A DNA stretch of 64,000 nucleotides. It comes from Halobacillus halophilus DSM 2266 (GTDB taxonomy: Bacteria > Bacillota > Bacilli > Bacillales > Halobacillaceae). Position numbers and translations under genes: made by a program. Shown here piece after piece: positions 1-64,000 of this stretch (position 1 is its first letter; each line of letters begins with the position of its first letter). The notes under the pieces are model-generated. The model saw only the letters and a program-made list of their open reading frames with translations. It was not told where the DNA came from and made no database searches. Location: contig NC_017668.1 of assembly GCF_000284515.1 (NCBI RefSeq), positions 2,418,001 to 2,482,000 on the forward strand, read 5' to 3'.

Positions 1-707
1 GCTACTTTAATCCGTTGCTTATGCCAATTCGAAGATCCCTTTTCCCTTCGGGAAATGATACGTTGAGCTTTTGCTAGTTTCTTTTCGGTCTTACGTAGGT
101 ATCGTGGGTTTTCATAGGTGGTGCCATTCGAGAGAACAGCGAAGTCTTTCAATCCGAGATCAATACCCACAGAGGAGTTGGTTTTAGGAAGTCTCTCGAC
201 TTTTGTATCAACAAGAATAGAAACAAAATGTTTACCTGAAGGATTCCGCCTAACAGTTGCGCTTAAAATACGCCCTTCTACTTCACGACTCTTAGCAAAC
301 AGCACCCAGCCTACCTTTGGTAGCTTCACTTTATTACCGACTATTCTGATATTGCCTTTGTTGTATTGAGCGGTATAAGATTGCTTTCTATTCTTTTTAG
401 ACTTGAACTTCGGTCTATTGTTAAGTTTCTTAAAAAAACGATCGAAAGAATCTGCAAGATTCCTCAACGAATTTTGCAGAGCTGTACTATCGACTTCTTT
501 TAACCATTGGAAATCTTGTTTGATTTGTGTAAGTTGTTTATTGCATTTTGCATAAGACAAACCTTTACCAGAACGTTTGTAAGCATTGTTCCACTCGGAG
601 AGGAAATGATTAAACACAAAACGTGAACATCCGATGGATTTAGCAATTAACGTTGTTTGTTCTTTACTAGGATAAATGCGAAATTTATAAGCTTTGTGCG
701 TCACCAT
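1..707 (-). CDS. tnpB: TnpB, IS200/IS605-type RNA-guided nuclease, C-terminus cut by window edge
   Basis: The frame runs from an ATG at 707 (GTG at 704 also possible) off the left edge, giving about 235 residues. The N-terminal stretch is the OrfB/TnpB helix-turn-helix region. A PKFKSKKNRKQSYT-type motif lies near residues 99-112, and GIDLGLKDFAV near 181 supplies the first RuvC catalytic aspartate (D183). The remaining RuvC residues, the zinc ribbon and the omega RNA would lie to the left of the window. TnpB proteins of this family are RNA-guided DNA endonucleases that help IS200/IS605 elements persist. A GGAGG precedes the start. No tnpA is visible upstream. Family assignment is firm; activity cannot be judged from a partial gene. 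Confidence 0.85.
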   Translation of the reverse strand, partial: MVTHKAYKFRIYPSKEQTTLIAKSIGCSRFVFNHFLSEWNNAYKRSGKGLSYAKCNKQLTQIKQDFQWLKEVDSTALQNSLRNLADSFDRFFKKLNNRPKFKSKKNRKQSYTAQYNKGNIRIVGNKVKLPKVGWVLFAKSREVEGRILSATVRRNPSGKHFVSILVDTKVERLPKTNSSVGIDLGLKDFAVLSNGTTYENPRYLRKTEKKLAKAQRIISRREKGSSNWHKQRIKV

Positions 708-778
708 TTCCACCTCCACACAGGAACTTACGTTCTCGTTTTAGTATAGCATATAGCCTTAAGAATAGAAAACGAAAA

Positions 779-798
779 CCTTCGCCTGAAGGCGAAGG
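779..798. repeat. Perfect hairpin upstream of tnpB
   Basis: CCTTCGCC and GGCGAAGG flank a four-base TGAA loop. It could be the element's end structure recognised by a TnpA transposase. A weak terminator role is less likely because no T tract follows on either strand. Confidence 0.6.
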
Positions 799-866
799 CA
801 TTCATCTCCCACTTACCACCGGTCTTCGACACAGTGCTTGAAGAGGGAGGCTTCTGCCGATAAATG

Positions 867-1817
867 CTAAAAAGAGCTTTTAAAAATTAAATACTGTTCA
901 ATTTCATGCAATAAATGAAAGAGACTGGCACGTGCTTCAAATTCTTCTCTCGTTTCGGGAAGCTCGTCCTCACGGAATTCCTCTTTCATATCGTTTAACT
1001 GCTGCAGAAATAGTACAGCCGTATTTCCAGGATGGACAGCCTCGGCTAGTTCGTCAAAGAAATCGGCAATTCTACCACCGTGTTTGGACGGAGGCGTAAT
1101 ACGATTTACCAGGGGTAGCATTCGCTGTAACAAATCAAATTGTTTTGTCCTCATGTGAAAATAATGATAATGGCGATTATGAATCCGTAAAAGATGATTT
1201 TCTACATCTCGAAAAGCGAGTGATGTAGCTTTCTCCAGGATCTCTTCCGTATCAGCCATTTCTTTTCCTGTCCAGGAATCCCTGCCTTCTCTTAAGTAGG
1301 TCGCAATCTCTTTAAGAATTACCCTGAAATTTTCTTCCACTCTTTTCTGATAATCCTCTAATTTATTTTCTAAACTCGGCATATATAAATTTAATAGGAG
1401 GGCCGTACCAATACCTACAATAATTAAAATGATTTCGTTCCAAATAATACTCCATCCAATATCACCGGAGATATACAAATGGAGAATAATAACCGAACTG
1501 GTGACGATCCCCTGTGTTAACTTTAACCTTACAGTCACCGGAATAAATGCAAAAAGCATCAAACCAATAGCAATTGGATTATAGCCAATGAGCAATTCAA
1601 AGAATATGTAGGAAAATCCCATAGCTATCAAGCAGGCAGAAAAGCGGTACCAGGAAGTTAGAAAAGAGCGCTTTCGGGTGATTTGGATACAGAGAATGGT
1701 TAATATTCCGGCTGAAACAAAGTTATCCAACTGAAGCAGCTGTGCAATCCAAATGGCGATTGGCGTGCCAAGCGCTGTTTTTATCGTACGATAGCCGATT
1801 TTCAAATCTTTTTTCAC
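867..1817 (-). CDS. yqjA: YqjA-like aromatic acid exporter family membrane protein (DUF939)
   Basis: The 316-residue protein has a hydrophobic N-terminal half with several membrane segments (about residues 15-150). A charged, helical C-terminal half with predicted coiled-coil character follows, rich in Glu and Arg. This is the arrangement of the ArAE/DUF939 family that includes B. subtilis YqjA. Members resemble half-size efflux proteins, but the substrate of YqjA is unknown, so I do not assign one. It sits next to brxB as in B. subtilis but is separated from it by a terminator hairpin, so it is probably transcribed on its own. Start ATG at 1817. Confidence 0.8.
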   Translation of the reverse strand: MKKDLKIGYRTIKTALGTPIAIWIAQLLQLDNFVSAGILTILCIQITRKRSFLTSWYRFSACLIAMGFSYIFFELLIGYNPIAIGLMLFAFIPVTVRLKLTQGIVTSSVIILHLYISGDIGWSIIWNEIILIIVGIGTALLLNLYMPSLENKLEDYQKRVEENFRVILKEIATYLREGRDSWTGKEMADTEEILEKATSLAFRDVENHLLRIHNRHYHYFHMRTKQFDLLQRMLPLVNRITPPSKHGGRIADFFDELAEAVHPGNTAVLFLQQLNDMKEEFREDELPETREEFEARASLFHLLHEIEQYLIFKSSF

Positions 1818-1843
1818 CTCGATACTTGTAATTTATATCAAAA

Positions 1844-1874
1844 AAGGGACCTTTGTAAGTACAAAGATCCCTTA
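1844..1874 (-). terminator. Rho-independent terminator after brxB
   Basis: An interrupted stem (AAGGGA and CTTTGTA arms, one mismatch, two-base loop) is followed on the minus strand by TTTTTT. It lies directly after the brxB stop. Confidence 0.75.
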
Positions 1875-1883
1875 AACGTATGA

Positions 1884-2315
1884 TTATACTTCTTCACAAT
1901 ACTCATCAAAGCTGCGTTGAAGCTTACCGATGACTTCCATTGGTTCAAAACCTTCGATATCATGACGTTCGACCATTGTCTGGATTTTTCCATCTTTTAA
2001 TAGTGCAAATGAAGGTGAGGATGGAGGGTAACCTTCAAAATATTCTCTTGCACGGTTGGTAGCTTCCCGGTCCTGACCTGCAAATACAGTAACCAGCTGG
2101 TCCGGCCTTTTATCATAGTGAATGGCATGAGCTGCTGCCGGACGAGCGATACCTCCAGCACAACCACAAACAGAATTAATCATAACTAGTGTTGTGCCTT
2201 CTTTATTTAAAGCTTCATCAACTTCTTCGGGTGTTGTTAATTCGCTGTAACCAGCTTGTCTGATCTCATCGCGCGCTTTCGTTACAACATCGTTCATGAA
2301 AATATTAAAATCCAT
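1884..2315 (-). CDS. brxB: Bacilliredoxin BrxB (YqiW), DUF1094 family
   Basis: This 143-residue protein has the family's CGC active-site motif at residues 50-52 within SVCGCAGG, followed by the conserved [14 protein letters not shown] stretch. Bacilliredoxins remove bacillithiol from mixed disulfides on proteins during thiol stress, using the first cysteine as the attacking residue. The length matches B. subtilis YqiW (about 145). It is monocistronic here, lying between two terminators, in the same position next to the bkd operon as in B. subtilis. The assignment is secure. Confidence 0.92.
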
Positions 2316-2420
2316 GTAGCATGGCTCCTTTATTAAGTACTAGAGTCATTTTACCAAGATATTCATCGTCTTTCAATCCAATTGAGTTAACCCGATCAAA
2401 GGTTGTTCGGATATACGATA

Positions 2421-2456
2421 AAAGCTGCTCCCATATAAACACTTAGGAACAGCTTT
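2421..2456 (-). terminator. Terminator of the bkd operon
   Basis: An AAAGCTG-TCC stem with one mismatch and a 14-base loop precedes TTTTAT on the minus strand. It lies just beyond the bkdB stop at 2464. Confidence 0.65.
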
Positions 2457-2463
2457 CTTATTA

Positions 2464-3783
2464 TTAATAGACTGAAGTATTATCTTCAGACATTTTTTCT
2501 AGAATTTCCTTAACACGTGCCAGGAAATTACCTGCAACCAGTCCGTCCAATACCCTGTGGTCTAAGGAGAGACAGAGATTTACCATGTCACGAGCCCCGA
2601 ACATGCCATTCTGATATACAGGTCTTTTCACAATGGATTCCACCTGAAGAATAGCTGCCTGCGGATGGTTAATGACCCCCATAGATTGTACAGAACCAAA
2701 AGACCCCGTGTTATTGACGGTAAATGTGCCGCCTTCCATATCTTTAGAAGTCAACTTACCATCTCTTGCTTTAGCAGCTAAATCCGTAATATCTTTGGCA
2801 ATTCCTTTAATGCTCTTTTCATCAGCATCACGGATAACGGGTACAAATAGTTGATCTTCTTTAGCCACAGCAATATTTAAGTTAATGGCTTTTCGCTGGA
2901 TGATCTTGTCTCCGCCCCAAGTGCTGTTTAACTGTGGGTATTCTTTCAAAGCTTGCGCTACAGCTTTTACAAAGAAAGCAAAGTAGGTTAAGCTGAACCC
3001 TTCTTTTTCTTTAAATTGTTTTTTCTTTGCATTCCGAAGTTCCACCAGATTAGTAACATCTACTTCTACCATCATCCACGCATGTGGAATTTCAGTTTTA
3101 GATTTTACCATGTTTGCTGCAATCGCTTTACGAACACCGTTGACAGGGATTTCAATATCCCCCTCTGCTGCTTGTACATTGGAAGCGGCAGCAGCTGGTG
3201 CTTGTTTTTCAGAAGAAGCAGCGTCAGGTTGAACAGAAGGCTGTACATTTTCCTCTGTGTTTTTCTCGGCTTGTGGAATTTCTCCACTTTCAATAATTTT
3301 CTCAATGTCTTTACGCGTGATCCGGCCCCCGCGGCCTGATCCTTCAACTTGATTTAAATCAATGTCATGATCTTGAGCAAGAGTCATGACAGCAGGAGAG
3401 TAGCGCTTTTTATTTCCTTTATCCTGTTTAGGCTGCTCGGATTTTTGGGAAGTAGTTGTCTTCTTCTCTTCTTGTTTCTTTTCTTGCTTGACCGGCGCTT
3501 CTTCTACTTTAGATTCCTCCGGCTTTTCTCCAGAAGTTGAGCCTTCGACCTCTATGTGACACATTAAATCACCAACGGCCAGGGTCTCCCCTTCTTCCGC
3601 TACAAGTTCTTTTATTACCCCTGTGAAGGAAGATGGTACTTCTGCGTTCACTTTATCAGTCATAACTTCAGCTATTGGATCATATTTATTTACTTGATCA
3701 CCAGGCTCAACCAGCCATGTACTGATCGTACCTTCTGTGACACTTTCTCCAAGCTGAGGCATATTGATCTTTTCTACGCCCAC
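2464..3783 (-). CDS. bkdB: Branched-chain 2-oxoacid dehydrogenase E2 (lipoamide acyltransferase)
   Basis: E2 core of the branched-chain keto acid dehydrogenase. It moves the acyl group from lipoate to CoA, giving isobutyryl-, isovaleryl- and 2-methylbutyryl-CoA, the primers for branched fatty acids. Domains in order: lipoyl domain (about 1-80, lipoylated Lys44 in MTDKVNAEV); a long Lys/Glu/Gln-rich linker; peripheral subunit-binding domain (about 127-164, RYSPAVMTLA...GRGGRITRKDI); a second Ala/Pro linker; catalytic domain ending in DHRVLDG, with the active-site His near 409. The 439-residue length is normal. It is the last gene of the bkd operon, 16 bases after bkdAB. Confidence 0.95.
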   Translation of the reverse strand: MGVEKINMPQLGESVTEGTISTWLVEPGDQVNKYDPIAEVMTDKVNAEVPSSFTGVIKELVAEEGETLAVGDLMCHIEVEGSTSGEKPEESKVEEAPVKQEKKQEEKKTTTSQKSEQPKQDKGNKKRYSPAVMTLAQDHDIDLNQVEGSGRGGRITRKDIEKIIESGEIPQAEKNTEENVQPSVQPDAASSEKQAPAAAASNVQAAEGDIEIPVNGVRKAIAANMVKSKTEIPHAWMMVEVDVTNLVELRNAKKKQFKEKEGFSLTYFAFFVKAVAQALKEYPQLNSTWGGDKIIQRKAINLNIAVAKEDQLFVPVIRDADEKSIKGIAKDITDLAAKARDGKLTSKDMEGGTFTVNNTGSFGSVQSMGVINHPQAAILQVESIVKRPVYQNGMFGARDMVNLCLSLDHRVLDGLVAGNFLARVKEILEKMSEDNTSVY

Positions 3784-3799
3784 ACGAACTCCTCCTTAA

Positions 3800-4783
3800 T
3801 TAAAATTCAGCGAGATCCCGCATTGCTTTCTCGACTTTATCTGGATTCATCATGAAAAACTTTTCCATTGTCGGTGCATAAGGCATGGACGGAATGTCAG
3901 GACCCGCAAGACGCTGCACAGGTGCATCGAGATCAAATAAGCAATTCTCACTGATGATCGCTGATACTTCGGATATAATTCCGCCTTCTTTGTTATCCTC
4001 TGTAACTAAAAGCACCTTTCCTGTTTTGGAAGCAGCTTCCATAATACCTTGCTGATCCAATGGATAGACGGTTCTTAAATCAAGGATATGAGCGTCAATT
4101 CCTTCTTCCGCTAACTTTTCAGCGGCCTGCAGCGCAAAGTGCACACACAGACCGTACGTAATAACGGTAATATCTGAACCTTCTCTTTTCACATCCGCTT
4201 TTCCAATAGGTAGTGTATAATCCTCTTCAGGAACTTCTCCTTTAATCAAACGGTACGCTCGCTTGTGTTCAAAGAATAGAACAGGGTCATTATCACGGAT
4301 GGAAGCTTTCAACAGCCCTTTCACATCGTATGGAGTTGAAGGCATTACAATCTTTAACCCTGGCTGGTTTGCGAAAACAGCTTCCACAGATTGCGAATGA
4401 TAGAGAGCCCCGTGCACACCACCACCGTAAGGAGCACGAATCGTCATTGGCACACTCCAATCGTTATTAGAACGATACCGCGTTTTAGCAGCTTCGGAAA
4501 TAATCTGGTTCACGGCAGGCATGATAAAGTCAGCGAACTGCATTTCTGCTACCGGTCTCATTCCATACATAGCAGCCCCAATTCCAACACCCGCGATTGC
4601 AGATTCAGCGAGGGGTGTATCAAGAACACGATCTTCTCCAAACTCATCATAGAGTCCGTCTGTAGCACGGAAGACCCCGCCTCGCTTACCGACGTCCTCT
4701 CCAAGCACGAAAACTTTATCGTCCCGCTTCATTTCTTCTCTTAAAGCCTGCGTTACTGCCTGAATATAAGATATAACTGCCAT
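3800..4783 (-). CDS. bkdAB: Branched-chain 2-oxoacid dehydrogenase E1 beta
   Basis: The 327-residue transketolase-type subunit pairs with BkdAA in an alpha2beta2 E1. That enzyme uses thiamine diphosphate to decarboxylate the 2-oxoacids of Val, Leu and Ile. FVLGEDVGKRGGVFRAT near the N-terminus and the pyrimidine-binding fold with PAVNQIISEAAKTRYRS are typical of E1 beta, and the C-terminal transketolase_C domain follows (about 200-320). It is 15 bases downstream of bkdAA, consistent with stoichiometric co-expression. Confidence 0.95.
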   Translation of the reverse strand: MAVISYIQAVTQALREEMKRDDKVFVLGEDVGKRGGVFRATDGLYDEFGEDRVLDTPLAESAIAGVGIGAAMYGMRPVAEMQFADFIMPAVNQIISEAAKTRYRSNNDWSVPMTIRAPYGGGVHGALYHSQSVEAVFANQPGLKIVMPSTPYDVKGLLKASIRDNDPVLFFEHKRAYRLIKGEVPEEDYTLPIGKADVKREGSDITVITYGLCVHFALQAAEKLAEEGIDAHILDLRTVYPLDQQGIMEAASKTGKVLLVTEDNKEGGIISEVSAIISENCLFDLDAPVQRLAGPDIPSMPYAPTMEKFFMMNPDKVEKAMRDLAEF

Positions 4784-4798
4784 TTTTATTCCCCCTCC

Positions 4799-5800
4799 TT
4801 ACTCTTCATTCTCTTCATAGACGTACTTCATTGCCGATTCCGCTTCAGCATATGAGGCATTTTCAGCATAATCAGTTGCATCATTGACAATTTGATTAAT
4901 CTCTTCATTCATTTCGGTTTCTATCTCTTCCGTAAGTATGTTTTGTTCGCGTAAGTAATTCGCAAAAGTAACTATAGAATCTTTCTTTTTAGCTTCATCT
5001 ACTTCTTCCCGCTCCCTGTATGTGCGATCATCGTCATCACTTGAGTGAGGGGTCAGACGATAGGATACTGTTTCAATCAGGGTAGGGCCTTCGCCGTTTC
5101 TGCCACGGACTGCCGCAGCTTTAACTGCCTCATAAACGGCTAGAGGGTCATTCCCATCCACAGTAAAACCAGGCATACCATATCCGATGGCACGGTCAGA
5201 AACCTTTTCACAGGCAAGCTGTTTCGAGACAGGTACAGAGATGGCATATTTATTATTTTCTACCATAAAGATAACTGGGAGTTTATGAACGCCTGCAAAG
5301 TTTGCTCCTTCATGGAAATCACCCTGATTGGAGGAACCTTCTCCGAAAGTCACAAGTGATACAAAATCTTTCTTTTCCATCTTTCCAGCCAGGGCTATAC
5401 CTACTGCATGGGGTACTTGAGTCGTTACTGGAGATGAACCTGTTACAATTCTGTTTTTCTTCTGTCCGAAGTGACCTGGCATTTGACGTCCACCTGAATT
5501 CGGGTCCTCCGCTTTAGCAAAACCAGAAAGCATCAAATCCTGAGGTGTCATTCCAAAGGAAAGGACAACTCCCATGTCCCGGTAGTAAGGCAAAGCATAG
5601 TCTTTGGTTCGGTCAAGAGCATAGGAAGCACCTACTTGGGCAGCCTCCTGACCTTGACATGAAATAACAAATGGAATTTTACCTGCACGGTTCAATAGCC
5701 ACATTCTTTCGTCAATCTTTCTTGCCATAAGCATGGTTCGAAACAAATCTAAAACTTCTTCGTCACTAAGTCCTAATGATTTATGGCGGTTTTCAGCCAT
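4799..5800 (-). CDS. bkdAA: Branched-chain 2-oxoacid dehydrogenase E1 alpha
   Basis: The 333-residue thiamine diphosphate-binding subunit of E1. The cofactor motif runs from GEGSSNQGDFHEGANFA to the closing ENN near residues 154-184. The phosphorylation-loop equivalent RLTPHSSDDD (about 250-260) is conserved, as in bacterial BkdAA. It sits between lpdV and bkdAB, with 17-base gaps, in the middle of the bkd operon. The length and order match B. subtilis. Confidence 0.95.
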   Translation of the reverse strand: MAENRHKSLGLSDEEVLDLFRTMLMARKIDERMWLLNRAGKIPFVISCQGQEAAQVGASYALDRTKDYALPYYRDMGVVLSFGMTPQDLMLSGFAKAEDPNSGGRQMPGHFGQKKNRIVTGSSPVTTQVPHAVGIALAGKMEKKDFVSLVTFGEGSSNQGDFHEGANFAGVHKLPVIFMVENNKYAISVPVSKQLACEKVSDRAIGYGMPGFTVDGNDPLAVYEAVKAAAVRGRNGEGPTLIETVSYRLTPHSSDDDDRTYREREEVDEAKKKDSIVTFANYLREQNILTEEIETEMNEEINQIVNDATDYAENASYAEAESAMKYVYEENEE

Positions 5801-5817
5801 ATTTCCCCCTCCTTTTT

Positions 5818-7239
5818 TTATCCGTGGATTTGATTACCATCTACAGCCATAGCTGCTTCTCCAATTGCTTCCGCGAGCGTCGGATGCGGGTGAATACTCT
5901 CAGCAATTTCCCATGGAGTGGCATCCAGTACTTTCGCAAGACCTGCTTCAGAAATCATATCCGTTACATGCGGACCTACCATATGAACTCCTAAAAGATC
6001 GTCTGTATCTTTATCAGCGATGATTTTTACGAAACCATCGGTTTCTCCAAAAACAAGTGCTTTACCAATAGCCTGAAATGGAAATTTCCCAGTCTTTATA
6101 TTATAATTCTCATCTTTAGCCTGCTGTTCCGTCAAACCTACACTCGCTACTTCAGGATTTGAATAAATGCAAGTAGGCACATGATTATAGTTCATTGAGT
6201 GAGGGTTTTGGTTAGCCATATGTTCAACTGCTGTAATCCCTTCATGAGAAGCAACATGAGCCAGTTGCATACCCCCGATTACATCGCCAATCGCATAAAT
6301 ATGACTTTCTTTCGTCTGGTAATAGGAATTGGTCTGAATCACACCATTTTCAACTACAATATCTGTATTTTCCAGACCAATATTTTTAACGTTGGCCGAT
6401 CGTCCCACCGAGACAAGCATTCGATCAGCTTCATAAGTAATTGCTTCACCGTCTACTTCTGCCTGGATGGAAATGCCTTCCTCTTTATTAAGTGTATCCG
6501 GCATTACTTTGGCACTTGTTACAATATTAATTCCTTTTTTCTTCATTTGTTTTTGCATTTCTTTGACGACATCCTGGTCCTCTGTGGGTAAGATCTGAGA
6601 CATATACTCAAGTACAGTGACTTTGACTCCAAAATCTGAAAGCATGGAGGCCCATTCGATTCCTATGACTCCCCCGCCTACAATTACAATCGAAGATGGT
6701 AATTCTTCCATATAAAGTGCTTCATCTGAAGTCATTACCTGCTTTCCGTCCACTTCCAGCCCTGGTAGAGACTTAGGACTTGAACCGGTTGCTATTAAAA
6801 CATTTTTAGGAATTAACATTTCATTTTCTTCCCCATTATTCATTTCCACAGATATTGTTCCCGCTGTCGGAGAGAAAATGGAAGGGCCAAGAATTCTTCC
6901 AAGTCCTTCAAAAATATCAATTTTTCCTTTCTTCATTAAACCTTGCACACCATTATGTAGGGTGTCTACAATTGATTGTTTACGCTCTTGAACCTTAGTG
7001 AAATTAAGTGTTGGCTCTTGCACTGTCACACCAAAATCTTCCGCTTCCTTTGTCTGACGGAAAACCTCTGCACTTCTGAGTAAGGCTTTCGATGGAATGC
7101 ACCCCCGGTGAAGGCAAGTCCCTCCAAGTTCACGTTTCTCAACAATTGCTACTTTAAGTCCAAGCTTCGAAGCACGGATAGCTGCGACGTATCCGCCTGT
7201 TCCGCCCCCGAGAACGACTAAATCATATTCTTCAGCCAT
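5818..7239 (-). CDS. lpdV: Dihydrolipoyl dehydrogenase of the bkd complex (E3)
   Basis: FAD-dependent E3 that reoxidises the dihydrolipoyl groups on BkdB with NAD+. An N-terminal GGGTGGYVAA FAD loop is followed by the redox-active pair C42/C47 in GGTCLHRGCIPS. An NAD-binding GGGVIGIEWAS motif lies near residue 188, and the C-terminal HPHPTLAEA holds the catalytic histidine near 450. The length, 473, is usual. It is encoded within the bkd operon, so it is the LpdV-type isozyme rather than the PDH-linked one. It starts 14 bases after buk ends. Confidence 0.95.
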   Translation of the reverse strand: MAEEYDLVVLGGGTGGYVAAIRASKLGLKVAIVEKRELGGTCLHRGCIPSKALLRSAEVFRQTKEAEDFGVTVQEPTLNFTKVQERKQSIVDTLHNGVQGLMKKGKIDIFEGLGRILGPSIFSPTAGTISVEMNNGEENEMLIPKNVLIATGSSPKSLPGLEVDGKQVMTSDEALYMEELPSSIVIVGGGVIGIEWASMLSDFGVKVTVLEYMSQILPTEDQDVVKEMQKQMKKKGINIVTSAKVMPDTLNKEEGISIQAEVDGEAITYEADRMLVSVGRSANVKNIGLENTDIVVENGVIQTNSYYQTKESHIYAIGDVIGGMQLAHVASHEGITAVEHMANQNPHSMNYNHVPTCIYSNPEVASVGLTEQQAKDENYNIKTGKFPFQAIGKALVFGETDGFVKIIADKDTDDLLGVHMVGPHVTDMISEAGLAKVLDATPWEIAESIHPHPTLAEAIGEAAMAVDGNQIHG

Positions 7240-7253
7240 GTGGACTCTCCTTC

Positions 7254-8339
7254 CTATTCTATAAAATTAGGATACTGCTTTGGAACTTCTTCATGATTCA
7301 GTATTCGTAAAGTGCCTTCGTTTAAAGCCTCTAATTCATTCTCACCTGGATAGACAAGTACATCAGCAATCCAGTGGATTCGCTTTGATATTTCTTCCAC
7401 GAACGTTTTCCCGTAAGCAAGACCGCCAGTGAGGGCGATCGCATCTACTCTTCCTTCCAACGCCGCACTCATACTTCCTATTTCTTTAGCGATCTGGTAT
7501 GCCATCGCTTCATAAACCAGTTTAGCTTTCCGGTCACCATGCTGAACCATTTTTTCTACTTCTCTAGCATCATTTGTATCTAAGTAGGCCATTAACCCAC
7601 CTTGTCCTACCAACTTTTTCATGACTTCATCTCTGTAGTATTGCCCTGAAAAACAAAGAGATACAAGATCTCCCGCAGGAACCGTTCCTGCCCTCTCCGG
7701 TGAAAAAGGGCCATCGCCATGCAGACCATTATTAACATCAATAACACGTCCGTTGGCATGGGCGCCAACAGTAATGCCGCCCCCCATATGAGTAACGATT
7801 AAGCGGGTGTCTTTATAGGGGGTTTCCAAGTCTCTTGCAGCACGCCTGGCCACTGCCTTCTGGTTCAAAGCGTGAAAAATGCTTTTACGAGGAATTTCAG
7901 GAACCCCGGAAACTCTGGCTATATCCTGAAGCTCATCCACTACAACTGGATCAACAATATAAGCTCCAATATTTAGCCCCTTTGCTATTTCATTAGCTAT
8001 GATTCCGCCCAGATTGGAAGCATGTTCACCATTGTAGCCGTTTTTCAAATCCTCAAGCATAGCTTCATTGACTTCGTATGTGCCTCCTTCAATAGGCCGA
8101 AGCAGACCGCCTCTTCCACAAACAGCACTCAACTTACTGATATTAATTCCTTCTTGATCCAGTTCATTGAGAATGACCTGCTTCCTGAATTCGTACTGGT
8201 CAATAATTTTATTAAATTGATTGATTTCTTCCGGCTGATGCCTGATTGTCTTTTCAAAAATAGCATCTTCATCGTCAAAGACGCCGATCTTTGTTGATGT
8301 AGAGCCAGGATTAATGACTAGTATGCGATGATTTTGCAA
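7254..8339 (-). CDS. buk: Butyrate kinase / branched-chain fatty acid kinase
   Basis: A 361-residue member of the acetate/butyrate kinase (ASKHA) fold. The phosphate-binding [17 protein letters not shown] lies at the N-terminus, GGGI near residue 187 and GGLAYGK near 303. With Ptb it converts branched acyl-CoA to acyl phosphate and then to the free acid plus ATP, or the reverse. The gene lies between bcd and lpdV as in B. subtilis, so the physiological substrates are probably isobutyrate, isovalerate and 2-methylbutyrate. Confidence 0.93.
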
Positions 8340-8363
8340 TGTCTTCGACCTCCATACCCGTAC

Positions 8364-9458
8364 TTATTTCCTGCTTAAAATGTGGTGGCCGTTTTGAAGA
8401 AACTGGCTCCGAGAGCGACGCAGACGTTCAATGCGTTCTTCTGCCATGCGGTCCGCTGCTCTATAAGTAGGTATATTATCACGACGGGAAATTTCAAATA
8501 CGCGGGAGACATTGTCATAAATAGTTTCTACACGCTTCATAGCTCGCTCTTTATTATACCCGTGAAGTTCATCAGCTACATTGATCACTCCACCTGCATT
8601 GATGACGTAATCTGGTGTATAAACCACGCCTTTTTCGTGGAGAAGATCGCCATGGGAAGTATCTTTCAACTGATTATTGGCCGCTCCCGCAATGACTTTC
8701 GCCTTTAACTGCGGAATGGTTTCGTCATTAATGGTTGCACCCAGAGCACAAGGAGCATAGATATCACAGTCCACACCATATATATCGTCAGTCTCGACCG
8801 CTTCAGCACCGAATTCATCCACAGCCCGCTGAACAGCTTCCTTATTAATATCCGTGACGATTAAGTGGGCTCCCTCTTCATGCAAGTGACGGCAAAGGGT
8901 GAAAGCAACATTTCCTACGCCTTGTACGGCAACCGTTTTGCCTTCTAATGAATCGCTGCCGAAACCTTCTTTTGCGGCTGCTTTCATTCCTCTGTAAACA
9001 CCATAAGCTGTCACTGGAGAAGGGTTTCCTGAGGAGCCAAATGCTGGAGATATACCAGTTACGTAATCCGTTTCTTCATGAATTAAATCCATATCCTGAA
9101 CGGTTGTTCCTACGTCTTCAGCCGTAATGTATCGCCCATTCAAACCTTGAATAAAGCGGCCGAATGCCCGGAACATTTCTTCGTTCTTTTCTGTCTTAGG
9201 GTCTCCTATGATTACCGTTTTTCCTCCACCAAGGTTCAATCCAGCAGCTGCATTTTTATAAGTCATCCCTTTAGCTAAACGGAGAGCATCCTCAATTGCA
9301 TCTTCTTCAGAGGCGTAGGTCCACATACGTGTTCCACCAAGTGCCGGCCCTAGAGTAGTATCATGGATGGCAATAATAGCTTTCAAACCCGATTGTTCAT
9401 CTTGACAAAATAATAGTTGTTCATAATCGTATTCTTTCATGTAGTTAAAAATTTGCAT
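8364..9458 (-). CDS. bcd: Leucine dehydrogenase
   Basis: NAD+-dependent oxidative deaminase for Leu, Val and Ile that feeds 2-oxoacids to the Bkd complex. The start is taken as the ATG at 9458, eight bases after GGAGG. An in-frame TTG six bases earlier is less well placed. From this start (364 residues) the substrate- and cofactor-site lysines in MTYKNAAAG and LGGGKTV fall at 68 and 80, as in characterised Bacillus enzymes. A Rossmann motif QGVGNVAF lies in the C-terminal half. It lies between ptb and buk. Confidence 0.95.
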
Positions 9459-9470
9459 TTTCAATTCCTC

Positions 9471-10373
9471 CTATTGTTTGCTGGACTGTAATGCCAGTGC
9501 TAGCGAATAAACCTTACTTTCTGCTGAATCAGCTCTTGAAGTCAATACAATGGGTGCTTTGGCTCCACTTATTACAGCAGCGACTTTGGCACCAGCAAAA
9601 TACATAAACGACTTGTATAAGGCGTTGGCCACTTCTATAGTTGGCACCATTAGAATATCCGCTTGTCCTGCCACTTCTGACTGCACCCCTTTATGTTCAG
9701 CCGCTCGTTTATCAACCGCATTATCAAAAGCAAGCGGTCCATCCACGAGACAATCACTAATCTGTCCCCGCCGGTTCATTTGAGTTAATATGGCAGCATC
9801 CTCAGTAGCCGGCATAGCCGGATTAACTACTTCCACAGCAGCAAGCACAGCAACCTTCGGTAAGTTCCAACCTGCTAGGCTCGCTACTTCTACGGCATTA
9901 TTTATGATCTGAACCTTCTCCCCCAGGGTTGGGGCAATGTTCATAGCCGCATCAGTTAAAAATATTAATTTGTCCTGCCCCGGTACTTCAAAGAGGGCAA
10001 CATGGGATAAGACCCCGCCAGCTCTAAGGCCATATTGTTTATCTAATACCGCTTTAAGCAGTGTTTTAGTATCAATATTTCCTTTCATTACCACATGAGC
10101 TTCTTGATTATGAACGGCCTTTACGGCTTCATGAGCAGCCTTTTCACGTGTGCAATCCAGAAAGGTTATCCCTTCATCTTTCAAATCTATATTCATCTTT
10201 TCTGCAAGTTCTGTAATAGCTAGTTTATCTCCTGTAAGAAGAAACCTGCCAATTCCCAGTTCTCGTGTTTTTTTAACCGCTCTCAAGACTTCTTCATCTT
10301 CGGCCTGAGCTACTGCAACGGTTTTCAATTCTGCACGATTAACCTGGGCCACCATTTGATCTAAGGTTTTCAT
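9471..10373 (-). CDS. ptb: Phosphate butyryltransferase
   Basis: A 300-residue phosphotransacetylase-family enzyme that exchanges CoA for phosphate on branched acyl-CoA, working with butyrate kinase. VMKGNIDTK near residue 95 and the C-terminal PIVLTSRADSAESKVYSLALA are typical of the PTA_PTB family. It is the first gene of the bkd operon and lies directly downstream of a sigma-54 promoter. The operon order ptb-bcd-buk-lpdV-bkdAA-bkdAB-bkdB is the same as in B. subtilis. Confidence 0.94.
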   Translation of the reverse strand: MKTLDQMVAQVNRAELKTVAVAQAEDEEVLRAVKKTRELGIGRFLLTGDKLAITELAEKMNIDLKDEGITFLDCTREKAAHEAVKAVHNQEAHVVMKGNIDTKTLLKAVLDKQYGLRAGGVLSHVALFEVPGQDKLIFLTDAAMNIAPTLGEKVQIINNAVEVASLAGWNLPKVAVLAAVEVVNPAMPATEDAAILTQMNRRGQISDCLVDGPLAFDNAVDKRAAEHKGVQSEVAGQADILMVPTIEVANALYKSFMYFAGAKVAAVISGAKAPIVLTSRADSAESKVYSLALALQSSKQ

Positions 10374-10396
10374 TCTGTCACCTCTTCTTATAACTA

Positions 10397-10414
10397 ATGC
10401 AAGATTCGTGCCAA
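10397..10414 (-). promoter_or_regulatory. Sigma-54 (SigL) -24/-12 promoter of the bkd operon
   Basis: On the minus strand TTGGCAC is followed by five bases and TTGCAT, a near-perfect TGGCAC-N5-TTGCA element. It lies 24 bases upstream of the ptb start. The adjacent bkdR encodes the matching sigma-54 activator. Confidence 0.9.
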
Positions 10415-10456
10415 CTCAATGCACCCCACATCTGCCTGTTTCGAAACTCACAACCG

Positions 10457-10470
10457 TGCAAAATTTTGCA
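10457..10470. promoter_or_regulatory. Palindrome upstream of the sigma-54 promoter, candidate BkdR binding site
   Basis: TGCAAAATTTTGCA is a perfect 14-bp palindrome about 45 bp upstream of the -24 element, in the position of an upstream activating sequence. A related TGCAT/ATGC-rich stretch continues toward and into the end of bkdR. Binding by BkdR is inferred from position only. Confidence 0.5.
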
Positions 10471-10478
10471 TTTTATGC

Positions 10479-12551
10479 TTATTTTTGCATGCTATGTTTA
10501 TCTAAATTGTATTTATCCAATTTATAATAGAAGTTTCGAATGGATATGCCAAGGGCTTTAGCGGTCTGTGTCTTATTAAAATCATGGGCCCGGAAAGCGT
10601 CCGCTAAGAGTCTTTTTTCATATTCATCCACGGCTTGCTGAAGTGTCTCCCCTAGCCACTGATTTCCTGATGTATTCGCACCGGAAGCTGTTGAAGTTTC
10701 TTTCGTAAGGTTCGGGATATGTTTAGGAAGTATTACATCTTCTAAATGATCCATATAAATCATGGCACGTCCAATAATATTTTCGAGCTCCCTTACATTC
10801 CCGGGCCAATGGTAGGCAGTTAATTGCTGGAAAGCCTGCTTATCTATAGAAGTTACATGCCGGCCATAATCTTCATTCAGTTTTTGAATCAGGTGCTCAG
10901 CCAAGAGTTTTAAATCTTCTATCCTCTCTCTTAAAGGAGGGATGTAAATCGGAAGACGGTTTAAGCGGTAATAAAGATCTTCACGAAAAGATTTATTCAT
11001 AATCGCTTTTTCCAAATTCATATTGGTAGCAGCAATTACACGTACATCAATGTGTACCGGCTTAGTGCCCCCCACTCTTAAAATTTCTTTCTCTTGTAAA
11101 ACCCGAAGCAGCTTTGCCTGCATGGGCAGGGTTAATTCTCCAATTTCATCTAAGAAAATGCTCCCAGAGTTGGCTTCTTCAAACAGCCCTTTCTTCCCCC
11201 CACGCTTAGCACCGGAAAAAGCTCCATCTTCATAGCCAAACAGTTCACTCTCTAATAAGCTTTCAGCTATAGAAGCACAATTTACACGGATAAACTTATT
11301 ATGGCGCCGCTCACTCTCATTATGAATGGCATGAGCAAAAAGTTCTTTACCAGTCCCAGATTCCCCTCGCAGTAAAACGGTAGCCGGAGTCCTTGCTCCT
11401 ACTTTTGCTTGTTCCAAAGCAAGCGTCATTTCTGAAGAATTACCGATAATGTCATCAAACGTGTACTTTGCTTCAAGACTCCTAATAATCTGACGCGCTC
11501 TTCTGAGTTCGCTGGTTAAAGACTGAATTTCTGTCACATCATGTAGAACTCCGACACTGCCTTTTAATTTTCCATCTACAATGACTGGTGCTACATTTAC
11601 TAATACATCCTTTTTGTGAGGGCCCACCTTCATCCTCACTCCCCGAACTGGACGTCGGGTTTTGAGGACCTTCATATGCATACTTTCCCCTTCATATATG
11701 TCCACTGTGGCAGGCTTACCTACAATTTCATTTTCTGATAACCCTGTAATTCTGGAATAAGCAGGATTAACCATTAAACCGCTTCCATTTTCATCCACAA
11801 CCGATATAGCTTCATCAGAAGATTGAATGATCGCTTCAAGCATCGTTTTTACTTCTTTTAAATCGGTAATTTCTTCTGCCAGATCTACTACTTCTGTAAT
11901 GTCCTGAAAAACGGCATACGCCCCAATAACTTTCCCGCCAGCACCAATCATAGGAATCCTTGTCGTTATAACTTTTTTCCCATTTTCAAGGATCAATTTC
12001 TGGTTTACTTCTTTTTCCCGCGATTTCAATAGCTGAGGTAATCTTGAAGCCGGAATTACCCCCTGGATGGATCTTCCAATAATAGACTTTTTATCCATAC
12101 CTAAAATCTGTTCCGCACTTCGGTTTACAAAAGAGACTTTGGCATCAGGTGCAATTACGATCATACCATCGTGAATGCTGTTTAATATAAGATGCTGGTT
12201 CTCAGTCTGGCGTTTCAATTCCTGAACGAGTGCTTCTTTTTCTTCGAGAAGCTCTGATGTAATATAAGCTACGGATCCTGGAATAACAACCGTTTTCTGA
12301 TTTCTACGGGCTCTAATCTCTTCAAAAACCCCGTCATTTCCTGTAGCTTCAATTACTATATCTATATCTTTATGTATATACTCCTGCCAGTGAGCACCTG
12401 TTGGGATGTTTATGGCCTCTGCTAACCCAAGTCCTACAGCATCCTTGTTAATATCTGTCACTGCTACAATTTTCATTCGATCTGTTTCATTCAGCAGTTT
12501 TAACAGGGCTGTTCCACCTTTGCCTGCTCCGACAATCAATACACGTTTCAT
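10479..12551 (-). CDS. bkdR: BkdR, sigma-54-dependent activator of branched-chain amino acid catabolism
   Basis: About 690 residues from the preferred ATG at 12551, where a GGGTGTGAT stretch precedes [10 protein letters not shown]. An ATG ten codons upstream (12581) is possible. Order: an N-terminal Rossmann-like [10 protein letters not shown] region (1-100); two PAS domains (roughly 115-220 and 235-345); a sigma-54 AAA+ domain with Walker A GESGTGKE and GNVRELEN; and a Fis-type C-terminal helix-turn-helix ([19 protein letters not shown]). The sigma-54 contact loop reads GAFSGA instead of the usual GAFTGA. It activates the adjacent bkd promoter, probably in response to branched-chain amino acids. 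Confidence 0.93.
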
Positions 12552-12687
12552 TATTATCACACCCTGCAATAATTTGCGCATCTTTATCCTACCTTATTAT
12601 GCACTTTTTAGCAAGTGGGATTGTATTCCCACATCATTCTGCATTTGGTATACTAGATAATGATTGTTAAAAAAGGAGATACTAACT

Positions 12688-12933
12688 ATGCGCATAATTG
12701 CTTTACTGTTATTAGCAACTCCCGGAATCATTGCGGTTTATGGCATAAAATTAATGCGGGATGCATTATTCGGTGAATTTCACCCTATATTTTTTCACAT
12801 AGCTTTACAAGGAGCTGCCGGCTTGCTTTTTTTCTTAGGAGGACTTGCCTTTATTGGTGGATTCATTCTTCACCGTGACAGGAAAAGAAACCTCACAAAA
12901 GGACGCTTTGACCAAAATCGTAGTTCGAAATGA
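12688..12933 (+). CDS. yqzF: YqzF family small membrane protein (DUF2627)
   Basis: An 81-residue protein with two hydrophobic segments (about 1-20 and 37-63) and a basic FILHRDRKRN tail, the pattern of DUF2627. The start is the ATG at 12688, nine bases after GGAG; an upstream in-frame TTG lacks a binding site. It is divergent from bkdR, as in B. subtilis. Its function is unknown. The stop region overlaps the ribosome binding site of the next gene, so the two are co-transcribed. Confidence 0.85.
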   Translation: MRIIALLLLATPGIIAVYGIKLMRDALFGEFHPIFFHIALQGAAGLLFFLGGLAFIGGFILHRDRKRNLTKGRFDQNRSSK

Positions 12934-12947
12934 AGGAGTTTTGCTCT

Positions 12948-14855
12948 GTGACAGAGTTTGAGTTATTTAAGAATCAATACCCTTTTGATTTGTTAGCAGA
13001 AGAGGAATTTGAAGACGTATTCGGAAAAGCTGTAGTGAAAGAGTACAGCACGAATGAATTTATTATTCATGAAGACCAATCAGATAATTCAATTGACATC
13101 CATTTTCTCACCTCCGGTCTCGCGAATAATATTATGCATCGTTCCAATGGAAAGCAGTTATCTGTCCGCTTTTATTACCCCGGGGATTTAATAGGGGTCA
13201 TGATTCTCTTAACCAGCGGTGAAATGAGATTTTCTGTCCAGGCTTTAGAACCTGTGAAAACCATCTGTTTTGAGCGAGAATCCTTTTTGAAAGTGATGTC
13301 TAATAATACACAGTTTTCAAAAGTCGTCATGGATGGAATCAGCAATTTAATGAAGAGTCTGTATGATGAAGTTAAATACAAGAGTTCCACAACTGATGAT
13401 CAGGATGACCGCGATCTCTATAAAAAGCGTGCCGACGCCTATATGGAACCACCAACATTTATACACCCTGAATCTTCCATTGAAAAGGCTGCGCGTATGT
13501 TACAACAACAGAAAATAGAAGCTTTAATTGTAAGTGAGGATCAAAAAACGATGCTAGGGATGATAGGGTACGGTGAGATCCTTCGCGCTTATTTCGAAAA
13601 CGATCACAATAATCCGGTGAAGGCCTATATGTCTCAGGAAGCATACGAAATCAATGAACAAGAATTCATTTATGATGCGCTTAGTTACCTGAAACACCAC
13701 CCAACTGAAATCATTCCAGTTCTTCATAAAGATAAGATTGTAGGTATCCTTCGTCAATCATCTTTCTTTACGATCAAGAACTCGGTGTATTTTGATCTTA
13801 CTTATCGAATTTCGAATGCGTCAACGATCCAGGAAATCATTGAACTTTCTCCAACCTATAACCAAAGATTCCAAAAATTCATCGCCAGCTTAATTGATGA
13901 TAATATGTTTGCCTATGATATCGCTGAACTTATGACCAACTATAATGATCGTATCCATAAACAGGTTGTACAAATTGCTGAAGATGAAATGATTGCGGAA
14001 GGTCATGGTGCCCCTCCCATCAACTATTGCTTTTTGGTCATGGGAAGTGAAGGACGGAAGGAGCAGGCTTTTTCTACTGATCAGGACAACGGATTGATTT
14101 TAGCTGATTACAATCATTCGAAGCATAAAACAAGAATTAAAGCTTACTTTGAGCAATTTACTACGAAAATTAATTATATGTTAAATGAATGTGGATTCCC
14201 TTATTGTAATGGTGGAATCATGGCAAAAGAAGAAAAATGGCGCAAACAAATGACAGAATGGCATACAAGTGTAGACACTTGGATAGAAAAAATGGATGCA
14301 GAAGAAATTCGTGACTTTACCATTTTCATGGATTTCCGGCCTATATTTGGGGATTATTCACTCGCTTACGAATTAAAAAAGTATGTGACTAAGAGAGTTC
14401 AGAAATCACTAAGCCTTCATCAGCTTTTAATGAAAGACACGCTAAGATTCCGGGTCCCTGTCCAGCCGTTTGGACGTATCTCAGGTGTAGGAAAAAAGCG
14501 GACTCTTAATTTGAAAAAGTCAGCTATTATGCAGATTGTTAATGCTGTAAGAATCTATAGCATGAAATACGGCATTGAAAACATTAATACCGTGAGCCGT
14601 CTGAACGCATTAGCTGAACATGAACGCTTCCACCCTAGAGATGTCGAAAATGCTAAAACAGCTCTGCATCGTTTAATGCTGTTTCGTCTAAAGGAAAATC
14701 TGAAGCAGCTGGAAAATAAAGAAGTTTTGTCCAATGATCTAAAACTTACGCAAATGAACAAAGAGGAGCGTCGCTCTTTGCGAGAAGCATTGATTATTGC
14801 TAAACGGCTTCAGCAAGTACTTGAATTGAGTTACAACCGGAATAGGGTGATGTAA
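12948..14855 (+). CDS. cNMP-binding / CBS-pair / putative nucleotidyltransferase protein (DUF294)
   Basis: About 635 residues from GTG 12948, which sits nine bases after GAAGGAG. An ATG at 12930 has no such site. Order: a cyclic-nucleotide-binding-like beta barrel (about 10-130); two CBS repeats (about 165-280); a DUF294 nucleotidyltransferase-like domain with MGSEGRKEQ (about 365-373) and DQDNG (about 378-382); then the DUF294 C-terminal helical domain. The same architecture occurs in proteobacterial proteins resembling GlnD-type nucleotidyltransferases. CBS pairs usually sense adenine nucleotides. Substrate and target are unknown. The downstream exonuclease gene starts within its TAATG stop. 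Confidence 0.85.
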   Translation: MTEFELFKNQYPFDLLAEEEFEDVFGKAVVKEYSTNEFIIHEDQSDNSIDIHFLTSGLANNIMHRSNGKQLSVRFYYPGDLIGVMILLTSGEMRFSVQALEPVKTICFERESFLKVMSNNTQFSKVVMDGISNLMKSLYDEVKYKSSTTDDQDDRDLYKKRADAYMEPPTFIHPESSIEKAARMLQQQKIEALIVSEDQKTMLGMIGYGEILRAYFENDHNNPVKAYMSQEAYEINEQEFIYDALSYLKHHPTEIIPVLHKDKIVGILRQSSFFTIKNSVYFDLTYRISNASTIQEIIELSPTYNQRFQKFIASLIDDNMFAYDIAELMTNYNDRIHKQVVQIAEDEMIAEGHGAPPINYCFLVMGSEGRKEQAFSTDQDNGLILADYNHSKHKTRIKAYFEQFTTKINYMLNECGFPYCNGGIMAKEEKWRKQMTEWHTSVDTWIEKMDAEEIRDFTIFMDFRPIFGDYSLAYELKKYVTKRVQKSLSLHQLLMKDTLRFRVPVQPFGRISGVGKKRTLNLKKSAIMQIVNAVRIYSMKYGIENINTVSRLNALAEHERFHPRDVENAKTALHRLMLFRLKENLKQLENKEVLSNDLKLTQMNKEERRSLREALIIAKRLQQVLELSYNRNRVM

Positions 14856-15580
14856 TGCTGCCCGTGGACCTACAGATTCTTAAATATATATTTTTTGAAA
14901 AACCCATTTACCATTATAAAATTAAACCTTATTTAAAGTGGAAAAGTTATGGAAACCTTCAACGTCAGCTGCAAACGTACGAACCCGATTTCGAAATTGC
15001 TAAAAAGAATCTTAATGAAGTAGATTATACTATTTTCGATCTCGAGACCACTGGTTTTCTTCCAGAGATCGGTCACGAAATCATTTCTATTGGCGCTGTA
15101 AGGATTCATGGTCTTGATTCGTGTTACCGAAAGAAGCTTCACCAGGTCATCCGTCCCATCAGACCTGTAAATAAGCAGACTTTAAGGTTAACGGGACTCA
15201 CGAAAGAACGCCTTAAAAATTCAAGTCCTTTTATAGAAGGCTTCCAAAATTTCCTGGATTTTAGTGAAGGATCTATTTTGGTCGCTCACCCTGCGAAATT
15301 TGATATGAGGTTCCTGCAGGCCATGTTAAAAAGATGGAAGCTGCCAGCTTATCATCCGCAGGTTCTTGATTCCCATTTAATGGCGCAATGGTTATTCCCT
15401 GACATCAAACATCAGCTCGATCCGCTGCTCAAACACCTCGGAATCGAAAAGCGTGAGCGTCATCATGCCTTAAACGATGCTATTATGACTTCTGAATTAT
15501 TCTGTCACCTTATGCGCTTAACCATGAATGAGGGAATAAATACAGCCGAAGATTTACAAAACCAATTGTACAAAAAATAA
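14855..15580 (+). CDS. DEDDh 3'-5' exonuclease (DnaQ/PolC epsilon-like)
   Basis: A 241-residue protein with all exonuclease motifs: FDLETTG (D62, E64), FD at D150 in LVAHPAKFDM, and HHALNDA (H204, D208). This is a complete DEDDh set. A 55-residue N-terminal extension precedes the catalytic domain. No polymerase or helicase domain is present, so it is a stand-alone exonuclease of the RNase T/epsilon type. It overlaps the stop of the CBS/nucleotidyltransferase gene, so the pair is translationally coupled. Its substrate (DNA or RNA) is not evident. Confidence 0.85.
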   Translation: MLPVDLQILKYIFFEKPIYHYKIKPYLKWKSYGNLQRQLQTYEPDFEIAKKNLNEVDYTIFDLETTGFLPEIGHEIISIGAVRIHGLDSCYRKKLHQVIRPIRPVNKQTLRLTGLTKERLKNSSPFIEGFQNFLDFSEGSILVAHPAKFDMRFLQAMLKRWKLPAYHPQVLDSHLMAQWLFPDIKHQLDPLLKHLGIEKRERHHALNDAIMTSELFCHLMRLTMNEGINTAEDLQNQLYKK

Positions 15581-15611
15581 AACGAAGCTGCTTCAAAAGC
15601 AGCTTCGTTTT
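15579..15611. terminator. Bidirectional terminator
   Basis: A perfect 15-bp stem with a three-base loop, with A tract on one side and T tract on the other, serves the convergent exonuclease and aspartokinase genes. Confidence 0.9.
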
Positions 15612-15616
15612 ATTAA

Positions 15617-16966
15617 TCATTCAAAAAAATTCTTATAGAGAGCTTGCACAGCGGCTGTAAGCGATTCAGATTTCACACCAAACATCATGGAAACTTCGGA
15701 GGAACCCTGGTTAATCATCTCTATATTAACCCCGGCATCCTTAAAAGCTGTGGCAGCCTGACTGGCTAATCCTACGGCCTGGTTCATGCCCTCCCCAACT
15801 ATCATAATCATGGCCATATCTCTCTCAATAAGAACCATATCAACATCCAATTCGTCTTTGATCCGCTTAACCACCACTTCTTCCTTCTCTTTAGGAAGCT
15901 GGTAATCCCTAAGGATCACAGACATATCGTCTATACCGGAAGGAGCATGCTCGAATGAAACCTCTTCATCTTCTAATATCTGGAGCAAGCGGCGTCCAAA
16001 ACCGATCTCTCTATTCATAAGAAATTTACTTACATAGATATTCAGGAAGCCATGATCACTTGCTATCCCAACTACATGACCTTCCCGATCCGGCTGTTCA
16101 GATACAATCATAGTACCTGGAGCTTCAGGATTGTTTGTATTCTTTATGCAAACTGGTATCTTTTCTCTGAATGCAGGAATAAGTGCTTCATCATGAAATA
16201 CAGAGAACCCAGCATAAGACAATTCACGCATTTCCCTATAGGTAAGGGAGGTCAACTGTTTAGGATTGTCTACAATGTTTGGGTTCACACAATAAACAGA
16301 GTCAACATCTGTAAAATTCTCATAAAGATCAGCTTTTACCCCGGCAGCTACTATGGCACCCGTTATATCTGAACCTCCGCGGGAAAAGGTAACAAGCTGA
16401 CCGTTAGGTGTAAAACCAAAAAAGCCTGGAATAACCAAGATTCCATCACGTTCTCTTAATTGATAAAGTCTCTCAAAACTCTCTTCATGTACTAAAGCGC
16501 CTCCTAATTGATTTCGAACGATTATACCTGCATCCCTCGGATTAACATAAGATGCTTTTTGGTTCCTGAACGTTAAATAGGCACTTATTACTAACGCTGA
16601 GCCATCTTCTCCGCATGATTTCAAAGCGTCCATCCCATAGGGTACACCTTCTTTGATTAAGATCATGGCTTCATCAATCTTAGTTTGGACCGCCGTAAAA
16701 ACTTCTTCACGCAGTCCGAGTTCGTTAACATTACTTCGAAACCGATTTAACACTTGATCATAAACGTTTCTGTCAAAAGAAGAGCCATGTATAGAATCCC
16801 CAAGTTTAATGAGAAGATCAGTTACTTTCTCGTCTCCAGAAAATCGTTTACCTGGAGCAGAGACCACAATAACACTTCTTTCATTATCTGCTTCTATAAT
16901 GTCAGTAATTTTTTTTATTTGTTCCGCATTAGATACAGAACTTCCACCAAATTTTACTACTTTCAT
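15617..16966 (-). CDS. thrD: Aspartokinase (ThrD/YclM type)
   Basis: Phosphorylates aspartate in the first step of lysine, threonine and methionine synthesis. The preferred start is the ATG at 16966 (MKVVKFGGSSV), eight bases after a GGGGTG; an ATG 18 bases upstream is less likely. About 449 residues: amino acid kinase domain (KFGGSSV, FSRGGSDITGAIVAA) then two C-terminal ACT domains (GVNIEMINQGSSEVSM). The length and undivided gene fit the B. subtilis YclM class rather than the DapG or LysC types. The ACT domains imply end-product feedback. Gene symbol by similarity only. Confidence 0.88.
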   Translation of the reverse strand: MKVVKFGGSSVSNAEQIKKITDIIEADNERSVIVVSAPGKRFSGDEKVTDLLIKLGDSIHGSSFDRNVYDQVLNRFRSNVNELGLREEVFTAVQTKIDEAMILIKEGVPYGMDALKSCGEDGSALVISAYLTFRNQKASYVNPRDAGIIVRNQLGGALVHEESFERLYQLRERDGILVIPGFFGFTPNGQLVTFSRGGSDITGAIVAAGVKADLYENFTDVDSVYCVNPNIVDNPKQLTSLTYREMRELSYAGFSVFHDEALIPAFREKIPVCIKNTNNPEAPGTMIVSEQPDREGHVVGIASDHGFLNIYVSKFLMNREIGFGRRLLQILEDEEVSFEHAPSGIDDMSVILRDYQLPKEKEEVVVKRIKDELDVDMVLIERDMAMIMIVGEGMNQAVGLASQAATAFKDAGVNIEMINQGSSEVSMMFGVKSESLTAAVQALYKNFFE

Positions 16967-17169
16967 ATGTAAACACCCCATCAATCCACAAAGTTACTAA
17001 TAATTAAGAATTGTATCACAAATTAGTCGGGAAAATGAACCGAAATGATTTAAAAACATAAGTTACCATTTTATATTTTTTAAAATGGAAGCAAATCCCA
17101 TAGAAAATGATGTATAATAAGTGCAGGTTTATATATTTGTTACTTTTTGGAGAAGGAGGTCAGAATTTG

Positions 17170-17442
17170 ATGGTATATAGAAGGGATGGTTTTGGTGGAT
17201 CAAGATTTTATCCTGAAGACGGTGAAATTGAAATATTATGTACATTTGTTGAAACGGGGCACCGCTATGTAATACTTCAATATTTAGAACTGCCCTTCAG
17301 TTATCGACTAATAAAAAGACACGGGATTCATCTGCTGGATGATAAAGCTCATCTCTCCCTGATCCCCTATCTAAATGCCATAGATCAAGGGATATACGAT
17401 AACCCTATCCTTGCTCATGATATACATAAGCTTATGTCCTGA
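17170..17442 (+). CDS. Small hypothetical protein
   Basis: A 90-residue reading frame starting at ATG 17170, ten bases after a strong GAAGGAGG. A longer frame from 17107 would pass through the binding site and is unlikely. The protein has FYPEDGEIEILCTFVETGHRY and HDIHKLMS, no signal peptide and no membrane segment. I do not recognise the family. It is monocistronic between aspartokinase and spo0A, with a TATAAT at 17113-17118 as a possible -10. The strong binding site and position suggest a real gene of unknown function. Confidence 0.6.
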   Translation: MVYRRDGFGGSRFYPEDGEIEILCTFVETGHRYVILQYLELPFSYRLIKRHGIHLLDDKAHLSLIPYLNAIDQGIYDNPILAHDIHKLMS

Positions 17443-17505
17443 ATAAAATAAATTTCGATCTATCACTAAAACCTACCTATATGTAACGGATTAAAATTAA
17501 ATAAA

Positions 17506-17552
17506 AACCTTCTATTATCGGATGGGCGAAATTCACCCGATAATAGAAGGTT
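17506..17552. terminator. Terminator after spo0A
   Basis: A 15-bp stem (AACCTTCTATTATCG and its complement) with a 17-base loop is followed by TTTTTAT on the minus strand. It lies about 50 bases past the spo0A stop and may also serve the convergent small gene. Confidence 0.8.
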
Positions 17553-17599
17553 CAAGAAGGCATTATTCAGTTTCAGACTTTACTTTATATGTTTTATTG

Positions 17600-18379
17600 T
17601 TACGAAGCCTTATGCTCTAAACGTAGACGATCAGCAACCATCGCAATGAATTCACTGTTTGTCGGCTTGGCCTTTGTATGCGAGATGGTGTAGCCGAATA
17701 AAGAAGATATAGCATCGATATTTCCACGATTCCACGCCACTTCGATCGCATGACGAATGGCACGTTCGACTCTTGAGGCTGTAGTATTGTATTTAGTAGC
17801 AATGTCGGGATAGAGGACTTTTGTAATGGATCCAAGGAGTTCAAGATCACGATAAACCATCGTAATGGCTTCCCTTAAATATTGATAGCCTTTGATATGA
17901 GCTGGGACGCCAACTTCATGAATAATGTGAGTAATACTTGTGTCAAGATCCGGCTTTTTAGATTTGGTTGAGGTGTAACTGCTGCCAAGTGCACGGTTAA
18001 TTGGATCACCAGCATGCTTGATTTGTCTAACCTGTTCCGCAAGATGATCCAGGTCAAAAGGCTTCATCATAAAATAGGCAGCACCTAGTTCTACAGCTTT
18101 TTTAGTCACTTCTTCCTGCCCAAATGCCGTTAGCATAATGACTTCTGGCTGTTTATCAAATTCTTTCAGCTTTCCAAGTACAGCCAGTCCATCTAAGTGA
18201 GGCATAATAATATCCAGGATTAACACGTCAGGCTTCTTTTCTTCTACCATTTGCAGACAATCTTTACCATTGTAGCTGGCATCGATTACATCGATATCAT
18301 TGGTGTCTTCAAAATATTCCTGAAGAAGTTTGACTAACTCCCTATTATCATCCGCTAAACATACTTTTATTTTTTCCAT
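17600..18379 (-). CDS. spo0A: Spo0A, master sporulation response regulator
   Basis: The 259-residue protein has a receiver domain (1-120), with acidic residues D10, D11 and phosphoacceptor D56 in [13 protein letters not shown] switch residue and KPFD motif follow. The C-terminal DNA-binding domain (about 145-259) contains the recognition helix in [17 protein letters not shown]. Phosphorylated by the phosphorelay, it binds TGTCGAA boxes to repress or activate the transition to sporulation. It lies downstream of spoIVB as in all Bacillaceae. Three TGTCGAA boxes lie in its upstream region. The length (259) is close to the 267 of B. subtilis. Confidence 0.97.
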
Positions 18380-18424
18380 TTACCTTCCTCCTTACAAAAT
18401 TATCCCTCTTTTTGCTTGAATACT

Positions 18425-18568
18425 TATATTCGACATAGAGGAAATCTATCCCTTTTCATTATAACAAATAATATTCAAAATAGGATGATATCTTCAAAAT
18501 GCTTAAAAATACTTATAAAATCGCAGTTATTCGACATATCCGAAGTTTTAATGTCGTTTTTTGTCGAA
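18425..18568 (-). promoter_or_regulatory. spo0A control region with three Spo0A boxes
   Basis: TGTCGAA occurs at 18429-18435 and 18530-18536 on the minus strand and at 18562-18568 on the plus strand. The first overlaps a possible sigma-H -10 (GTCGAAT), 13 bases downstream of AAGGGAT. Just upstream, TGTTATAAT is an extended -10 that could serve as the vegetative promoter. B. subtilis spo0A has a matching vegetative/sigma-H pair with Spo0A boxes. Confidence 0.6.
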
Positions 18569-18569
18569 T

Positions 18570-18599
18570 AAAAAAGGGCTCACGAGGAGCTCCTTTTTT
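18570..18599 (-). terminator. Terminator at the end of spoIVB
   Basis: An AAAAAAGG-GCTC stem with one bulged base pairs with GAGC-CCTTTTTT. It overlaps the spoIVB stop codon and ends in a T run on the minus strand. Confidence 0.7.
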
Positions 18600-19842
18600 A
18601 ACTTGCTTTTTGTTGTTTTTCATATATTTCGATACCGGCTTCTTGAAGCATCCACTCAATATGGACTCCATATCCGCTAGTAGGATCATTAACGAACACA
18701 TGAGTAACTGCACCAATAATTTTTCCATTTTGAATAATAGGACTTCCACTCATTCCCTGTACAATTCCCCCCGTTTTATCCAACAGTTTAGGGTCGGTAA
18801 TTTTTACAATCATACCTTTTGTTACAGGGCTTTTCTTAGGCATATTGCTGACAATTTCTACATCAAACGTCTGCATTTTGTCTCCATCCAACACCGTAAG
18901 AATCTTTGCAGGTCCTTCTTCTACCTGCTCAGCATAGCCTACAGGCAGACCATTTGGATAGGATTTATTATCCATCGAGCCATCTAATTCTCCAAAGATG
19001 CCGAAAGGTGTATTCTTTGTGATCGTACCTAAACGGTCATCCTTTAAGGAAAATTCAGCCCGTTTTTCACCAGGAACGCCCTGACTTCCTTTTTCAATGG
19101 ACGTAACGTGAGAGCGTACAATGGTTCCTTCATGAATTTCAATAGGCTTTTTCGTATCCATATCTGAAATGACATGGCCTAAAGCTCCATATTTTTTACT
19201 ATCTGGATGGTAGAACGTCATCGTTCCAATTCCAGCTGCAGAATCACGGATATATAACCCGATCTGATATTCCTTTTCCTGTTTGTTAAACGATGGATTT
19301 AATGTCGTTGTCATGATCTCTTTATTTCTTTTTAACGTGAATTTTATGGCTTTTCCATCTTTCCCTGCATCTTTTACAAGGGAGGATAGATCCTCCATAC
19401 TATTGAGTTCCTCACCATTTCCTTTTAACAAAATATCCCCGACTTGAACACGGGCGTCTTCCCCTGGAGATGTTTTCTCATCCGCTTCTCCCGTTACAAG
19501 ATGGTGTCCCACAACCAGGACTCCTTTTGTGTGTAATTCTACGCCTACCGATTGTCCTCCAGGGATTAATCGGATATCCTTCATTTTTTTTATGTCCGTT
19601 TTCTTCAAAGGAACGCCGGCAAATTCATGAAATACCTGGTTGTCATTTGTAGATGAAAATGCTGTCCAGGCTTCATTAGGATGACTTGAAACCGGTGCTG
19701 CCTCTATTTCAGCAGAAGTAGTTACTTTCACTTCTGTTGGAATAGCAAGATATTTCTGAAGGGGGCTGAATAAAGGTAATATAAGCATCAACAGCAGGAG
19801 AACAGAACCACATATATGTTTACTTGTCAACTTATGATTCAA
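18598..19842 (-). CDS. spoIVB: SpoIVB, SpoIVB-family (S55) serine peptidase
   Basis: A forespore-made secreted protease that triggers sigma-K processing in the mother cell. From the TTG at 19842 (GGAGTG upstream) the 414-residue protein has an N-terminal membrane anchor (about 10-30). A PDZ domain lies in the middle (about 95-180, GDILLKGNGEELNSMEDL), then the S55 peptidase domain. That domain holds a histidine in YGALGHVISDMD and the nucleophilic Ser of GMSGSP near 365-367. It lies between recN and spo0A as in B. subtilis, with its own terminator. Confidence 0.95.
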   Translation of the reverse strand: MNHKLTSKHICGSVLLLLMLILPLFSPLQKYLAIPTEVKVTTSAEIEAAPVSSHPNEAWTAFSSTNDNQVFHEFAGVPLKKTDIKKMKDIRLIPGGQSVGVELHTKGVLVVGHHLVTGEADEKTSPGEDARVQVGDILLKGNGEELNSMEDLSSLVKDAGKDGKAIKFTLKRNKEIMTTTLNPSFNKQEKEYQIGLYIRDSAAGIGTMTFYHPDSKKYGALGHVISDMDTKKPIEIHEGTIVRSHVTSIEKGSQGVPGEKRAEFSLKDDRLGTITKNTPFGIFGELDGSMDNKSYPNGLPVGYAEQVEEGPAKILTVLDGDKMQTFDVEIVSNMPKKSPVTKGMIVKITDPKLLDKTGGIVQGMSGSPIIQNGKIIGAVTHVFVNDPTSGYGVHIEWMLQEAGIEIYEKQQKAS

Positions 19843-20023
19843 GGGTTCAACACTCCTTATTACTCCAGTACCAACTTTCTTGGCTTACTTATAATGTGGT
19901 CTTCAAGGCCACTTTTTAAACCAGTATAAACTGAGTAAATATAGTACCGATTCCCTTGGCATGAAACATTCACCATGGTATATATTAAAGCATTAGGCTA
20001 ATCCTATTTTTGGGACCATTAAA

Positions 20024-20051
20024 AAAACGTATGGATTGATCCATACGTTTT
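20024..20051 (-). terminator. Terminator after recN
   Basis: A perfect 13-bp stem with a two-base loop is followed by TTTTTTT on the minus strand. It closes the long nusB-to-recN transcription unit. Confidence 0.9.
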
Positions 20052-20074
20052 AATTTCCCCAATATACGTTCATA

Positions 20075-21802
20075 TCATTTATTTAATTTATGTTTATGTG
20101 CCATCTCTAACAATTCTCTTGCATGCTCAAGAGTTGTCTCCGTCAATTCAGCTCCTGTAATCATGCGAGATAACTCATCAGCTTTTTCCTGATGAGACAA
20201 TTCCGAAACCCCGGTGTAAGTACGATCATTATCTACTCGTTTTTCAATTCTTACATGAGTATCTGCCATCGCAGCCACTTGAGGTAAATGAGAAATACAA
20301 AGAACCTGAGAACCTTCTGATATTCCATAAATTTTTTCAGCTATAGCTTGAGCCACGCGGCCGCTTACTCCTGTATCCACTTCATCAAAAATGACGCTTG
20401 TTACTCCTTGATGTCGTGAGAAAATGCGTTTGAGAGCAAGCATAATTCTAGACATTTCCCCTCCGGAAGCTACTTTATGTATTTCTCTTAGAGGTTCCCC
20501 TGGATTAGTCGTAATTAAAAATTTAACATGGTCAAAACCATTCGATTGCAAACGGACTGGTTTACCATCCAGGACAGGATCAGACTGTTTTCCTTCTTTT
20601 ATAGAAATATCAACATCGAAAGCAGCTTTTTCCAAATATAAATCCTTTAGCTCATCATGAATATAACCAGCTAATAATTCTGAAACATGCTTCCGAATAT
20701 CATGCAGATCCTTCGCCTCTAATACCGCGTCCTGCCCCAGTTCATCAATTTGACTTTCCATATTGGCAAGTCGTGAATCTTTATTTTTAATCTCGTCTAT
20801 CTCTTCCTCTATTCTGGATGCATATTCCAGCATCTCCTCGACGTCTGCACCATACTTCTTCTTTAATCGATTCAATTCATTCAATCTGGATTCAATTTGA
20901 TTTAACCGTTCAGGATCAAACTCCAGGTTCTCCATTTGTGAACTTAATTGAAAGGTCAATTCCTCGATTAAGTAATACGAATTGGAAAGCTCTTCTGACA
21001 TTTTAGCCAGACTGTCATCAAAATCACCTGTGCTTTCCAAAGAAGTCATCGCGTGACTTAACCAATCCAGACCTTTTTGCTCTCCATATAAAGAATAGTA
21101 AGCATCATGGATACCTTGATAAATCTTTTCATAATTATTTAATTTAGTTCGTTCTTCACTTAATTCCTCATCTTCTTTCGGTTGAAGTTCCGCTTCTTGA
21201 AGTTCATGAAGCTGAAACTCTAAAAGATCAAGTCGCTGAGCCATTTCTTGTTCATTTTCACTTAGTTCTTTATATCGATTCACCAACGTACGATATTTTT
21301 CATAAACACGGCGGTACTCCTGCATAGAAGACTTCATTTCTGAGGAAGCAAATAAATCCAGAAGTTCAATGTGTCTCTCCGGATCCATTAGCGATTGCGT
21401 CTCATGTTGACTATGGATATCAATCAGAGCCCGGCCAAATTCTTTTAGTATCCCAAGAGTTACTAATTTACCGTTAACCCGGCAAATACTTTTCCCTTGA
21501 TGAGTAATTGCCCGATTAAGAACGACCATTCCATCTTCACTAATATCTACACCGAATTGTTCCGTCTTGCTATGAATAGGATGATCCGCTTCCACGGTAA
21601 ATAAACCTTCAATTTCGGCTTTTTTTGCTCCATGCCGTACAAACTCCACTGAGCCTCTTCCACCGGATAATAATTGTATGGCATCAATGATAATTGACTT
21701 ACCAGCTCCTGTTTCACCTGTTAATACTGTCAAACCTTCCTTAAAAGTGATTGAAATATGATCGATGATTGCAAAGTCACGAATTGATAATTCAGTTAGC
21801 AT
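20075..21802 (-). CDS. recN: DNA repair protein RecN
   Basis: SMC-like ATPase that gathers DNA ends at double-strand breaks. The start is the ATG at 21802 (MLTELSIRDFAII), after a TGAGGTGGAG; an ATG four codons earlier lies inside the binding site. About 575 residues: Walker A GETGAGKS near the N-terminus, two long coiled-coil arms, the signature SGGEMSRIMLALK, and Walker B SVIFDEVDTGVSG. It is the last gene of the folD-ispA-dxs-argR unit, directly after argR, as in B. subtilis. Confidence 0.95.
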   Translation of the reverse strand: MLTELSIRDFAIIDHISITFKEGLTVLTGETGAGKSIIIDAIQLLSGGRGSVEFVRHGAKKAEIEGLFTVEADHPIHSKTEQFGVDISEDGMVVLNRAITHQGKSICRVNGKLVTLGILKEFGRALIDIHSQHETQSLMDPERHIELLDLFASSEMKSSMQEYRRVYEKYRTLVNRYKELSENEQEMAQRLDLLEFQLHELQEAELQPKEDEELSEERTKLNNYEKIYQGIHDAYYSLYGEQKGLDWLSHAMTSLESTGDFDDSLAKMSEELSNSYYLIEELTFQLSSQMENLEFDPERLNQIESRLNELNRLKKKYGADVEEMLEYASRIEEEIDEIKNKDSRLANMESQIDELGQDAVLEAKDLHDIRKHVSELLAGYIHDELKDLYLEKAAFDVDISIKEGKQSDPVLDGKPVRLQSNGFDHVKFLITTNPGEPLREIHKVASGGEMSRIMLALKRIFSRHQGVTSVIFDEVDTGVSGRVAQAIAEKIYGISEGSQVLCISHLPQVAAMADTHVRIEKRVDNDRTYTGVSELSHQEKADELSRMITGAELTETTLEHARELLEMAHKHKLNK

Positions 21803-21819
21803 GAAACGCTCCACCTCAG

Positions 21820-22269
21820 TTATAGCATATTTAGCAATTGTTCACTTATAGTTTCAGTCTGGTGCTCACTTCGGCAGATGATTAAACAAGTATCATCCCC
21901 GCAAATTGTACCCATTATCTCTTCCCACTCTAAATTATCTACAAGTGCTCCTACAGCATTAGCATTACCAGGAAGGGTTTTTAAAATGATAAAGTGGCCA
22001 GCTCGATCGATACTAACAAAAGCATCCATCATTAATCGCTTGAGCTTTTCAAACGGATTAAAACGTTGATCCGCCGGGAGGCTGTATTTATAACGGCCAT
22101 CCATCATAGGTACTTTCACAAGGTGGAGTTCCTTAATATCTCGGGAAACTGTCGCCTGTGTTACGTTATATCCCATACCCTTTAAACGATCCACCAGTTC
22201 ATCTTGTGTTTCAATATCATCATTGGTAATCAACTCTCGTATCTTTATGTGACGCTGTCCCTTGTTCAT
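21820..22269 (-). CDS. argR: Arginine repressor ArgR/AhrC
   Basis: Arginine-responsive hexameric regulator. The start is ATG 22269 ([13 protein letters not shown]), six bases after GGAGG; a start six codons earlier overlaps that site. The 149 residues comprise an N-terminal winged helix ([16 protein letters not shown], about 40-56) and a C-terminal oligomerisation and arginine-binding domain with [14 protein letters not shown]. It represses arginine synthesis and activates catabolism. It is in the conserved dxs-tlyA-argR-recN order. Confidence 0.95.
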
Positions 22270-22332
22270 GGTAATCCTCCGTTTCAAAAACCATCCAAAG
22301 TAAAAGGGCTGTTAAAAGCCCTTCCAACCTGT

Positions 22333-23145
22333 TTATCCATTGTGCGCTTCATGTGCTCTTTTAACCACATCATCCACCTCAGTCTGGTTTAGTTCCATTT
22401 TGGCCCCATCCAGACAAAGGTGTACTAAAAATTCTATATTTCCATCCCCTCCTGTTATAGGAGAAAAGGTTAATCCTTTCGAAGAAAACCCATGCTGTTT
22501 AGCGAATTCAAGAATGCCATGAATGACATCCGTATGAATCTTCGCATCTCTTACAATCCCTTTTTTACCTACCTGTCCCCGACCTGCTTCAAATTGGGGT
22601 TTTATGAGTGCGGCTACATCTCCCCCACGAGTTAAAAGCTTGGCAAGCACAGGAAGGATAATACGCAGAGAAATAAACGATACATCGATAGACGCGAATT
22701 CAGGTGGACCATAAGCTAAGTCTTCCAGCGTTACATAACGAAAGTTTGTCCGTTCCATCACAACGACTTGAGGGTCATTTCTCAACCCCCAGTCCAGCTG
22801 GTTATACCCAACATCTACGGCATAACTCATCTTGACCCCGTTTTTTAGACCGCAGTCAGTAAAACCACCCGTAGATGATCCAATGTCGATCATTATTTTA
22901 TCCTTTACCTGAATATCAAATTCTTTTAGAGCCTTTTCAAGTTTAAGCCCGCCTCTGCTCACATAAGGAATAGCTTTTCCTTTAACCGTGATGGGAAGGT
23001 TCTCGTCAACTTTTACTCCGGGTTTATCCAACCGTTCTTGTTCAGAAAAAACCAGCCCAGCCATTATTGTGCGCTTAGCTTTTTCTCTGGTTTCAATATA
23101 TCCTTTTTCTACTAATAAAACATCTAAACGAATTTTTCTTCCCAT
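22333..23145 (-). CDS. yqxC: TlyA-family rRNA 2'-O-methyltransferase (YqxC)
   Basis: A 270-residue protein with an N-terminal S4 RNA-binding domain (about 3-62, RLDVLLVEKGYIETREKAKR) and an FtsJ-like methyltransferase domain. The SAM-binding motif is DIGSSTGGFTDC, near residue 87. TlyA enzymes 2'-O-methylate cytidines in 16S and/or 23S rRNA. It lies three bases after dxs and before argR, so it is co-transcribed. The assignment to the family is firm; the modified sites in this organism are not known. Confidence 0.92.
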   Translation of the reverse strand: MGRKIRLDVLLVEKGYIETREKAKRTIMAGLVFSEQERLDKPGVKVDENLPITVKGKAIPYVSRGGLKLEKALKEFDIQVKDKIMIDIGSSTGGFTDCGLKNGVKMSYAVDVGYNQLDWGLRNDPQVVVMERTNFRYVTLEDLAYGPPEFASIDVSFISLRIILPVLAKLLTRGGDVAALIKPQFEAGRGQVGKKGIVRDAKIHTDVIHGILEFAKQHGFSSKGLTFSPITGGDGNIEFLVHLCLDGAKMELNQTEVDDVVKRAHEAHNG

Positions 23146-23148
23146 TAA

Positions 23149-25041
23149 TTAAGCCCTCTGCTGTTTAGTTGGAATCATTTCTTTTAAATTTTCAATAATT
23201 TTTTCCTCTGTTAAGCCAATCTCTTCCCACAACTCCGGTACACTTCCATGTTCTATAAAGCGGTCCGGGACTCCCATGCGTTTTATCCATTGAGACCTGT
23301 AACCTTCTTCTGCTGCAAATTCCAGGACACTGGATCCAAAGCCTCCTTGAAGAACCGCTTCTTCAACAGTTAGTACAGGGATGTCCTTTTTCATAAGATC
23401 ATGAAGCATGGAATCATCCAGGGGTTTCATAAACCTTGCATTCACCACACAAATGGATATTCCTTCTTCTTCGAGCTTTTTACTTGCTTCTAAAGCCATT
23501 TTAATGGTGGTTCCAAACGTAAGAATAACTCCGTCTTTTCCATCTTTAAGAATTTCCCAGCTTCCAATCGGAATGGTGTGGAGTTCTTCATCGGTATCCA
23601 CCCCTTCTGCATTGCCTCGAGGATAACGTATAGCAATAGGACCATCATCATATTTTACAGCCGTATGCACAAGGTGCTGAGCTTCATTTTCGTCTTTAGG
23701 CATGGAAATAACCATATTGGGTACAGAGCGAAGGAAAGATATATCAAACACACCCTGATGAGTTTCTCCATCAGCTCCGACAAGTCCAGCACGATCAATA
23801 CCAAAAATCACATTAAGGTTTTGTCTGGCAACATCGTGAATAACTTGATCATAGCCCCTTTGCAGGAAGGTTGAATAAATAGCCAGGAAGGGTTTCATGC
23901 CCTGAGTGGCCAAACCTGCCGATAACGTAGTAGCATGCTGTTCTGCAATACCTACATCATATAAGCGATCTGGAAATTCTTCACCGAATTTTTCAAGTTT
24001 AGATCCAAGAATCATAGCAGGGGTCACAGCAACAACGCGGTCATCGGTACGCGCTTCCCTGCGCAACGTTTCGCTGATTACAGAACTCCATGCCGGAGGA
24101 GCAGAAGATGGTTTAATCTTTTCTCCAGACTCGATCTTATAAGGTCCTACTCCGTGCCATTTATCTTTCACATCACTTTCAGCAGGGTGGTATCCCTTCC
24201 CTTTTTGAGTCATAACATGAACAATAACTGGACCCTCGGTTTTTTTCGCGTAGTTTAAGTTTTCCAACAAATCTTCGAAATCATGTCCATCTACTGGCCC
24301 GTAGTAAGTAAAGCCAAGCTCCTCAAAGAACATCCCCGGAACCACGAAATATTTCATACTATCTTTTAGACGCTCAGCGGCTTGAGCAATCCTTCCCCCT
24401 ACTGCAGGAATCTTCTTAAGCAGCCACTCTAAATCATCTTTTGCACGGTTATACTTACCAGCACTTCTCATACGCCCAAGAGCACCATGGAGAGCTCCAA
24501 CATTCTTAGCTATGGACATTTCATTGTCATTTAGGATAACGGTTACACTCTTTTTCTCATGACCAATATGGTTCAGAGCTTCAAGTGCCATACCTCCTGT
24601 TAATGCACCATCTCCAATTACCGGAAGAATGGAGTGATTTTCATTCTTTAGATCACGTGCGATCGCCATACCCATTGCAGCGGATAAAGAGGTAGAACTG
24701 TGCCCTGTTTCCCAAATGTCATGTTCACTTTCAATTCTTTTTGGAAAACCACATAAACCTCTGTACTTTCGTAATGTACTGAATTGGTTTCCACGTCCTG
24801 TAAGGATTTTATGAATATAAGACTGATGGCCTACATCCCACAGCAAACGATCCTGCGGGCTGGTATATACTTTATGCAGAGCAAGAGTGAGCTCTACCAC
24901 ACCCAAATTAGCACCTAAATGCCCACCGGTAGCAGCAAGATTGCCAATTAAAAACTGCCTCATATCCTCTGCCAGTTCTTCTAGTTGTTTTGTATTCATT
25001 TCCTTCAGGAGTGAAGGATTATCAATTTTACTCAGATCCAT
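23149..25041 (-). CDS. dxs: 1-deoxy-D-xylulose-5-phosphate synthase
   Basis: First enzyme of the MEP isoprenoid pathway. It condenses pyruvate and glyceraldehyde 3-phosphate with thiamine diphosphate. Motifs in the 630 residues include the cofactor site [15 protein letters not shown] (about 142-156) and [15 protein letters not shown] near 420, plus the C-terminal transketolase domain. It starts after AAGGGGG and follows oapA by 18 bases. Pairing with ispA upstream groups early and late prenyl-chain steps in one unit, interrupted here by the OLE RNA and oapA. Confidence 0.96.
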
Positions 25042-25059
25042 TAATGGACCCCCTTGTAA

Positions 25060-25659
25060 TTATCTTGTTTTTTTATTGGTTGACGATGCGTTCGATAAAA
25101 TCCTGATTTTTGTGGTTGACTCCAGCCATGCAATAACTCGTGCGGCAAAAAAGATGATTTTAGTTGAGGAATTAATGGCAAAGAATTTACCTAATGCTTT
25201 TCCGCCAACGGTAAGCGCTGCTACTATACTCGTTAAAATTACAGAAATTGTAATTTGTACCGTCGAACCATCGCTGTATCCTAATACGTTTACCACTTGC
25301 AGGACTACAATTGCTGATGCCGTCCCACTTACTATACCAGAAATATCTCCAATAACATCGTTACAAAAGCTAGCAAACCTGTCAGCATTCCTAACGATAA
25401 TAATGGCTTCTTTAGCACCTGATACTTTTTCTGAAGCCATCGCATGGAAGGGCTTCTCATGAGCAGCTGTTGCTGCAATTCCTAACATATCAAATATAAC
25501 ACCTGTGAACACAATAATGAAAACGATAACAAGTCCAATAATCCACATAACTCCGCTTAAAACGGAGGATGATATAACTGAAAAAATAGCCGCTAACACG
25601 AATGTGATAACGGCAATACTTAAACTGAATTTTAAGGATTTTTTTAATTTATTGTCCAT
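25060..25659 (-). CDS. oapA: OapA, OLE RNA-associated membrane protein
   Basis: A 199-residue integral membrane protein starting at ATG 25659, six bases after GAGG; an in-frame TTG two codons earlier is less likely. Two hydrophobic segments lie near 12-34 and 36-58, with further ones after about 115. D-M-L-G and D-V-I-G-D-I-S-G clusters (about 57-60 and 101-108) match the DxxG-type motifs of the OLE-associated protein family, distantly like DUF21/CNNM. Its immediate position after the OLE RNA, between ispA and dxs, is the diagnostic context. Known OapA binds OLE RNA at the membrane and is tied to alcohol, cold and magnesium stress responses. Confidence 0.88.
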   Translation of the reverse strand: MDNKLKKSLKFSLSIAVITFVLAAIFSVISSSVLSGVMWIIGLVIVFIIVFTGVIFDMLGIAATAAHEKPFHAMASEKVSGAKEAIIIVRNADRFASFCNDVIGDISGIVSGTASAIVVLQVVNVLGYSDGSTVQITISVILTSIVAALTVGGKALGKFFAINSSTKIIFFAARVIAWLESTTKIRILSNASSTNKKTR

Positions 25660-25699
25660 TCTCAACCTCTATATCCTTTAATTGACTTCATATGTAGCG

Positions 25700-26311
25700 A
25701 AAGGAATGGTCACGTAACAGGTAAAAATTGCGGCTTAGGTCTAGTAGGTTTTCCCAATCAAGCACCGAGTGTCACCACTCTGGCGGTTCCCCTTTAAGCT
25801 CAACTCAGCTCCGTTTCCGAAAGCTGGACTAGATTGCCACTTAGTCCGCACTATAATTCCTGTTACATGTACTAAATAGAACAGCCTAGGGGATTTCCCC
25901 GACAGCCTTTAACCGATCCTTAGCCTCTTTTGCAGTTCTGATTTCATAAAGCTTCCACATCATGTCTTCGCTGGCCATCCGAAGAACCATGATATTCATT
26001 AACTATAATCCCCTCAGAACCACTCAAGGCAGGCTACGCTGCGCATATAGATGTTACTCCATATACTGCAGGTTCATACCCCATTCCATAAGGATCCCTG
26101 GCTCAGGGATCCTTACAGAGATGGGCCTCCGCGGAAGCAGGGTCAACGCCCACATGCCTTTGTGGATCGCCCTGCAACCTTAACTCCCAGCATCGACCCA
26201 AGGCTGGGCGCCTCAAGCCAACACAAGGAACTTCATCGATATGCCCTTTGGCGGATTTTTAGGCCCGCCTTCAGGAACGGAGGGCCGACTAGAATACTGC
26301 ACCATTCCTCA
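25700..26311 (-). ncRNA. ole: OLE RNA (ornate, large, extremophilic RNA)
   Basis: The 700 bases between ispA and oapA hold no convincing gene but dense structure. A perfect 8-bp closing helix pairs 26301-26308 with 25703-25710, enclosing about 606 nt, the family's usual size (about 610). Further stems: 25859-25869 with 25711-25721 (11 bp, one wobble); 25846-25850 with 25729-25733; a perfect 11-bp hairpin at 26090-26114; and GGCCC/GGGCC near the 5' end. Position between ispA and oapA is as in Bacillus halodurans. OLE forms a membrane ribonucleoprotein with OapA and is transcribed with its neighbours. Confidence 0.92.
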
Positions 26312-26359
26312 CTAACCATAATATATCATATTCTAAATCCTTGCTCAATCTAAACGTTT

Positions 26360-27244
26360 TTAATGATCACGGCTGCTTAAATAGTGGATAAGTTCTGAAA
26401 GAAGCGTATGATTTACGCCTGCATTTTTAAGTGCACTTTGCGCCTCATCCACGTACGATTCCATTTGTGTACGTGCTCCATCCAAACCTAGCAGTTGAGG
26501 GTAAGTACTCTTCCTATTGCCCTCATCACTTCCTACAGGTTTACCAATTTTCTCAGCATCTCCAGTCACGTCTAAAATATCGTCCTGGATTTGAAAAATA
26601 AGCCCAAGGGCTTCCCCCATCTTCTTCATTTCATCAAATTTCTCATCTGATGCATTTCCAAGAAAAGCCCCGGCAATAATAGCAAAATTAAGCAATTTAC
26701 CAGTCTTTTTCTTGTGTATGTTCTCAAGCTCTTCGAGTGGTATTTGCTTATCTTCGCTCAGCATGTCCTGCATTTGTCCTTCAACCATGCCCGATGCACC
26801 GCTCGCTCTGGATAATTCCTGTATTAAAAAAACCCTTTCCCGATCATTAAGCTCTTGATCATTCACAATAATTTCTGAGCTTAAGGTGAGGAGTGCATCT
26901 CCAGCAAGTATAGCTGTTGCCTCATCAAAACGACGGTGGCTTGTTGGCAGACCTCTCCGGAAATCATCATTGTCCATCGCAGGGAGATCGTCATGAATCA
27001 GAGAATAGGTGTGGATCATTTCGAGTCCACAGGCTACCGCCATGGTTTTATCGACTTTTGCACCAAACGCCTCCGCTGTAGCTATTAATAGTATAGGCCG
27101 TAATCTTTTACCCCCCGCTTCAATGGAGTAAAGCATAGCGTCCTGAAGACGGCCAGGTACGGTATAATCCCTTACATAATGTATTAATTGCTCATTGATC
27201 AGCTGACGTTTCTCTAACAGATAATCGGATAAAATCACAGTCAT
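26360..27244 (-). CDS. ispA: Farnesyl/geranyl diphosphate synthase IspA
   Basis: Chain-elongating prenyltransferase that condenses isopentenyl diphosphate with allylic diphosphates. The 294 residues contain GGKRLRP near 47, the first Asp-rich motif DDLPAMDND and the second in QIQDDILD. It overlaps the end of xseB by four bases and is immediately followed by the OLE RNA. The B. subtilis homologue makes farnesyl diphosphate; the same product is inferred here. Confidence 0.95.
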
Positions 27245-27477
27245 TCTTCTTCCTGAATAGAGAATGATTCAAATTCGCCGTGTTCGTTCAGGATCTGCTG
27301 CATCTGTTTTTCTACATTTCCTAATTTTTCACTGCAGATTTTAGAAAGCTTCATTCCTTCTTGGTAATACTGGATGGCTTTTTCTAGCGGCACTTCTCCC
27401 GTTTCCAATTTTTCCACCAGATCTTCAAGCTGTTTCATTGCTTCCTCAAAGCTCAACTGATCTTCTTTTTGGGTCAT
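27241..27477 (-). CDS. xseB: Exodeoxyribonuclease VII small subunit
   Basis: A 78-residue helical subunit with the family pattern [23 protein letters not shown] (split here as [12 protein letters not shown] and [11 protein letters not shown]). It binds XseA to form the single-strand-specific exonuclease VII. Its start overlaps the xseA stop and its stop overlaps the ispA start, both by four bases, so translation is coupled. Length is typical. Confidence 0.94.
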
Positions 27478-28820
27478 TCTTCATCCTCCTCTACGTCCAA
27501 CACTTCACAATTAACGGTGCCATCATGAACTTTTAAAGCTAACTTTGATCCTTCTTTTACATGACCGATTTCTTTAACTACATTTCCATCTTCTTTAAAA
27601 GGGATAGCGTATCCTCGTTTCATGATCTCAAGCGGGTTAAGCAAAGTTAATTTATCAAGATGATTATGAAACTGATCTTTTTTTGAATTTAAGGTTTCTT
27701 GAAAACGAAGCTGTAATTGCCTGGTCTCTTTATTCAACCTGTCTTTAGTTTCGTTAATTTGAGTACCTGGACCCTGCTGCTTTAATCGATTACGAATATT
27801 TTTCCACTTTTCAGTTTGCTGTGAGTGGATGAGCTTCATCTGCATGGCATGTCTTTCCATCATTCGGTCCAGGTCTTGTTCTTTTTGACGGAGTAGTTGT
27901 TCCGGATATTTAAAAGCATAAGACTTTTGTAAACGATTCAGTTTTTGTCTGTCTTCCACTGATCTGGATTCCATGAAACGCATGAGGCGGTGCTTCAATG
28001 AACGAATATGCTCCTGCAATTCTACTATGGAAGGGACCGCAAGCTCCGCTGCCCCAGTTGGTGTAGCCGCTCTGAGATCCGCTGCAAAATCACTGATCGT
28101 TGTATCCGTTTCATGTCCTACAGCGGAGATAACAGGAATAGAAGAATCAGCGATAGCTCTCGCGACAATTTCCTCATTGAAACCCCATAAATCTTCAATC
28201 GATCCGCCTCCACGTCCAACAATTAAAACATCGCAATCAAGGTTATGATTGGCGTATTGAATAGCATTAGCTACTGAAGAGGCCGCTCTTTCTCCTTGAA
28301 CGAGGACTGGTAGGATGGAAACGGGGACCACAGGATACCTGCGTTTAATGGTCGATAATATATCTCTAACAGCTGCGCCTGTAGGCGAGGTAATAACCCC
28401 GATATGGTTTGGGTAGGCAGGGATACTTTTTTTGCGTTCAATTACAAAGAGACCTTCCTTCTCAAGCTTCTCCTTTAATTGCTCAAACGCTAAGTACAGC
28501 GCTCCAATTCCATCAGGCTGCATTTCTTTGATATAAAGTTGGTACTGACCCATAGGTTCATAAACGTTAATTTCACCCTTTATGAGAACGTTCATTCCGT
28601 TCTCAGGGTTAAATTTAAGATCACGATTGTTCCCTGCAAACATAACCGCTTGAATTCTTGCAGCGTTGTCTTTTAATGATAAGTACATATGACCCCGGCT
28701 ATGGTGTTTGAAATTTGAAATTTCCCCCCTGAGCCATACGGTCTTTAAATGTGGATCTCCCGAAAGTTTACGCTTAATGTATTTAGTAAGTGCCGTAACC
28801 GTAAGATATTGGTCATTCAC
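27474..28820 (-). CDS. xseA: Exodeoxyribonuclease VII large subunit
   Basis: Catalytic subunit of exonuclease VII, which degrades single-stranded DNA from both ends. The 448 residues have an N-terminal OB fold (about 1-110, [19 protein letters not shown]), the catalytic core with [14 protein letters not shown] near 202, [23 protein letters not shown] (as AVGHETDTT and ADLRAATPT), and a C-terminal coiled coil. It lies between folD and xseB as in B. subtilis. Confidence 0.95.
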
Positions 28821-28832
28821 ACGAAAATCCCC

Positions 28833-29687
28833 TTACTGATTATTGTGAATTCGTTTTGCAGCTTTAATCGTGTTGTGCAGGAGCATCGTAATGGTCATAG
28901 GTCCTACACCTTTAGGGACAGGAGTAATGTAAGAGGCTTTCTGGCGAGCAGATTCAAACTGAACATCCCCCGTCAATTTCCCCTCTACACGGTTTACCCC
29001 CACATCAATTACGACTACACCCTCGCTAATATCTTCGGCTGAAATCAAACCTGGTTTTCCGGCAGCCACAATTAATATATCCGCTTTTCTTGTATGCTCC
29101 TGTAAATTTTTTGTTCGGGAATGGCAATGAGTTACAGTAGCATTCTCGTTCAGCAGAAGTTGTCCTACCGGCTTGCCAACTAAATTACTTCTGCCAATAA
29201 TCACGACGTTCTTACCTTCCAAGCTGATTTCTGCACGCTTAAGCATTACTAAGATACCGTAGGGAGTACAAGGATAAAAGGTCTCTTGTCCTGTCATCAT
29301 CTTCCCAACATTACTAGGATGGAAGCCATCTACATCTTTAGAAGGGTCAATGGCTTCAATAACTTTCTGATCGGCAATCTGGTTAGGAAGAGGCAGTTGA
29401 ACGAGTATTCCATGAACCGTTTCATCCTGGTTAAGACGTTCAATAAGTTCTAGCAATTCTTGTTCAGATGTCGTTTCAGGCAGTTCAATTAGTTCAGAGT
29501 CCAGTCCCACTTTTTCAGAGGCCCTCTGTTTTCCTCTTACATAAGACTTAGATGCCGGGTCCTCGCCAATAATAACTACTACTAATTTTGGATAAATTCC
29601 GTGTTCTTTTAATCCTTTAACTTCTTCTTTCATTTCTTCACGAAGTTCTTCTGCTAATTGTTTTCCATAAATTACTTCAGCTGACAT
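28833..29687 (-). CDS. folD: FolD, methylenetetrahydrofolate dehydrogenase / cyclohydrolase
   Basis: Bifunctional one-carbon enzyme that converts 5,10-methylene-THF to 10-formyl-THF with NADP+. The 284 residues include the catalytic-lysine region SYVRGKQRASEK near 49, VQLPLP near 98, and the cofactor loop GRSNLVGKPVGQLLL near 163. It is in the conserved nusB-folD-xseA order and probably shares the upstream promoter of nusB. Confidence 0.95.
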   Translation of the reverse strand: MSAEVIYGKQLAEELREEMKEEVKGLKEHGIYPKLVVVIIGEDPASKSYVRGKQRASEKVGLDSELIELPETTSEQELLELIERLNQDETVHGILVQLPLPNQIADQKVIEAIDPSKDVDGFHPSNVGKMMTGQETFYPCTPYGILVMLKRAEISLEGKNVVIIGRSNLVGKPVGQLLLNENATVTHCHSRTKNLQEHTRKADILIVAAGKPGLISAEDISEGVVVIDVGVNRVEGKLTGDVQFESARQKASYITPVPKGVGPMTITMLLHNTIKAAKRIHNNQ

Positions 29688-29709
29688 CTCGCATCCCCCT
29701 TGTCTACAT

Positions 29710-30087
29710 TCATATCATTTTAGAAAGTACACCGTTCACAAACTTTCCGGACTCTTCTTCCCCGAAAATTTTTGCTAATTCAACGGCTTCATTGATCGCT
29801 ACTTGTGATGGAACATCTTCATTATACTTAATTTCGTAGGCTGCCATTCTTAAGACCGTCTTTTCTACCTTCGGAAGGCGAGAAAAGGTCCAATTTACCA
29901 GGTTGTCCGAGATCCATTGGTCAATCTCCGACTGATGATTTGCCACACCGTGTACCAAATCATGCATAAAAGCATCGACCACAGGCTCTTCGATAACATG
30001 CTGAATAGCTTCCTCGATATCGATCTCACTATTGTTGACTTGAAAAAGCGCCTGAAAAGCCTTTTCTCGTGCTGCGCGTCGTTTCAT
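29710..30087 (-). CDS. nusB: Transcription antitermination factor NusB
   Basis: RNA-binding helical protein that acts with NusE(S10) in rRNA antitermination. The start is the ATG at 30087 (MKRRAAREKAFQALF), seven bases after AAAGGAG. A frame opening 14 codons earlier runs through the binding site. The 125-residue length is close to B. subtilis NusB (131). A terminator lies upstream, after yqhY, so nusB is probably the first gene of the nusB-folD-xseAB-ispA-OLE-oapA-dxs-tlyA-argR-recN unit. Confidence 0.94.
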   Translation of the reverse strand: MKRRAAREKAFQALFQVNNSEIDIEEAIQHVIEEPVVDAFMHDLVHGVANHQSEIDQWISDNLVNWTFSRLPKVEKTVLRMAAYEIKYNEDVPSQVAINEAVELAKIFGEEESGKFVNGVLSKMI

Positions 30088-30190
30088 GTTCATTCTCCTT
30101 TTAGGTAATATCCGTTTGCATAATAACATTTTAGTACAATAAAAGCTATTCCAATGTGAGGATTAAACAAGCTCAATACAGAAGATGAAA

Positions 30191-30226
30191 AGGCCGGAAA
30201 GGGAAACAGTTCCCCTTTTCCGGCCT
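30191..30226 (-). terminator. Terminator after yqhY
   Basis: A long GC-rich stem (AGGCCGGAAAGGG with its partner) is followed by TTTTC on the minus strand, ending the accB-accC-yqhY unit. Confidence 0.88.
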
Positions 30227-30230
30227 CCTG

Positions 30231-30632
30231 CTAAAATTCTTCACTGACGAGTTCGTCTTCTTTTGCTTCAATTTGTACTCCTACAATATGGACATTTATT
30301 TCATTAATCTCAAGTGCTGTCATATTTTTGAGTGCTTGACGAGTATTGTCCTGTATTTTTTGAGCCGTATCAGGAATTGAAATTCCATAGTCCATCACAA
30401 CAAAGGCATCTATTAGAATCCCATCTTCCGTAAGTTCAACTTTAACACCTTTGCCATGATCTTTTTTCCCTAAACGCTCAACGACACCAGAAGCGAAATT
30501 ACCACGCATGGAAGCTACGCCGGCCACTTCAGAAACAGCTATACCGGCAATTACTTCTATGACTTCAGGAGCAATCTCAATGTTACCAAGTGTCGATCCG
30601 TCCGTCACATTCAACAATTGCTTCTCACTCAT
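30231..30632 (-). CDS. yqhY: YqhY, Asp23/Gls24 family protein
   Basis: A 133-residue Asp23/Gls24 protein starting at ATG 30632, after AAGGGGTGG. Family signatures EVIEVIAGIAVSEVAGVASM and the DAFVVMDYGISIPD stretch are present. In B. subtilis YqhY is linked to acetyl-CoA carboxylase control, and loss of it selects acc mutations. Here it lies 14 bases after accC in the same unit, which agrees with such a role. It has no membrane segment. Confidence 0.9.
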   Translation of the reverse strand: MSEKQLLNVTDGSTLGNIEIAPEVIEVIAGIAVSEVAGVASMRGNFASGVVERLGKKDHGKGVKVELTEDGILIDAFVVMDYGISIPDTAQKIQDNTRQALKNMTALEINEINVHIVGVQIEAKEDELVSEEF

Positions 30633-30646
30633 AATGACCACCCCTT

Positions 30647-32005
30647 TTATTCTTCATCCTTCATTATAGTATATTTCTCAAGAAACATTGTGTTAAAGTC
30701 TCCGCCCACAAAAATTTCATGCTCCATCATACGTTGATGGAATGGAATTGTAGTGTGTACCCCTTCTATAATAAATTCATCAAGCGCACGTTTCATTCTT
30801 TGGATCGCCTCGTCGCGATCTCGCCCGTAAGAAATGAGCTTAGCTACCATTGAATCATAATAAGGAGGGATCATATACCCTGGGTAAGCTGCAGAATCAA
30901 CACGTACGCCAAACCCACCTGGAGGAAGATACATCTCAATACGTCCTGCTGAAGGCATGAAATTCTTGAATGGATCTTCAGCGTTAATGCGGCATTCAAT
31001 CGCCCATCCCTCAAACGTGATTTCTTCCTGGGTAAAGGAAAGCTTTTCATTGTTGGCGATTTGAAGCATCTCTTTGATTAAGTCCACTCCTGTTACCATC
31101 TCTGTTACAGGATGCTCGACTTGTATCCGAGTGTTCATCTCCATGAAATAGAATTCTTGTTCTTCTTTATCAAAAATGAACTCGACAGTCCCCGCTCCTG
31201 AATAATTAACGGCTAGCGCTGCTTTCACTGCAGCATCTCCCATTTGTTCCCGGATGTCTGGTGTAACTGCCGGAGAAGGTGTTTCTTCAATGAGTTTCTG
31301 CAGCCTTCTTTGGATGGTACAGTCACGTTCTCCCAAATGGACGGCGTTGCCATGATTATCAGCTAATACCTGAATTTCTACGTGACGGAAATTCTCAATG
31401 TATTTTTCAATATACACCCCTGGATTACCGAAGGCAGTTTCAGCCTCCTGTTGAGTCATTCGAATACCCGTTTTAAGATCATCTTCGTCACGGGCCACTC
31501 GTATTCCCTTACCACCTCCACCTGCTGTGGCTTTAATAATGACAGGGTAACCAATTTCTTCAGCAATTTTTAAGCCTTCCGCTTCATCCTTAATGATACC
31601 TTCTGAACCGGGCACAATGGGAACACCCGCTTCTCTCATCGTTTCACGTGCGACATCCTTTGTTCCCATTTTCTGAATGGCGTAGGAAGAGGGACCAATG
31701 AACGTAATATTGCATTCTTCACACATTTCCGCGAACTCAGCATTCTCGGATAGAAAACCATACCCAGGGTGGATGGCATCTGTTTCCGAAAGAGTGGCTA
31801 CACTCATGATATTTGTATAATTCAAATAACTATCCTTACTTAATTTTGGCCCTACACAGTAAGCTTCATCAGACAGCTGAACATGAAGAGCTTCTTTATC
31901 TGCCTCCGAATAAACTGCTACAGTCTCAATTCCCATCTCTTTGCAAGCACGAATAATTCGAACAGCTATTTCTCCTCTATTGGCTATTAAAACTTTTTTA
32001 ATCAA
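30647..32005 (-). CDS. accC: Acetyl-CoA carboxylase, biotin carboxylase subunit
   Basis: ATP-grasp enzyme that carboxylates the biotin on AccB with bicarbonate, the first half-reaction of malonyl-CoA synthesis. The 452 residues have a preATP-grasp domain, the Gly-rich lid GGGGKGIRVA near 163, FMEMNTRIQVEHPVTE near 285, and a C-terminal biotin carboxylase domain. It is 14 bases after accB. Length and motifs are standard. Confidence 0.96.
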   Translation of the reverse strand: MIKKVLIANRGEIAVRIIRACKEMGIETVAVYSEADKEALHVQLSDEAYCVGPKLSKDSYLNYTNIMSVATLSETDAIHPGYGFLSENAEFAEMCEECNITFIGPSSYAIQKMGTKDVARETMREAGVPIVPGSEGIIKDEAEGLKIAEEIGYPVIIKATAGGGGKGIRVARDEDDLKTGIRMTQQEAETAFGNPGVYIEKYIENFRHVEIQVLADNHGNAVHLGERDCTIQRRLQKLIEETPSPAVTPDIREQMGDAAVKAALAVNYSGAGTVEFIFDKEEQEFYFMEMNTRIQVEHPVTEMVTGVDLIKEMLQIANNEKLSFTQEEITFEGWAIECRINAEDPFKNFMPSAGRIEMYLPPGGFGVRVDSAAYPGYMIPPYYDSMVAKLISYGRDRDEAIQRMKRALDEFIIEGVHTTIPFHQRMMEHEIFVGGDFNTMFLEKYTIMKDEE

Positions 32006-32019
32006 AATCTCATCCCCCG

Positions 32020-32523
32020 TTACTTAGACTTTACGCGGAATAATGGTTGTCCGTATTCTACAAGTTCACCGTCTTCTGCAAGAATCTCGACGATTTCCCC
32101 GCTGACTTCCGCTTCTATTTCATTGAATAACTTCATCGCTTCTACAATACAAACCACGCTATCCTCTTTCACCTGATCGCCGACCTGAACATAAGCTTCC
32201 TGATCTGGAGAAGGCGATTTATAAAAGGTTCCGACCATAGGGGAAGTAACTTCAGCATCATAATTAGCTTCCTGCTGCTCCTTCTTACCTGCTTCTTCCG
32301 GTTCCGCTTGCTCCTGTACTTCCTGCTTAACCGGCTCACTTTTCTGATCTTGCGATGGGGCTGGTGCTTGAACAGTCTCCTGTACTTTTACAGGCTCCGA
32401 AACAGCCTGACCTTGTTCCTTTTTCATAGAAACTTTGGTTCCATTGGATTCATAGCAGAATTCATCAATGTTTGATTGATCGATAAGTTTAATTAGTTCA
32501 CGTATTTCCTGCACCTTTAACAT
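32020..32523 (-). CDS. accB: Biotin carboxyl carrier protein of acetyl-CoA carboxylase
   Basis: The start is ATG 32523 ([14 protein letters not shown]), eight bases after AAAGGAG. An upstream frame opening at 32604 would add 27 residues through this site and is rejected. The 167-residue protein has a short helical N-terminus, a Gln/Glu/Pro/Ala-rich linker (about 45-90) and a C-terminal biotinyl domain with [10 protein letters not shown], whose Lys carries biotin. It heads accB-accC-yqhY. Confidence 0.95.
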
Positions 32524-32707
32524 AGTTGGCACTCCTTTATGTACATAACTTTTTTTATAACTGATATTAATAATTCCTCTTAACATTTTACGACAGAATA
32601 CCACTTGACTGCAACTTCCGGTTTGGAAGCGGTTTATTCTAAACCTGTGTATGAAGGTAAAAACAGGGCATTAGTCCCCTGTCCAATTTAATAAAACATC
32701 AAAAAAA

Positions 32708-32730
32708 CCCCTTACCATTAAGGTTAGGGG
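32708..32730 (-). terminator. Terminator of the spoIIIA operon
   Basis: CCCCTTACC pairs with GGTTAGGGG (one mismatch) around a small loop, followed by TTTTTTT on the minus strand. Confidence 0.85.
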
Positions 32731-32737
32731 CTTCCGG

Positions 32738-33298
32738 TTATTTAGTCGGTTGGAATTGAACTTGCACGCGTTTTTCTCCAAACTCATCTGAAACCATCTG
32801 GATAATTTGATTGGTTTCTGACTTTGATAATTCATCAGCTTTTAATGTGACATGGACGACCTCTTCTTCTGCTCGAACTAAAACATCTTCATATGGAGCA
32901 CTTGCCTGAATAGTGTTTTCTAATATAGACTCTTTAGATTGATTTTCTTTAATCGTTTCCATTCTTTCCAAAGCTTCATTTTTTTCCTGTGTAGTAAAAT
33001 TACTCGAAGCTACGATTTCTGAAAGCTGTTCCTGAAGCTGGTCTCTCTCGTTTTGTTTTTCTAAGCGGATAGCGGCGAATAGCTCCTCTGTTGAAACCTG
33101 TGAAATAACGGATCCGTCAGCAGAAGTTTCCACCCCTTCCGCATTTTCTGCATTGTTTCCATCCTCATTCACTTCTGTCCAACCATCTTCTTGAATAAAG
33201 GCCATCTCTCCATTATCAGGGGACGTCATGTAATAGACACTCAATACAATTAACAGACTTAACATCGTAAGTAACCAAACGGTTTGTTTTTTAACCAA
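32738..33298 (-). CDS. spoIIIAH: SpoIIIAH, stage III sporulation channel protein
   Basis: A 186-residue bitopic membrane protein (B. subtilis about 218) with one N-terminal membrane segment (about 8-26). An acidic Asn/Glu linker follows, and then a YscJ/FliF-like ring-building motif domain at the C-terminus. On the mother-cell side it binds forespore SpoIIQ across the intermembrane space to form the feeding channel. It is the last gene of the operon, followed by the terminator. Confidence 0.93.
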   Translation of the reverse strand: MVKKQTVWLLTMLSLLIVLSVYYMTSPDNGEMAFIQEDGWTEVNEDGNNAENAEGVETSADGSVISQVSTEELFAAIRLEKQNERDQLQEQLSEIVASSNFTTQEKNEALERMETIKENQSKESILENTIQASAPYEDVLVRAEEEVVHVTLKADELSKSETNQIIQMVSDEFGEKRVQVQFQPTK

Positions 33299-33310
33299 GA
33301 TAACCCCTCC

Positions 33311-33934
33311 TTATTGTTTAGGCAAGACAGAAATCCGATGACTGGGTACGTCTAAGACTCTGGATACAGCTTCGACCACCCACCCTTTAACTTGAATTTG
33401 ATCGACCCCCTTAGCGGTGACGAATACACCACTGACCTCTGGTTTGGTCGTTTTTGTTAGTAAAGGAACTTCACGGTCTCCCTGGCGGACCAGGACTAAC
33501 TGCTGTTCCTTTGAATAATCTTCAATCTCTCTTTCCCCTCCATTCTTATCTGTTTCCTTAGTGGTCTGCTTTCCTATAATTAAATTTTTGTCATACACTT
33601 TTTCATGAGTGGCTGATAAATTAATCATAATATCGACTGAGCTTACTCCTTCGATGTTCTCCAGCAGTGGTTTTAATTGTTTCTCATATCCCTTTTCCAA
33701 TTGGTTTATCGAGTCCGTTAATTCAGGTGCATCGCTTGCCTCAGAGGATACTGCGGATTTTTCTGCTGTTTCACCTTGTGAAGGCGGAGCGGGTTCGTTG
33801 CTCTGGAACCAGTTGCTAGAGAGAATGATCAGAACTCCAATTAATCCAAGACCTATAAAATATTTAGGCTTATTAATCTTTTTTCCTTCTTTAGAAGACA
33901 AAGGTTCTAATAATTTACTCCACCATTTATTCAT
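33311..33934 (-). CDS. spoIIIAG: SpoIIIAG, stage III sporulation ring protein
   Basis: A 207-residue protein with a cytoplasmic basic N-terminus, one membrane segment (about 27-43), a variable linker, and a C-terminal ring-building domain (about 80-205). In B. subtilis it forms a large ring in the mother-cell outer forespore membrane as part of the SpoIIIA-SpoIIQ channel. Its start overlaps the end of spoIIIAF by eight bases. Confidence 0.92.
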   Translation of the reverse strand: MNKWWSKLLEPLSSKEGKKINKPKYFIGLGLIGVLIILSSNWFQSNEPAPPSQGETAEKSAVSSEASDAPELTDSINQLEKGYEKQLKPLLENIEGVSSVDIMINLSATHEKVYDKNLIIGKQTTKETDKNGGEREIEDYSKEQQLVLVRQGDREVPLLTKTTKPEVSGVFVTAKGVDQIQVKGWVVEAVSRVLDVPSHRISVLPKQ

Positions 33935-34526
33935 CCTCTTCCTCCCAGCGGATTTCTATTTGTGCTTTGTCTAATTCCAAGTATTGGGAGACCCAGGCTT
34001 GAATACTGTCAACCTGCTTCTCCTCTTTAGGGGCCTGTTTCTCCATGATGGATATAGAAACATTCTCAACAGTCTTACTTTCTTCAAGAGGGGTAAGTGT
34101 TAGGACCAGCTTGTCCAGTGTATCCATTTGATACGGTTCTTGAAGAAAGCTCATTTCCAGATCCACCAGCTGCAATTTCTGCTCTTTGAGCGGATCTTTA
34201 AGCTCAGTTGACAATGATTGGGTAACTTGTTCTAATTTATATGCATCTTGTCCTTGAAGTATTTCTTTTTTCTTTTCTTCAATACTATCGTCCAGTGAAT
34301 CAACTTCCATCTCTTCATTCATCGTGTACTCCGCTTTTTTCAATAGCTGATCAGGGTTTATTTTCAATAGTTGTAATAAAGGCCCTAGAAAAATTAATAG
34401 GAGAAGCACCGATAGAACCAGACGAGCGTATTTCTTCATCAATCCCGATGGAAGAAGCGCATCGGCAACTATAGCTAAAAGCAGAAATAAAACAATTCTA
34501 GTAATCCACTCTATAAAAAGGTTCAT
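33927..34526 (-). CDS. spoIIIAF: SpoIIIAF, stage III sporulation protein
   Basis: A 199-residue protein with two N-terminal membrane segments (about 5-25 and 36-54) and a soluble C-terminal domain, as in B. subtilis SpoIIIAF. That domain is a ring-building-motif relative. It is a component of the SpoIIIA complex needed for sigma-G activity in the forespore. It is followed by spoIIIAG with a short overlap. Confidence 0.92.
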   Translation of the reverse strand: MNLFIEWITRIVLFLLLAIVADALLPSGLMKKYARLVLSVLLLLIFLGPLLQLLKINPDQLLKKAEYTMNEEMEVDSLDDSIEEKKKEILQGQDAYKLEQVTQSLSTELKDPLKEQKLQLVDLEMSFLQEPYQMDTLDKLVLTLTPLEESKTVENVSISIMEKQAPKEEKQVDSIQAWVSQYLELDKAQIEIRWEEEDE

Positions 34527-34537
34527 CCTTCACACCC

Positions 34538-35701
34538 TCATCTAACCATCATGGTTATGTTACTGGCTGCCACCATAATGACGATAACTAGAAAAAACAT
34601 CATGGAAACCATTAACAATGCAGCAAATACATACATGATATGTCTGCTCACTACATCCATAGCTCGTATGATAGGGCCATCTCCTAGCGGCTGCAATAAA
34701 GCGGCAGCCATTTTATAAATGATGGCAATAGCAAATACTTTAAGTGCGGGGAACACGGCAATGCCGAGCAGAATGACTACTCCTGCAATCCCCAGAGTAT
34801 TCTTCAAAACGAGAGAGGCACCTAATATGGTGTCCGTGGCATCCGTAAACAAACGGCCCACGACCGGCACAAAATTTCCTGTTACAAATCTTGCCGTTTT
34901 CATCGTCACGCCATCTTGAACAGCTGTGACCGTCCCTTGAACGGATATAACTCCTAGAAAAATAGTTAAAAATATCCCCATGACTGCTAAGCCTGTTTTC
35001 CTTAGCAGCTCTGCAAGCTGATCAACTTTATAAGTCTCATTGAGCGACCCAACAATCAAAAGCAAAGCAGAAGATGTGAATAAAGGAATTAAAAGGAATT
35101 TAACTAGAAGACCACTGGACTGAACGAGAGCCACTATAATGGGATGAAAAAAAGAAATGGACATTAAATGACTAAATGATGCCATAATCCCCAGCAAAAG
35201 TGGAAGTAGTCCGATCATAAAGCTGCTCATTCTGTCGATTGCCTCTAGCGTGTAATCAATCACCTGCCTAAAACTTTCCAGAGCCAGTGTAAGCAAAACG
35301 AGATAAACAACTAGATAAGCGATTTTACTAATTACTGGATTTTCAAATGAATTCTGAACCGATTGGAGTAAAGTACTGAATAGAGTTAAAAACAATAAAG
35401 AGGCCAGCAATTTACCATTCAGCATCAACTCCTGAAAGAAGAATTGAAGGATCCCTGTGAACCAGTCCGATGTCTTCAGCGATCCCTCGTTTTGTATATA
35501 TTCACGGAAGTTTTTCATATTGAAGGAGGGCATGTAATCTCCATAATCCTGGTCGAGCTCCTCCCAGCTTTTCTCAAGCTCTTCTGTAGAAATATAATCT
35601 AACATGGCAGGAGGTGTATCGGGATTTTGGGAAGCTGAAGAGATCAAGGGAAAACAAACGATGCCTAGGAGTAAACAGACTATGAAAGATAAACGTTTCA
35701 T
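34538..35701 (-). CDS. spoIIIAE: SpoIIIAE, polytopic stage III sporulation protein
   Basis: A 387-residue protein with a signal-like N-terminal segment, an extracytoplasmic stretch (about 25-95), and then about seven or eight membrane segments to the C-terminus. It is the largest membrane component of the SpoIIIA machine. Small-residue-rich stretches such as GTVTAVQDGVTMKTARFVTG are typical. The length is close to the 399 of B. subtilis. Confidence 0.93.
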   Translation of the reverse strand: MKRLSFIVCLLLGIVCFPLISSASQNPDTPPAMLDYISTEELEKSWEELDQDYGDYMPSFNMKNFREYIQNEGSLKTSDWFTGILQFFFQELMLNGKLLASLLFLTLFSTLLQSVQNSFENPVISKIAYLVVYLVLLTLALESFRQVIDYTLEAIDRMSSFMIGLLPLLLGIMASFSHLMSISFFHPIIVALVQSSGLLVKFLLIPLFTSSALLLIVGSLNETYKVDQLAELLRKTGLAVMGIFLTIFLGVISVQGTVTAVQDGVTMKTARFVTGNFVPVVGRLFTDATDTILGASLVLKNTLGIAGVVILLGIAVFPALKVFAIAIIYKMAAALLQPLGDGPIIRAMDVVSRHIMYVFAALLMVSMMFFLVIVIMVAASNITMMVR

Positions 35702-35717
35702 TTCCTACCTCGCTATC

Positions 35718-36116
35718 TTATCCTAAGTATCCAGGAATAAAGTTTAGGATGGTCTCTATTACTGCAGTGACGATAGGAATCGCAAGCATTAATATGAATA
35801 ATTTCCCTGCCAGTTCAACTTTAGAAGCTAATGAATTTAACCCAGCATCCCGGATTAATTGAGCCCCAAATTCTGCAATATAAGCGATTCCTATAATTTT
35901 TAAGATGGTTTTGAAGTAAAAGGGTTCAACCTGAGCTTGTTCAGCCATATAGGATAGAAGCGCAAATATATGTTTGACCTGATCCAGAATGGATAAAAAG
36001 ATAATGATGACGGTAAACAAAAGGAGTAGAAAAGCGGCCGAGGATTTATGCTCTTTTAATAAGATAATTAATAAGGCCGCTACTAGTCCTAAAGATACAA
36101 TTTGTATAATATCCAT
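35718..36116 (-). CDS. spoIIIAD: SpoIIIAD, stage III sporulation membrane protein
   Basis: A 132-residue hydrophobic protein with four predicted membrane segments. SpoIIIAC and SpoIIIAD are small related proteins, SpoIIIAD having about two SpoIIIAC-like hairpins. The IGIAYIAEFGAQLIRDAGLNS region is well conserved in the family. It lies between spoIIIAC and spoIIIAE with normal spacing. Confidence 0.93.
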   Translation of the reverse strand: MDIIQIVSLGLVAALLIILLKEHKSSAAFLLLLFTVIIIFLSILDQVKHIFALLSYMAEQAQVEPFYFKTILKIIGIAYIAEFGAQLIRDAGLNSLASKVELAGKLFILMLAIPIVTAVIETILNFIPGYLG

Positions 36117-36122
36117 AATTTC

Positions 36123-36329
36123 CTACCCTTGGTAAAGAAAAACTGATTTAATTTCTTGAAATAAATCAGCGAGCCGGTACAAAACGATGAACAGGACTAT
36201 GATGAATCCTGTGAGCGTGACCGCCTGCGCAATCTCCTCTTTTCCCATTTGCTTTAGAATACTGTGTATCATCGCAACAATAATCCCTACACCGGCAATT
36301 TGAAAAAGTATCGTGGCATCTTGAAGCAC
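36123..36329 (-). CDS. spoIIIAC: SpoIIIAC, stage III sporulation membrane protein
   Basis: A 68-residue protein with two membrane helices (about 5-25 and 38-58) around a short polar turn with GKEEIAQ. Length matches the family exactly. It begins 16 bases after spoIIIAB and ends six bases before spoIIIAD. Confidence 0.93.
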   Translation of the reverse strand: MLQDATILFQIAGVGIIVAMIHSILKQMGKEEIAQAVTLTGFIIVLFIVLYRLADLFQEIKSVFLYQG

Positions 36330-36345
36330 AATGGCTCTTCCCCCT

Positions 36346-36855
36346 TTAAATAATTAATATAATGACAAGCAGGCCACTTAGAACACCCATTCCACGAGCC
36401 ATCCTCTGGTACTGATCGACTCCATCCAATGCTTCCTGTAATTCTCGATCTAAGTGATGGAGTGCCAATTGGATTTGTTTCTGCTGCTGTTCCAGATCAT
36501 GCTGGCCTAAGGTACGCCCAAACTGAAGTAAAATCTCCCATTCACTTTTCCCCATCGCATTCGAAGACCAATGCTTTTTCAAACGGGATTCCCATAAAGA
36601 AGCAAAATCCGAACAAGGTTCTTGATCCTGGTTAATCTTTTCAAAAAACTGAGAGGTTGGCGGCGGTAAGTGCCTGGCTAAATTCTCACATACTTCCCAT
36701 AAGGAGGACTGTCCGTAAACCATTTCTGCTTCAATCATTTGCAAAGCATTTTTCCACTGCCGGATATGTCCCGGTCTTTGCTTAAACCGGGCTGCGATAT
36801 CAAAGCCGGCTAGTGTTGTTACAGTTAGGATGAGTACGGCCCCAATCCACTCCAT
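36346..36855 (-). CDS. spoIIIAB: SpoIIIAB, GspF-like stage III sporulation protein
   Basis: A 169-residue protein with membrane segments at both ends and a helical cytoplasmic region. That region resembles the GspF/PilC fold of type II secretion systems, as known for SpoIIIAB. The start at 36855 (MEWIGAVLILTVTT) aligns with the family and follows a GGAAGGGAAGG stretch. The gene overlaps the end of spoIIIAA by 56 bases, which implies translational coupling. Confidence 0.92.
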   Translation of the reverse strand: MEWIGAVLILTVTTLAGFDIAARFKQRPGHIRQWKNALQMIEAEMVYGQSSLWEVCENLARHLPPPTSQFFEKINQDQEPCSDFASLWESRLKKHWSSNAMGKSEWEILLQFGRTLGQHDLEQQQKQIQLALHHLDRELQEALDGVDQYQRMARGMGVLSGLLVIILII

Positions 36856-37777
36856 GCAATTCCCTTCCCTTCCAATGAGCTATGGGCAGTCCACACTCGT
36901 CTAAAACGGTGATAGACCCAGCATTATTGGGGCTTAACCGTTCCAGAACAAGATATCGCTCAAACACTCCTTCTTCTATTAATTCTCTAGCTGAGGGCCT
37001 TTTCTGAACGTTTGTTATACTCGTTCCATGAATGCTGCATATTACTTCCACTCCAGTAAAAGTCGCTTCCCTAATCGCATTCGCATCAGCTACCCCGCCA
37101 ATTTCATCGACGATCAATACTTCTGGAGACATGGAACGTATCATCATCATCATACCTTCTGCTTTAGGACAGGCGTCCATAACATCTGTACGTTCTCCTA
37201 CATCTAGTTGGGGGACCCCACGAAGACTTGCGGCTATTTCAGACCGCTCGTCCACAATGGCCACTTTACTTGCTCGATGATCCTGGTGACCTGAACCGAT
37301 TCTCTGAGCCAACTCCCTTAATAAAGTGGTCTTACCTGAATGTGGGGGGCCTATAATCAAAGTACTTGTCCATCTGCCATTCTGATATAAATAAGGGATG
37401 AGCTGATTAATCTGGCCTGTAGTATTCTTGGCCACACGAATATTCATAAAAGCAATATGTTTTAGTGTCTCAACCTGATGGTTTACCGTATTAGCCTTTC
37501 CAGCTAGCCCTACACGGTGACCTCCTTGAATCGTTATAAAGCCCTCTTTTAATTCATCTTTAAATCGGTAGAGGGAAAACTGACTGATCTGATTTAATAC
37601 GTAGGATAAATCAATCGACGTAACAAGTGGCCCTTCTACCACTTCATTTTTCCTAGCATCAAGAACCTCAATTTTCTGATTGATTCGTAAGCGAATTTCT
37701 TGAATTGTCTTCCAATTCACTTTCCTTTTTAAGAGGATTTGGAAGTGATCGGGAAACAACCTGATAATCTCCTCCAT
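36800..37777 (-). CDS. spoIIIAA: SpoIIIAA, ATPase of the SpoIIIA complex
   Basis: A 325-residue secretion-type ATPase. It has Walker A GPPHSGKTTLLRE (about 143-155) and Walker B VLIVDEIGG, with an R-loop-like SMSPE before it. It powers the mother-cell-to-forespore feeding channel. The C-terminus is about 18 residues longer than in B. subtilis and reads into spoIIIAB in another frame. It is the first gene of the operon, behind a sigma-E-like promoter. Confidence 0.94.
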   Translation of the reverse strand: MEEIIRLFPDHFQILLKRKVNWKTIQEIRLRINQKIEVLDARKNEVVEGPLVTSIDLSYVLNQISQFSLYRFKDELKEGFITIQGGHRVGLAGKANTVNHQVETLKHIAFMNIRVAKNTTGQINQLIPYLYQNGRWTSTLIIGPPHSGKTTLLRELAQRIGSGHQDHRASKVAIVDERSEIAASLRGVPQLDVGERTDVMDACPKAEGMMMMIRSMSPEVLIVDEIGGVADANAIREATFTGVEVICSIHGTSITNVQKRPSARELIEEGVFERYLVLERLSPNNAGSITVLDECGLPIAHWKGRELHGVDWGRTHPNCNNTSRL

Positions 37778-37807
37778 CCTGTTCTGCTCCTTTAATTGGT
37801 TTACTTC

Positions 37808-37837
37808 ATATGTATGTTCTATCTCATCTCTTATGAC
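37808..37837 (-). promoter_or_regulatory. Sigma-E-like promoter of the spoIIIA operon
   Basis: On the minus strand GTCATAA (37831-37837) and CATACATAT (37808-37816) are separated by 14 bases. This fits the sigma-E consensus of ATA-type -35 and CATACA-T -10. The spoIIIA operon is under sigma-E in B. subtilis. Confidence 0.65.
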
Positions 37838-37876
37838 AGTTTAAGAGATATAAAATAGATTTTCTCTATTAAAAAA

Positions 37877-37902
37877 AGCTCATCCCAATGAAGGGATGAG
37901 CT
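37877..37902 (-). terminator. Terminator after efp
   Basis: A perfect 10-bp stem (AGCTCATCCC) with a six-base loop is followed by TTTTTTT on the minus strand. Confidence 0.9.
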
Positions 37903-37923
37903 ATAAAAGAGCCTCTCTATTTG

Positions 37924-38481
37924 TTATGCACGTGAAACGTATTTTCCATCTGTTGTACTGATCAACAGATTCTCACCTTCATTAATAAAGAAAGGTACCT
38001 GCACGGTCAAACCTGTCTCCAGGGTTGCAGATTTGGTACCGCCGCTTGCGGTATCCCCTTTAATTCCTGGTTCCGTTTCCACTACTTTTAATTCAACGTT
38101 TTTAGGAAGCTCTACACCAATGGTCTCTGCCTGATAAGACTGGATTTGCACCTCCATATTTTCTTTCAGATAGTTCAACTGGTTTTCAAGCACGGATGAC
38201 GGAATTTCTACTTGTTCAAACGTTTCCATATCCATAAATGCATGCATATCTCCATTGGCATATAGATATTGCATTTTACGATTTTCAATATGAGCACGTT
38301 CCACCTTTTCGCCGCCACGGAACGTTTTTTCCTGAATATTTCCGTTTCTCAAATTACGTAACTTTGTTCGTACAAATGCAGCCCCTTTTCCTGGCTTCAC
38401 ATGCTGAAAATCCATTACTGACCAGATATCTCCGTCCACTTCTATGGTGAGACCTGTTCTAAAATCATTAACTGAAATCAT
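37924..38481 (-). CDS. efp: Elongation factor P
   Basis: A 185-residue three-domain translation factor that relieves ribosomes stalled at polyproline stretches. The KOW-like N-domain tip carries Lys32 in [12 protein letters not shown], the residue modified in many bacteria (5-aminopentanolylated in B. subtilis). Two OB domains follow. It lies after the broken yqhT peptidase gene as in B. subtilis and ends at its own terminator. Confidence 0.96.
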
Positions 38482-38504
38482 ATTTTTTCCTCCTTCTATA
38501 TCCT

Positions 38505-39565
38505 CTACAATGAAATAAGTTCTTTAGTAGATGTGCTCAAACGGTTGTTACCGGCGCTTGTAATGACCGTATCATCTTCGATCCGGCAGCCCCCGACATT
38601 GGGTACGTATATTCCAGGCTCAACGGTTACGACCATTCCCTCTTCAAGCACCATGTCGGAACGGAACGAAAGACCAGGTCCTTCATGGACATCTAAACCA
38701 ATTCCATGTCCAGTTGAATGGCCAAAGTATTCTCCGTAGCCTTTTTCTTTAATATAATCACGCGTTAGGGCATCTGCTTCCTTACCTGTTATCCCGGACT
38801 TAAGCCCCTCCATGCCTTTCAACTGTGCCTGCAGAACAACATCATAGATTTCACGCAGTTCCTCACTAATTTCACCAACAGCTACCGTACGGGTAATATC
38901 AGAACAATATCCTTTATATAAAGCTCCAAAATCCAAAGTAACCAGCTCTCCAGACTGAATTTCTTTTTCAGATGCTACACCGTGCGGTAAAGCAGAACGG
39001 TAGCCTGAAGCAACAATAATATCAAAACTGGAAGAGGTAGCTCCCTGCTTTCTCATAAAGAATTCCAATTCATTTGAAATATCAATTTCCCTGACACCTG
39101 GTTTAATATAGTTTTGTATATGTTCAAAGGCATCATCAGCAATTTTAGCAGCAGCTTGTAAAATACTAATCTCATCATCTGTCTTTATTAAGCGTAACTT
39201 TTCGACGATACCTGAGGTGGAACAAGGTTTGCTTTTAATTCTTTGCGATACTGTTCATAGACACTATATGTAACGTGGTCTTTCTCAAAGCCAATCCGCT
39301 CAAGCCCTAAACGTTCCACTTGATTGGCGACTTCTTTCACCATAGGATTCTTATGTTCTACGACCTCGAAATCAGATGCTTGTTCGTTAGCTTGTGCGAT
39401 ATATCGAAAGTCGGTAATAAGTAAGGCTTCCCCACTTGTGACAAGCAGCACCCCTGAGGAACCGGTAAACCCTGATACATATCGTCTGTTTTTTGGGCTC
39501 ATAATCAGTATACCATCCAGTTCATCACTCATAACGGATTTTCGCAGATTTTCTAATTTACTCAT
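38505..39565 (-). pseudogene. yqhT: Xaa-Pro aminopeptidase YqhT (M24), interrupted by one frameshift
   Basis: The first frame (39565-39188) gives the creatinase-like N-domain (MSKLENLRKSVMSDELDGIL...). The second continues as GIVEKLRLIKTDDEISILQ in another frame and runs to 38505. It contains the metal-ligand regions TLDFGALYKGYCSDITRT, GHSTGHGIGLDVHEGPG and VVTVEPGIY. Adding one base near 39211-39220 (CCACCTCAGG) restores 353 codons, the length of B. subtilis YqhT. No internal deletion is visible. The break is a real recent mutation or a sequencing error. It overlaps aroQ by four bases and precedes efp. Confidence 0.9.
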
Positions 39566-40026
39566 CTTTCATGTCTCCCTTCTGATTCTATCTGTTTAAT
39601 TATAGCTAATGCAGCCAGCCGGTAACCATCTATACCAAAGCCTACAATCTGGCCCTGGGACACGGGAGCAAGCATGGATTGATGACGGAAGGATTCTCGC
39701 GCATGAATATTAGAAATGTGTACTTCTACAACTGGCAGGGAGATAGCGCTAACCGCATCTCTTAATGCAATACTGGTATGAGTATAAGCAGCTGGGTTCA
39801 TAATAACACCCGCTGCCTGTACGTCAGCCTTATGCAGTTGGTCTACAAGATCCCCTTCATGGTTCGATTGGAATTCCTCTACTTCATATCCATACTCCCA
39901 GGCAGTATCTTTAACGAGTTTTACAACATCAGCCAAAGAAGCGTTACCATAAGTGCCCGGCTCTCTTTTGCCAAGCATATTTAAATTTGGCCCATTAATT
40001 AAGAATAGGCGTTTTACTGCCATCAT
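39562..40026 (-). CDS. aroQ: 3-dehydroquinate dehydratase, type II
   Basis: A 154-residue type II dehydroquinase of the shikimate pathway. The N-terminal motif NGPNLNMLGKREPGTYG carries the active-site Arg and Tyr, and HISNIHARESFRHQS carries the catalytic His region. Start ATG at 40026 or the next codon. It is the first gene of aroQ-yqhT-efp and overlaps yqhT. Type II enzymes are dodecamers and use an enolate mechanism. Confidence 0.95.
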   Translation of the reverse strand: MMAVKRLFLINGPNLNMLGKREPGTYGNASLADVVKLVKDTAWEYGYEVEEFQSNHEGDLVDQLHKADVQAAGVIMNPAAYTHTSIALRDAVSAISLPVVEVHISNIHARESFRHQSMLAPVSQGQIVGFGIDGYRLAALAIIKQIESEGRHER

Positions 40027-40092
40027 TCCATCCCACCATTTACGAAATTGTCATACTTTTTTAGTTTATCATACTACTCCTTCTTTTGAGTA

Positions 40093-40584
40093 TTAATTTG
40101 CTGACTCGTTAAACTCCTTATATTCAAAGGAAATAGAGAAACCTATGAATAATCCATAAAGAAGAAATAAACAGCCTGTTGTAACCCATGTATCACTGGA
40201 TAATTCCATAAACGCAGGTATGGCTGGAAATAAAGGGGTAAGGATAACAAAAATAACGGCCCACAAAACCAAACCAAAAATCAGTCCTGGCCAGATGCCA
40301 TTTTTCTTTTTTAAAAACATATAATAGAGCAGAGCGCTTATAAGAGACAATACTCCAACTATAATAACAGCCAGTACTTCAGCAAGCCAAGTTCCTGTCC
40401 ATTCCGTCTGCCAATAGGAGCGAAATAGGAAGGAAGCAGCAGAAACTTCACTAAAGTGAAAATAATAAGCAAGCGCTGCTAAACCACTCCATAATACCCC
40501 TGAAGCGAAACCAATGATTAAAGTTTTGGTAAGAACACTTTGCTGGGGCTCCTGTTGATTTTGTTCTTTTGGTTTATCTGACAT
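40093..40584 (-). CDS. yqhR: YqhR family membrane protein
   Basis: A 163-residue protein starting at ATG 40584, after AGAGGTG, with a polar N-terminus (SDKPKEQNQQEP) and four membrane segments (about 20-45, 62-85, 93-115, 128-150). It matches the conserved YqhR family by context next to aroQ/yqhS. Function is unknown. Confidence 0.78.
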   Translation of the reverse strand: MSDKPKEQNQQEPQQSVLTKTLIIGFASGVLWSGLAALAYYFHFSEVSAASFLFRSYWQTEWTGTWLAEVLAVIIVGVLSLISALLYYMFLKKKNGIWPGLIFGLVLWAVIFVILTPLFPAIPAFMELSSDTWVTTGCLFLLYGLFIGFSISFEYKEFNESAN

Positions 40585-41010
40585 TGTCATCACCTCTATC
40601 CATTATCTTTAACCATCTGCGAATTTTTCATGCTCTTTCGACATAATAAAGGCTAGAGATGCGAAGAAAAATAAGGTAAAATATAAGTAAGAAAGAATAT
40701 AAATCAGGTGTTTATTCAGCCATTAACTCTGGGAACAGCATAAGCACTTTTAAAAAAACCCACCATTGAATCTTAACTTCACATTTCTACTAAAATAACT
40801 TCTACACAAACGAACCATAGTCTTGAATAATTCCAGCTGAACAGGAAATAATCTTTAATAGAACTATTTACACTTTACTATCCCATCATAGTTGGAAACC
40901 TATAATGTTGGTCCAATATATGATTTTGGGATATATATATTTTTATAAGTGGTATATATAATGTTAAAAGATCTTTAGTCGATCATTTTGAGAAGGGGGG
41001 AATAACAATC
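40585..41010. other. Intergenic region between yqhR and yqhP
   Basis: An AT-rich 426-base divergent gap. It must hold both promoters, but I see no clear consensus pair. TTCGACA at 40638-40644 resembles a Spo0A box but is expected several times by chance in a window this size. No gene, strong hairpin or repeat was found. Confidence 0.5.
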
Positions 41011-41409
41011 ATGCGCAACTGGATGACTCCTATCATATACACCTTGGTGGCTTTAGCCGTTTTCTTTGTAGGCTATCAATTATTGACTGACACTAGCAGC
41101 TTTCTTAGCTCAATTGGCATGATGATCGTTATTGCAGCAATCGTCTATGGGGCTATTTACTTTTTCTTCCTGCGCAACCGTGGAATCAGCGTAGGAAAAA
41201 GCAGCAATGAAATGAAGAAATATAAGCAAGCTGTTAAACAATCTAAACAAAAATATAAGCAAGCCGCTCCTGTAGTGAAAAAAAGCCAGGCTGTTAGATC
41301 AGCTAAACCTACAACCATTCATAAAAAAAGTAAACGGCGAGGAAGCGGCCCGCAACTTAGAGTAATTGAAGGTAATAAAAACAAAGATAAAAATCGAGCC
41401 TCTTTTTAA
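41011..41409 (+). CDS. yqhP: YqhP / SA1362 family membrane protein
   Basis: A 132-residue protein with two N-terminal membrane segments (about 6-26 and 33-53). A very basic tail follows, rich in KYKQAVKQSKQ repeats and KKSKRRGSGPQ. This is the pattern of the SA1362/YqhP family conserved in Bacillales. A GAAGGGGGG binding site precedes the ATG. The basic tail could bind nucleic acid or membrane phosphate groups, but function is unknown. Confidence 0.8.
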   Translation: MRNWMTPIIYTLVALAVFFVGYQLLTDTSSFLSSIGMMIVIAAIVYGAIYFFFLRNRGISVGKSSNEMKKYKQAVKQSKQKYKQAAPVVKKSQAVRSAKPTTIHKKSKRRGSGPQLRVIEGNKNKDKNRASF

Positions 41410-41423
41410 TTGGCTCGATTTTT
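41389..41423. terminator. Bidirectional terminator between yqhP and yqhO
   Basis: A 12-bp stem (AAAAATCGAGCC with its complement) around an 11-base loop. It overlaps the end of yqhP and serves both convergent genes. Confidence 0.88.
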
Positions 41424-42309
41424 ATTTTGTCCACCTCTTCAAAAACTCTGCAGCGTGGACCCTTCCAATCTTCATCAAATCTTCTTTTTCCTGGTTACTC
41501 AGATGAAAATCCGTTGTATCATATCCCTGGACTGATATAAAAATAATATCCTTACTTTTAGAATGAGAGATGTAACGGGCATCATGAGCCTGCTGCATCG
41601 TTTTAAAAAGCGCATGAAACATTTGAATAGCATTGCGGATTTTCTGTGCTGGGAGCTGGCTAGGCGGGTCGCTTAATTTCAAGCCTATTATCGGACGTTT
41701 CCGCCGTCCTTCTTTCCCCTCCCAAATCCATATAGGAAAATTACTTAAAACTCCACCGTCTACAATTAAGGATTTACCGTTCTTTCCATGAATCTTTATG
41801 GGTATAAAAAAATAAGGGAGTCCTGAACTCATCCGCACAGCCTTGGCTACTGAAAAAGTTGCGGGATCAATTCCATAGACTCTTTTCAAGTCATCAGGTA
41901 TCACAATAATACGACCTATACTTAGATCTGAACATACTATTTTTAATGATCCTGAGGGGAGATCCGCAAACGTTCGCACCCCTTTTTCTTCGAGCCATTT
42001 TTCAATCGTACACTCAAGGCGATTCCCCTTATACAAACCCATGCGAAAGTATAGTAGTAACCATTTGGAATAAGGAAATAAACGCTCCGCAGTGGGGAGA
42101 TCAACAAGAGATTCAAAGGAAAGACTCTTCAATTTTTCTTTCAATTCCTCAGAGGTATAGCCAGCTGCTGTCATACTTGCAAGAATTGAACCTGCTGAAG
42201 TGCCGGCAAGCCTGCTAAAATGATAACCTTGTTCTTCAAGTTCCTCAAGAGCACCTATAAACGCTAATGCTTTCATACCTCCACCTGAGAATACTCCATC
42301 AACCTTCAT
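41422..42309 (-). CDS. yqhO: Patatin-like phospholipase YqhO
   Basis: A 295-residue patatin-like hydrolase. It has an oxyanion loop FSGGGMKAL (about 7-15), a nucleophile elbow GTSAGS (Ser38) and the catalytic-dyad Asp in VDGGVLSNFP near 185. All catalytic features are present. Patatins hydrolyse acyl esters of phospholipids or related lipids; the natural substrate of YqhO is not established. No signal peptide. Confidence 0.88.
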   Translation of the reverse strand: MKVDGVFSGGGMKALAFIGALEELEEQGYHFSRLAGTSAGSILASMTAAGYTSEELKEKLKSLSFESLVDLPTAERLFPYSKWLLLYFRMGLYKGNRLECTIEKWLEEKGVRTFADLPSGSLKIVCSDLSIGRIIVIPDDLKRVYGIDPATFSVAKAVRMSSGLPYFFIPIKIHGKNGKSLIVDGGVLSNFPIWIWEGKEGRRKRPIIGLKLSDPPSQLPAQKIRNAIQMFHALFKTMQQAHDARYISHSKSKDIIFISVQGYDTTDFHLSNQEKEDLMKIGRVHAAEFLKRWTK

Positions 42310-42375
42310 AAAATTTCACCCCGCTTTTACCCCTTATGAAATCTTATGAGCTGTTTAGAAGATGAATAACAAAAA

Positions 42376-42393
42376 GACGCAGAAATCTGCGCC
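42376..42393 (-). terminator. Terminator after mntR
   Basis: A short CGCAGA/TCTGCG stem followed by TCTTTTTG on the minus strand. Confidence 0.65.
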
Positions 42394-42402
42394 TTGGTAA
42401 GG

Positions 42403-42834
42403 TTATTCTTGATTTTGCTCTTCGTTCTTCTGCTGCACTTCTCTAAGAGAGTCTACTCGTGCGGGTTTCTCATCAAAGTACTGGACAAGATCTCCTATTC
42501 GATCAATAGAATTCCAACTTAGATGATGTTCAATTCCCTCTACATCTTCATAAATGTTTTCTTTATCTACTCCTATTATTTCCAGAAACTGTTCTAACAA
42601 CTCATGACGGTAAACCAGTCGTTTCCCGACTTTTTTTCCTTTAGGAGTTAAAATGAGACCACGGTATTTTTCGTAATTCAAATATTGGTCCCGGTCCAAC
42701 TTTTGAACCATTTTGGTCACAGAAGATGGATGTACCTGGAGATTTTCAGCAATATCAGATACTCGTGCATATCCTTTATCTTCTATAAGCATATAAATTT
42801 GTTCAATATAATCTTCCATGCTTGGTGTTGGCAT
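42403..42834 (-). CDS. mntR: Manganese-responsive transcriptional regulator MntR
   Basis: DtxR-family metalloregulator starting at ATG 42834 ([14 protein letters not shown]), after GGGGG; a longer frame from 42876 is rejected. The 143 residues give an N-terminal winged helix ([19 protein letters not shown]) and a helical dimerisation and metal-binding domain with [12 protein letters not shown] and EGIEHHLS. D8, the metal ligand near the N-terminus, is conserved in SMEDYIE. It represses Mn uptake genes when Mn is sufficient. Next to yqhO, as in B. subtilis. Confidence 0.94.
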
Positions 42835-42983
42835 GATAAACCCCCAATACAGGCTGTCTTTATGTAGGTGTTTCATGAAAATGATACACTAGTTTGCCTG
42901 TTGTGACAAGCGAGCATAATTCCTAAAAAAGTAATACCGGACTCAATGTGAGTCCGGTATATAATCTTTTTACTAATTAGATT

Positions 42984-44111
42984 CTACAAACCACATTTCA
43001 ATTGTGCATTACAATTCGTACAAGTATTACAGCCGCCAATATCTTCAACAGTTCCTTTTCGGCAGACTGGACAAGTATCGCCTACTTCAGATCCTATGGT
43101 CACATTCGTCTTATCTAACTCATGTACGGTATCCATTAGAACAACACGAGGTTTTCTTTCTTCTTCAAATTCAAACTCGGTCTGTTCCCCGTCGAATTCA
43201 TTTTCCTCTGCTTTTAAGGTTAGGACTTGACTATCACGGCTTCCATCAACATATACGGTACCGCCTTTCGCTCCTCCACGGTACAATCGTTGATAAACCT
43301 TTTCCACCTGATCAACCGAATAGCCTCTCGGAGCATTAACGGTCTTGGAAATAGAACTGTCAACCCAGCGCTGGATAATACATTGGGTGTCTGCATGCGC
43401 TTCAGGAGACATTGTCATAGCCGTTACAAACCATTCAGGCAAATGATCAGGGTCCTGGTCAGGGTGCTGCTCTAGATACTCATTCACAATATCTGCTTTT
43501 ACTTCAATAAATTTACCCAAACGTCCACTGCGATAATAAGAGAAAGAGAAGTAAGGTTCAAGTCCCGTACTAACGCCCACCATTGTACCCGTACTTCCGG
43601 TAGGTGCTACTGTCAATAAGTGAGAATTTCGAATTCCGTACTTCATTACCCCTTCGCGAATATCTTCAGGCATATCTTTCATGTAACCAGTGTTAATAAA
43701 AGCTTCTCGCAATTTATTGGTTTCCTCTTCACTCGTTCCTTGAAGGAAAGGAAAGCTGCCTTTTTCTTTGGCCAATTCAATTGAGGTGCGATAGGCAGTG
43801 GTCGCAATTACTCCAAAAATTTCATCTACTAATTTGTTTCCTTCTTCGGAGCCATATTCGGTTTCACAATAAATTAGTAAATCGTGGAGCCCCATAACAC
43901 CAAGTCCTACCCGACGCTCTCCAAGGGCTTGTACTTTATTTTCTTCCAAGAAATAAGGAGTGGCATCAATAACATTGTCCTGCATCCGAACGCCGGTTTG
44001 AACGGTTTGTTTAAGTTGCTCATAGTTTACTTTCTTCTCTGTTTTATCAGCAACAGAGGCCAAATTAACCGCTGCCAGGTTACATACAGAGAATGGAGCT
44101 AGTGGCTGTTC
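42984..44111 (-). CDS. nrdJ: B12-dependent ribonucleotide reductase NrdJ, 3' exon
   Basis: This part begins at Glu of the active-site motif (…NPCG|EQPLAPFSVCNLAAVN) and encodes 375 residues. It includes the barrel core (LLTVAPTGSTGTMVGVSTGL) and the C-terminal Cys-rich tail CPVCRKGTVEDIGGCNTCTN. The tail cysteines re-reduce the enzyme through thioredoxin. Read alone it could start at an in-frame ATG made by intron sequence (44114), but that codon lies across the splice site. Class II reductases need adenosylcobalamin but no oxygen. Confidence 0.9.
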   Translation of the reverse strand, partial: EQPLAPFSVCNLAAVNLASVADKTEKKVNYEQLKQTVQTGVRMQDNVIDATPYFLEENKVQALGERRVGLGVMGLHDLLIYCETEYGSEEGNKLVDEIFGVIATTAYRTSIELAKEKGSFPFLQGTSEEETNKLREAFINTGYMKDMPEDIREGVMKYGIRNSHLLTVAPTGSTGTMVGVSTGLEPYFSFSYYRSGRLGKFIEVKADIVNEYLEQHPDQDPDHLPEWFVTAMTMSPEAHADTQCIIQRWVDSSISKTVNAPRGYSVDQVEKVYQRLYRGGAKGGTVYVDGSRDSQVLTLKAEENEFDGEQTEFEFEEERKPRVVLMDTVHELDKTNVTIGSEVGDTCPVCRKGTVEDIGGCNTCTNCNAQLKCGL

Positions 44112-44360
44112 CAAGGTTGTTATCCTTCCGGCTTTTTATCCAGAAGTTCTTACAGTTTTTCTTTCCTGCAAGTTCAGCATACATTTTCATCACACAACTC
44201 GTGTAATGTTGCGGTCTCGTGGGTGGATTATATTCTCACAATGAGGTTCACCACCTATGCGTTGCCCCTGACTGGAGTATTTAATTCCAGCCTTCGGTTC
44301 GGATCAGCATTTCAGCCTTCCCGCTTTATCCCGCAATGTTTTACATGAGGCAAACTATTC
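44112..44360 (-). other. Candidate group I self-splicing intron in nrdJ (249 nt)
   Basis: It separates codons for NPCG and E of the reductase active site. Removing exactly 249 nt joins the frames into 857 residues. The 5' exon ends in U and the intron ends in G, as group I introns require. P1: exon CAUGUGGU (44368-44361) pairs with GCCUCAUG (44351-44344), with U.G at the splice site and one mismatch. P10: GUUU (44355-44352) pairs with exon GAAC (44111-44108). UUGCGGGAUAAAG resembles the group I P element and pairs with CCGCAA (44214-44209). An 8-bp CAUUACAC hairpin follows. I could not trace P3/P7. No open frame inside. Confidence 0.72.
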
Positions 44361-45806
44361 ACCACATGGGTTTGTAGCTACAACTTTTTGTCCGTAAGCA
44401 GAAGCATTTGTTTTTTCATTGGCGTTATCAATAAAGAAAATTCCAGGTTCTGCTGAATAAGTTGCACATATATTAATTAAATTCCAGAGCTCTGAAGCTT
44501 TAACGGTGCGGTAATTCCTTATACCGAAACCTCTTTCTTCCCACTCTCTTACATCTCCGCTGCTTTGCCATTCTTCATTATAGATTTTCATTTCCTCTTT
44601 GGTGTAGTTTTCTACATCAGGAAAACGCAAATGGTATTCAGTATCCTCTTCTACAGCATCCATAAATTCCTTAGTTATACATACTGAAATATTGGCTCCA
44701 GTGAGGAATTCTGGGTTGTGTACTGTATACGTACCGCCAATATAAAGTTTCTCCTCGGCTTCCTGAATAGCCTTTTCCGTAAATCCACCTGAACCAGGCA
44801 TATGCTTGTAATTTACAACACTTTGAAAAAGGTCTTTCTCTGTTTCCGTTAAAGGTGTGAACTTGAGTTTGTCTTTAGCCAGTTGTTTAATTTGTTCATC
44901 TTCCGTATTTTGAATAAGGAAACGTAATATTCTAGGATTTTGCATTTTAGAAATAATGAACTCAATGATGTCCGGATGCCAGTCGGCAAGCATAATCATT
45001 TGTGCTCCCCGCCTTGAGCCACCCTGCTCCACCAGGTGAGTCAGCTTAGCAATATCATCAAGCCATGATACAGAACCAGAGGATTTCCCATTAACTCCAC
45101 GAGCTAGTGTATTTCTTGGCCTTAGAGTAGAACCATTTGTCCCTACTCCGCCACCGCGTGACATAATTTCCATCACTTGTTTACGATGATCGGATATACC
45201 TTCTCTGGAATCTTGAATATAAGGCATAACGTAGCAATTGAAATAGGTTACATCAGTATTAGAACCTGCTCCATATAATACACGGCCTGCTGGGATGAAG
45301 TTCAAATTTGAGAGTTCGTTATAAAAGTTATCAAAGCTTTTTTGCTTTTGAACGGGATCCGTTTCTACCTCCGACAATCCTGTAGCATTGCGAAGAGCAA
45401 TTTGCTCATAATACACTTCCAGCGGCTTATCAATGGTATCCAGGTTTCGGGTTATTAAGCCTGTCTCTCTTTCATTTTCATGATCAAGAACGCTTACGAA
45501 TTCATCCTCTACTTTCACTACTGCCTCGTGTTTTTCCCAATCAATTGACTGAATGAAACCAAAGCCTCGAGCAGGAAATTTCGGATCATCTTTCACCGTA
45601 AGCACCACAAAATCGTTCTCTGCTAACGTAAGTTTTTCGGTATCTTTAAATGCATACCTATCAAGCATAACCAGTCTTGAAACGCCCTTGTGAGTAATCT
45701 TCATATCTGCTGTTATTTCATGTACTTGAGAAAACTGTCGAATATCTGCATTTAACCGATCTACATTAACCTTGGCATAGGTATCATTGGAGGTGGTGGT
45801 TTGCAT
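44361..45806 (-). CDS. nrdJ: B12-dependent ribonucleotide reductase NrdJ, 5' exon
   Basis: The 482 residues run from the start to the active-site cysteine in NPCG. Motifs include FNCYVMPYIQDS and GGGVGTNGSTLRPR (barrel entry) and SVSWLDDIAKLTHLVEQGGS. The exon ends in frame with the second part after removal of the 249-nt intron. The frame itself stops at a TAG two codons into the intron. The gene occupies the position of lipM in B. subtilis, between mntR and yqhL, so it is an insertion relative to that genome. Upstream NrdR boxes indicate dNTP-responsive control. Confidence 0.92.
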
Positions 45807-45888
45807 TATGAATCTCTCCCTTGAATGATAAAATAAGTTTTTTCATTTTGTATGTATATGTAACATACCACATTTACAAAAACTTAAT

Positions 45889-45933
45889 CAATATATTGTG
45901 TTCCTAAATTGAATTTTTTCAATATATAGTGTT
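45889..45933 (-). promoter_or_regulatory. Tandem NrdR boxes upstream of nrdJ
   Basis: Minus-strand AACACAATATATTG (45889-45902) and AACACTATATATTG (45920-45933) match the NrdR box consensus. Their starts are 31 bases apart, three helical turns, as is typical. NrdR represses ribonucleotide reductase genes when dATP is abundant. Confidence 0.88.
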
Positions 45934-46115
45934 ATTGAACGAATGTGTTGAATTTTGTCAATCTACTAATCGTACGCAGAAAGCAGTGTAAGCTAGATTT
46001 CAAAAGTAAGAAGCTGTTTTTTAGGGATTTTTCACTTAATTCATTATTTGCATAGGTACACCATAAAAAAAACGATTATACCAACTTTGAAATTCTAACA
46101 TACAATAAACTTTTT

Positions 46116-46144
46116 TTGAAAAGCTAACGATTCCCTCCTATAAT
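46116..46144 (+). promoter_or_regulatory. yqhL: Sigma-A promoter of yqhL
   Basis: TTGAAA (46116-46121), a 17-base spacer and TATAAT (46139-46144) form a near-consensus promoter 34 bases before the yqhL start. Confidence 0.8.
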
Positions 46145-46177
46145 AGATAGAGGAAAAGAGAAATGGGGGGACATACT

Positions 46178-46564
46178 ATGGAACTTTGGATCTTGATCGG
46201 AGCTGTCATTGCTCTTATAGCATTTGGCTTATATAGATACTTCAAATCCAAAAAAATAATGAGTACGTTAACAGAAGAAGAGTTCAGACAAGGCTACCGT
46301 AAAGCTCAGCTTATTGATGTTCGTGAACCAAAAGAATTTGAAGGCGGTCATATACTGGGAGCACGAAATATCCCATTGTCGCAAATGAAAAACCGCCTTA
46401 TCGAAATTCGGAAAGACAAACCTGTCTATTTGTATTGCCAGAGTGGAGCTAGATCAACCCGGGCTGCCATGCTGCTGAACAAAAAAGATTATAAAGATCT
46501 TAATGTTCTGCAAGGCGGTTTTAAAAAATGGGGAGGAAAAATTAAAACTAAAAAGTCAAAATAA
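46178..46564 (+). CDS. yqhL: Membrane-anchored rhodanese domain protein YqhL
   Basis: A 128-residue protein starting at ATG 46178, after GGGGGG; an ATG 15 bases upstream lies before that site. One N-terminal membrane helix (about 3-20) is followed by a rhodanese domain (about 30-125). LIDVREPKEFEGGHILGA is present, and the catalytic cysteine lies in YLYCQSGARSTRA. It may carry persulfide sulfur; the acceptor is unknown. It lies upstream of gcvPB in the opposite orientation, with its own promoter and terminator. Confidence 0.88.
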   Translation: MELWILIGAVIALIAFGLYRYFKSKKIMSTLTEEEFRQGYRKAQLIDVREPKEFEGGHILGARNIPLSQMKNRLIEIRKDKPVYLYCQSGARSTRAAMLLNKKDYKDLNVLQGGFKKWGGKIKTKKSK

Positions 46565-46565
46565 A

Positions 46566-46612
46566 AATAAGACCTGAAAGCCAGGGTTACAACCCGGCTT
46601 TCAGGTCTTATT
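46566..46612 (+). terminator. yqhL: Terminator after yqhL
   Basis: A 17-bp stem plus an inner GGG/CCC, followed by TTTTTTT on the plus strand. Confidence 0.95.
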
Positions 46613-46697
46613 TTTTTGAGCTTTATTCAATCACTTTATTAACTTAGAGTGAAACTCTCTCGTTCGGAATACGTGTATGGAAAATTAAGGATCAATT

Positions 46698-46772
46698 GGT
46701 ATAGGAGAACCCGGGGAAATATTACTTTTCTGCGTCCCTGAACGATGCAGAGTCACGGGCTTCTGCTATACC
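46698..46772. other. Unassigned nested-stem element between yqhL and gcvPB
   Basis: GGTATAG (46698-46704) pairs with CTATACC (46766-46772). Inside, CCCG (46710-46713) pairs with CGGG (46756-46759), and CTGCGTC (46730-46736) pairs with GATGCAG (46744-46750) around CCTGAAC. The rest of 46613-46836 shows nothing else. I do not recognise the family; it could be a small RNA, a 3' UTR structure of gcvPB or a remnant of a mobile element. Confidence 0.45.
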
Positions 46773-46836
46773 ATTACCCAATTTATTGGTATGTCTAAAT
46801 AGTTAAATTCATCTATTCAAATGACTCCGGCATTTG

Positions 46837-48306
46837 TTACTCAGTTTCGCCCTTCTTATAACTTAAGACTGGTTTACGAGCCGCCTGTGTTTCATCCATA
46901 CGACTGACTATAGTACTATGAGGAGCTTCCTGTACAATTTCAGGATTGTCTTTCGCTTCATTGGAGATTTGGATCATAGCCTCTACGAAAGCATCCAGCG
47001 TTTCTTTCGACTCAGTTTCTGTGGGTTCTATCATTAATGCTTCTTCTACATTTATTGGGAAGTAAATAGTTGGCGGATGGTAGCCAAAGTCCAGCAGACG
47101 CTTAGCTATATCCAGCGTACGTACGCCCATTTTCTTCTGGCGTTTCCCAGATAAGATAAACTCATGCTTGCAATGTCGATCAAATGGAAGCTCATATTGC
47201 TCTTGCAATCGTCTCATCATATAATTTGCATTGATTACAGCATATTCACTTACTTTTTTCAGACCTTCAGGTCCCATCGTTCGTATATACGTGTAAGCAC
47301 GTACGTTAATTCCGAAATTACCATAATAAGGTTTCACTCGACCAATCGATTTAGGACGATCATAATCGAATTGATACTGATTATTTACTTTTGTCAATAT
47401 AGGCTTTGGAAGATATGGTTCCAGTTCTGCTGACACTCCAACGGGGCCAGATCCAGGCCCGCCTCCTCCATGAGGACCGGTAAATGTTTTATGAAGATTC
47501 AGGTGAACCACATCAAATCCCATATCCCCTGGACGTGCATAACCTAAAATAGCGTTTAGGTTTGCTCCGTCATAATACAACTTTCCACCAGCCTCATGAA
47601 CCACAGCTGCCATTTCTTCAATATCTTCCTCAAAAAGCCCTAATGTATTTGGGTTCGTCAGCATGAGCGCTGCTGTTTGTTCATCTACGACTCTCCGGAG
47701 ATCTTCGAGGTCTACCAATCCTCGCTCGTCGGACTTGACAGTCACAGCTTCAAAGCCGGCCACTGTCGCCGAAGCAGGATTTGTACCATGAGCAGAGTCT
47801 GGTACGATAACTTTCGTTCGACCGTAGTCTCCATTTGCTTCATGATAAGCGCGAATCATCATTAACCCCGTCCATTCACCATGCGCCCCTGCAGCAGGCT
47901 GAAGCGTAACCGTATCCATACCCGTTATGGATACAAGTGATTGCTGCAAGTCGTACAACAAATGAAGCGCACCCTGGACAGTTTCTGATGCCTGATACGG
48001 ATGGATGTGACTGAATCCAGTTAAACGAGCTACATCTTCGTTCATTTTAGGATTATATTTCATCGTGCAGGATCCAAGTGGATAAAAACCGGAGTCAACT
48101 CCATGATTTCTCTTGGAAAGGGCCGTGTAGTGCCGCATAATTTGAAGCTCACTTACTTCCGGAAGGTCAGCTGCCTTATTTCTTACAAAAGAGGAGCCGA
48201 TCATGTCTTCTGCATCCATTTCAGGCACATCAAGGTCTGGAAGACTAAAACCTGTTCTGCTCTCTTGGCTCAATTCAAAAATTAAAGGAAAGTCCTGATC
48301 AGCCAT
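46837..48306 (-). CDS. gcvPB: Glycine dehydrogenase (decarboxylating) subunit 2
   Basis: PLP-binding half of the P protein of the glycine cleavage system. The PLP lysine lies in [19 protein letters not shown], near residue 278. The 489 residues include [13 protein letters not shown] and the Gly-rich loop. With GcvPA it decarboxylates glycine onto lipoylated GcvH (not in this window). Its start overlaps the end of gcvPA by eight bases, so the two subunits are translationally coupled. Last gene of the operon. Confidence 0.95.
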
Positions 48307-49648
48307 GAATATCCCCCACTTCTTTTACAAATTGATCAATCTCTTCTTTCGTCCTTATTTCAGTTACGGCTACCAGCATATGATTTTGTAAACTGTTATC
48401 CATCTGGGAAAGATCATAACCGCCGATTATTCCTTTTTGAAGCAGAATCTGGTTAACTTCCTTAATATCACGATCCAGTTTTACCACAAGTTCATTAAAG
48501 AAAGCTCCATCAAATACGACATCGATGTTGTTTGATTGTAATTGTTTTTTCATATAAGCGGCTTTCTGGATATTCATCCATGACATTTTCCTAAGACCTT
48601 GTTTCCCTAGAGAGGACATGGCAACGGAAGATGCTAACGCATTAAGCGCTTGATTGGAACAAATATTGGAAGTCGCTTTATCACGGCGTATATGCTGCTC
48701 ACGAGCTTGAAGAGTAAGTACAAACCCACGACGCCCGTCCTCGTCTACTGTTTGCCCCACTAGCCGACCCGGCACTTTCCTCATTAATTTCTTGGTGGTA
48801 GCAAAATACCCACAATGTGGACCGCCATACTGGGCAGGAATTCCAAATACTTGAGCATCGCCAGTTACAATATCCGCTCCAAATTCACCAGGCGGTGTTA
48901 AATAACCTAAGGCCAGTGGGTTACTTGAAGTAATCATCATCGTTTTTTTCTGAGTATCTACTATTTTTCTAACTTCATCAAGAGGTTCGATCTGACCAAA
49001 GAAATTTGGATATTGAAGGACTACACTCGCCGTATTATCGTCTAATTCGGATTCTAATTGGATCAAGTCTGTCTTTCCGTGCTTATGATCGATTTCTACA
49101 ACTTCAACCCCTGGACCCTTTACATAAGAATGAATAACAGCAAGTGATTCAGGATGGACGGCCTTAGAAACGAGGACTTTCTTTCGTTTTGTCTGACCGG
49201 CTGAAAGATTTACGGCTTCCGCAAGCGCCGTGCCTCCATCATACATAGAGGAGTTAGCCACATCCATTCCTGTCAATTCACAGATCATAGTCTGAAACTC
49301 AAAGATGGCCTGTAATTCGCCCTGGGAAATTTCCGGCTGGTATGGTGTATAGGCTGTGTAAAATTCAGAGCGGGATATTACATGATCTACGATCGAAGGA
49401 ATGTAATGATCGTAAACGCCTGCTCCCAGAAATGAAGTGTGCGACTTCAAAGTTACATTTTCCTGGGCCATCTTCGTAAGTTCATTCATTAATTGAAATT
49501 CATTTTTTGGTTCCTTTAGATCCAAGTTCCCTTTAAATCTGATATTTTCTGGAATATCTGAGAATAGTTCTTCAGATTTCTGAACACCAATTCGGTTAAG
49601 CATATCTTGCTTATCTTGTTCAGTCATTGGCAGATATCGAAATTCCAT
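48299..49648 (-). CDS. gcvPA: Glycine dehydrogenase (decarboxylating) subunit 1
   Basis: A 449-residue aminotransferase-fold half of the split P protein. N-terminal [15 protein letters not shown] and [14 protein letters not shown], and central [11 protein letters not shown] and [11 protein letters not shown], are typical of GcvPA. It lacks the PLP lysine, which is in GcvPB. It is 21 bases after gcvT and overlaps gcvPB. Confidence 0.95.
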
Positions 49649-49669
49649 ACGTACTTCCCCCTCAAAACT

Positions 49670-50770
49670 TTATCTTTTGTAAAATGGTGTAGGAACCACT
49701 TTTGCCTGAAGACGTTTTTTTCTTACCTGAACGGTTACTTCTGTGCCCATCTCCGTGTAATTACAATCTAGTAGTGCGAGCCCTACATTTTTACCAAGCG
49801 TGGGAGACTGCGTTCCGGTCGTAACAAATCCAATTGGCTTTTCTCCATCAAAAACTTCATAGTGGGTACGAGGAATTCCTTTATCGATCATCTCTATACC
49901 AACGAGCTTGCGGGAAGGACCTTCTTCTTTTTGCTTCTTCAGAACCTGTTTACCAATAAACTCATCTTCCTTCTTTGTTTTGACAGCAAAACCCAGTCCA
50001 GCTTCAATTGGGCTGATCTCAGCACTAAGCTCCTGACCGTAAAGGGCTAAGTTAGCTTCAAATCTGAGTGTATCTCTTGCTCCGAGTCCTACAGGGCGAA
50101 TTCCATGCTTATCACCTGCTTCAAGCAGAACCTGCCATAGATCTGGTCCGGAAGCAGCAGGTAGATAGATCTCAAAACCATCTTCTCCCGTATAACCTGT
50201 TCGGGAGACAATAGCACCATCTTTCACATTATCGATAGAAACATCTGCTATAAAACGGAAAAACTTTATTTCTGAAACATCGGTTTTTGTTATGGATTGT
50301 AAGATTTCTACAGCTTTTGGACCTTGGAGTGCTAATTGAACGTATTCATCAGATAGATCTTTGATGGAAACACCATTTTCCTGGTGTTTTTCGAGCCACT
50401 CCACATCTTTCTCGCGGTTAGCAGCATTAATAACTAGCAGGTATTTATCTGTTTCTAATTGGTAAACAATAAGATCGTCTACAGTACCGCCATTTTCATA
50501 GCACATTATTGTGTACTGAGCCTTCCCGGGTTCAAGTTTAGAAACATCATTTGTGAGCATTTTTTGTAAAAAAGAGAGACTTCCATCCCCTTCTACCAGC
50601 ACTTCACCCATATGGGAAACGTCGAATAACCCTGCTTTGGTTCTTGTTGCCTCATGTTCCCCTTTTATACTTGAAAACTGTACAGGCAGATCCCATCCCC
50701 CAAAATCAACTGTTTTTGCTCCCAGTTTCTTATACTCGGCATACAAAGGTGTTCGTTTTAACTCAGCCAT
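49670..50770 (-). CDS. gcvT: Aminomethyltransferase (glycine cleavage T protein)
   Basis: Transfers the aminomethyl group from GcvH to tetrahydrofolate, releasing ammonia and giving 5,10-methylene-THF. The 366 residues contain [13 protein letters not shown] near 50 and [15 protein letters not shown] near 195, then the C-terminal GCV_T_C domain. First gene of gcvT-gcvPA-gcvPB, directly behind the glycine riboswitch. Confidence 0.96.
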
Positions 50771-50808
50771 ACAACCGCTCCTTTACCTTCTAATTTCATC
50801 CATAAAAA

Positions 50809-50841
50809 AGAGACTCCACCGTTTTTCGATTAGGAGTCTCT
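50809..50841 (-). terminator. Riboswitch-controlled intrinsic terminator of the gcv leader
   Basis: AGAGACTCC pairs with GGAGTCTCT around a 15-base loop, followed by TTTTTTAT on the minus strand. Its 5' arm overlaps the last P1 strand of the second glycine aptamer, so ligand binding can prevent it. Confidence 0.88.
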
Positions 50842-51018
50842 GTCCATTCACCAGAAAGTTTGATAATTCTTCTTCTATTTAAAGAAGAACCATTTGCTTC
50901 TTGGGTGGTTTACTGTTAGTAAACGCTCTCCAGAGCTGCGTCCTACAGAGGTCTGTTTGCCTGAGAGATTCACAGCATGCTTGCTCCTTCGGCGCTACGT
51001 AAGTAGACTCTCCCCCTG
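50838..51018 (-). promoter_or_regulatory. Tandem glycine riboswitch
   Basis: The first aptamer shows GGGGGAGAG, CGCCGAAGGAGCAA and AATCTCTCAGGCAAA. A linker then leads to a second with TGGAGAG, CCACCCAAGAAGCAAA and ACTTTCTGGT ending GGACAGAG. This is the two-aptamer arrangement upstream of gcv operons in Bacillales. Glycine binding should disrupt the terminator and switch on gcvT-gcvPA-gcvPB. The second aptamer deviates more from consensus. Confidence 0.93.
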
Positions 51019-51199
51019 CAGTCATTCGCTTCATATTCGTATTTTCTTAGATTCTATTGGACATACTATTTAAAAACGTAAGGCTTCACTTATTCATTCG
51101 ACATCATTATATCACAGCGTCATCACAATTTGACATTGAATTTGTAGAATCATTCTTAATTTTTAATAATCTTTTTAGAATAGATGGAGGCTCACAACT

Positions 51200-52843
51200 A
51201 TGGCTGAAATTCATCCTGATCATACATTTATTCCTACTTTACGTGATAACTTGAACAATCCAAATCATCTCTCCACCTGGGAAGGATTCAAACTTGCTTA
51301 CCAGGCTGCAAAGATTAATACAGTTCCTAATTTCGATGGACTCCTTGCTTTGGAACACCTACCACATGTGCAATTTCTGGATCACCAGGTTGAGGCAGCT
51401 GAAAGAGTCATTCATCAAATGAATGGAAGAGCCATTCTGGCTGATGAAGTAGGACTGGGAAAGACGCTGGAAGCTGGTTTGATTTTAAAAGAATACATGA
51501 TTCGAGGCATTGCTCGTAAGATCTTAATCCTTACACCCGCTTCACTGGTGAATCAGTGGGTTCAAGAACTTAACGAAAAATTCTACATTCAAGCTGCTTC
51601 CCCTAGAAAAAAGCAAGCAGCCTGGTCAGACTGGGACGTGACAGTCACCTCTATTGATATGGCTAAAAGAGAAGCTCACCGTCAGGAAATTTTGTCTATT
51701 CCATATGATTTCATTATCATCGATGAAGCACATAAATTAAAAAACCATCAAACCAAAAACTATCAGTTTGTACAAGAACTTAAAAAAACGTACTGTCTTC
51801 TGCTTACAGCAACACCTATACAAAACAAGCTCAGTGATTTATTTAATCTTGTCTCGATTTTAAAGCCTGGATACCTTGGAAATTTGACAGATTTTAAGAA
51901 AAAATACCGCTATGAAGCAAATAAACAAGGGAATATTGAACACATTCATTCACTTGTTGGAAAAATGATGATCAGAAACCGTCGAAAAGATACAGGACTT
52001 GATGACTCTAAACGTATAGTAGTAAATGAGCGGCTGAAATTTACCGAGGAAGAACAAAATATGTACCAGGAATTAGAACTTTTAAAATCAGATCATCCTT
52101 CATTTACTTGGCTGACGTTAGCTAAAGAATTGTGCTCCTCAAGAGAAGCGTGTTATATGTCGCTAAATCAGATGAGACAGCAGTCAAATGAGAAGGAAAT
52201 GACTGTTTATTCAAAATTTATTGAGCAGCTTCAGCAACTTCCACACCACGTTAAAGCGAAGAGAATGATAGAACTGATCAGTGAGACAAACGAAAAATTT
52301 ATTGTATTTACCGAATATAGGGCCACTCAATTTTATTTGCAATGGTACCTCCAAAAACATGGAATCTCTTCAGTACCTTTCAGCGGAAAGTTTAATAAGA
52401 GTAAACGTGATTGGATGAAGCAATTGTTTAAAAATCAAGCTCAAGTCCTGATCGCGACGGAAGCTGGCGGAGAAGGAATTAACCTTCAATTCTGTCATCA
52501 CATGATTAATTATGACCTTCCCTGGAATCCTATGAGGCTGGAGCAGCGAATAGGCAGGATCCACCGTTTTGGTCAGGAACATGATGTGAAAATTTATAAT
52601 TTCGCAATTGAAAATACCATTGAAGACCACATTATGAAGATGCTTTATGAAAAGATCGAGATGTTTAAAAATGCGGTAGGCGACCTTGACCATATCTTAG
52701 AACACATCCCCGGAGGTTCATTCGATAAACAAATTCAGACAATACTTGATCAATCTGAAAGCAAAGGCGAGATCGATATTAAACTGAACAATTTAGTCAG
52801 TTATGTTGAACATTCGATTAGCGAGAGGAGAGAAACAAGTTGA
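51200..52843 (+). CDS. yqhH: SNF2-family helicase-like protein YqhH
   Basis: A 547-residue SWI2/SNF2 ATPase. Motif I is LADEVGLGKTLEAGL (about 80), motif II IIDEAHKLKN (about 174), motif III LLTATPIQNK, motif V TEAGGEGINLQF and motif VI RIGRIHRFGQ. All motifs are intact, so it is a full double-stranded DNA translocase core. It has a GGAGG 8 bases before the ATG. The B. subtilis counterpart pairs with yqhG. The cellular target is unknown. Confidence 0.92.
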   Translation: MAEIHPDHTFIPTLRDNLNNPNHLSTWEGFKLAYQAAKINTVPNFDGLLALEHLPHVQFLDHQVEAAERVIHQMNGRAILADEVGLGKTLEAGLILKEYMIRGIARKILILTPASLVNQWVQELNEKFYIQAASPRKKQAAWSDWDVTVTSIDMAKREAHRQEILSIPYDFIIIDEAHKLKNHQTKNYQFVQELKKTYCLLLTATPIQNKLSDLFNLVSILKPGYLGNLTDFKKKYRYEANKQGNIEHIHSLVGKMMIRNRRKDTGLDDSKRIVVNERLKFTEEEQNMYQELELLKSDHPSFTWLTLAKELCSSREACYMSLNQMRQQSNEKEMTVYSKFIEQLQQLPHHVKAKRMIELISETNEKFIVFTEYRATQFYLQWYLQKHGISSVPFSGKFNKSKRDWMKQLFKNQAQVLIATEAGGEGINLQFCHHMINYDLPWNPMRLEQRIGRIHRFGQEHDVKIYNFAIENTIEDHIMKMLYEKIEMFKNAVGDLDHILEHIPGGSFDKQIQTILDQSESKGEIDIKLNNLVSYVEHSISERRETS

Positions 52844-53652
52844 CTTTGAACCCTTATTTTGATTTCGTCCATCAGTTTTTCACCTCTTACGGCTGCGCTA
52901 TCCTGGAAAAAAGTGAATCTCATTTGAGAGTTCAATTAACGAGCAGCATGGATGAAGAAATAATGAATCGTCCTTTCTATTGGCATTACATGACAAAAAT
53001 GAATCGACCAGGAGACCCTATGCAGTTACTCTTCACAAACACAAGCCACTCCAAAGAAGGCGGAATTTACCTGCATGCAGGTACTCCGAAACTTCATACA
53101 ATTTATGGAGCAGCCATCAAAAAAGGAAAAACCGCTCGCCTTTATGAAGCTGTAGAGCAACCGCTCCAAAATCGTGCTCTTTGTCCGTGGCTTGTCGTAA
53201 ATATCCACCTCCATTACAGAGGCAAGCAAAGTAAAGATGAAACTTTGTCCCTGGGTCTTAATTTAGTACATGGAACTCTTCTGCCTAATATGATGGAGAG
53301 ACTGTGGAAGATGGAATTTGAACCAACTGTATCAGACTATACCTTCCCTATGACTCCTCTAATTAATTTGGAGAACGCTTATAAACGTATTGAACGATAT
53401 GTGGAAGGGTATGTGTCTTCGATCAGCCACGATTGGGCTACACGATCATTAAAGCACTTGCAAGAAGAAAAAGATCTTTTAGAATCCTTTTATTCATCAG
53501 AAGATATTGGGCTAGAACAATTCACCAAAGAACAGGAGCAAATTGATACAAGGTACAGCCCGAGAATTTTAATGGAGGCCCTGAATGGAGGCTTATTTTA
53601 TATTTCTCAAAAGTCAAACTCCTATGTGATCAAAAATTTAGCCGCTGACTAA
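52840..53652 (+). CDS. yqhG: YqhG family protein, partner of YqhH
   Basis: A 270-residue soluble protein of the YqhG family. The TTG start overlaps the yqhH stop by four bases after GAGGAG, so the two are coupled. No catalytic motif is visible. The constant pairing of yqhG and yqhH in Bacillaceae suggests an accessory or substrate-binding subunit for the SNF2 ATPase (inference). The terminator hairpin overlaps its last codons. Confidence 0.85.
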   Translation: MTLNPYFDFVHQFFTSYGCAILEKSESHLRVQLTSSMDEEIMNRPFYWHYMTKMNRPGDPMQLLFTNTSHSKEGGIYLHAGTPKLHTIYGAAIKKGKTARLYEAVEQPLQNRALCPWLVVNIHLHYRGKQSKDETLSLGLNLVHGTLLPNMMERLWKMEFEPTVSDYTFPMTPLINLENAYKRIERYVEGYVSSISHDWATRSLKHLQEEKDLLESFYSSEDIGLEQFTKEQEQIDTRYSPRILMEALNGGLFYISQKSNSYVIKNLAAD

Positions 53653-53668
53653 AAGTCAGCGGCTAAAT
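53637..53668. terminator. Bidirectional terminator at the end of yqhG
   Basis: ATTTAGCCGCTGACT pairs perfectly with AGTCAGCGGCTAAAT. The minus-strand T run (TTTTTG) is better than the plus-strand one, so it mainly suits yqzE. Confidence 0.85.
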
Positions 53669-53685
53669 TATCGGAAATGACACTT

Positions 53686-53871
53686 TCAATATTCCGTCGT
53701 TTTATGCTTTTTTTTAATCATCCTAAGAGCAAGAGGGATGATACCAAACCAATAAAAAGCGCTTTTCTTTGATGGCTTTGCTGCCTTTCTCTGCTTCTTT
53801 TCCTGTTTACTCATTTGCATATATTTAACCATTTCTTCCGTGAGAAACTTTACATAATCATTCCGGTCCAT
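53686..53871 (-). CDS. yqzE: YqzE family small protein
   Basis: A 61-residue basic protein with MDRNDYVKFLTEEMVKYM, a lysine-rich middle and a hydrophobic stretch FYWFGIIPLALRMI near the C-terminus. This is the YqzE pattern found next to comG and aroK in Bacillales. Short but with a good GAGGGG binding site and conserved position. Function unknown. Confidence 0.85.
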   Translation of the reverse strand: MDRNDYVKFLTEEMVKYMQMSKQEKKQRKAAKPSKKSAFYWFGIIPLALRMIKKKHKTTEY

Positions 53872-53918
53872 AATATCCCCTCTTTACTTGTGTCTTTAGG
53901 AATAGTATGGCCGAATCT

Positions 53919-54404
53919 CTACTTTTTTAGACGAGCCATTATTTCATTAACAATTTCTTCAGGGCTTTTATTATCTACATCAATAATCTGATGAGCCAAT
54001 GATTCGTATATAGGCTGGCGCACAGCGAATATAGCCTGCTTTTCAGTTAAGTCCCCTTTCCATAAAGGACGATCCTGATCATTCTGCAATCTGGATACAA
54101 TCGTGTTCCAAGAGGCCCTCAAAAACACTACCGTTCCAGTGGATAGATAGTCCTGATTTTCTTCTTTTAAAATCACTCCTCCGCCAGTGGATACAACACT
54201 TTCCTCGTTAATACTTTTGAGAAGATGAGTTTCGCATTTACGGAAGTACGTTTCACCAAATTGAGCAAACATATCTGAAATAGGCATTTTCTCTTTCTCT
54301 TCTATTGCTTTATCCATTTCTATGTAAGGCAAGTTAAGTTCATCGCTTAGTTTTCCAGCTATAGTTGACTTTCCACTGCCCATAAAACCAATTAAGTAAA
54401 TCAT
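53919..54404 (-). CDS. aroK: Shikimate kinase
   Basis: A 161-residue P-loop kinase that phosphorylates shikimate. The start is ATG 54404 (MIYLIGFMGSGKST), five bases after GGAGG; a GTG-type start four codons upstream overlaps the site. Walker A GFMGSGKST, the DxD-like EMDKAIE substrate region and GGGVI near 75 are present. It lies between yqzE and the comG operon. Confidence 0.94.
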   Translation of the reverse strand: MIYLIGFMGSGKSTIAGKLSDELNLPYIEMDKAIEEKEKMPISDMFAQFGETYFRKCETHLLKSINEESVVSTGGGVILKEENQDYLSTGTVVFLRASWNTIVSRLQNDQDRPLWKGDLTEKQAIFAVRQPIYESLAHQIIDVDNKSPEEIVNEIMARLKK

Positions 54405-54525
54405 ATTAACCTCCATTCTTATTTTATCTTTAGGCTTTGTTAAACTTAAGTGTTGATTTTAAGGTTAAACTCCCGTTACTGTAAGACGCAGTTTCGAGAT
54501 AGTTGGGGTCCGTTACTCTATGTGG

Positions 54526-54592
54526 AAGAGGTCTGGTGGGGAAATAACTCGTCTTGTTCCATCATCCAGACACGTGGCATAATAAGCCTCTT
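54526..54592. other. Nested-stem element in the aroK leader
   Basis: AAGAGG (54526-54531) pairs with CCTCTT (54587-54592), and GTCTGG (54531-54536, sharing one G) with CCAGAC (54666-minus-100, i.e. 54566-54571). It could form in the leader of aroK (minus strand) or on the plus strand. Family unknown. Confidence 0.35.
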
Positions 54593-54914
54593 ATGGAAAA
54601 TCAACAAAAAACTTTAACAGAGCCTATCTTGAAAATATAGTCATCATTAAATCTTATTAAAATAGCAACTAACGTATTCAGCAGGCAAAGCCTCTGGCTA
54701 TCCAAATTTCCATCTTTAATGGCGTAAGAGGAAACGGGGTGAAAAAACTGGTTATCCAGGACGTCTATAATACGTGTGTACGTGAATGCTCCTCCTGCCC
54801 TCAAAAACAGAGTGTCGAATTAAATAAGAATATCCAAACGGACGTTTCCTTGATTATACATCTCTTGGGGGGATATAAAAAGTTCAAAAATAAAAGAAGG
54901 AATCAGCCGAATTA

Positions 54915-54927
54915 TGTCGAATATAAT
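54915..54927 (+). promoter_or_regulatory. Possible comG promoter -10 next to a Spo0A-type box
   Basis: TGTCGAA (54915-54921) abuts TATAAT (54922-54927), about 40 bases before the comGA start. A good -35 is not obvious, as expected for an activator-dependent promoter. Promoter use is inferred. Confidence 0.4.
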
Positions 54928-54966
54928 CCTTTGTGAAAAAATTAATGAAAAGAGGTGATAGCTCCT

Positions 54967-55962
54967 TTGCAGTCCATAGCAAATTACGCTCGCGATTTAC
55001 TAGTCTCAGCGATACAGCAAACGGCTTCAGATATTCATTTCACTCCGTTTGCAGAAAACGCTAGCATTTATTTCCGTATTCATGGTAAAAGAATTTCCCA
55101 CTCTTCCCTTCCCCTGCCACTTTACCAAAAACTTCTCGCTTATTTTAAATTCACGTCAGGAATGGATATTGGAGAAATCAAGCGTCCTCAGAATGGCACT
55201 CTTCAACACCGAAGCGACCAGTCAATCTTCGATCTCCGCCTCTCCACTCTTCCTATCACAGGAACAGAAAGCCTAGCTATCCGCATTCTAACACCTATGG
55301 ATCATACTCCCTTAGAACAACTTTTTCTTTTCCCCTCTCAACTTAAACGAATTGAACAATGGTTAAGCCATTCCAGTGGTATGATTCTGTTCACAGGACC
55401 TACAGGAAGTGGTAAAACCACCACCCTTTATGCTCTTTTACAGGCCTTAATGAACCGCAGTTCATTTCAAGCCATTACACTTGAAGATCCAATTGAAAAG
55501 AATTTAAACAACATTATACAAGTTCAAGTAAACGAAAAGGCCGGCATTACTTATGATACTGGTTTAAAAGCAGCTCTTCGTCATGATCCAGATCTACTTA
55601 TGGTAGGGGAAATCAGAGACCGCGACACTGCACACTTTGCATTTCGAGCTGCTTTGAGCGGACATCTAGTTATTAGTACTATTCATGCTAAGGATGCCTA
55701 TGGAACGCTTCGACGGTTAAGAGAAATGAATATTCCTCAGGCAGACATGGAACAAACCTTGATCGCAATAGCTGCACAGCAACTTGTGCCTATCCATGGA
55801 GAAGGAATGCTTCCTAGACGCGCAGCTATCTTAGAATTGCTGGATGGCAGACTTCTAAGCTCATCTATTCGGGATATCCCACCCAATACCCAGAATAATT
55901 TTCAGTCTTTCGATCATTTAAGGAGGAAGGCTTATGCCCTCGGATTCATAAATTATTCGTAA
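54967..55962 (+). CDS. comGA: ComGA, competence pseudopilus assembly ATPase
   Basis: GspE/PilB-type ATPase that drives pseudopilus assembly for DNA uptake. The start is TTG 54967 (MQSIANYARDLL), eight bases after GAGGTGAT; the GTG at 54955 lies inside that site. About 331 residues: N-domain ASDIHFTPF, Walker A GPTGSGKTTTLY, Asp box ITLEDPIE, Walker B DLLMVGEIRD and His box LSGHLVISTIHAKD. Shorter than B. subtilis ComGA (356) but all motifs are present. First gene of comG. Confidence 0.93.
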   Translation: MQSIANYARDLLVSAIQQTASDIHFTPFAENASIYFRIHGKRISHSSLPLPLYQKLLAYFKFTSGMDIGEIKRPQNGTLQHRSDQSIFDLRLSTLPITGTESLAIRILTPMDHTPLEQLFLFPSQLKRIEQWLSHSSGMILFTGPTGSGKTTTLYALLQALMNRSSFQAITLEDPIEKNLNNIIQVQVNEKAGITYDTGLKAALRHDPDLLMVGEIRDRDTAHFAFRAALSGHLVISTIHAKDAYGTLRRLREMNIPQADMEQTLIAIAAQQLVPIHGEGMLPRRAAILELLDGRLLSSSIRDIPPNTQNNFQSFDHLRRKAYALGFINYS

Positions 55963-56984
55963 ACTTCACCCGGAGAAACACGAAACTCCCCGTTGCTATT
56001 CAAATACTCTTTTTCCATCGGTTAAGCCACATTCTCCATAAAGGGTATCCATTATTGGAAGCCTTAAAGATGACAGGATGGGATCCTTCCCTGAGACCGC
56101 TGTCAGAGGAAATTAACATCCACTTATCTAAGGGAGAAACCATCGATAACGCTTTCCTTCATGTTCACTTTTCACCACTGGTAACGAACTTTCTCTATTT
56201 TGGCAGAGTGCACCAGGACCTGCCAGCTATGTTTAAACAATGTGAAGAGCTATTAAAAATGAAAAAAGATTACTTTCATAAATTATTTCAAGTTTTACGA
56301 TACCCTCTGTTTCTTTTAATGTTTTTAATTGCTGCTTTTAGTATTCTAAAACATACTATTCTCCCCAATTTCCTAGTCCTTTTTCAAGGAGAGGATTCTT
56401 CTTCTCTCTGGTTTATGATGGCATTAGATTATTTCATCAATGGACTTGGTGTTTTATCGATTACTTTGTTCATTGGGCTGATAGTTATGAAGTTAACTTT
56501 TCCAAGACTTTCACTAAGCAGACGTATTAATTTGTACGAAAAAGTTCCCCTTCTAAAGATTTATCATTCCTTTATGACTTCTTTTCTATTTACTACTCAT
56601 CTTAATTCCCTTTTTAAAGCCGGACTCCCTTTAAAACAATCCCTTGAGATTATGAGCAGCCACAATCGATACGAATTATTGTCTTTCTACAGCGAAAAAA
56701 TTATATCTCATCTAGCCGAAGGGAGAACTCTCGGGCAATCGGTGCAAAGCTGCTCTCTTTTAAAAAGCGAGCTAACCAATTTGTTCCATCAAACAAACGA
56801 CATAGAAGCTCTAAGTCATGAACTGGAGATGCTATCCGAATTTTTCATAGAATATGTACAAGAGAAAATGCTTAAATGGATGCTAATGATCCAACCATTG
56901 TTCTTTATTATAATTGCAGTAATTGTGGTCTGTATCTATGCTTCCATCATGCTTCCGCTCTACCAGTGGATGGATCAAATATAA
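55934..56984 (+). CDS. comGB: ComGB, GspF-like competence membrane protein (apparent frame break at codon 2)
   Basis: The ATG at 55934 follows AGGAGG by seven bases but closes after five codons in its own frame. Dropping one C of the CCC at 55937-55939 gives MPRIHKLFVNFTRRN... in frame with the rest and a 349-residue protein with two GspF domains and three membrane segments (near the middle and the C-terminus). The next good start in the downstream frame is TTG 56055, which would remove about 40 N-terminal residues including KGYPLLEALK, a conserved GspF motif. This is a mutation, sequencing error or an unusual start such as ATT 55944. Confidence 0.85.
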
Positions 56985-57001
56985 ATTCAGGAGTGATACT
57001 T

Positions 57002-57301
57002 ATGAAAAACGAAAAAGGTTTTACATTAATTGAAATGCTGATTGTCCTGCTCGTTATCTCTGTACTAATGATTATTACTATACCTAATTTAACCAAAAAC
57101 AACGGAACGATTAGAGATAAAGGCTGCGAGGCACTTGTGATTACAGCCCAGGCTCAAGCAGAAGCTTATTCTATCGAGAACGGGGCTTATCCTTCCAATT
57201 TATCTGATCTAGTTGACGGTCAATATTTAAAGCAAACCACCTGCCCTGATGGAGGCGTACTTGGATATGATTCAGATTCCGGTGAAGTCTCTGCTCCTTG
57301 A
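57002..57301 (+). CDS. comGC: ComGC, major pseudopilin
   Basis: A 99-residue class 3 prepilin. The start is ATG 57002, after CAGGAGTG; a longer frame from 56876 is rejected. A short basic leader KNEKG is cleaved before FTLIEMLIVLLVISVLMIIT, with Glu at +5. A soluble domain with two cysteines (near 42 and 81) follows. It is the main subunit of the competence pseudopilus, processed by ComC, which is not in this window. Confidence 0.94.
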   Translation: MKNEKGFTLIEMLIVLLVISVLMIITIPNLTKNNGTIRDKGCEALVITAQAQAEAYSIENGAYPSNLSDLVDGQYLKQTTCPDGGVLGYDSDSGEVSAP

Positions 57302-57743
57302 TGGTTCAAAATCGTCTAAGGCCTATACAATTAGTGAAGTTCTAATTGTTCTTATCTTCTGGTCCATTCTCCTTCTAAGTATTGTTCCTCTCCATCATCG
57401 CACATTTCAGCACATCCAATCTTCGCAATTCATGTCACAACTGAAAGATGATGTACTTTTGACCCAGCAGCTGACTATGCAAGACCATATTTACTATATG
57501 TTGTTGTTTCGACCAAATACAAATGAATATATCTTATATGATCAAAAAAATAAAACTACAATATTCCAAAGATCATTCCCCGACAATTGGAGAATGCAAC
57601 TTCTTACTCTTGAAGCCACTGTCCGGTTTAACGAAAATGGAGTTGTAACAAAGCCAGGGACTATGAAAATTCATACGCCCCATACCATCTTTAAAATCGT
57701 ATTCCCTTTTGGAGCGAGCAGGTTAGCCATTGAAGAACTCTAG
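57267..57743 (+). CDS. comGD: ComGD, minor pseudopilin with atypical processing site
   Basis: About 158 residues from the ATG at 57267 (GGAGG 11 bases upstream); GTG 57282 or ATG 57249 are possible. The prepilin region reads SSKAYTISEVLIVLIFWSILLL, here given as SSKAYTISEVL plus hydrophobic helix. Alanine replaces the usual glycine at -1 while Glu at +5 is kept. A soluble domain follows. The start overlaps the end of comGC. Minor pseudopilins prime or tip the pseudopilus. Confidence 0.85.
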   Translation: MIQIPVKSLLLDGSKSSKAYTISEVLIVLIFWSILLLSIVPLHHRTFQHIQSSQFMSQLKDDVLLTQQLTMQDHIYYMLLFRPNTNEYILYDQKNKTTIFQRSFPDNWRMQLLTLEATVRFNENGVVTKPGTMKIHTPHTIFKIVFPFGASRLAIEEL

Positions 57744-58062
57744 TGGATTTACCTTAGTTGAAACGATCACATCAGTCAGTCTTCTTCTTTGCCTTATTAT
57801 CTTTCTACTCCCCTCCCTCAGCCACATTCGTTTATTACAAAAGGATTTGGCCAATGAAAGAATAGCCATTTCCTATCTTCATGAGGAACTGCACAGCCTC
57901 TCCTATACGAAACCACATTTGCAGAATGTACACTTAGGTTATGAAGAATCACCATTCCAAATTCAATTCGTAGAGAAGAGTAACTTTGTGGAAGGCTGTA
58001 TTACGTGGAAAACGCATTTGAGGAAAATAAAGAAAGTGTGTCTATATGCCAAAGATTCATAG
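57730..58062 (+). CDS. comGE: ComGE, minor pseudopilin
   Basis: A 110-residue prepilin-like protein. The TTG start at 57730 overlaps the comGD end by 14 bases. The leader KNSSG is followed by FTLVETITSVSLLLCLIIFLL, given here as FTLVETI plus a membrane helix. One short C-terminal domain follows with a pair of cysteines. Length agrees with B. subtilis ComGE (115). Confidence 0.88.
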   Translation: MKNSSGFTLVETITSVSLLLCLIIFLLPSLSHIRLLQKDLANERIAISYLHEELHSLSYTKPHLQNVHLGYEESPFQIQFVEKSNFVEGCITWKTHLRKIKKVCLYAKDS

Positions 58063-58462
58063 CCAGGGGTTTACTTTAATGGAAACTCTAATGAGCCTCA
58101 TCATTATTTCATTAATCCTCATTCTCTCTTTTCCTTTGTTTCGAATGATTCATGACGTTGATTACTATGAGGAATTATCTGTCCGGCAAATGTTTTCGTT
58201 CTTACAGGAAGAAGTAAACAGAGGTCGTGAGGTGGAGGTGATTTCTAACAGCATCTTTATCACAGATGCTGTAAACCGCAAGATTACTATTGAACAATAT
58301 CAGAATCTTATTAGGAGAAGAGTAAACCTTTCTGGTCATGAGGTTTTACTACAGAATGTAGAAGCAATTCACTTAACCAATCATACTCACTATATAATGA
58401 TTAAGTTACAAATGGAAGGTGGTGGTGTTTATCAAAAAAACATTCATAGATCCGCTCCTTAA
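58046..58462 (+). CDS. comGF: ComGF, minor pseudopilin
   Basis: A 138-residue prepilin-like protein with the processing motif QGFTLMETLMSL after a short leader and a membrane helix (about 10-30). The soluble domain is typical of ComGF/Pfam family. The start overlaps comGE by 17 bases. Confidence 0.88.
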   Translation: MPKIHSQGFTLMETLMSLIIISLILILSFPLFRMIHDVDYYEELSVRQMFSFLQEEVNRGREVEVISNSIFITDAVNRKITIEQYQNLIRRRVNLSGHEVLLQNVEAIHLTNHTHYIMIKLQMEGGGVYQKNIHRSAP

Positions 58463-58817
58463 TCAGCAGGGAGTTATCTTTCCCTGGGTAGCAGGTATAG
58501 GATTGGTGATTATTTTTCTTACTATAAGTTCTGTACAACGCTATCAGAACCAAGTTTTGTTCAACGATACCTATATTCTATCTATCGTCAGACAGAATTT
58601 ATTAGAAACCGCTCAGCAAAATTTGCTTATACGGTGGAATGAGATCTCTCCTGAAGAAGATCCTTATTACAGCTTAACAACGCCTAATGGACAAGCTCAG
58701 TCCACCTGTAATAGAGAAAGTAATGAGAGTATTCATTGTAAATGGGAGATAACAGACTACTCTGGAAATATGAAATCGTTAGACACTTACTACAAATTAC
58801 AGCAAACCAAGAACTAA
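58419..58817 (+). CDS. comGG: ComGG, minor pseudopilin
   Basis: The last gene of the operon, overlapping comGF by 44 bases. The 132-residue protein has a short N-terminus with NQQGVIFPWVAGIGLVIIFL, a diverged prepilin motif with G before V, and a membrane helix. Two cysteines lie near the C-terminus. ComGG is poorly conserved between genera, so assignment rests on position and motif. GTG start within GGTGGTGG. Confidence 0.8.
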   Translation: MVVFIKKTFIDPLLNQQGVIFPWVAGIGLVIIFLTISSVQRYQNQVLFNDTYILSIVRQNLLETAQQNLLIRWNEISPEEDPYYSLTTPNGQAQSTCNRESNESIHCKWEITDYSGNMKSLDTYYKLQQTKN

Positions 58818-58822
58818 TAAAA

Positions 58823-58860
58823 AATCATCGCATTCCCACAGATCATGGTTTGCGATGATT
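58823..58860. terminator. Bidirectional terminator after comGG
   Basis: AATCATCGCA pairs with TGCGATGATT around an 18-base loop, between convergent comGG and the Spx-family gene. Confidence 0.7.
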
Positions 58861-58906
58861 AATTAAACGAAGTTGGCCATATCGGGTTCCTCTTTCATAA
58901 CGTAAT

Positions 58907-59290
58907 TTAAGAAATACTTGCCGCGTATTCAAGTTTCTGATTTGTAATTCCACGTAACCCTTCCAAATCATATCCAACCACTAATTTTTCTCCATCAGTT
59001 AGAATAGGGCGTCTTAAGAGTTTTGGTTTTTCAATTACTAAATCAATAAACTCGTTAAGGGAAAGATCCTCTACATCCATATCCAAGGATTTAAACTCTT
59101 TGCTGCGCTTAGCAAGAATTTCGTCAATTCCATAAGTGGTCAAAGATAATATTTTTCTAAGGTCTTCCACTGTTGGAGTCTCCCTGAACAAATGCTGTTC
59201 ATTAAAATCAATTCCCTCACTCTTCAACCAGGACTTTGTACGACGACAAGATGTGCAACTAGGGTAAGTGTAAAATCTTAATTCTTCCAT
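58907..59290 (-). CDS. mgsR: Spx/MgsR family regulator (YqgZ-like)
   Basis: A 127-residue ArsC/Spx-fold protein starting at ATG 59290 (MEELRFYTYPSCTSCRR), after GAGGAG. The redox switch CTSC lies at residues 11-14 and RRPIL near 94. These proteins bind the RNA polymerase alpha C-terminal domain rather than DNA directly. Position next to yqgY and comG matches B. subtilis YqgZ (MgsR, a regulator of part of the sigma-B stress response). Arsenate reductase activity is unlikely in this clade. Confidence 0.88.
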   Translation of the reverse strand: MEELRFYTYPSCTSCRRTKSWLKSEGIDFNEQHLFRETPTVEDLRKILSLTTYGIDEILAKRSKEFKSLDMDVEDLSLNEFIDLVIEKPKLLRRPILTDGEKLVVGYDLEGLRGITNQKLEYAASIS

Positions 59291-59540
59291 TAACACCGCT
59301 CCTCTTAAATATTTGATGTATTAAGTTGTACAGTTATTGTATAACCTTTGTACAATATTTTAAACATCTTTTTCGTAATTTTCAATTGAAAGTTTTTCCT
59401 TACTGCGTTTAAGGGTAATGTATAAGGTGTCTGCTTGTGTGTATAATGTAAAAAGAATGCTAAGTGATTTATTTACAATTGAGATTTGGTCGTTTATAAT
59501 ATTAATGATAGTTTATCGAAGGAAAAGGAGGGGGAAAAGC

Positions 59541-59786
59541 ATGGATCGTATGTTTAGAGTGCTAGCCTTTTGGACAGGTATTTTTGCTGTCATGTTTTAT
59601 ACAGGCGATATGATGGAGGCTTCCTTATTATCCCTTGCCCAAACGGCTTTTTTCCTTACTGTGGGTTACCTTAAACTGTCTGAACGTATGTATGTTTACA
59701 TATTTTTCTCATACTTGACAGTTTTCATGATCGGTTTTACTTATTATTCTTCATTTATTTTAGTGCCGAGCTTTGGAGGACACTAA
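59541..59786 (+). CDS. yqgY: YqgY family membrane protein (DUF2626)
   Basis: An 81-residue membrane protein starting at ATG 59541, 8 bases after a strong GGAGGGGG; a longer frame from 59418 is rejected. Three hydrophobic segments with MDRMFRVLAFWTGIFAV at the N-terminus match DUF2626. Function unknown. It is divergent from the Spx-family gene. Confidence 0.85.
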   Translation: MDRMFRVLAFWTGIFAVMFYTGDMMEASLLSLAQTAFFLTVGYLKLSERMYVYIFFSYLTVFMIGFTYYSSFILVPSFGGH

Positions 59787-59787
59787 A

Positions 59788-59820
59788 AAAATCCTGTTAT
59801 CCAATGGATAACAGGATTTT
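59788..59820. terminator. Bidirectional terminator between yqgY and yqgX
   Basis: ATCCTGTTATCC pairs perfectly with its complement around AAT, with A and T tracts on both sides. Confidence 0.93.
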
Positions 59821-59830
59821 TATTTCTTTT

Positions 59831-60454
59831 TTAAGTGAAAAACGGGTTTTCTTTACGCTCTTCCTCGATTGTCGTAGGCATGCCATGCCCTGGGTAAATG
59901 CGCATATCATTTCTAAGACTGAATAATTGACTTTGAATACTATCCAGTAATTGTTCTCGATCTCCTCCTGGTAAGTCCGTTCTTCCCATACCTCTTTGAA
60001 ATAAAGTATCTCCCGCTATTGTAAAACGCTGGTTTCTAAAGACGAGAGATACGCTTCCTGGAGAATGCCCAGGAGTATGACGTACTTCAAATGAAAAAGG
60101 CCCTATTTCCATCTGACCGCTTTCAAGTGTATAATCTGCTGGACGAGCTGTAATCTGCCCCATTTGGAAAAATCCAGAACCGTTTTTTGTTGGATCACTC
60201 AGCCAGTCACTTTCTGCCTCATTCAAGTAAACAGGAACGTTGTAAGCTTCTCTTACTGCATCTACAGCACCTATGTGATCAAAGTGAGCATGAGTTAATA
60301 ATACACCTATTACCTTTAACTCTTTTTCTTTCAAAAAAGCTTCTAATTTTCGGAAATCGCCCCCTGGATCCACAACTAGCGCTTCTTTATTTTGATAGAC
60401 AATGTAAGCGTTTGTAGCCATTGGTCCCAATGGCAATCGAGAAATATTTAACAA
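59831..60454 (-). CDS. yqgX: Metallo-beta-lactamase-fold hydrolase YqgX (glyoxalase II-like)
   Basis: About 207 residues from TTG 60454, eight bases after GAGGTG; an ATG at 60472 lies within or before that site. Metal-binding motif HAHFDHIG near 70, then HTPGHSPGS near 127 and GDTLF. These are complete ligand sets for a two-metal hydrolase. YqgX proteins resemble hydroxyacylglutathione hydrolases; in a bacillithiol organism the natural substrate may be a bacillithiol thioester (inference). Confidence 0.88.
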   Translation of the reverse strand: MLNISRLPLGPMATNAYIVYQNKEALVVDPGGDFRKLEAFLKEKELKVIGVLLTHAHFDHIGAVDAVREAYNVPVYLNEAESDWLSDPTKNGSGFFQMGQITARPADYTLESGQMEIGPFSFEVRHTPGHSPGSVSLVFRNQRFTIAGDTLFQRGMGRTDLPGGDREQLLDSIQSQLFSLRNDMRIYPGHGMPTTIEEERKENPFFT

Positions 60455-60616
60455 TGGGTAGACACCTCTCATTTAATTTAATAAAATACGGATAGATAAC
60501 TCGACATTTTCATTTTTATATTATAAAATGAATAAGGATTGAACTAAGCTACATACATTATAACATCCTTGTTATGGGGATGATAATAAAGAAAAGGGAT
60601 TTAGGGGGTGCTGATC

Positions 60617-60781
60617 TTGGTCACAGCTATTCTTCTTTTACTCGTTGCAATTCTATGTGTAATTGCGGTGTTCCGTGAACTGAAAACTAAAAACTTCTTC
60701 GCCGTCTTATTTGCTGGTGCATCAGCATTGATGTTTGGTTGGTTCTCAGTAATGACAATTTATTCCAATCTTTTCAGTTAA
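60617..60781 (+). CDS. yqgW: Small membrane protein, DUF2759 (YqgW-like)
   Basis: A 54-residue reading frame with a TTG start seven bases after GGGGGTG. Residues 1-18 and 28-52 are hydrophobic, with FRELKTKNFF between them. This matches the DUF2759/YqgW pattern. It is followed at once by a strong terminator. Function unknown. Confidence 0.75.
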   Translation: MVTAILLLLVAILCVIAVFRELKTKNFFAVLFAGASALMFGWFSVMTIYSNLFS

Positions 60782-60787
60782 TGAACT

Positions 60788-60827
60788 AAAAAAGTGTGAT
60801 ACTTATTTTAAGTATCACACTTTTTTT
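60788..60827 (+). terminator. Terminator after yqgW
   Basis: A perfect 18-bp stem with a three-base loop (AAAAAAGTGTGATACTTA and its complement), ending in TTTTTTT. It may also end the minus-strand transporter unit. Confidence 0.93.
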
Positions 60828-60869
60828 ATGTTTCACAACACTTGTACAATCTGTATAAGCATATTTAAA

Positions 60870-61646
60870 TTACTCTACAGGTTCAATAAGCTGTTTGTTT
60901 TTATTAAAGAAATATCTGTACATAGCGAGAGTTACAAACATGGCACTGATGGATACTGAGGAAAAAATACTTAAGGATATAACCAGCTGATATTTAATAG
61001 CCATTACTGGTTCAACCCCTCCCAGTATTAAACCAGTCATCATCCCGGGCAGTTGGACCAGTCCAATGGTTTTTAAACGGTCCACGTTTGGAATTAGAGC
61101 AGCATGCAGCGTTCTTTGTACAATTAAATGAGAGGCTTGTTTGGGCTCAGCTCCTAGTGAAAGCGCAGCGAGCAGCCGTCCATTGTTATCTCGAAATTCA
61201 CTTTTCATTCTTTCTAATGCTAGTCCCATGGCTACCATACTGTTCCCAATCACCATACCGCTCATAGGAATAACTTCTGACGGACGGAATTGTACCATGT
61301 CAAAGACCAGCCACATCGTGAGGACGCTTCCCTCTACAAATAAAAGACTTATAAAAATGACAGGTAATATATGGGGAAGCTCTTTTCCTTTTTGTCTGGC
61401 ATGAAAGGTAGCAATAATAATCATTATTCCAACCATTAAAGGGATCCCCACACTGGCAGGCAGATCAAATAAATAAGTCAATATGTATCCGATTGCAAAT
61501 AACTGAACAGTGCCCCTTAAAGCAGACCATAACACATTTTTACCCAGTCCTAATTGATAAAAATACGAGAGGGTCAAAGGGATAATAACAAAAATGATAA
61601 GAAAAAACAAAGACTGATTTGAGACTTCTGGCGTCAAAGCGTTCAC
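60870..61646 (-). CDS. fetB: ABC transporter permease, UPF0014/FetB (YjkA) family
   Basis: A 258-residue membrane protein with seven or so hydrophobic segments. The conserved cytoplasmic stretch GAEPKQASHLIVQRTLHAAL and LPGMMTGLILGGVEP identify UPF0014/FetB. E. coli FetAB exports iron; B. subtilis YjkAB is related. It starts five bases after fetA ends on the minus strand. The substrate here is inferred from the family. Confidence 0.85.
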   Translation of the reverse strand: MNALTPEVSNQSLFFLIIFVIIPLTLSYFYQLGLGKNVLWSALRGTVQLFAIGYILTYLFDLPASVGIPLMVGIMIIIATFHARQKGKELPHILPVIFISLLFVEGSVLTMWLVFDMVQFRPSEVIPMSGMVIGNSMVAMGLALERMKSEFRDNNGRLLAALSLGAEPKQASHLIVQRTLHAALIPNVDRLKTIGLVQLPGMMTGLILGGVEPVMAIKYQLVISLSIFSSVSISAMFVTLAMYRYFFNKNKQLIEPVE

Positions 61647-61651
61647 ATCCT

Positions 61652-62338
61652 CTATCCTTCAATAAATTTAAGCAGTTTTTCGTTTTTTGGGTGGTCTAGC
61701 ATATCGGGAATCGTTCCATCTTCCTGAAGATTTCCATCCATAATAAAGAGACCTCTGTCACCCAGTCTTCGAGCCTGATTCAAATTATGAGTGACCATCA
61801 CCATGGTCATTTCATGTTCCTTAATTAATCCTTCGAGCACTTCTTCAATTTCTTCAGCGGTTTGATAATCAAGTGCGCTCGTCGGCTCATCAAGTAACAG
61901 AACCTCGGGTGAATTTGCAAGTGTACGAGCTAATGATACACGCTGCTCTTCACCACCAGACAAATGGCTTACATCTTTATGTAGATAGGAGGATGGAAGC
62001 TGTACATATTCAAGTAAGGTCTCAGCATTTCCTTGTTCCCACTCCCCGAATAACGAGGGTCCATATTTTAGATTATCTAATACCGTGCCTGGAAAAAGGT
62101 GAGGAGCCTGAAGTACCAACCCAACATTTCTCCTTAATTCAGTTACCGAATAATCTTTAATTGATTTTCCATTAAAGTAGATGGCGCCGCTATCAGGCTC
62201 ACTTAAACGATTAAATAAATATAACAAAGTACTTTTCCCTGCGCCTGAAGGGCCAAACAAGATTACTTTTTCTTTCTTTTCGATCGTAAATGTAAGGTTA
62301 GTTAATGGATCTTGACTGACTTTCTCAAAACGAAACAT
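61652..62338 (-). CDS. fetA: ABC transporter ATP-binding protein, FetA (YjkB) family
   Basis: A 228-residue ATPase with Walker A GPSGAGKSTL, signature LSGGEEQRVSLAR and Walker B VLLLDEPTSALD, and the switch His in VTHN. It is complete. The direct pairing with the UPF0014 permease indicates a FetAB/YjkAB-type exporter, likely for iron or a related metal. Start after AGAGGGAATGTC. Confidence 0.86.
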   Translation of the reverse strand: MFRFEKVSQDPLTNLTFTIEKKEKVILFGPSGAGKSTLLYLFNRLSEPDSGAIYFNGKSIKDYSVTELRRNVGLVLQAPHLFPGTVLDNLKYGPSLFGEWEQGNAETLLEYVQLPSSYLHKDVSHLSGGEEQRVSLARTLANSPEVLLLDEPTSALDYQTAEEIEEVLEGLIKEHEMTMVMVTHNLNQARRLGDRGLFIMDGNLQEDGTIPDMLDHPKNEKLLKFIEG

Positions 62339-62414
62339 GACATTCCCTCTCTTTAAATAATGATTATGTATGTATCCTTACCCTGAGAGCGCAAAAAATA
62401 TGTGAGTAAATATA

Positions 62415-62448
62415 AAGAGCCGTCATGAGAAATGTCATGACGGCTCTT
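62415..62448 (-). terminator. Terminator after the lipoteichoic acid synthase-family gene
   Basis: AAGAGCCGTCATGA pairs with its complement around GAAATG, with a TTTATATTTA tail on the minus strand. Confidence 0.8.
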
Positions 62449-62458
62449 AAATTTACAA

Positions 62459-64000
62459 TTATTGATCTTCACTCTGTCCGAAATCATAAAACCGGAACAA
62501 ATCACCGTAAATAATGTTGTCTGAATACTGTAGTTCCTGATCGACCTTCTCTTTAATAGGAGTACATTGATTTGCTTCCTCTTCTTCTAAAGGGGCTCCG
62601 CTCTCACGGTCAAAGCAAGTTCCATCGGCGAAAATATATTCTTCACTCACAAAGCTTCCATCTCTCATAGCAATGAAATCCTTGCCTTTTTCTGCAAACA
62701 TGTTGTCTCCAAAGGTGAGGTCCTCTTCATTGTTAATCCCTAATAAATGTAACAGAGTTGGTTTAACATCAATTTGCCCTACCACCTCTTCACGTATTTC
62801 TCCATTTTCATATCCTGGAATATGAATCATGAAGGGTACTCGTTGAAGTTGAGTGTGCTCATAGGCGTTAATTTCTTTTCCAAGAAATTCTCCAATTGCT
62901 TTATTATGAAATTCACTAATTCCGTAGTGATCCCCCATTAAAACAATGATTGAATCTTCATAAATACCAGAATCCTTCAGCTCCTGGATGAATGACTGCA
63001 ATGCTTCATCCGTATAGCGTGCTGTTTGAAAATAATGATTCAGAGTCTTAGAGCCAGAATCATACTGATCAATATTCGCTTTTTCTTCCGGTAGTTCAAA
63101 AGGGAAGTGGTGCGTTAACGTTATAAACTTGCTGTAGAAAGGCTGCTCCTGTTCTTTCAAGTACTTAATGGATTGATCAAAGAAGGCTTTATCTTCAAGT
63201 CCCCAGCCAAACGAATTCTCCGACGTGACTTCAAAGGATTGTTCACCATAAAATTGATCGTAACCAAGATTGTCGTACATGACCTCTCTGTTCCAAAAAC
63301 TTTTGTTATTTGCATGGAATACAGATGTTTCATAGCTTTCATTATTTAAAATTTCCGGTAGGGAATGATATTCATTCTGCGCATGTGTGAAATAGACGGC
63401 TCCCCTTCCGAGTGGATACAAAGAATTCTCAATGATAAACTCGGAATCGGATGTTTTCCCCTGTGCTGTCTGATGATAAAAGTTCTTAAACCATATGGTG
63501 TCTTTGCTTTCTTTTAAGTCGTTAAGAAAAGGGGTTGCTTCTGTGCCATTAATTTCAGAGTCAAATAAGAAGTTTTGGAAAGATTCAACACTGACAAAAA
63601 TCACATTTTTATCTTCTGCAATTCCGTATAAAGGCACATCCTTGTTATTACCATCCGGAGAGTTCCTGTCTAAATACGACTCAATTTCACTGATTTCACT
63701 TCCGTCCGCAAGTACACGCTGAGCTTTTGTTTTAGTTTGCATAGAAGCATCGTATAAATGGTAATTGTACACGCCAATATTCTTCACAAGATATTCTCTA
63801 TCAAAAGCGCGCACAAAAAGCATAGGTCGTTCCATTTCAGCGAGTACTACATTTCCAGCTAGCAGGAGGAAAGTAACGGCTGTAGCTGCAATTTTACCAG
63901 TTTGAGGTAAATTAATGGATAAATTAAATTTCTTTTTACTTAAATACCAAATAATTGCAACATCCAAAAACAGAAGAACATCCTGCATATGCAGAAGCGT
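62459..64000 (-). CDS. yqgS: Lipoteichoic acid synthase family protein (LtaS/YqgS), N-terminus beyond the window
   Basis: The frame is open to the right edge, so the 509-residue stretch from the ATG at 63988 is a minimum; family members are about 640 residues with five N-terminal membrane helices. The last helix (about 30-50) and the extracellular sulfatase-fold domain are seen. VESFQNFL carries a metal-binding Glu, and the catalytic Thr is in GKTSDSEF. MGDHYGISE and a C-terminal domain follow. The family polymerises glycerol phosphate from phosphatidylglycerol. Position beside yqgW fits YqgS. Confidence 0.9.
   Translation of the reverse strand, partial: TLLHMQDVLLFLDVAIIWYLSKKKFNLSINLPQTGKIAATAVTFLLLAGNVVLAEMERPMLFVRAFDREYLVKNIGVYNYHLYDASMQTKTKAQRVLADGSEISEIESYLDRNSPDGNNKDVPLYGIAEDKNVIFVSVESFQNFLFDSEINGTEATPFLNDLKESKDTIWFKNFYHQTAQGKTSDSEFIIENSLYPLGRGAVYFTHAQNEYHSLPEILNNESYETSVFHANNKSFWNREVMYDNLGYDQFYGEQSFEVTSENSFGWGLEDKAFFDQSIKYLKEQEQPFYSKFITLTHHFPFELPEEKANIDQYDSGSKTLNHYFQTARYTDEALQSFIQELKDSGIYEDSIIVLMGDHYGISEFHNKAIGEFLGKEINAYEHTQLQRVPFMIHIPGYENGEIREEVVGQIDVKPTLLHLLGINNEEDLTFGDNMFAEKGKDFIAMRDGSFVSEEYIFADGTCFDRESGAPLEEEEANQCTPIKEKVDQELQYSDNIIYGDLFRFYDFGQSEDQ

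Follow-up and report, generated by a model that had tools for sequence, protein, structure and literature searches.

The 249 nt that interrupt the nrdJ gene (B12-dependent ribonucleotide reductase, RNR) of Halobacillus halophilus DSM 2266 are almost certainly a self-splicing group I intron, of the IA kind and lacking an ORF, gained most likely by lateral transfer, and splicing would rejoin the two exons. The window examined is a stretch of 64,000 nt, and all positions are those of the window (Table 1). An initial annotation, made from the letters alone, had read the insert as a group I intron in nrdJ, and this reading is supported by the analysis that follows.

The split nrdJ gene

The gene lies on the minus strand, and an insert of 249 nt (44360..44112) breaks it after NPCG and before EQPL. 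The NCBIfam profile NF005991 (B12-dependent RNR) passes seamlessly over the break, with profile positions 4-480 in the first nrdJ part and 481-858 in the second, and the lengths of the parts (482+375) confirm the 857 residues first proposed for a join at NPCG/E. The coordinates first given for the insert were correct; that both gene and insert lie on the minus strand had been left unsaid. The insert begins GAATAG and its second codon is an in-frame TAG (44357-44355). Because GAA is found at both insert ends, the boundary may slide by up to 3 nt; the placement chosen was that with U ending the 5' exon and G ending the intron. No ORF of at least 100 aa was found within the 249 nt. Compared with dinucleotide shuffles, the folding of the insert gave z -3.13 (0/200 shuffles as good). 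A second copy in the same genome was not found: the BLAST matches were all short and weak, none better than E 0.139, and a covariance-model search returned one match, the insert itself. Two other RNA elements lie on the minus strand of the window: a complete OLE RNA at 25690-26321 (513 bits, Rfam), and two tandem glycine riboswitch aptamers at 50838-51025, upstream of the ORF 50770..49670.

Table 1. Parts of the split nrdJ gene and of its intron (window positions).
Feature	Position	Strand	Remarks
nrdJ 5' exon	44361..45806	-	482 aa, C-terminal NPCG; NF005991 match
nrdJ 3' exon	42984..44111	-	375 aa, N-terminal EQPL; NF005991 match
Group I intron, 249 nt, last base 44112 = terminal G	44112..44360	-	fold, homologues, covariance model
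P1 5' side, in exon, CAUGUGGU	44361..44368	-	proline wobble base covaries with guide
P1 3' side = internal guide sequence GCCUCAUG	44344..44351	-	covariation with exon
In-frame stop TAG in P1 loop	44355..44357	-	stop within first 6 codons in 66/67 introns
P10 strand GUUU	44352..44355	-	can pair with 3' exon GAAC at 44111-44108
P3 5' strand UUGCGG	44331..44336	-	fold and covariation
P3 3' strand CCGCAA	44209..44214	-	fold and covariation
P4-P5 (P4 44323-44320/44303-44300; P5 44317-44315/44308-44306)	44300..44323	-	fold and covariation
P6 hairpin (44292-44287/44275-44270)	44270..44292	-	fold and covariation
P7 5' strand GCAUA, pseudoknotted with P3	44256..44260	-	invariant in 12 closest homologues; both sides change in few distant ones
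P7 3' strand UAUGC	44177..44181	-	as P7 5' strand
P7.1 and inner stem (44255-44251/44226-44222; 44245-44243/44237-44235)	44222..44255	-	fold and covariation
P8 hairpin	44188..44208	-	in two dissected relatives P8 loop = endonuclease ORF site
P9.1 hairpin	44149..44172	-	fold and homologue alignment
P9.2 hairpin	44125..44146	-	fold and homologue alignment

Fold of the insert

In our model the fold of the insert is that of a complete group I intron, with P1 and its U.G pair, P3 to P8, P9.1, P9.2, P10 and a terminal G. P1 consists of exon sequence CAUGUGGU paired with GCCUCAUG, with the U.G at the cut and one U.U mismatch; a U.G pair at the splice site had been noted at the outset, and it is kept in the homologues. 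P10, suggested initially as a possible pairing with the 3' exon, is present as GAAC/GUUU, and the stretch UUGCGGGAUAAAG, likened there to the conserved P element with a CCGCAA partner, proved to be P3 plus J3/4 and is present in homologues. The elements so named exist and are kept in homologues, most with compensatory change. The window copy keeps its core helices intact. An extra stem lies between the P7 5' and P3 3' strands and the P9 domain is extended, both of them features of subgroup IA. Domain 7 is made of one bipartite, interrupted P7.1 hairpin, accompanied by P9.1 and P9.2; the accessible part of PMC4227781 gives two hairpins in domain 7, with P9.0, P9.1 and P9.2, for subgroup IA2.

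Covariation among homologues

When 101 genomes (its own and 100 relatives) were searched by blastn with the insert, 12 genomes matched at E 2e-22 or better, and the next one followed at E 1.9e-4 with a 30-base match. The insert sits between NPCG and E in 12/12 of these homologue genomes. All 12 inserts were aligned with 10 nt of exon per side, the long P8 ORF of two being excluded, and the structure counted on this alignment was written by hand from known group I anatomy while viewing the homologues. Slid controls are biased in favour of a structure written in this way; it is better judged by the shuffles and by the pairs that change on both sides. The 65 written pairs were paired in 97.5% of 770 cells, compared with 85.6% for shuffles and 34-40% for slid versions; both-sided changes were seen in 32/65 pairs (shuffle mean 16.1; slid versions 5-11). 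RNAalifold, unaided, recovered P1, P3, P5, P6, P7.1, P8, P9.1 and P9.2; it paired the P7 5' strand elsewhere, the P3/P7 pseudoknot being outside its reach. In the exon's proline codon the wobble base covaried with the guide base that faces it, the 12 homologues having 6 A-U and 6 G-C pairs.

P7 was invariant among the 12 closest homologues, and the core covariance model (P3 to P8) was therefore built with the P7 pairs omitted. A wider alignment comprised 99 matches from 85 loci: L164 and L167, and otherwise viral contigs, phages and bacterial sites other than nrdJ. P7 read GCAUA/UAUGC in 71 of its rows, GCGUA/UACGC in 3 and GACUA/UAGUC in 2 identical rows, the last being the textbook form of P7; a full P7 was absent in the other 23/99, which we read as mostly a 3' end running into an ORF or the locus end. 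Over 90 distinct rows, a count that keeps every distinct row including those whose 3' end seems aligned into an ORF, P7 was paired in 94.1% of cells, with both-sided change at 2/5 pairs. P3, P4/P5, P6, P7.1 and P8 covary in both the 12-row and the 90-row alignments; support for P7 is thinner, because most rows share one sequence.

Occurrence at the NPCG/E site

Within the genus Halobacillus, NrdJ was found in 22/22 genomes, and the frame was continuous across the site in 19 (G021 being matched from residue 78 only) and split in 3. Splits at NPCG/E were found in 3 of 22 further genomes of the family, and in 6 of the 49 with a NrdJ match among 57 genomes of the order, giving 12/93 for the three sets together. 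A motif scan of bacterial genome contigs gave 78 loci, of which 77 had a model match and 68 had nrdJ beside the motif; the one locus lacking a model match (L158) is probably a chance hit. The same motif occurred at 69 loci in viral contigs, all 69 with a model match, and nrdJ was found beside the motif in 0/69 of them (tblastn E 1e-8 within 3 kb). The scan needs some 20 conserved bases, and its counts are consequently lower bounds biased to close copies. Introns at the same site, some with the gene for a presumed spreading endonuclease, are present in dozens of related bacteria.

Other inserts were seen in nrdJ along the way. Group I introns occur at up to three sites per gene (near residue 265-275, at 482 and at 654) in L178 (Bacillus sp. 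EB01), which has three, and in L180 (Mesobacillus boroniphilus), L129, L143, L149 and others. L180 has group II intron matches in an nrdJ gap, and in L028 (G074) a group II match lies immediately upstream of the NPCG/E site. At residue 654 of nrdJ in G082 (C1:429171-429442), an insert about 270 nt long leaves an open frame (680 aa, no stop), and since the frame stays open, an intron and a very small intein are indistinguishable by frame in this case.

Intron ends, P1-loop stops and endonuclease sequences

Both ends could be placed for 67 introns, 60 from the motif scan and 7 from the genome search, with one genome represented twice (L016, L140). All 67 have U before the intron and G at its end, as the initial annotation had observed for the window copy, and the guide GCCUCAYG is kept in all of them. 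The exon wobble base matches the guide base in 67/67 (59 G-C, 8 A-U). These two bases each change 4 times on a NrdJ tree of 66 rows, for which the duplicate L016 was omitted and the L180 3' exon was shortened, and in which 13/63 inner branches are well supported; a sign test of exon and guide cannot reach significance because only 2 independent pairs fall on supported branches. P10 has 4 contiguous pairs in 56/67 introns, 3 in 7 and 2 in 4.

An in-frame stop comes at the eighth codon in L151 and within the first six codons in every other intron of the set. The stop codon of the P1 loop is TAG in 54, TAA in 7 and TGA in 6, with 10 stop-codon changes on the NrdJ tree; that the letters change and the stop stays suggests selection for halting the ribosome in the P1 loop. 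Translation is reported, in the titles of published papers, to disturb or to aid the splicing of phage introns.

By size, 36 of the 67 introns are short and have no room for an endonuclease gene, 7 are intermediate and 24 are long. Intact PD-(D/E)XK-like ORFs were found in 17/24 long introns; compared with curated families these ORFs passed no family cut-off, and a PDB sequence search with the endonuclease profile gave nothing below E 0.35. The endonuclease ORF lies in the P8 loop in the two relatives that were dissected. It had been proposed that the intron is minimal or has lost an endonuclease gene, which fits these same-site relatives, some of which carry one within P8. On the NrdJ tree, which is weakly supported, endonuclease sequence is gained or lost 19 times.

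Origin of the intron

The core of the window intron shares 92% identity with the intron cores of Oceanobacillus caeni and O. damuensis, although the exon stretches of these two reach only 78% and 80%; it is 76% identical to the intron of L017, which has the closest intron-bearing NrdJ outside the genus (85%). This disagreement between intron and host-gene kinship points to lateral transfer. Some vertical signal is indicated as well, since intron and exon identity are correlated over 64 introns (Mantel r 0.45, 0/2000 permutations as high); the identities, those of the window intron included, cover the guide-to-P3 stretch only, and L164 and L167 of the 66 were dropped because their core motif was unmatched. 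The O. damuensis intron holds an intact endonuclease ORF. Judged from the sequences, the simplest history would be a lateral gain in one Halobacillus clade followed by loss of the endonuclease gene; a donor intron that was itself ORF-less is possible.

Proposed splicing and rival explanations

In the nrdJ transcript the guide would pair with the last eight 5' exon bases to form P1, and a guanosine held at P7 would attack after the U of the U.G pair. The freed 5' exon would then attack behind the terminal G while P10 keeps the 3' exon in place, so that NPCG is rejoined to E and the active-site motif is restored. The intron itself would most likely have arrived laterally, by homing with a P8-loop endonuclease gene that the window copy no longer has.

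We considered it very improbable that nrdJ is instead expressed as two polypeptides, a first ending NPCGE and a second starting at the insert-final UUG, with the insert as a spacer. The window insert does end in ..GGAAGGATAACAACCTTG, a possible ribosome site before UUG, and split RNR genes are known, one paper reporting, by its title, that a genes-in-pieces RNR keeps its function. The supposed start codon is CUG, however, in 25/67 introns and not NUG in 3, 22/67 have a ribosome-site-like word with AUG, GUG or UUG, and both the covarying fold and the match of exon to guide are left unexplained. Still less credible is a decayed intron within an nrdJ pseudogene that is tolerated since the class I enzyme is enough. 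The genome does have an intact pair of class I RNR genes, identified by sequence, and NrdJ may for this reason not be essential; but purifying selection on both exons is strong (dN/dS 0.02-0.03), which argues that nrdJ is not dead, and the core helices have not decayed. Compared with two intron-bearing congeners, dN/dS was 0.023 and 0.027 for the 3' exon and 0.02 for the 5' exon, and the 3' exon, downstream of the in-frame stop, differed by 43 synonymous and 4 nonsynonymous changes from one congener and by 74 and 9 from the other. The 3' exon therefore appears to be held as protein-coding sequence, as splicing predicts. These values come from the two congeners only; for L017 and L018 no dS could be computed in the 3' exon, and a frame shift distorts the L017 value for the 5' exon.

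An insert of another kind (transposon remnant, IStron, group II intron or intein) has a negligible chance of being correct. Some relatives do have group II introns in nrdJ; however, Rfam gave no group II match in the window, the insert has the ends and the fold of a group I intron, and it is without an ORF of at least 100 aa. An intein is ruled out by the in-frame stop at the second codon of the insert. With splicing of a group I intron as the preferred reading, the nrdJ gene, apparently broken at its active site, is most likely functional.

Meaning and literature

An intron family within a core metabolic gene escapes the Rfam model, and such genes can therefore be mis-called as pseudogenes. 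The series found at one site (unoccupied, with intact endonuclease ORF, with broken ORF, with no ORF) makes a natural test set for the cycle of gain, decay and loss of homing elements in bacterial chromosomes. We put forward tentatively, and with considerable doubt, a wider proposal: that the NPCG/E introns of Bacillaceae nrdJ form a long-lived mobile lineage unseen by standard RNA annotation; that its spread is driven by a PD-(D/E)XK homing endonuclease not yet described, the 3' end of whose gene also serves as ribozyme core; and that the P1-loop stop (TAG/TGA/TAA) ejects ribosomes before they reach the ribozyme, so that splicing competes with translation and gates the amount of NrdJ.

Our literature search, with most subscription papers beyond its scope, found no paper on a group I intron in Halobacillus. 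RNR genes are known to host introns: PMC2795772 describes RNRdb as having more than 100 curated group I introns in RNR entries, along with about 80 inteins, and introns of recA and nrdE in Bacillus are mentioned in a review (PMC3984707). The accessible parts of PMC3653736 and PMC2795772 name no bacterial nrdJ intron, and we do not claim nrdJ introns as unreported.

RNA family searches and comparison with known introns

The initial annotation had proposed Infernal with the group I model as a check, and this gave no hit: Rfam gave no group I match at the insert, either at the gathering threshold over the whole window or up to E 10 over the 701 bases around it. RF00028 at gathering likewise reported no intron at the NPCG/E site in 26 other nrdJ loci (11 + 15), the 15 having been drawn from the 78 bacterial loci because their nrdJ has additional gaps; Rfam matched nothing in L120 and L147. 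In the same nrdJ loci Rfam reported 15 group I introns at other places, within nrdJ gaps. A match to RF00028 is a criterion of detection and not a structural definition, and the miss of the insert was not counted as refutation because the covarying homologues escape RF00028 too. Nor did Rfam at E<=5 match an intron in five loci whose homologous introns lie in recA and phages. One intron was found both ways, that of L237, by the nrdJ-intron model (46 bits, E 1.4e-8) and by RF00028 (63.8 bits, gathering 50); L247 has an identical copy, unlisted by Rfam. The link to introns known to splice would thus run, on sequence, through one Rfam-recognised intron and through annotation. No model match at E<=10 was found in Twort 1-50,000, and the whole Twort, SPBc2, T4 and SPO1 records gave no candidate at first look and hence no model scoring.

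The RF00028 introns found in nrdJ near residue 265-275 and at residue 654 share the gene with the insert and come from related Bacillaceae; they differ from it in their insertion sites and in being reported by Rfam. The intron of SPbeta bnrdE is reportedly ORF-less, and other RNR introns are said to be known. The SPbeta intron resembles the insert in being small, ORF-less and in an RNR gene, whereas the RNR class differs. A group I intron of recA is likewise related, with the G074 (L030) copy scoring 131 bits between ORFs read as recA, and here it is the host gene that differs. L139 and L185 resemble this copy, and L185, L194 and L196 each have two or three model matches in a row; the ORFs flanking those of L185 read as recA, and recA may accordingly hold several introns of the nrdJ-intron family.

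In phage AR9, the nrdJ-intron model found two introns in gyrA, a gene annotated as a three-piece join; splicing is not mentioned in the accessible part of the AR9 transcription paper (PMC5312081). L137 (titled Lutibacter sp. B2) has two model matches at 4379-5817 with ORFs read as gyrA, as in AR9, and an ORF between the two matches that looks, by eye, like a LAGLIDADG-type endonuclease. The AR9 gyrA introns (group IA) differ from the insert in host gene and site, with 72.8% identity over half of the query, and are like it in having the same core helices, with model scores of 111 and 105 bits.
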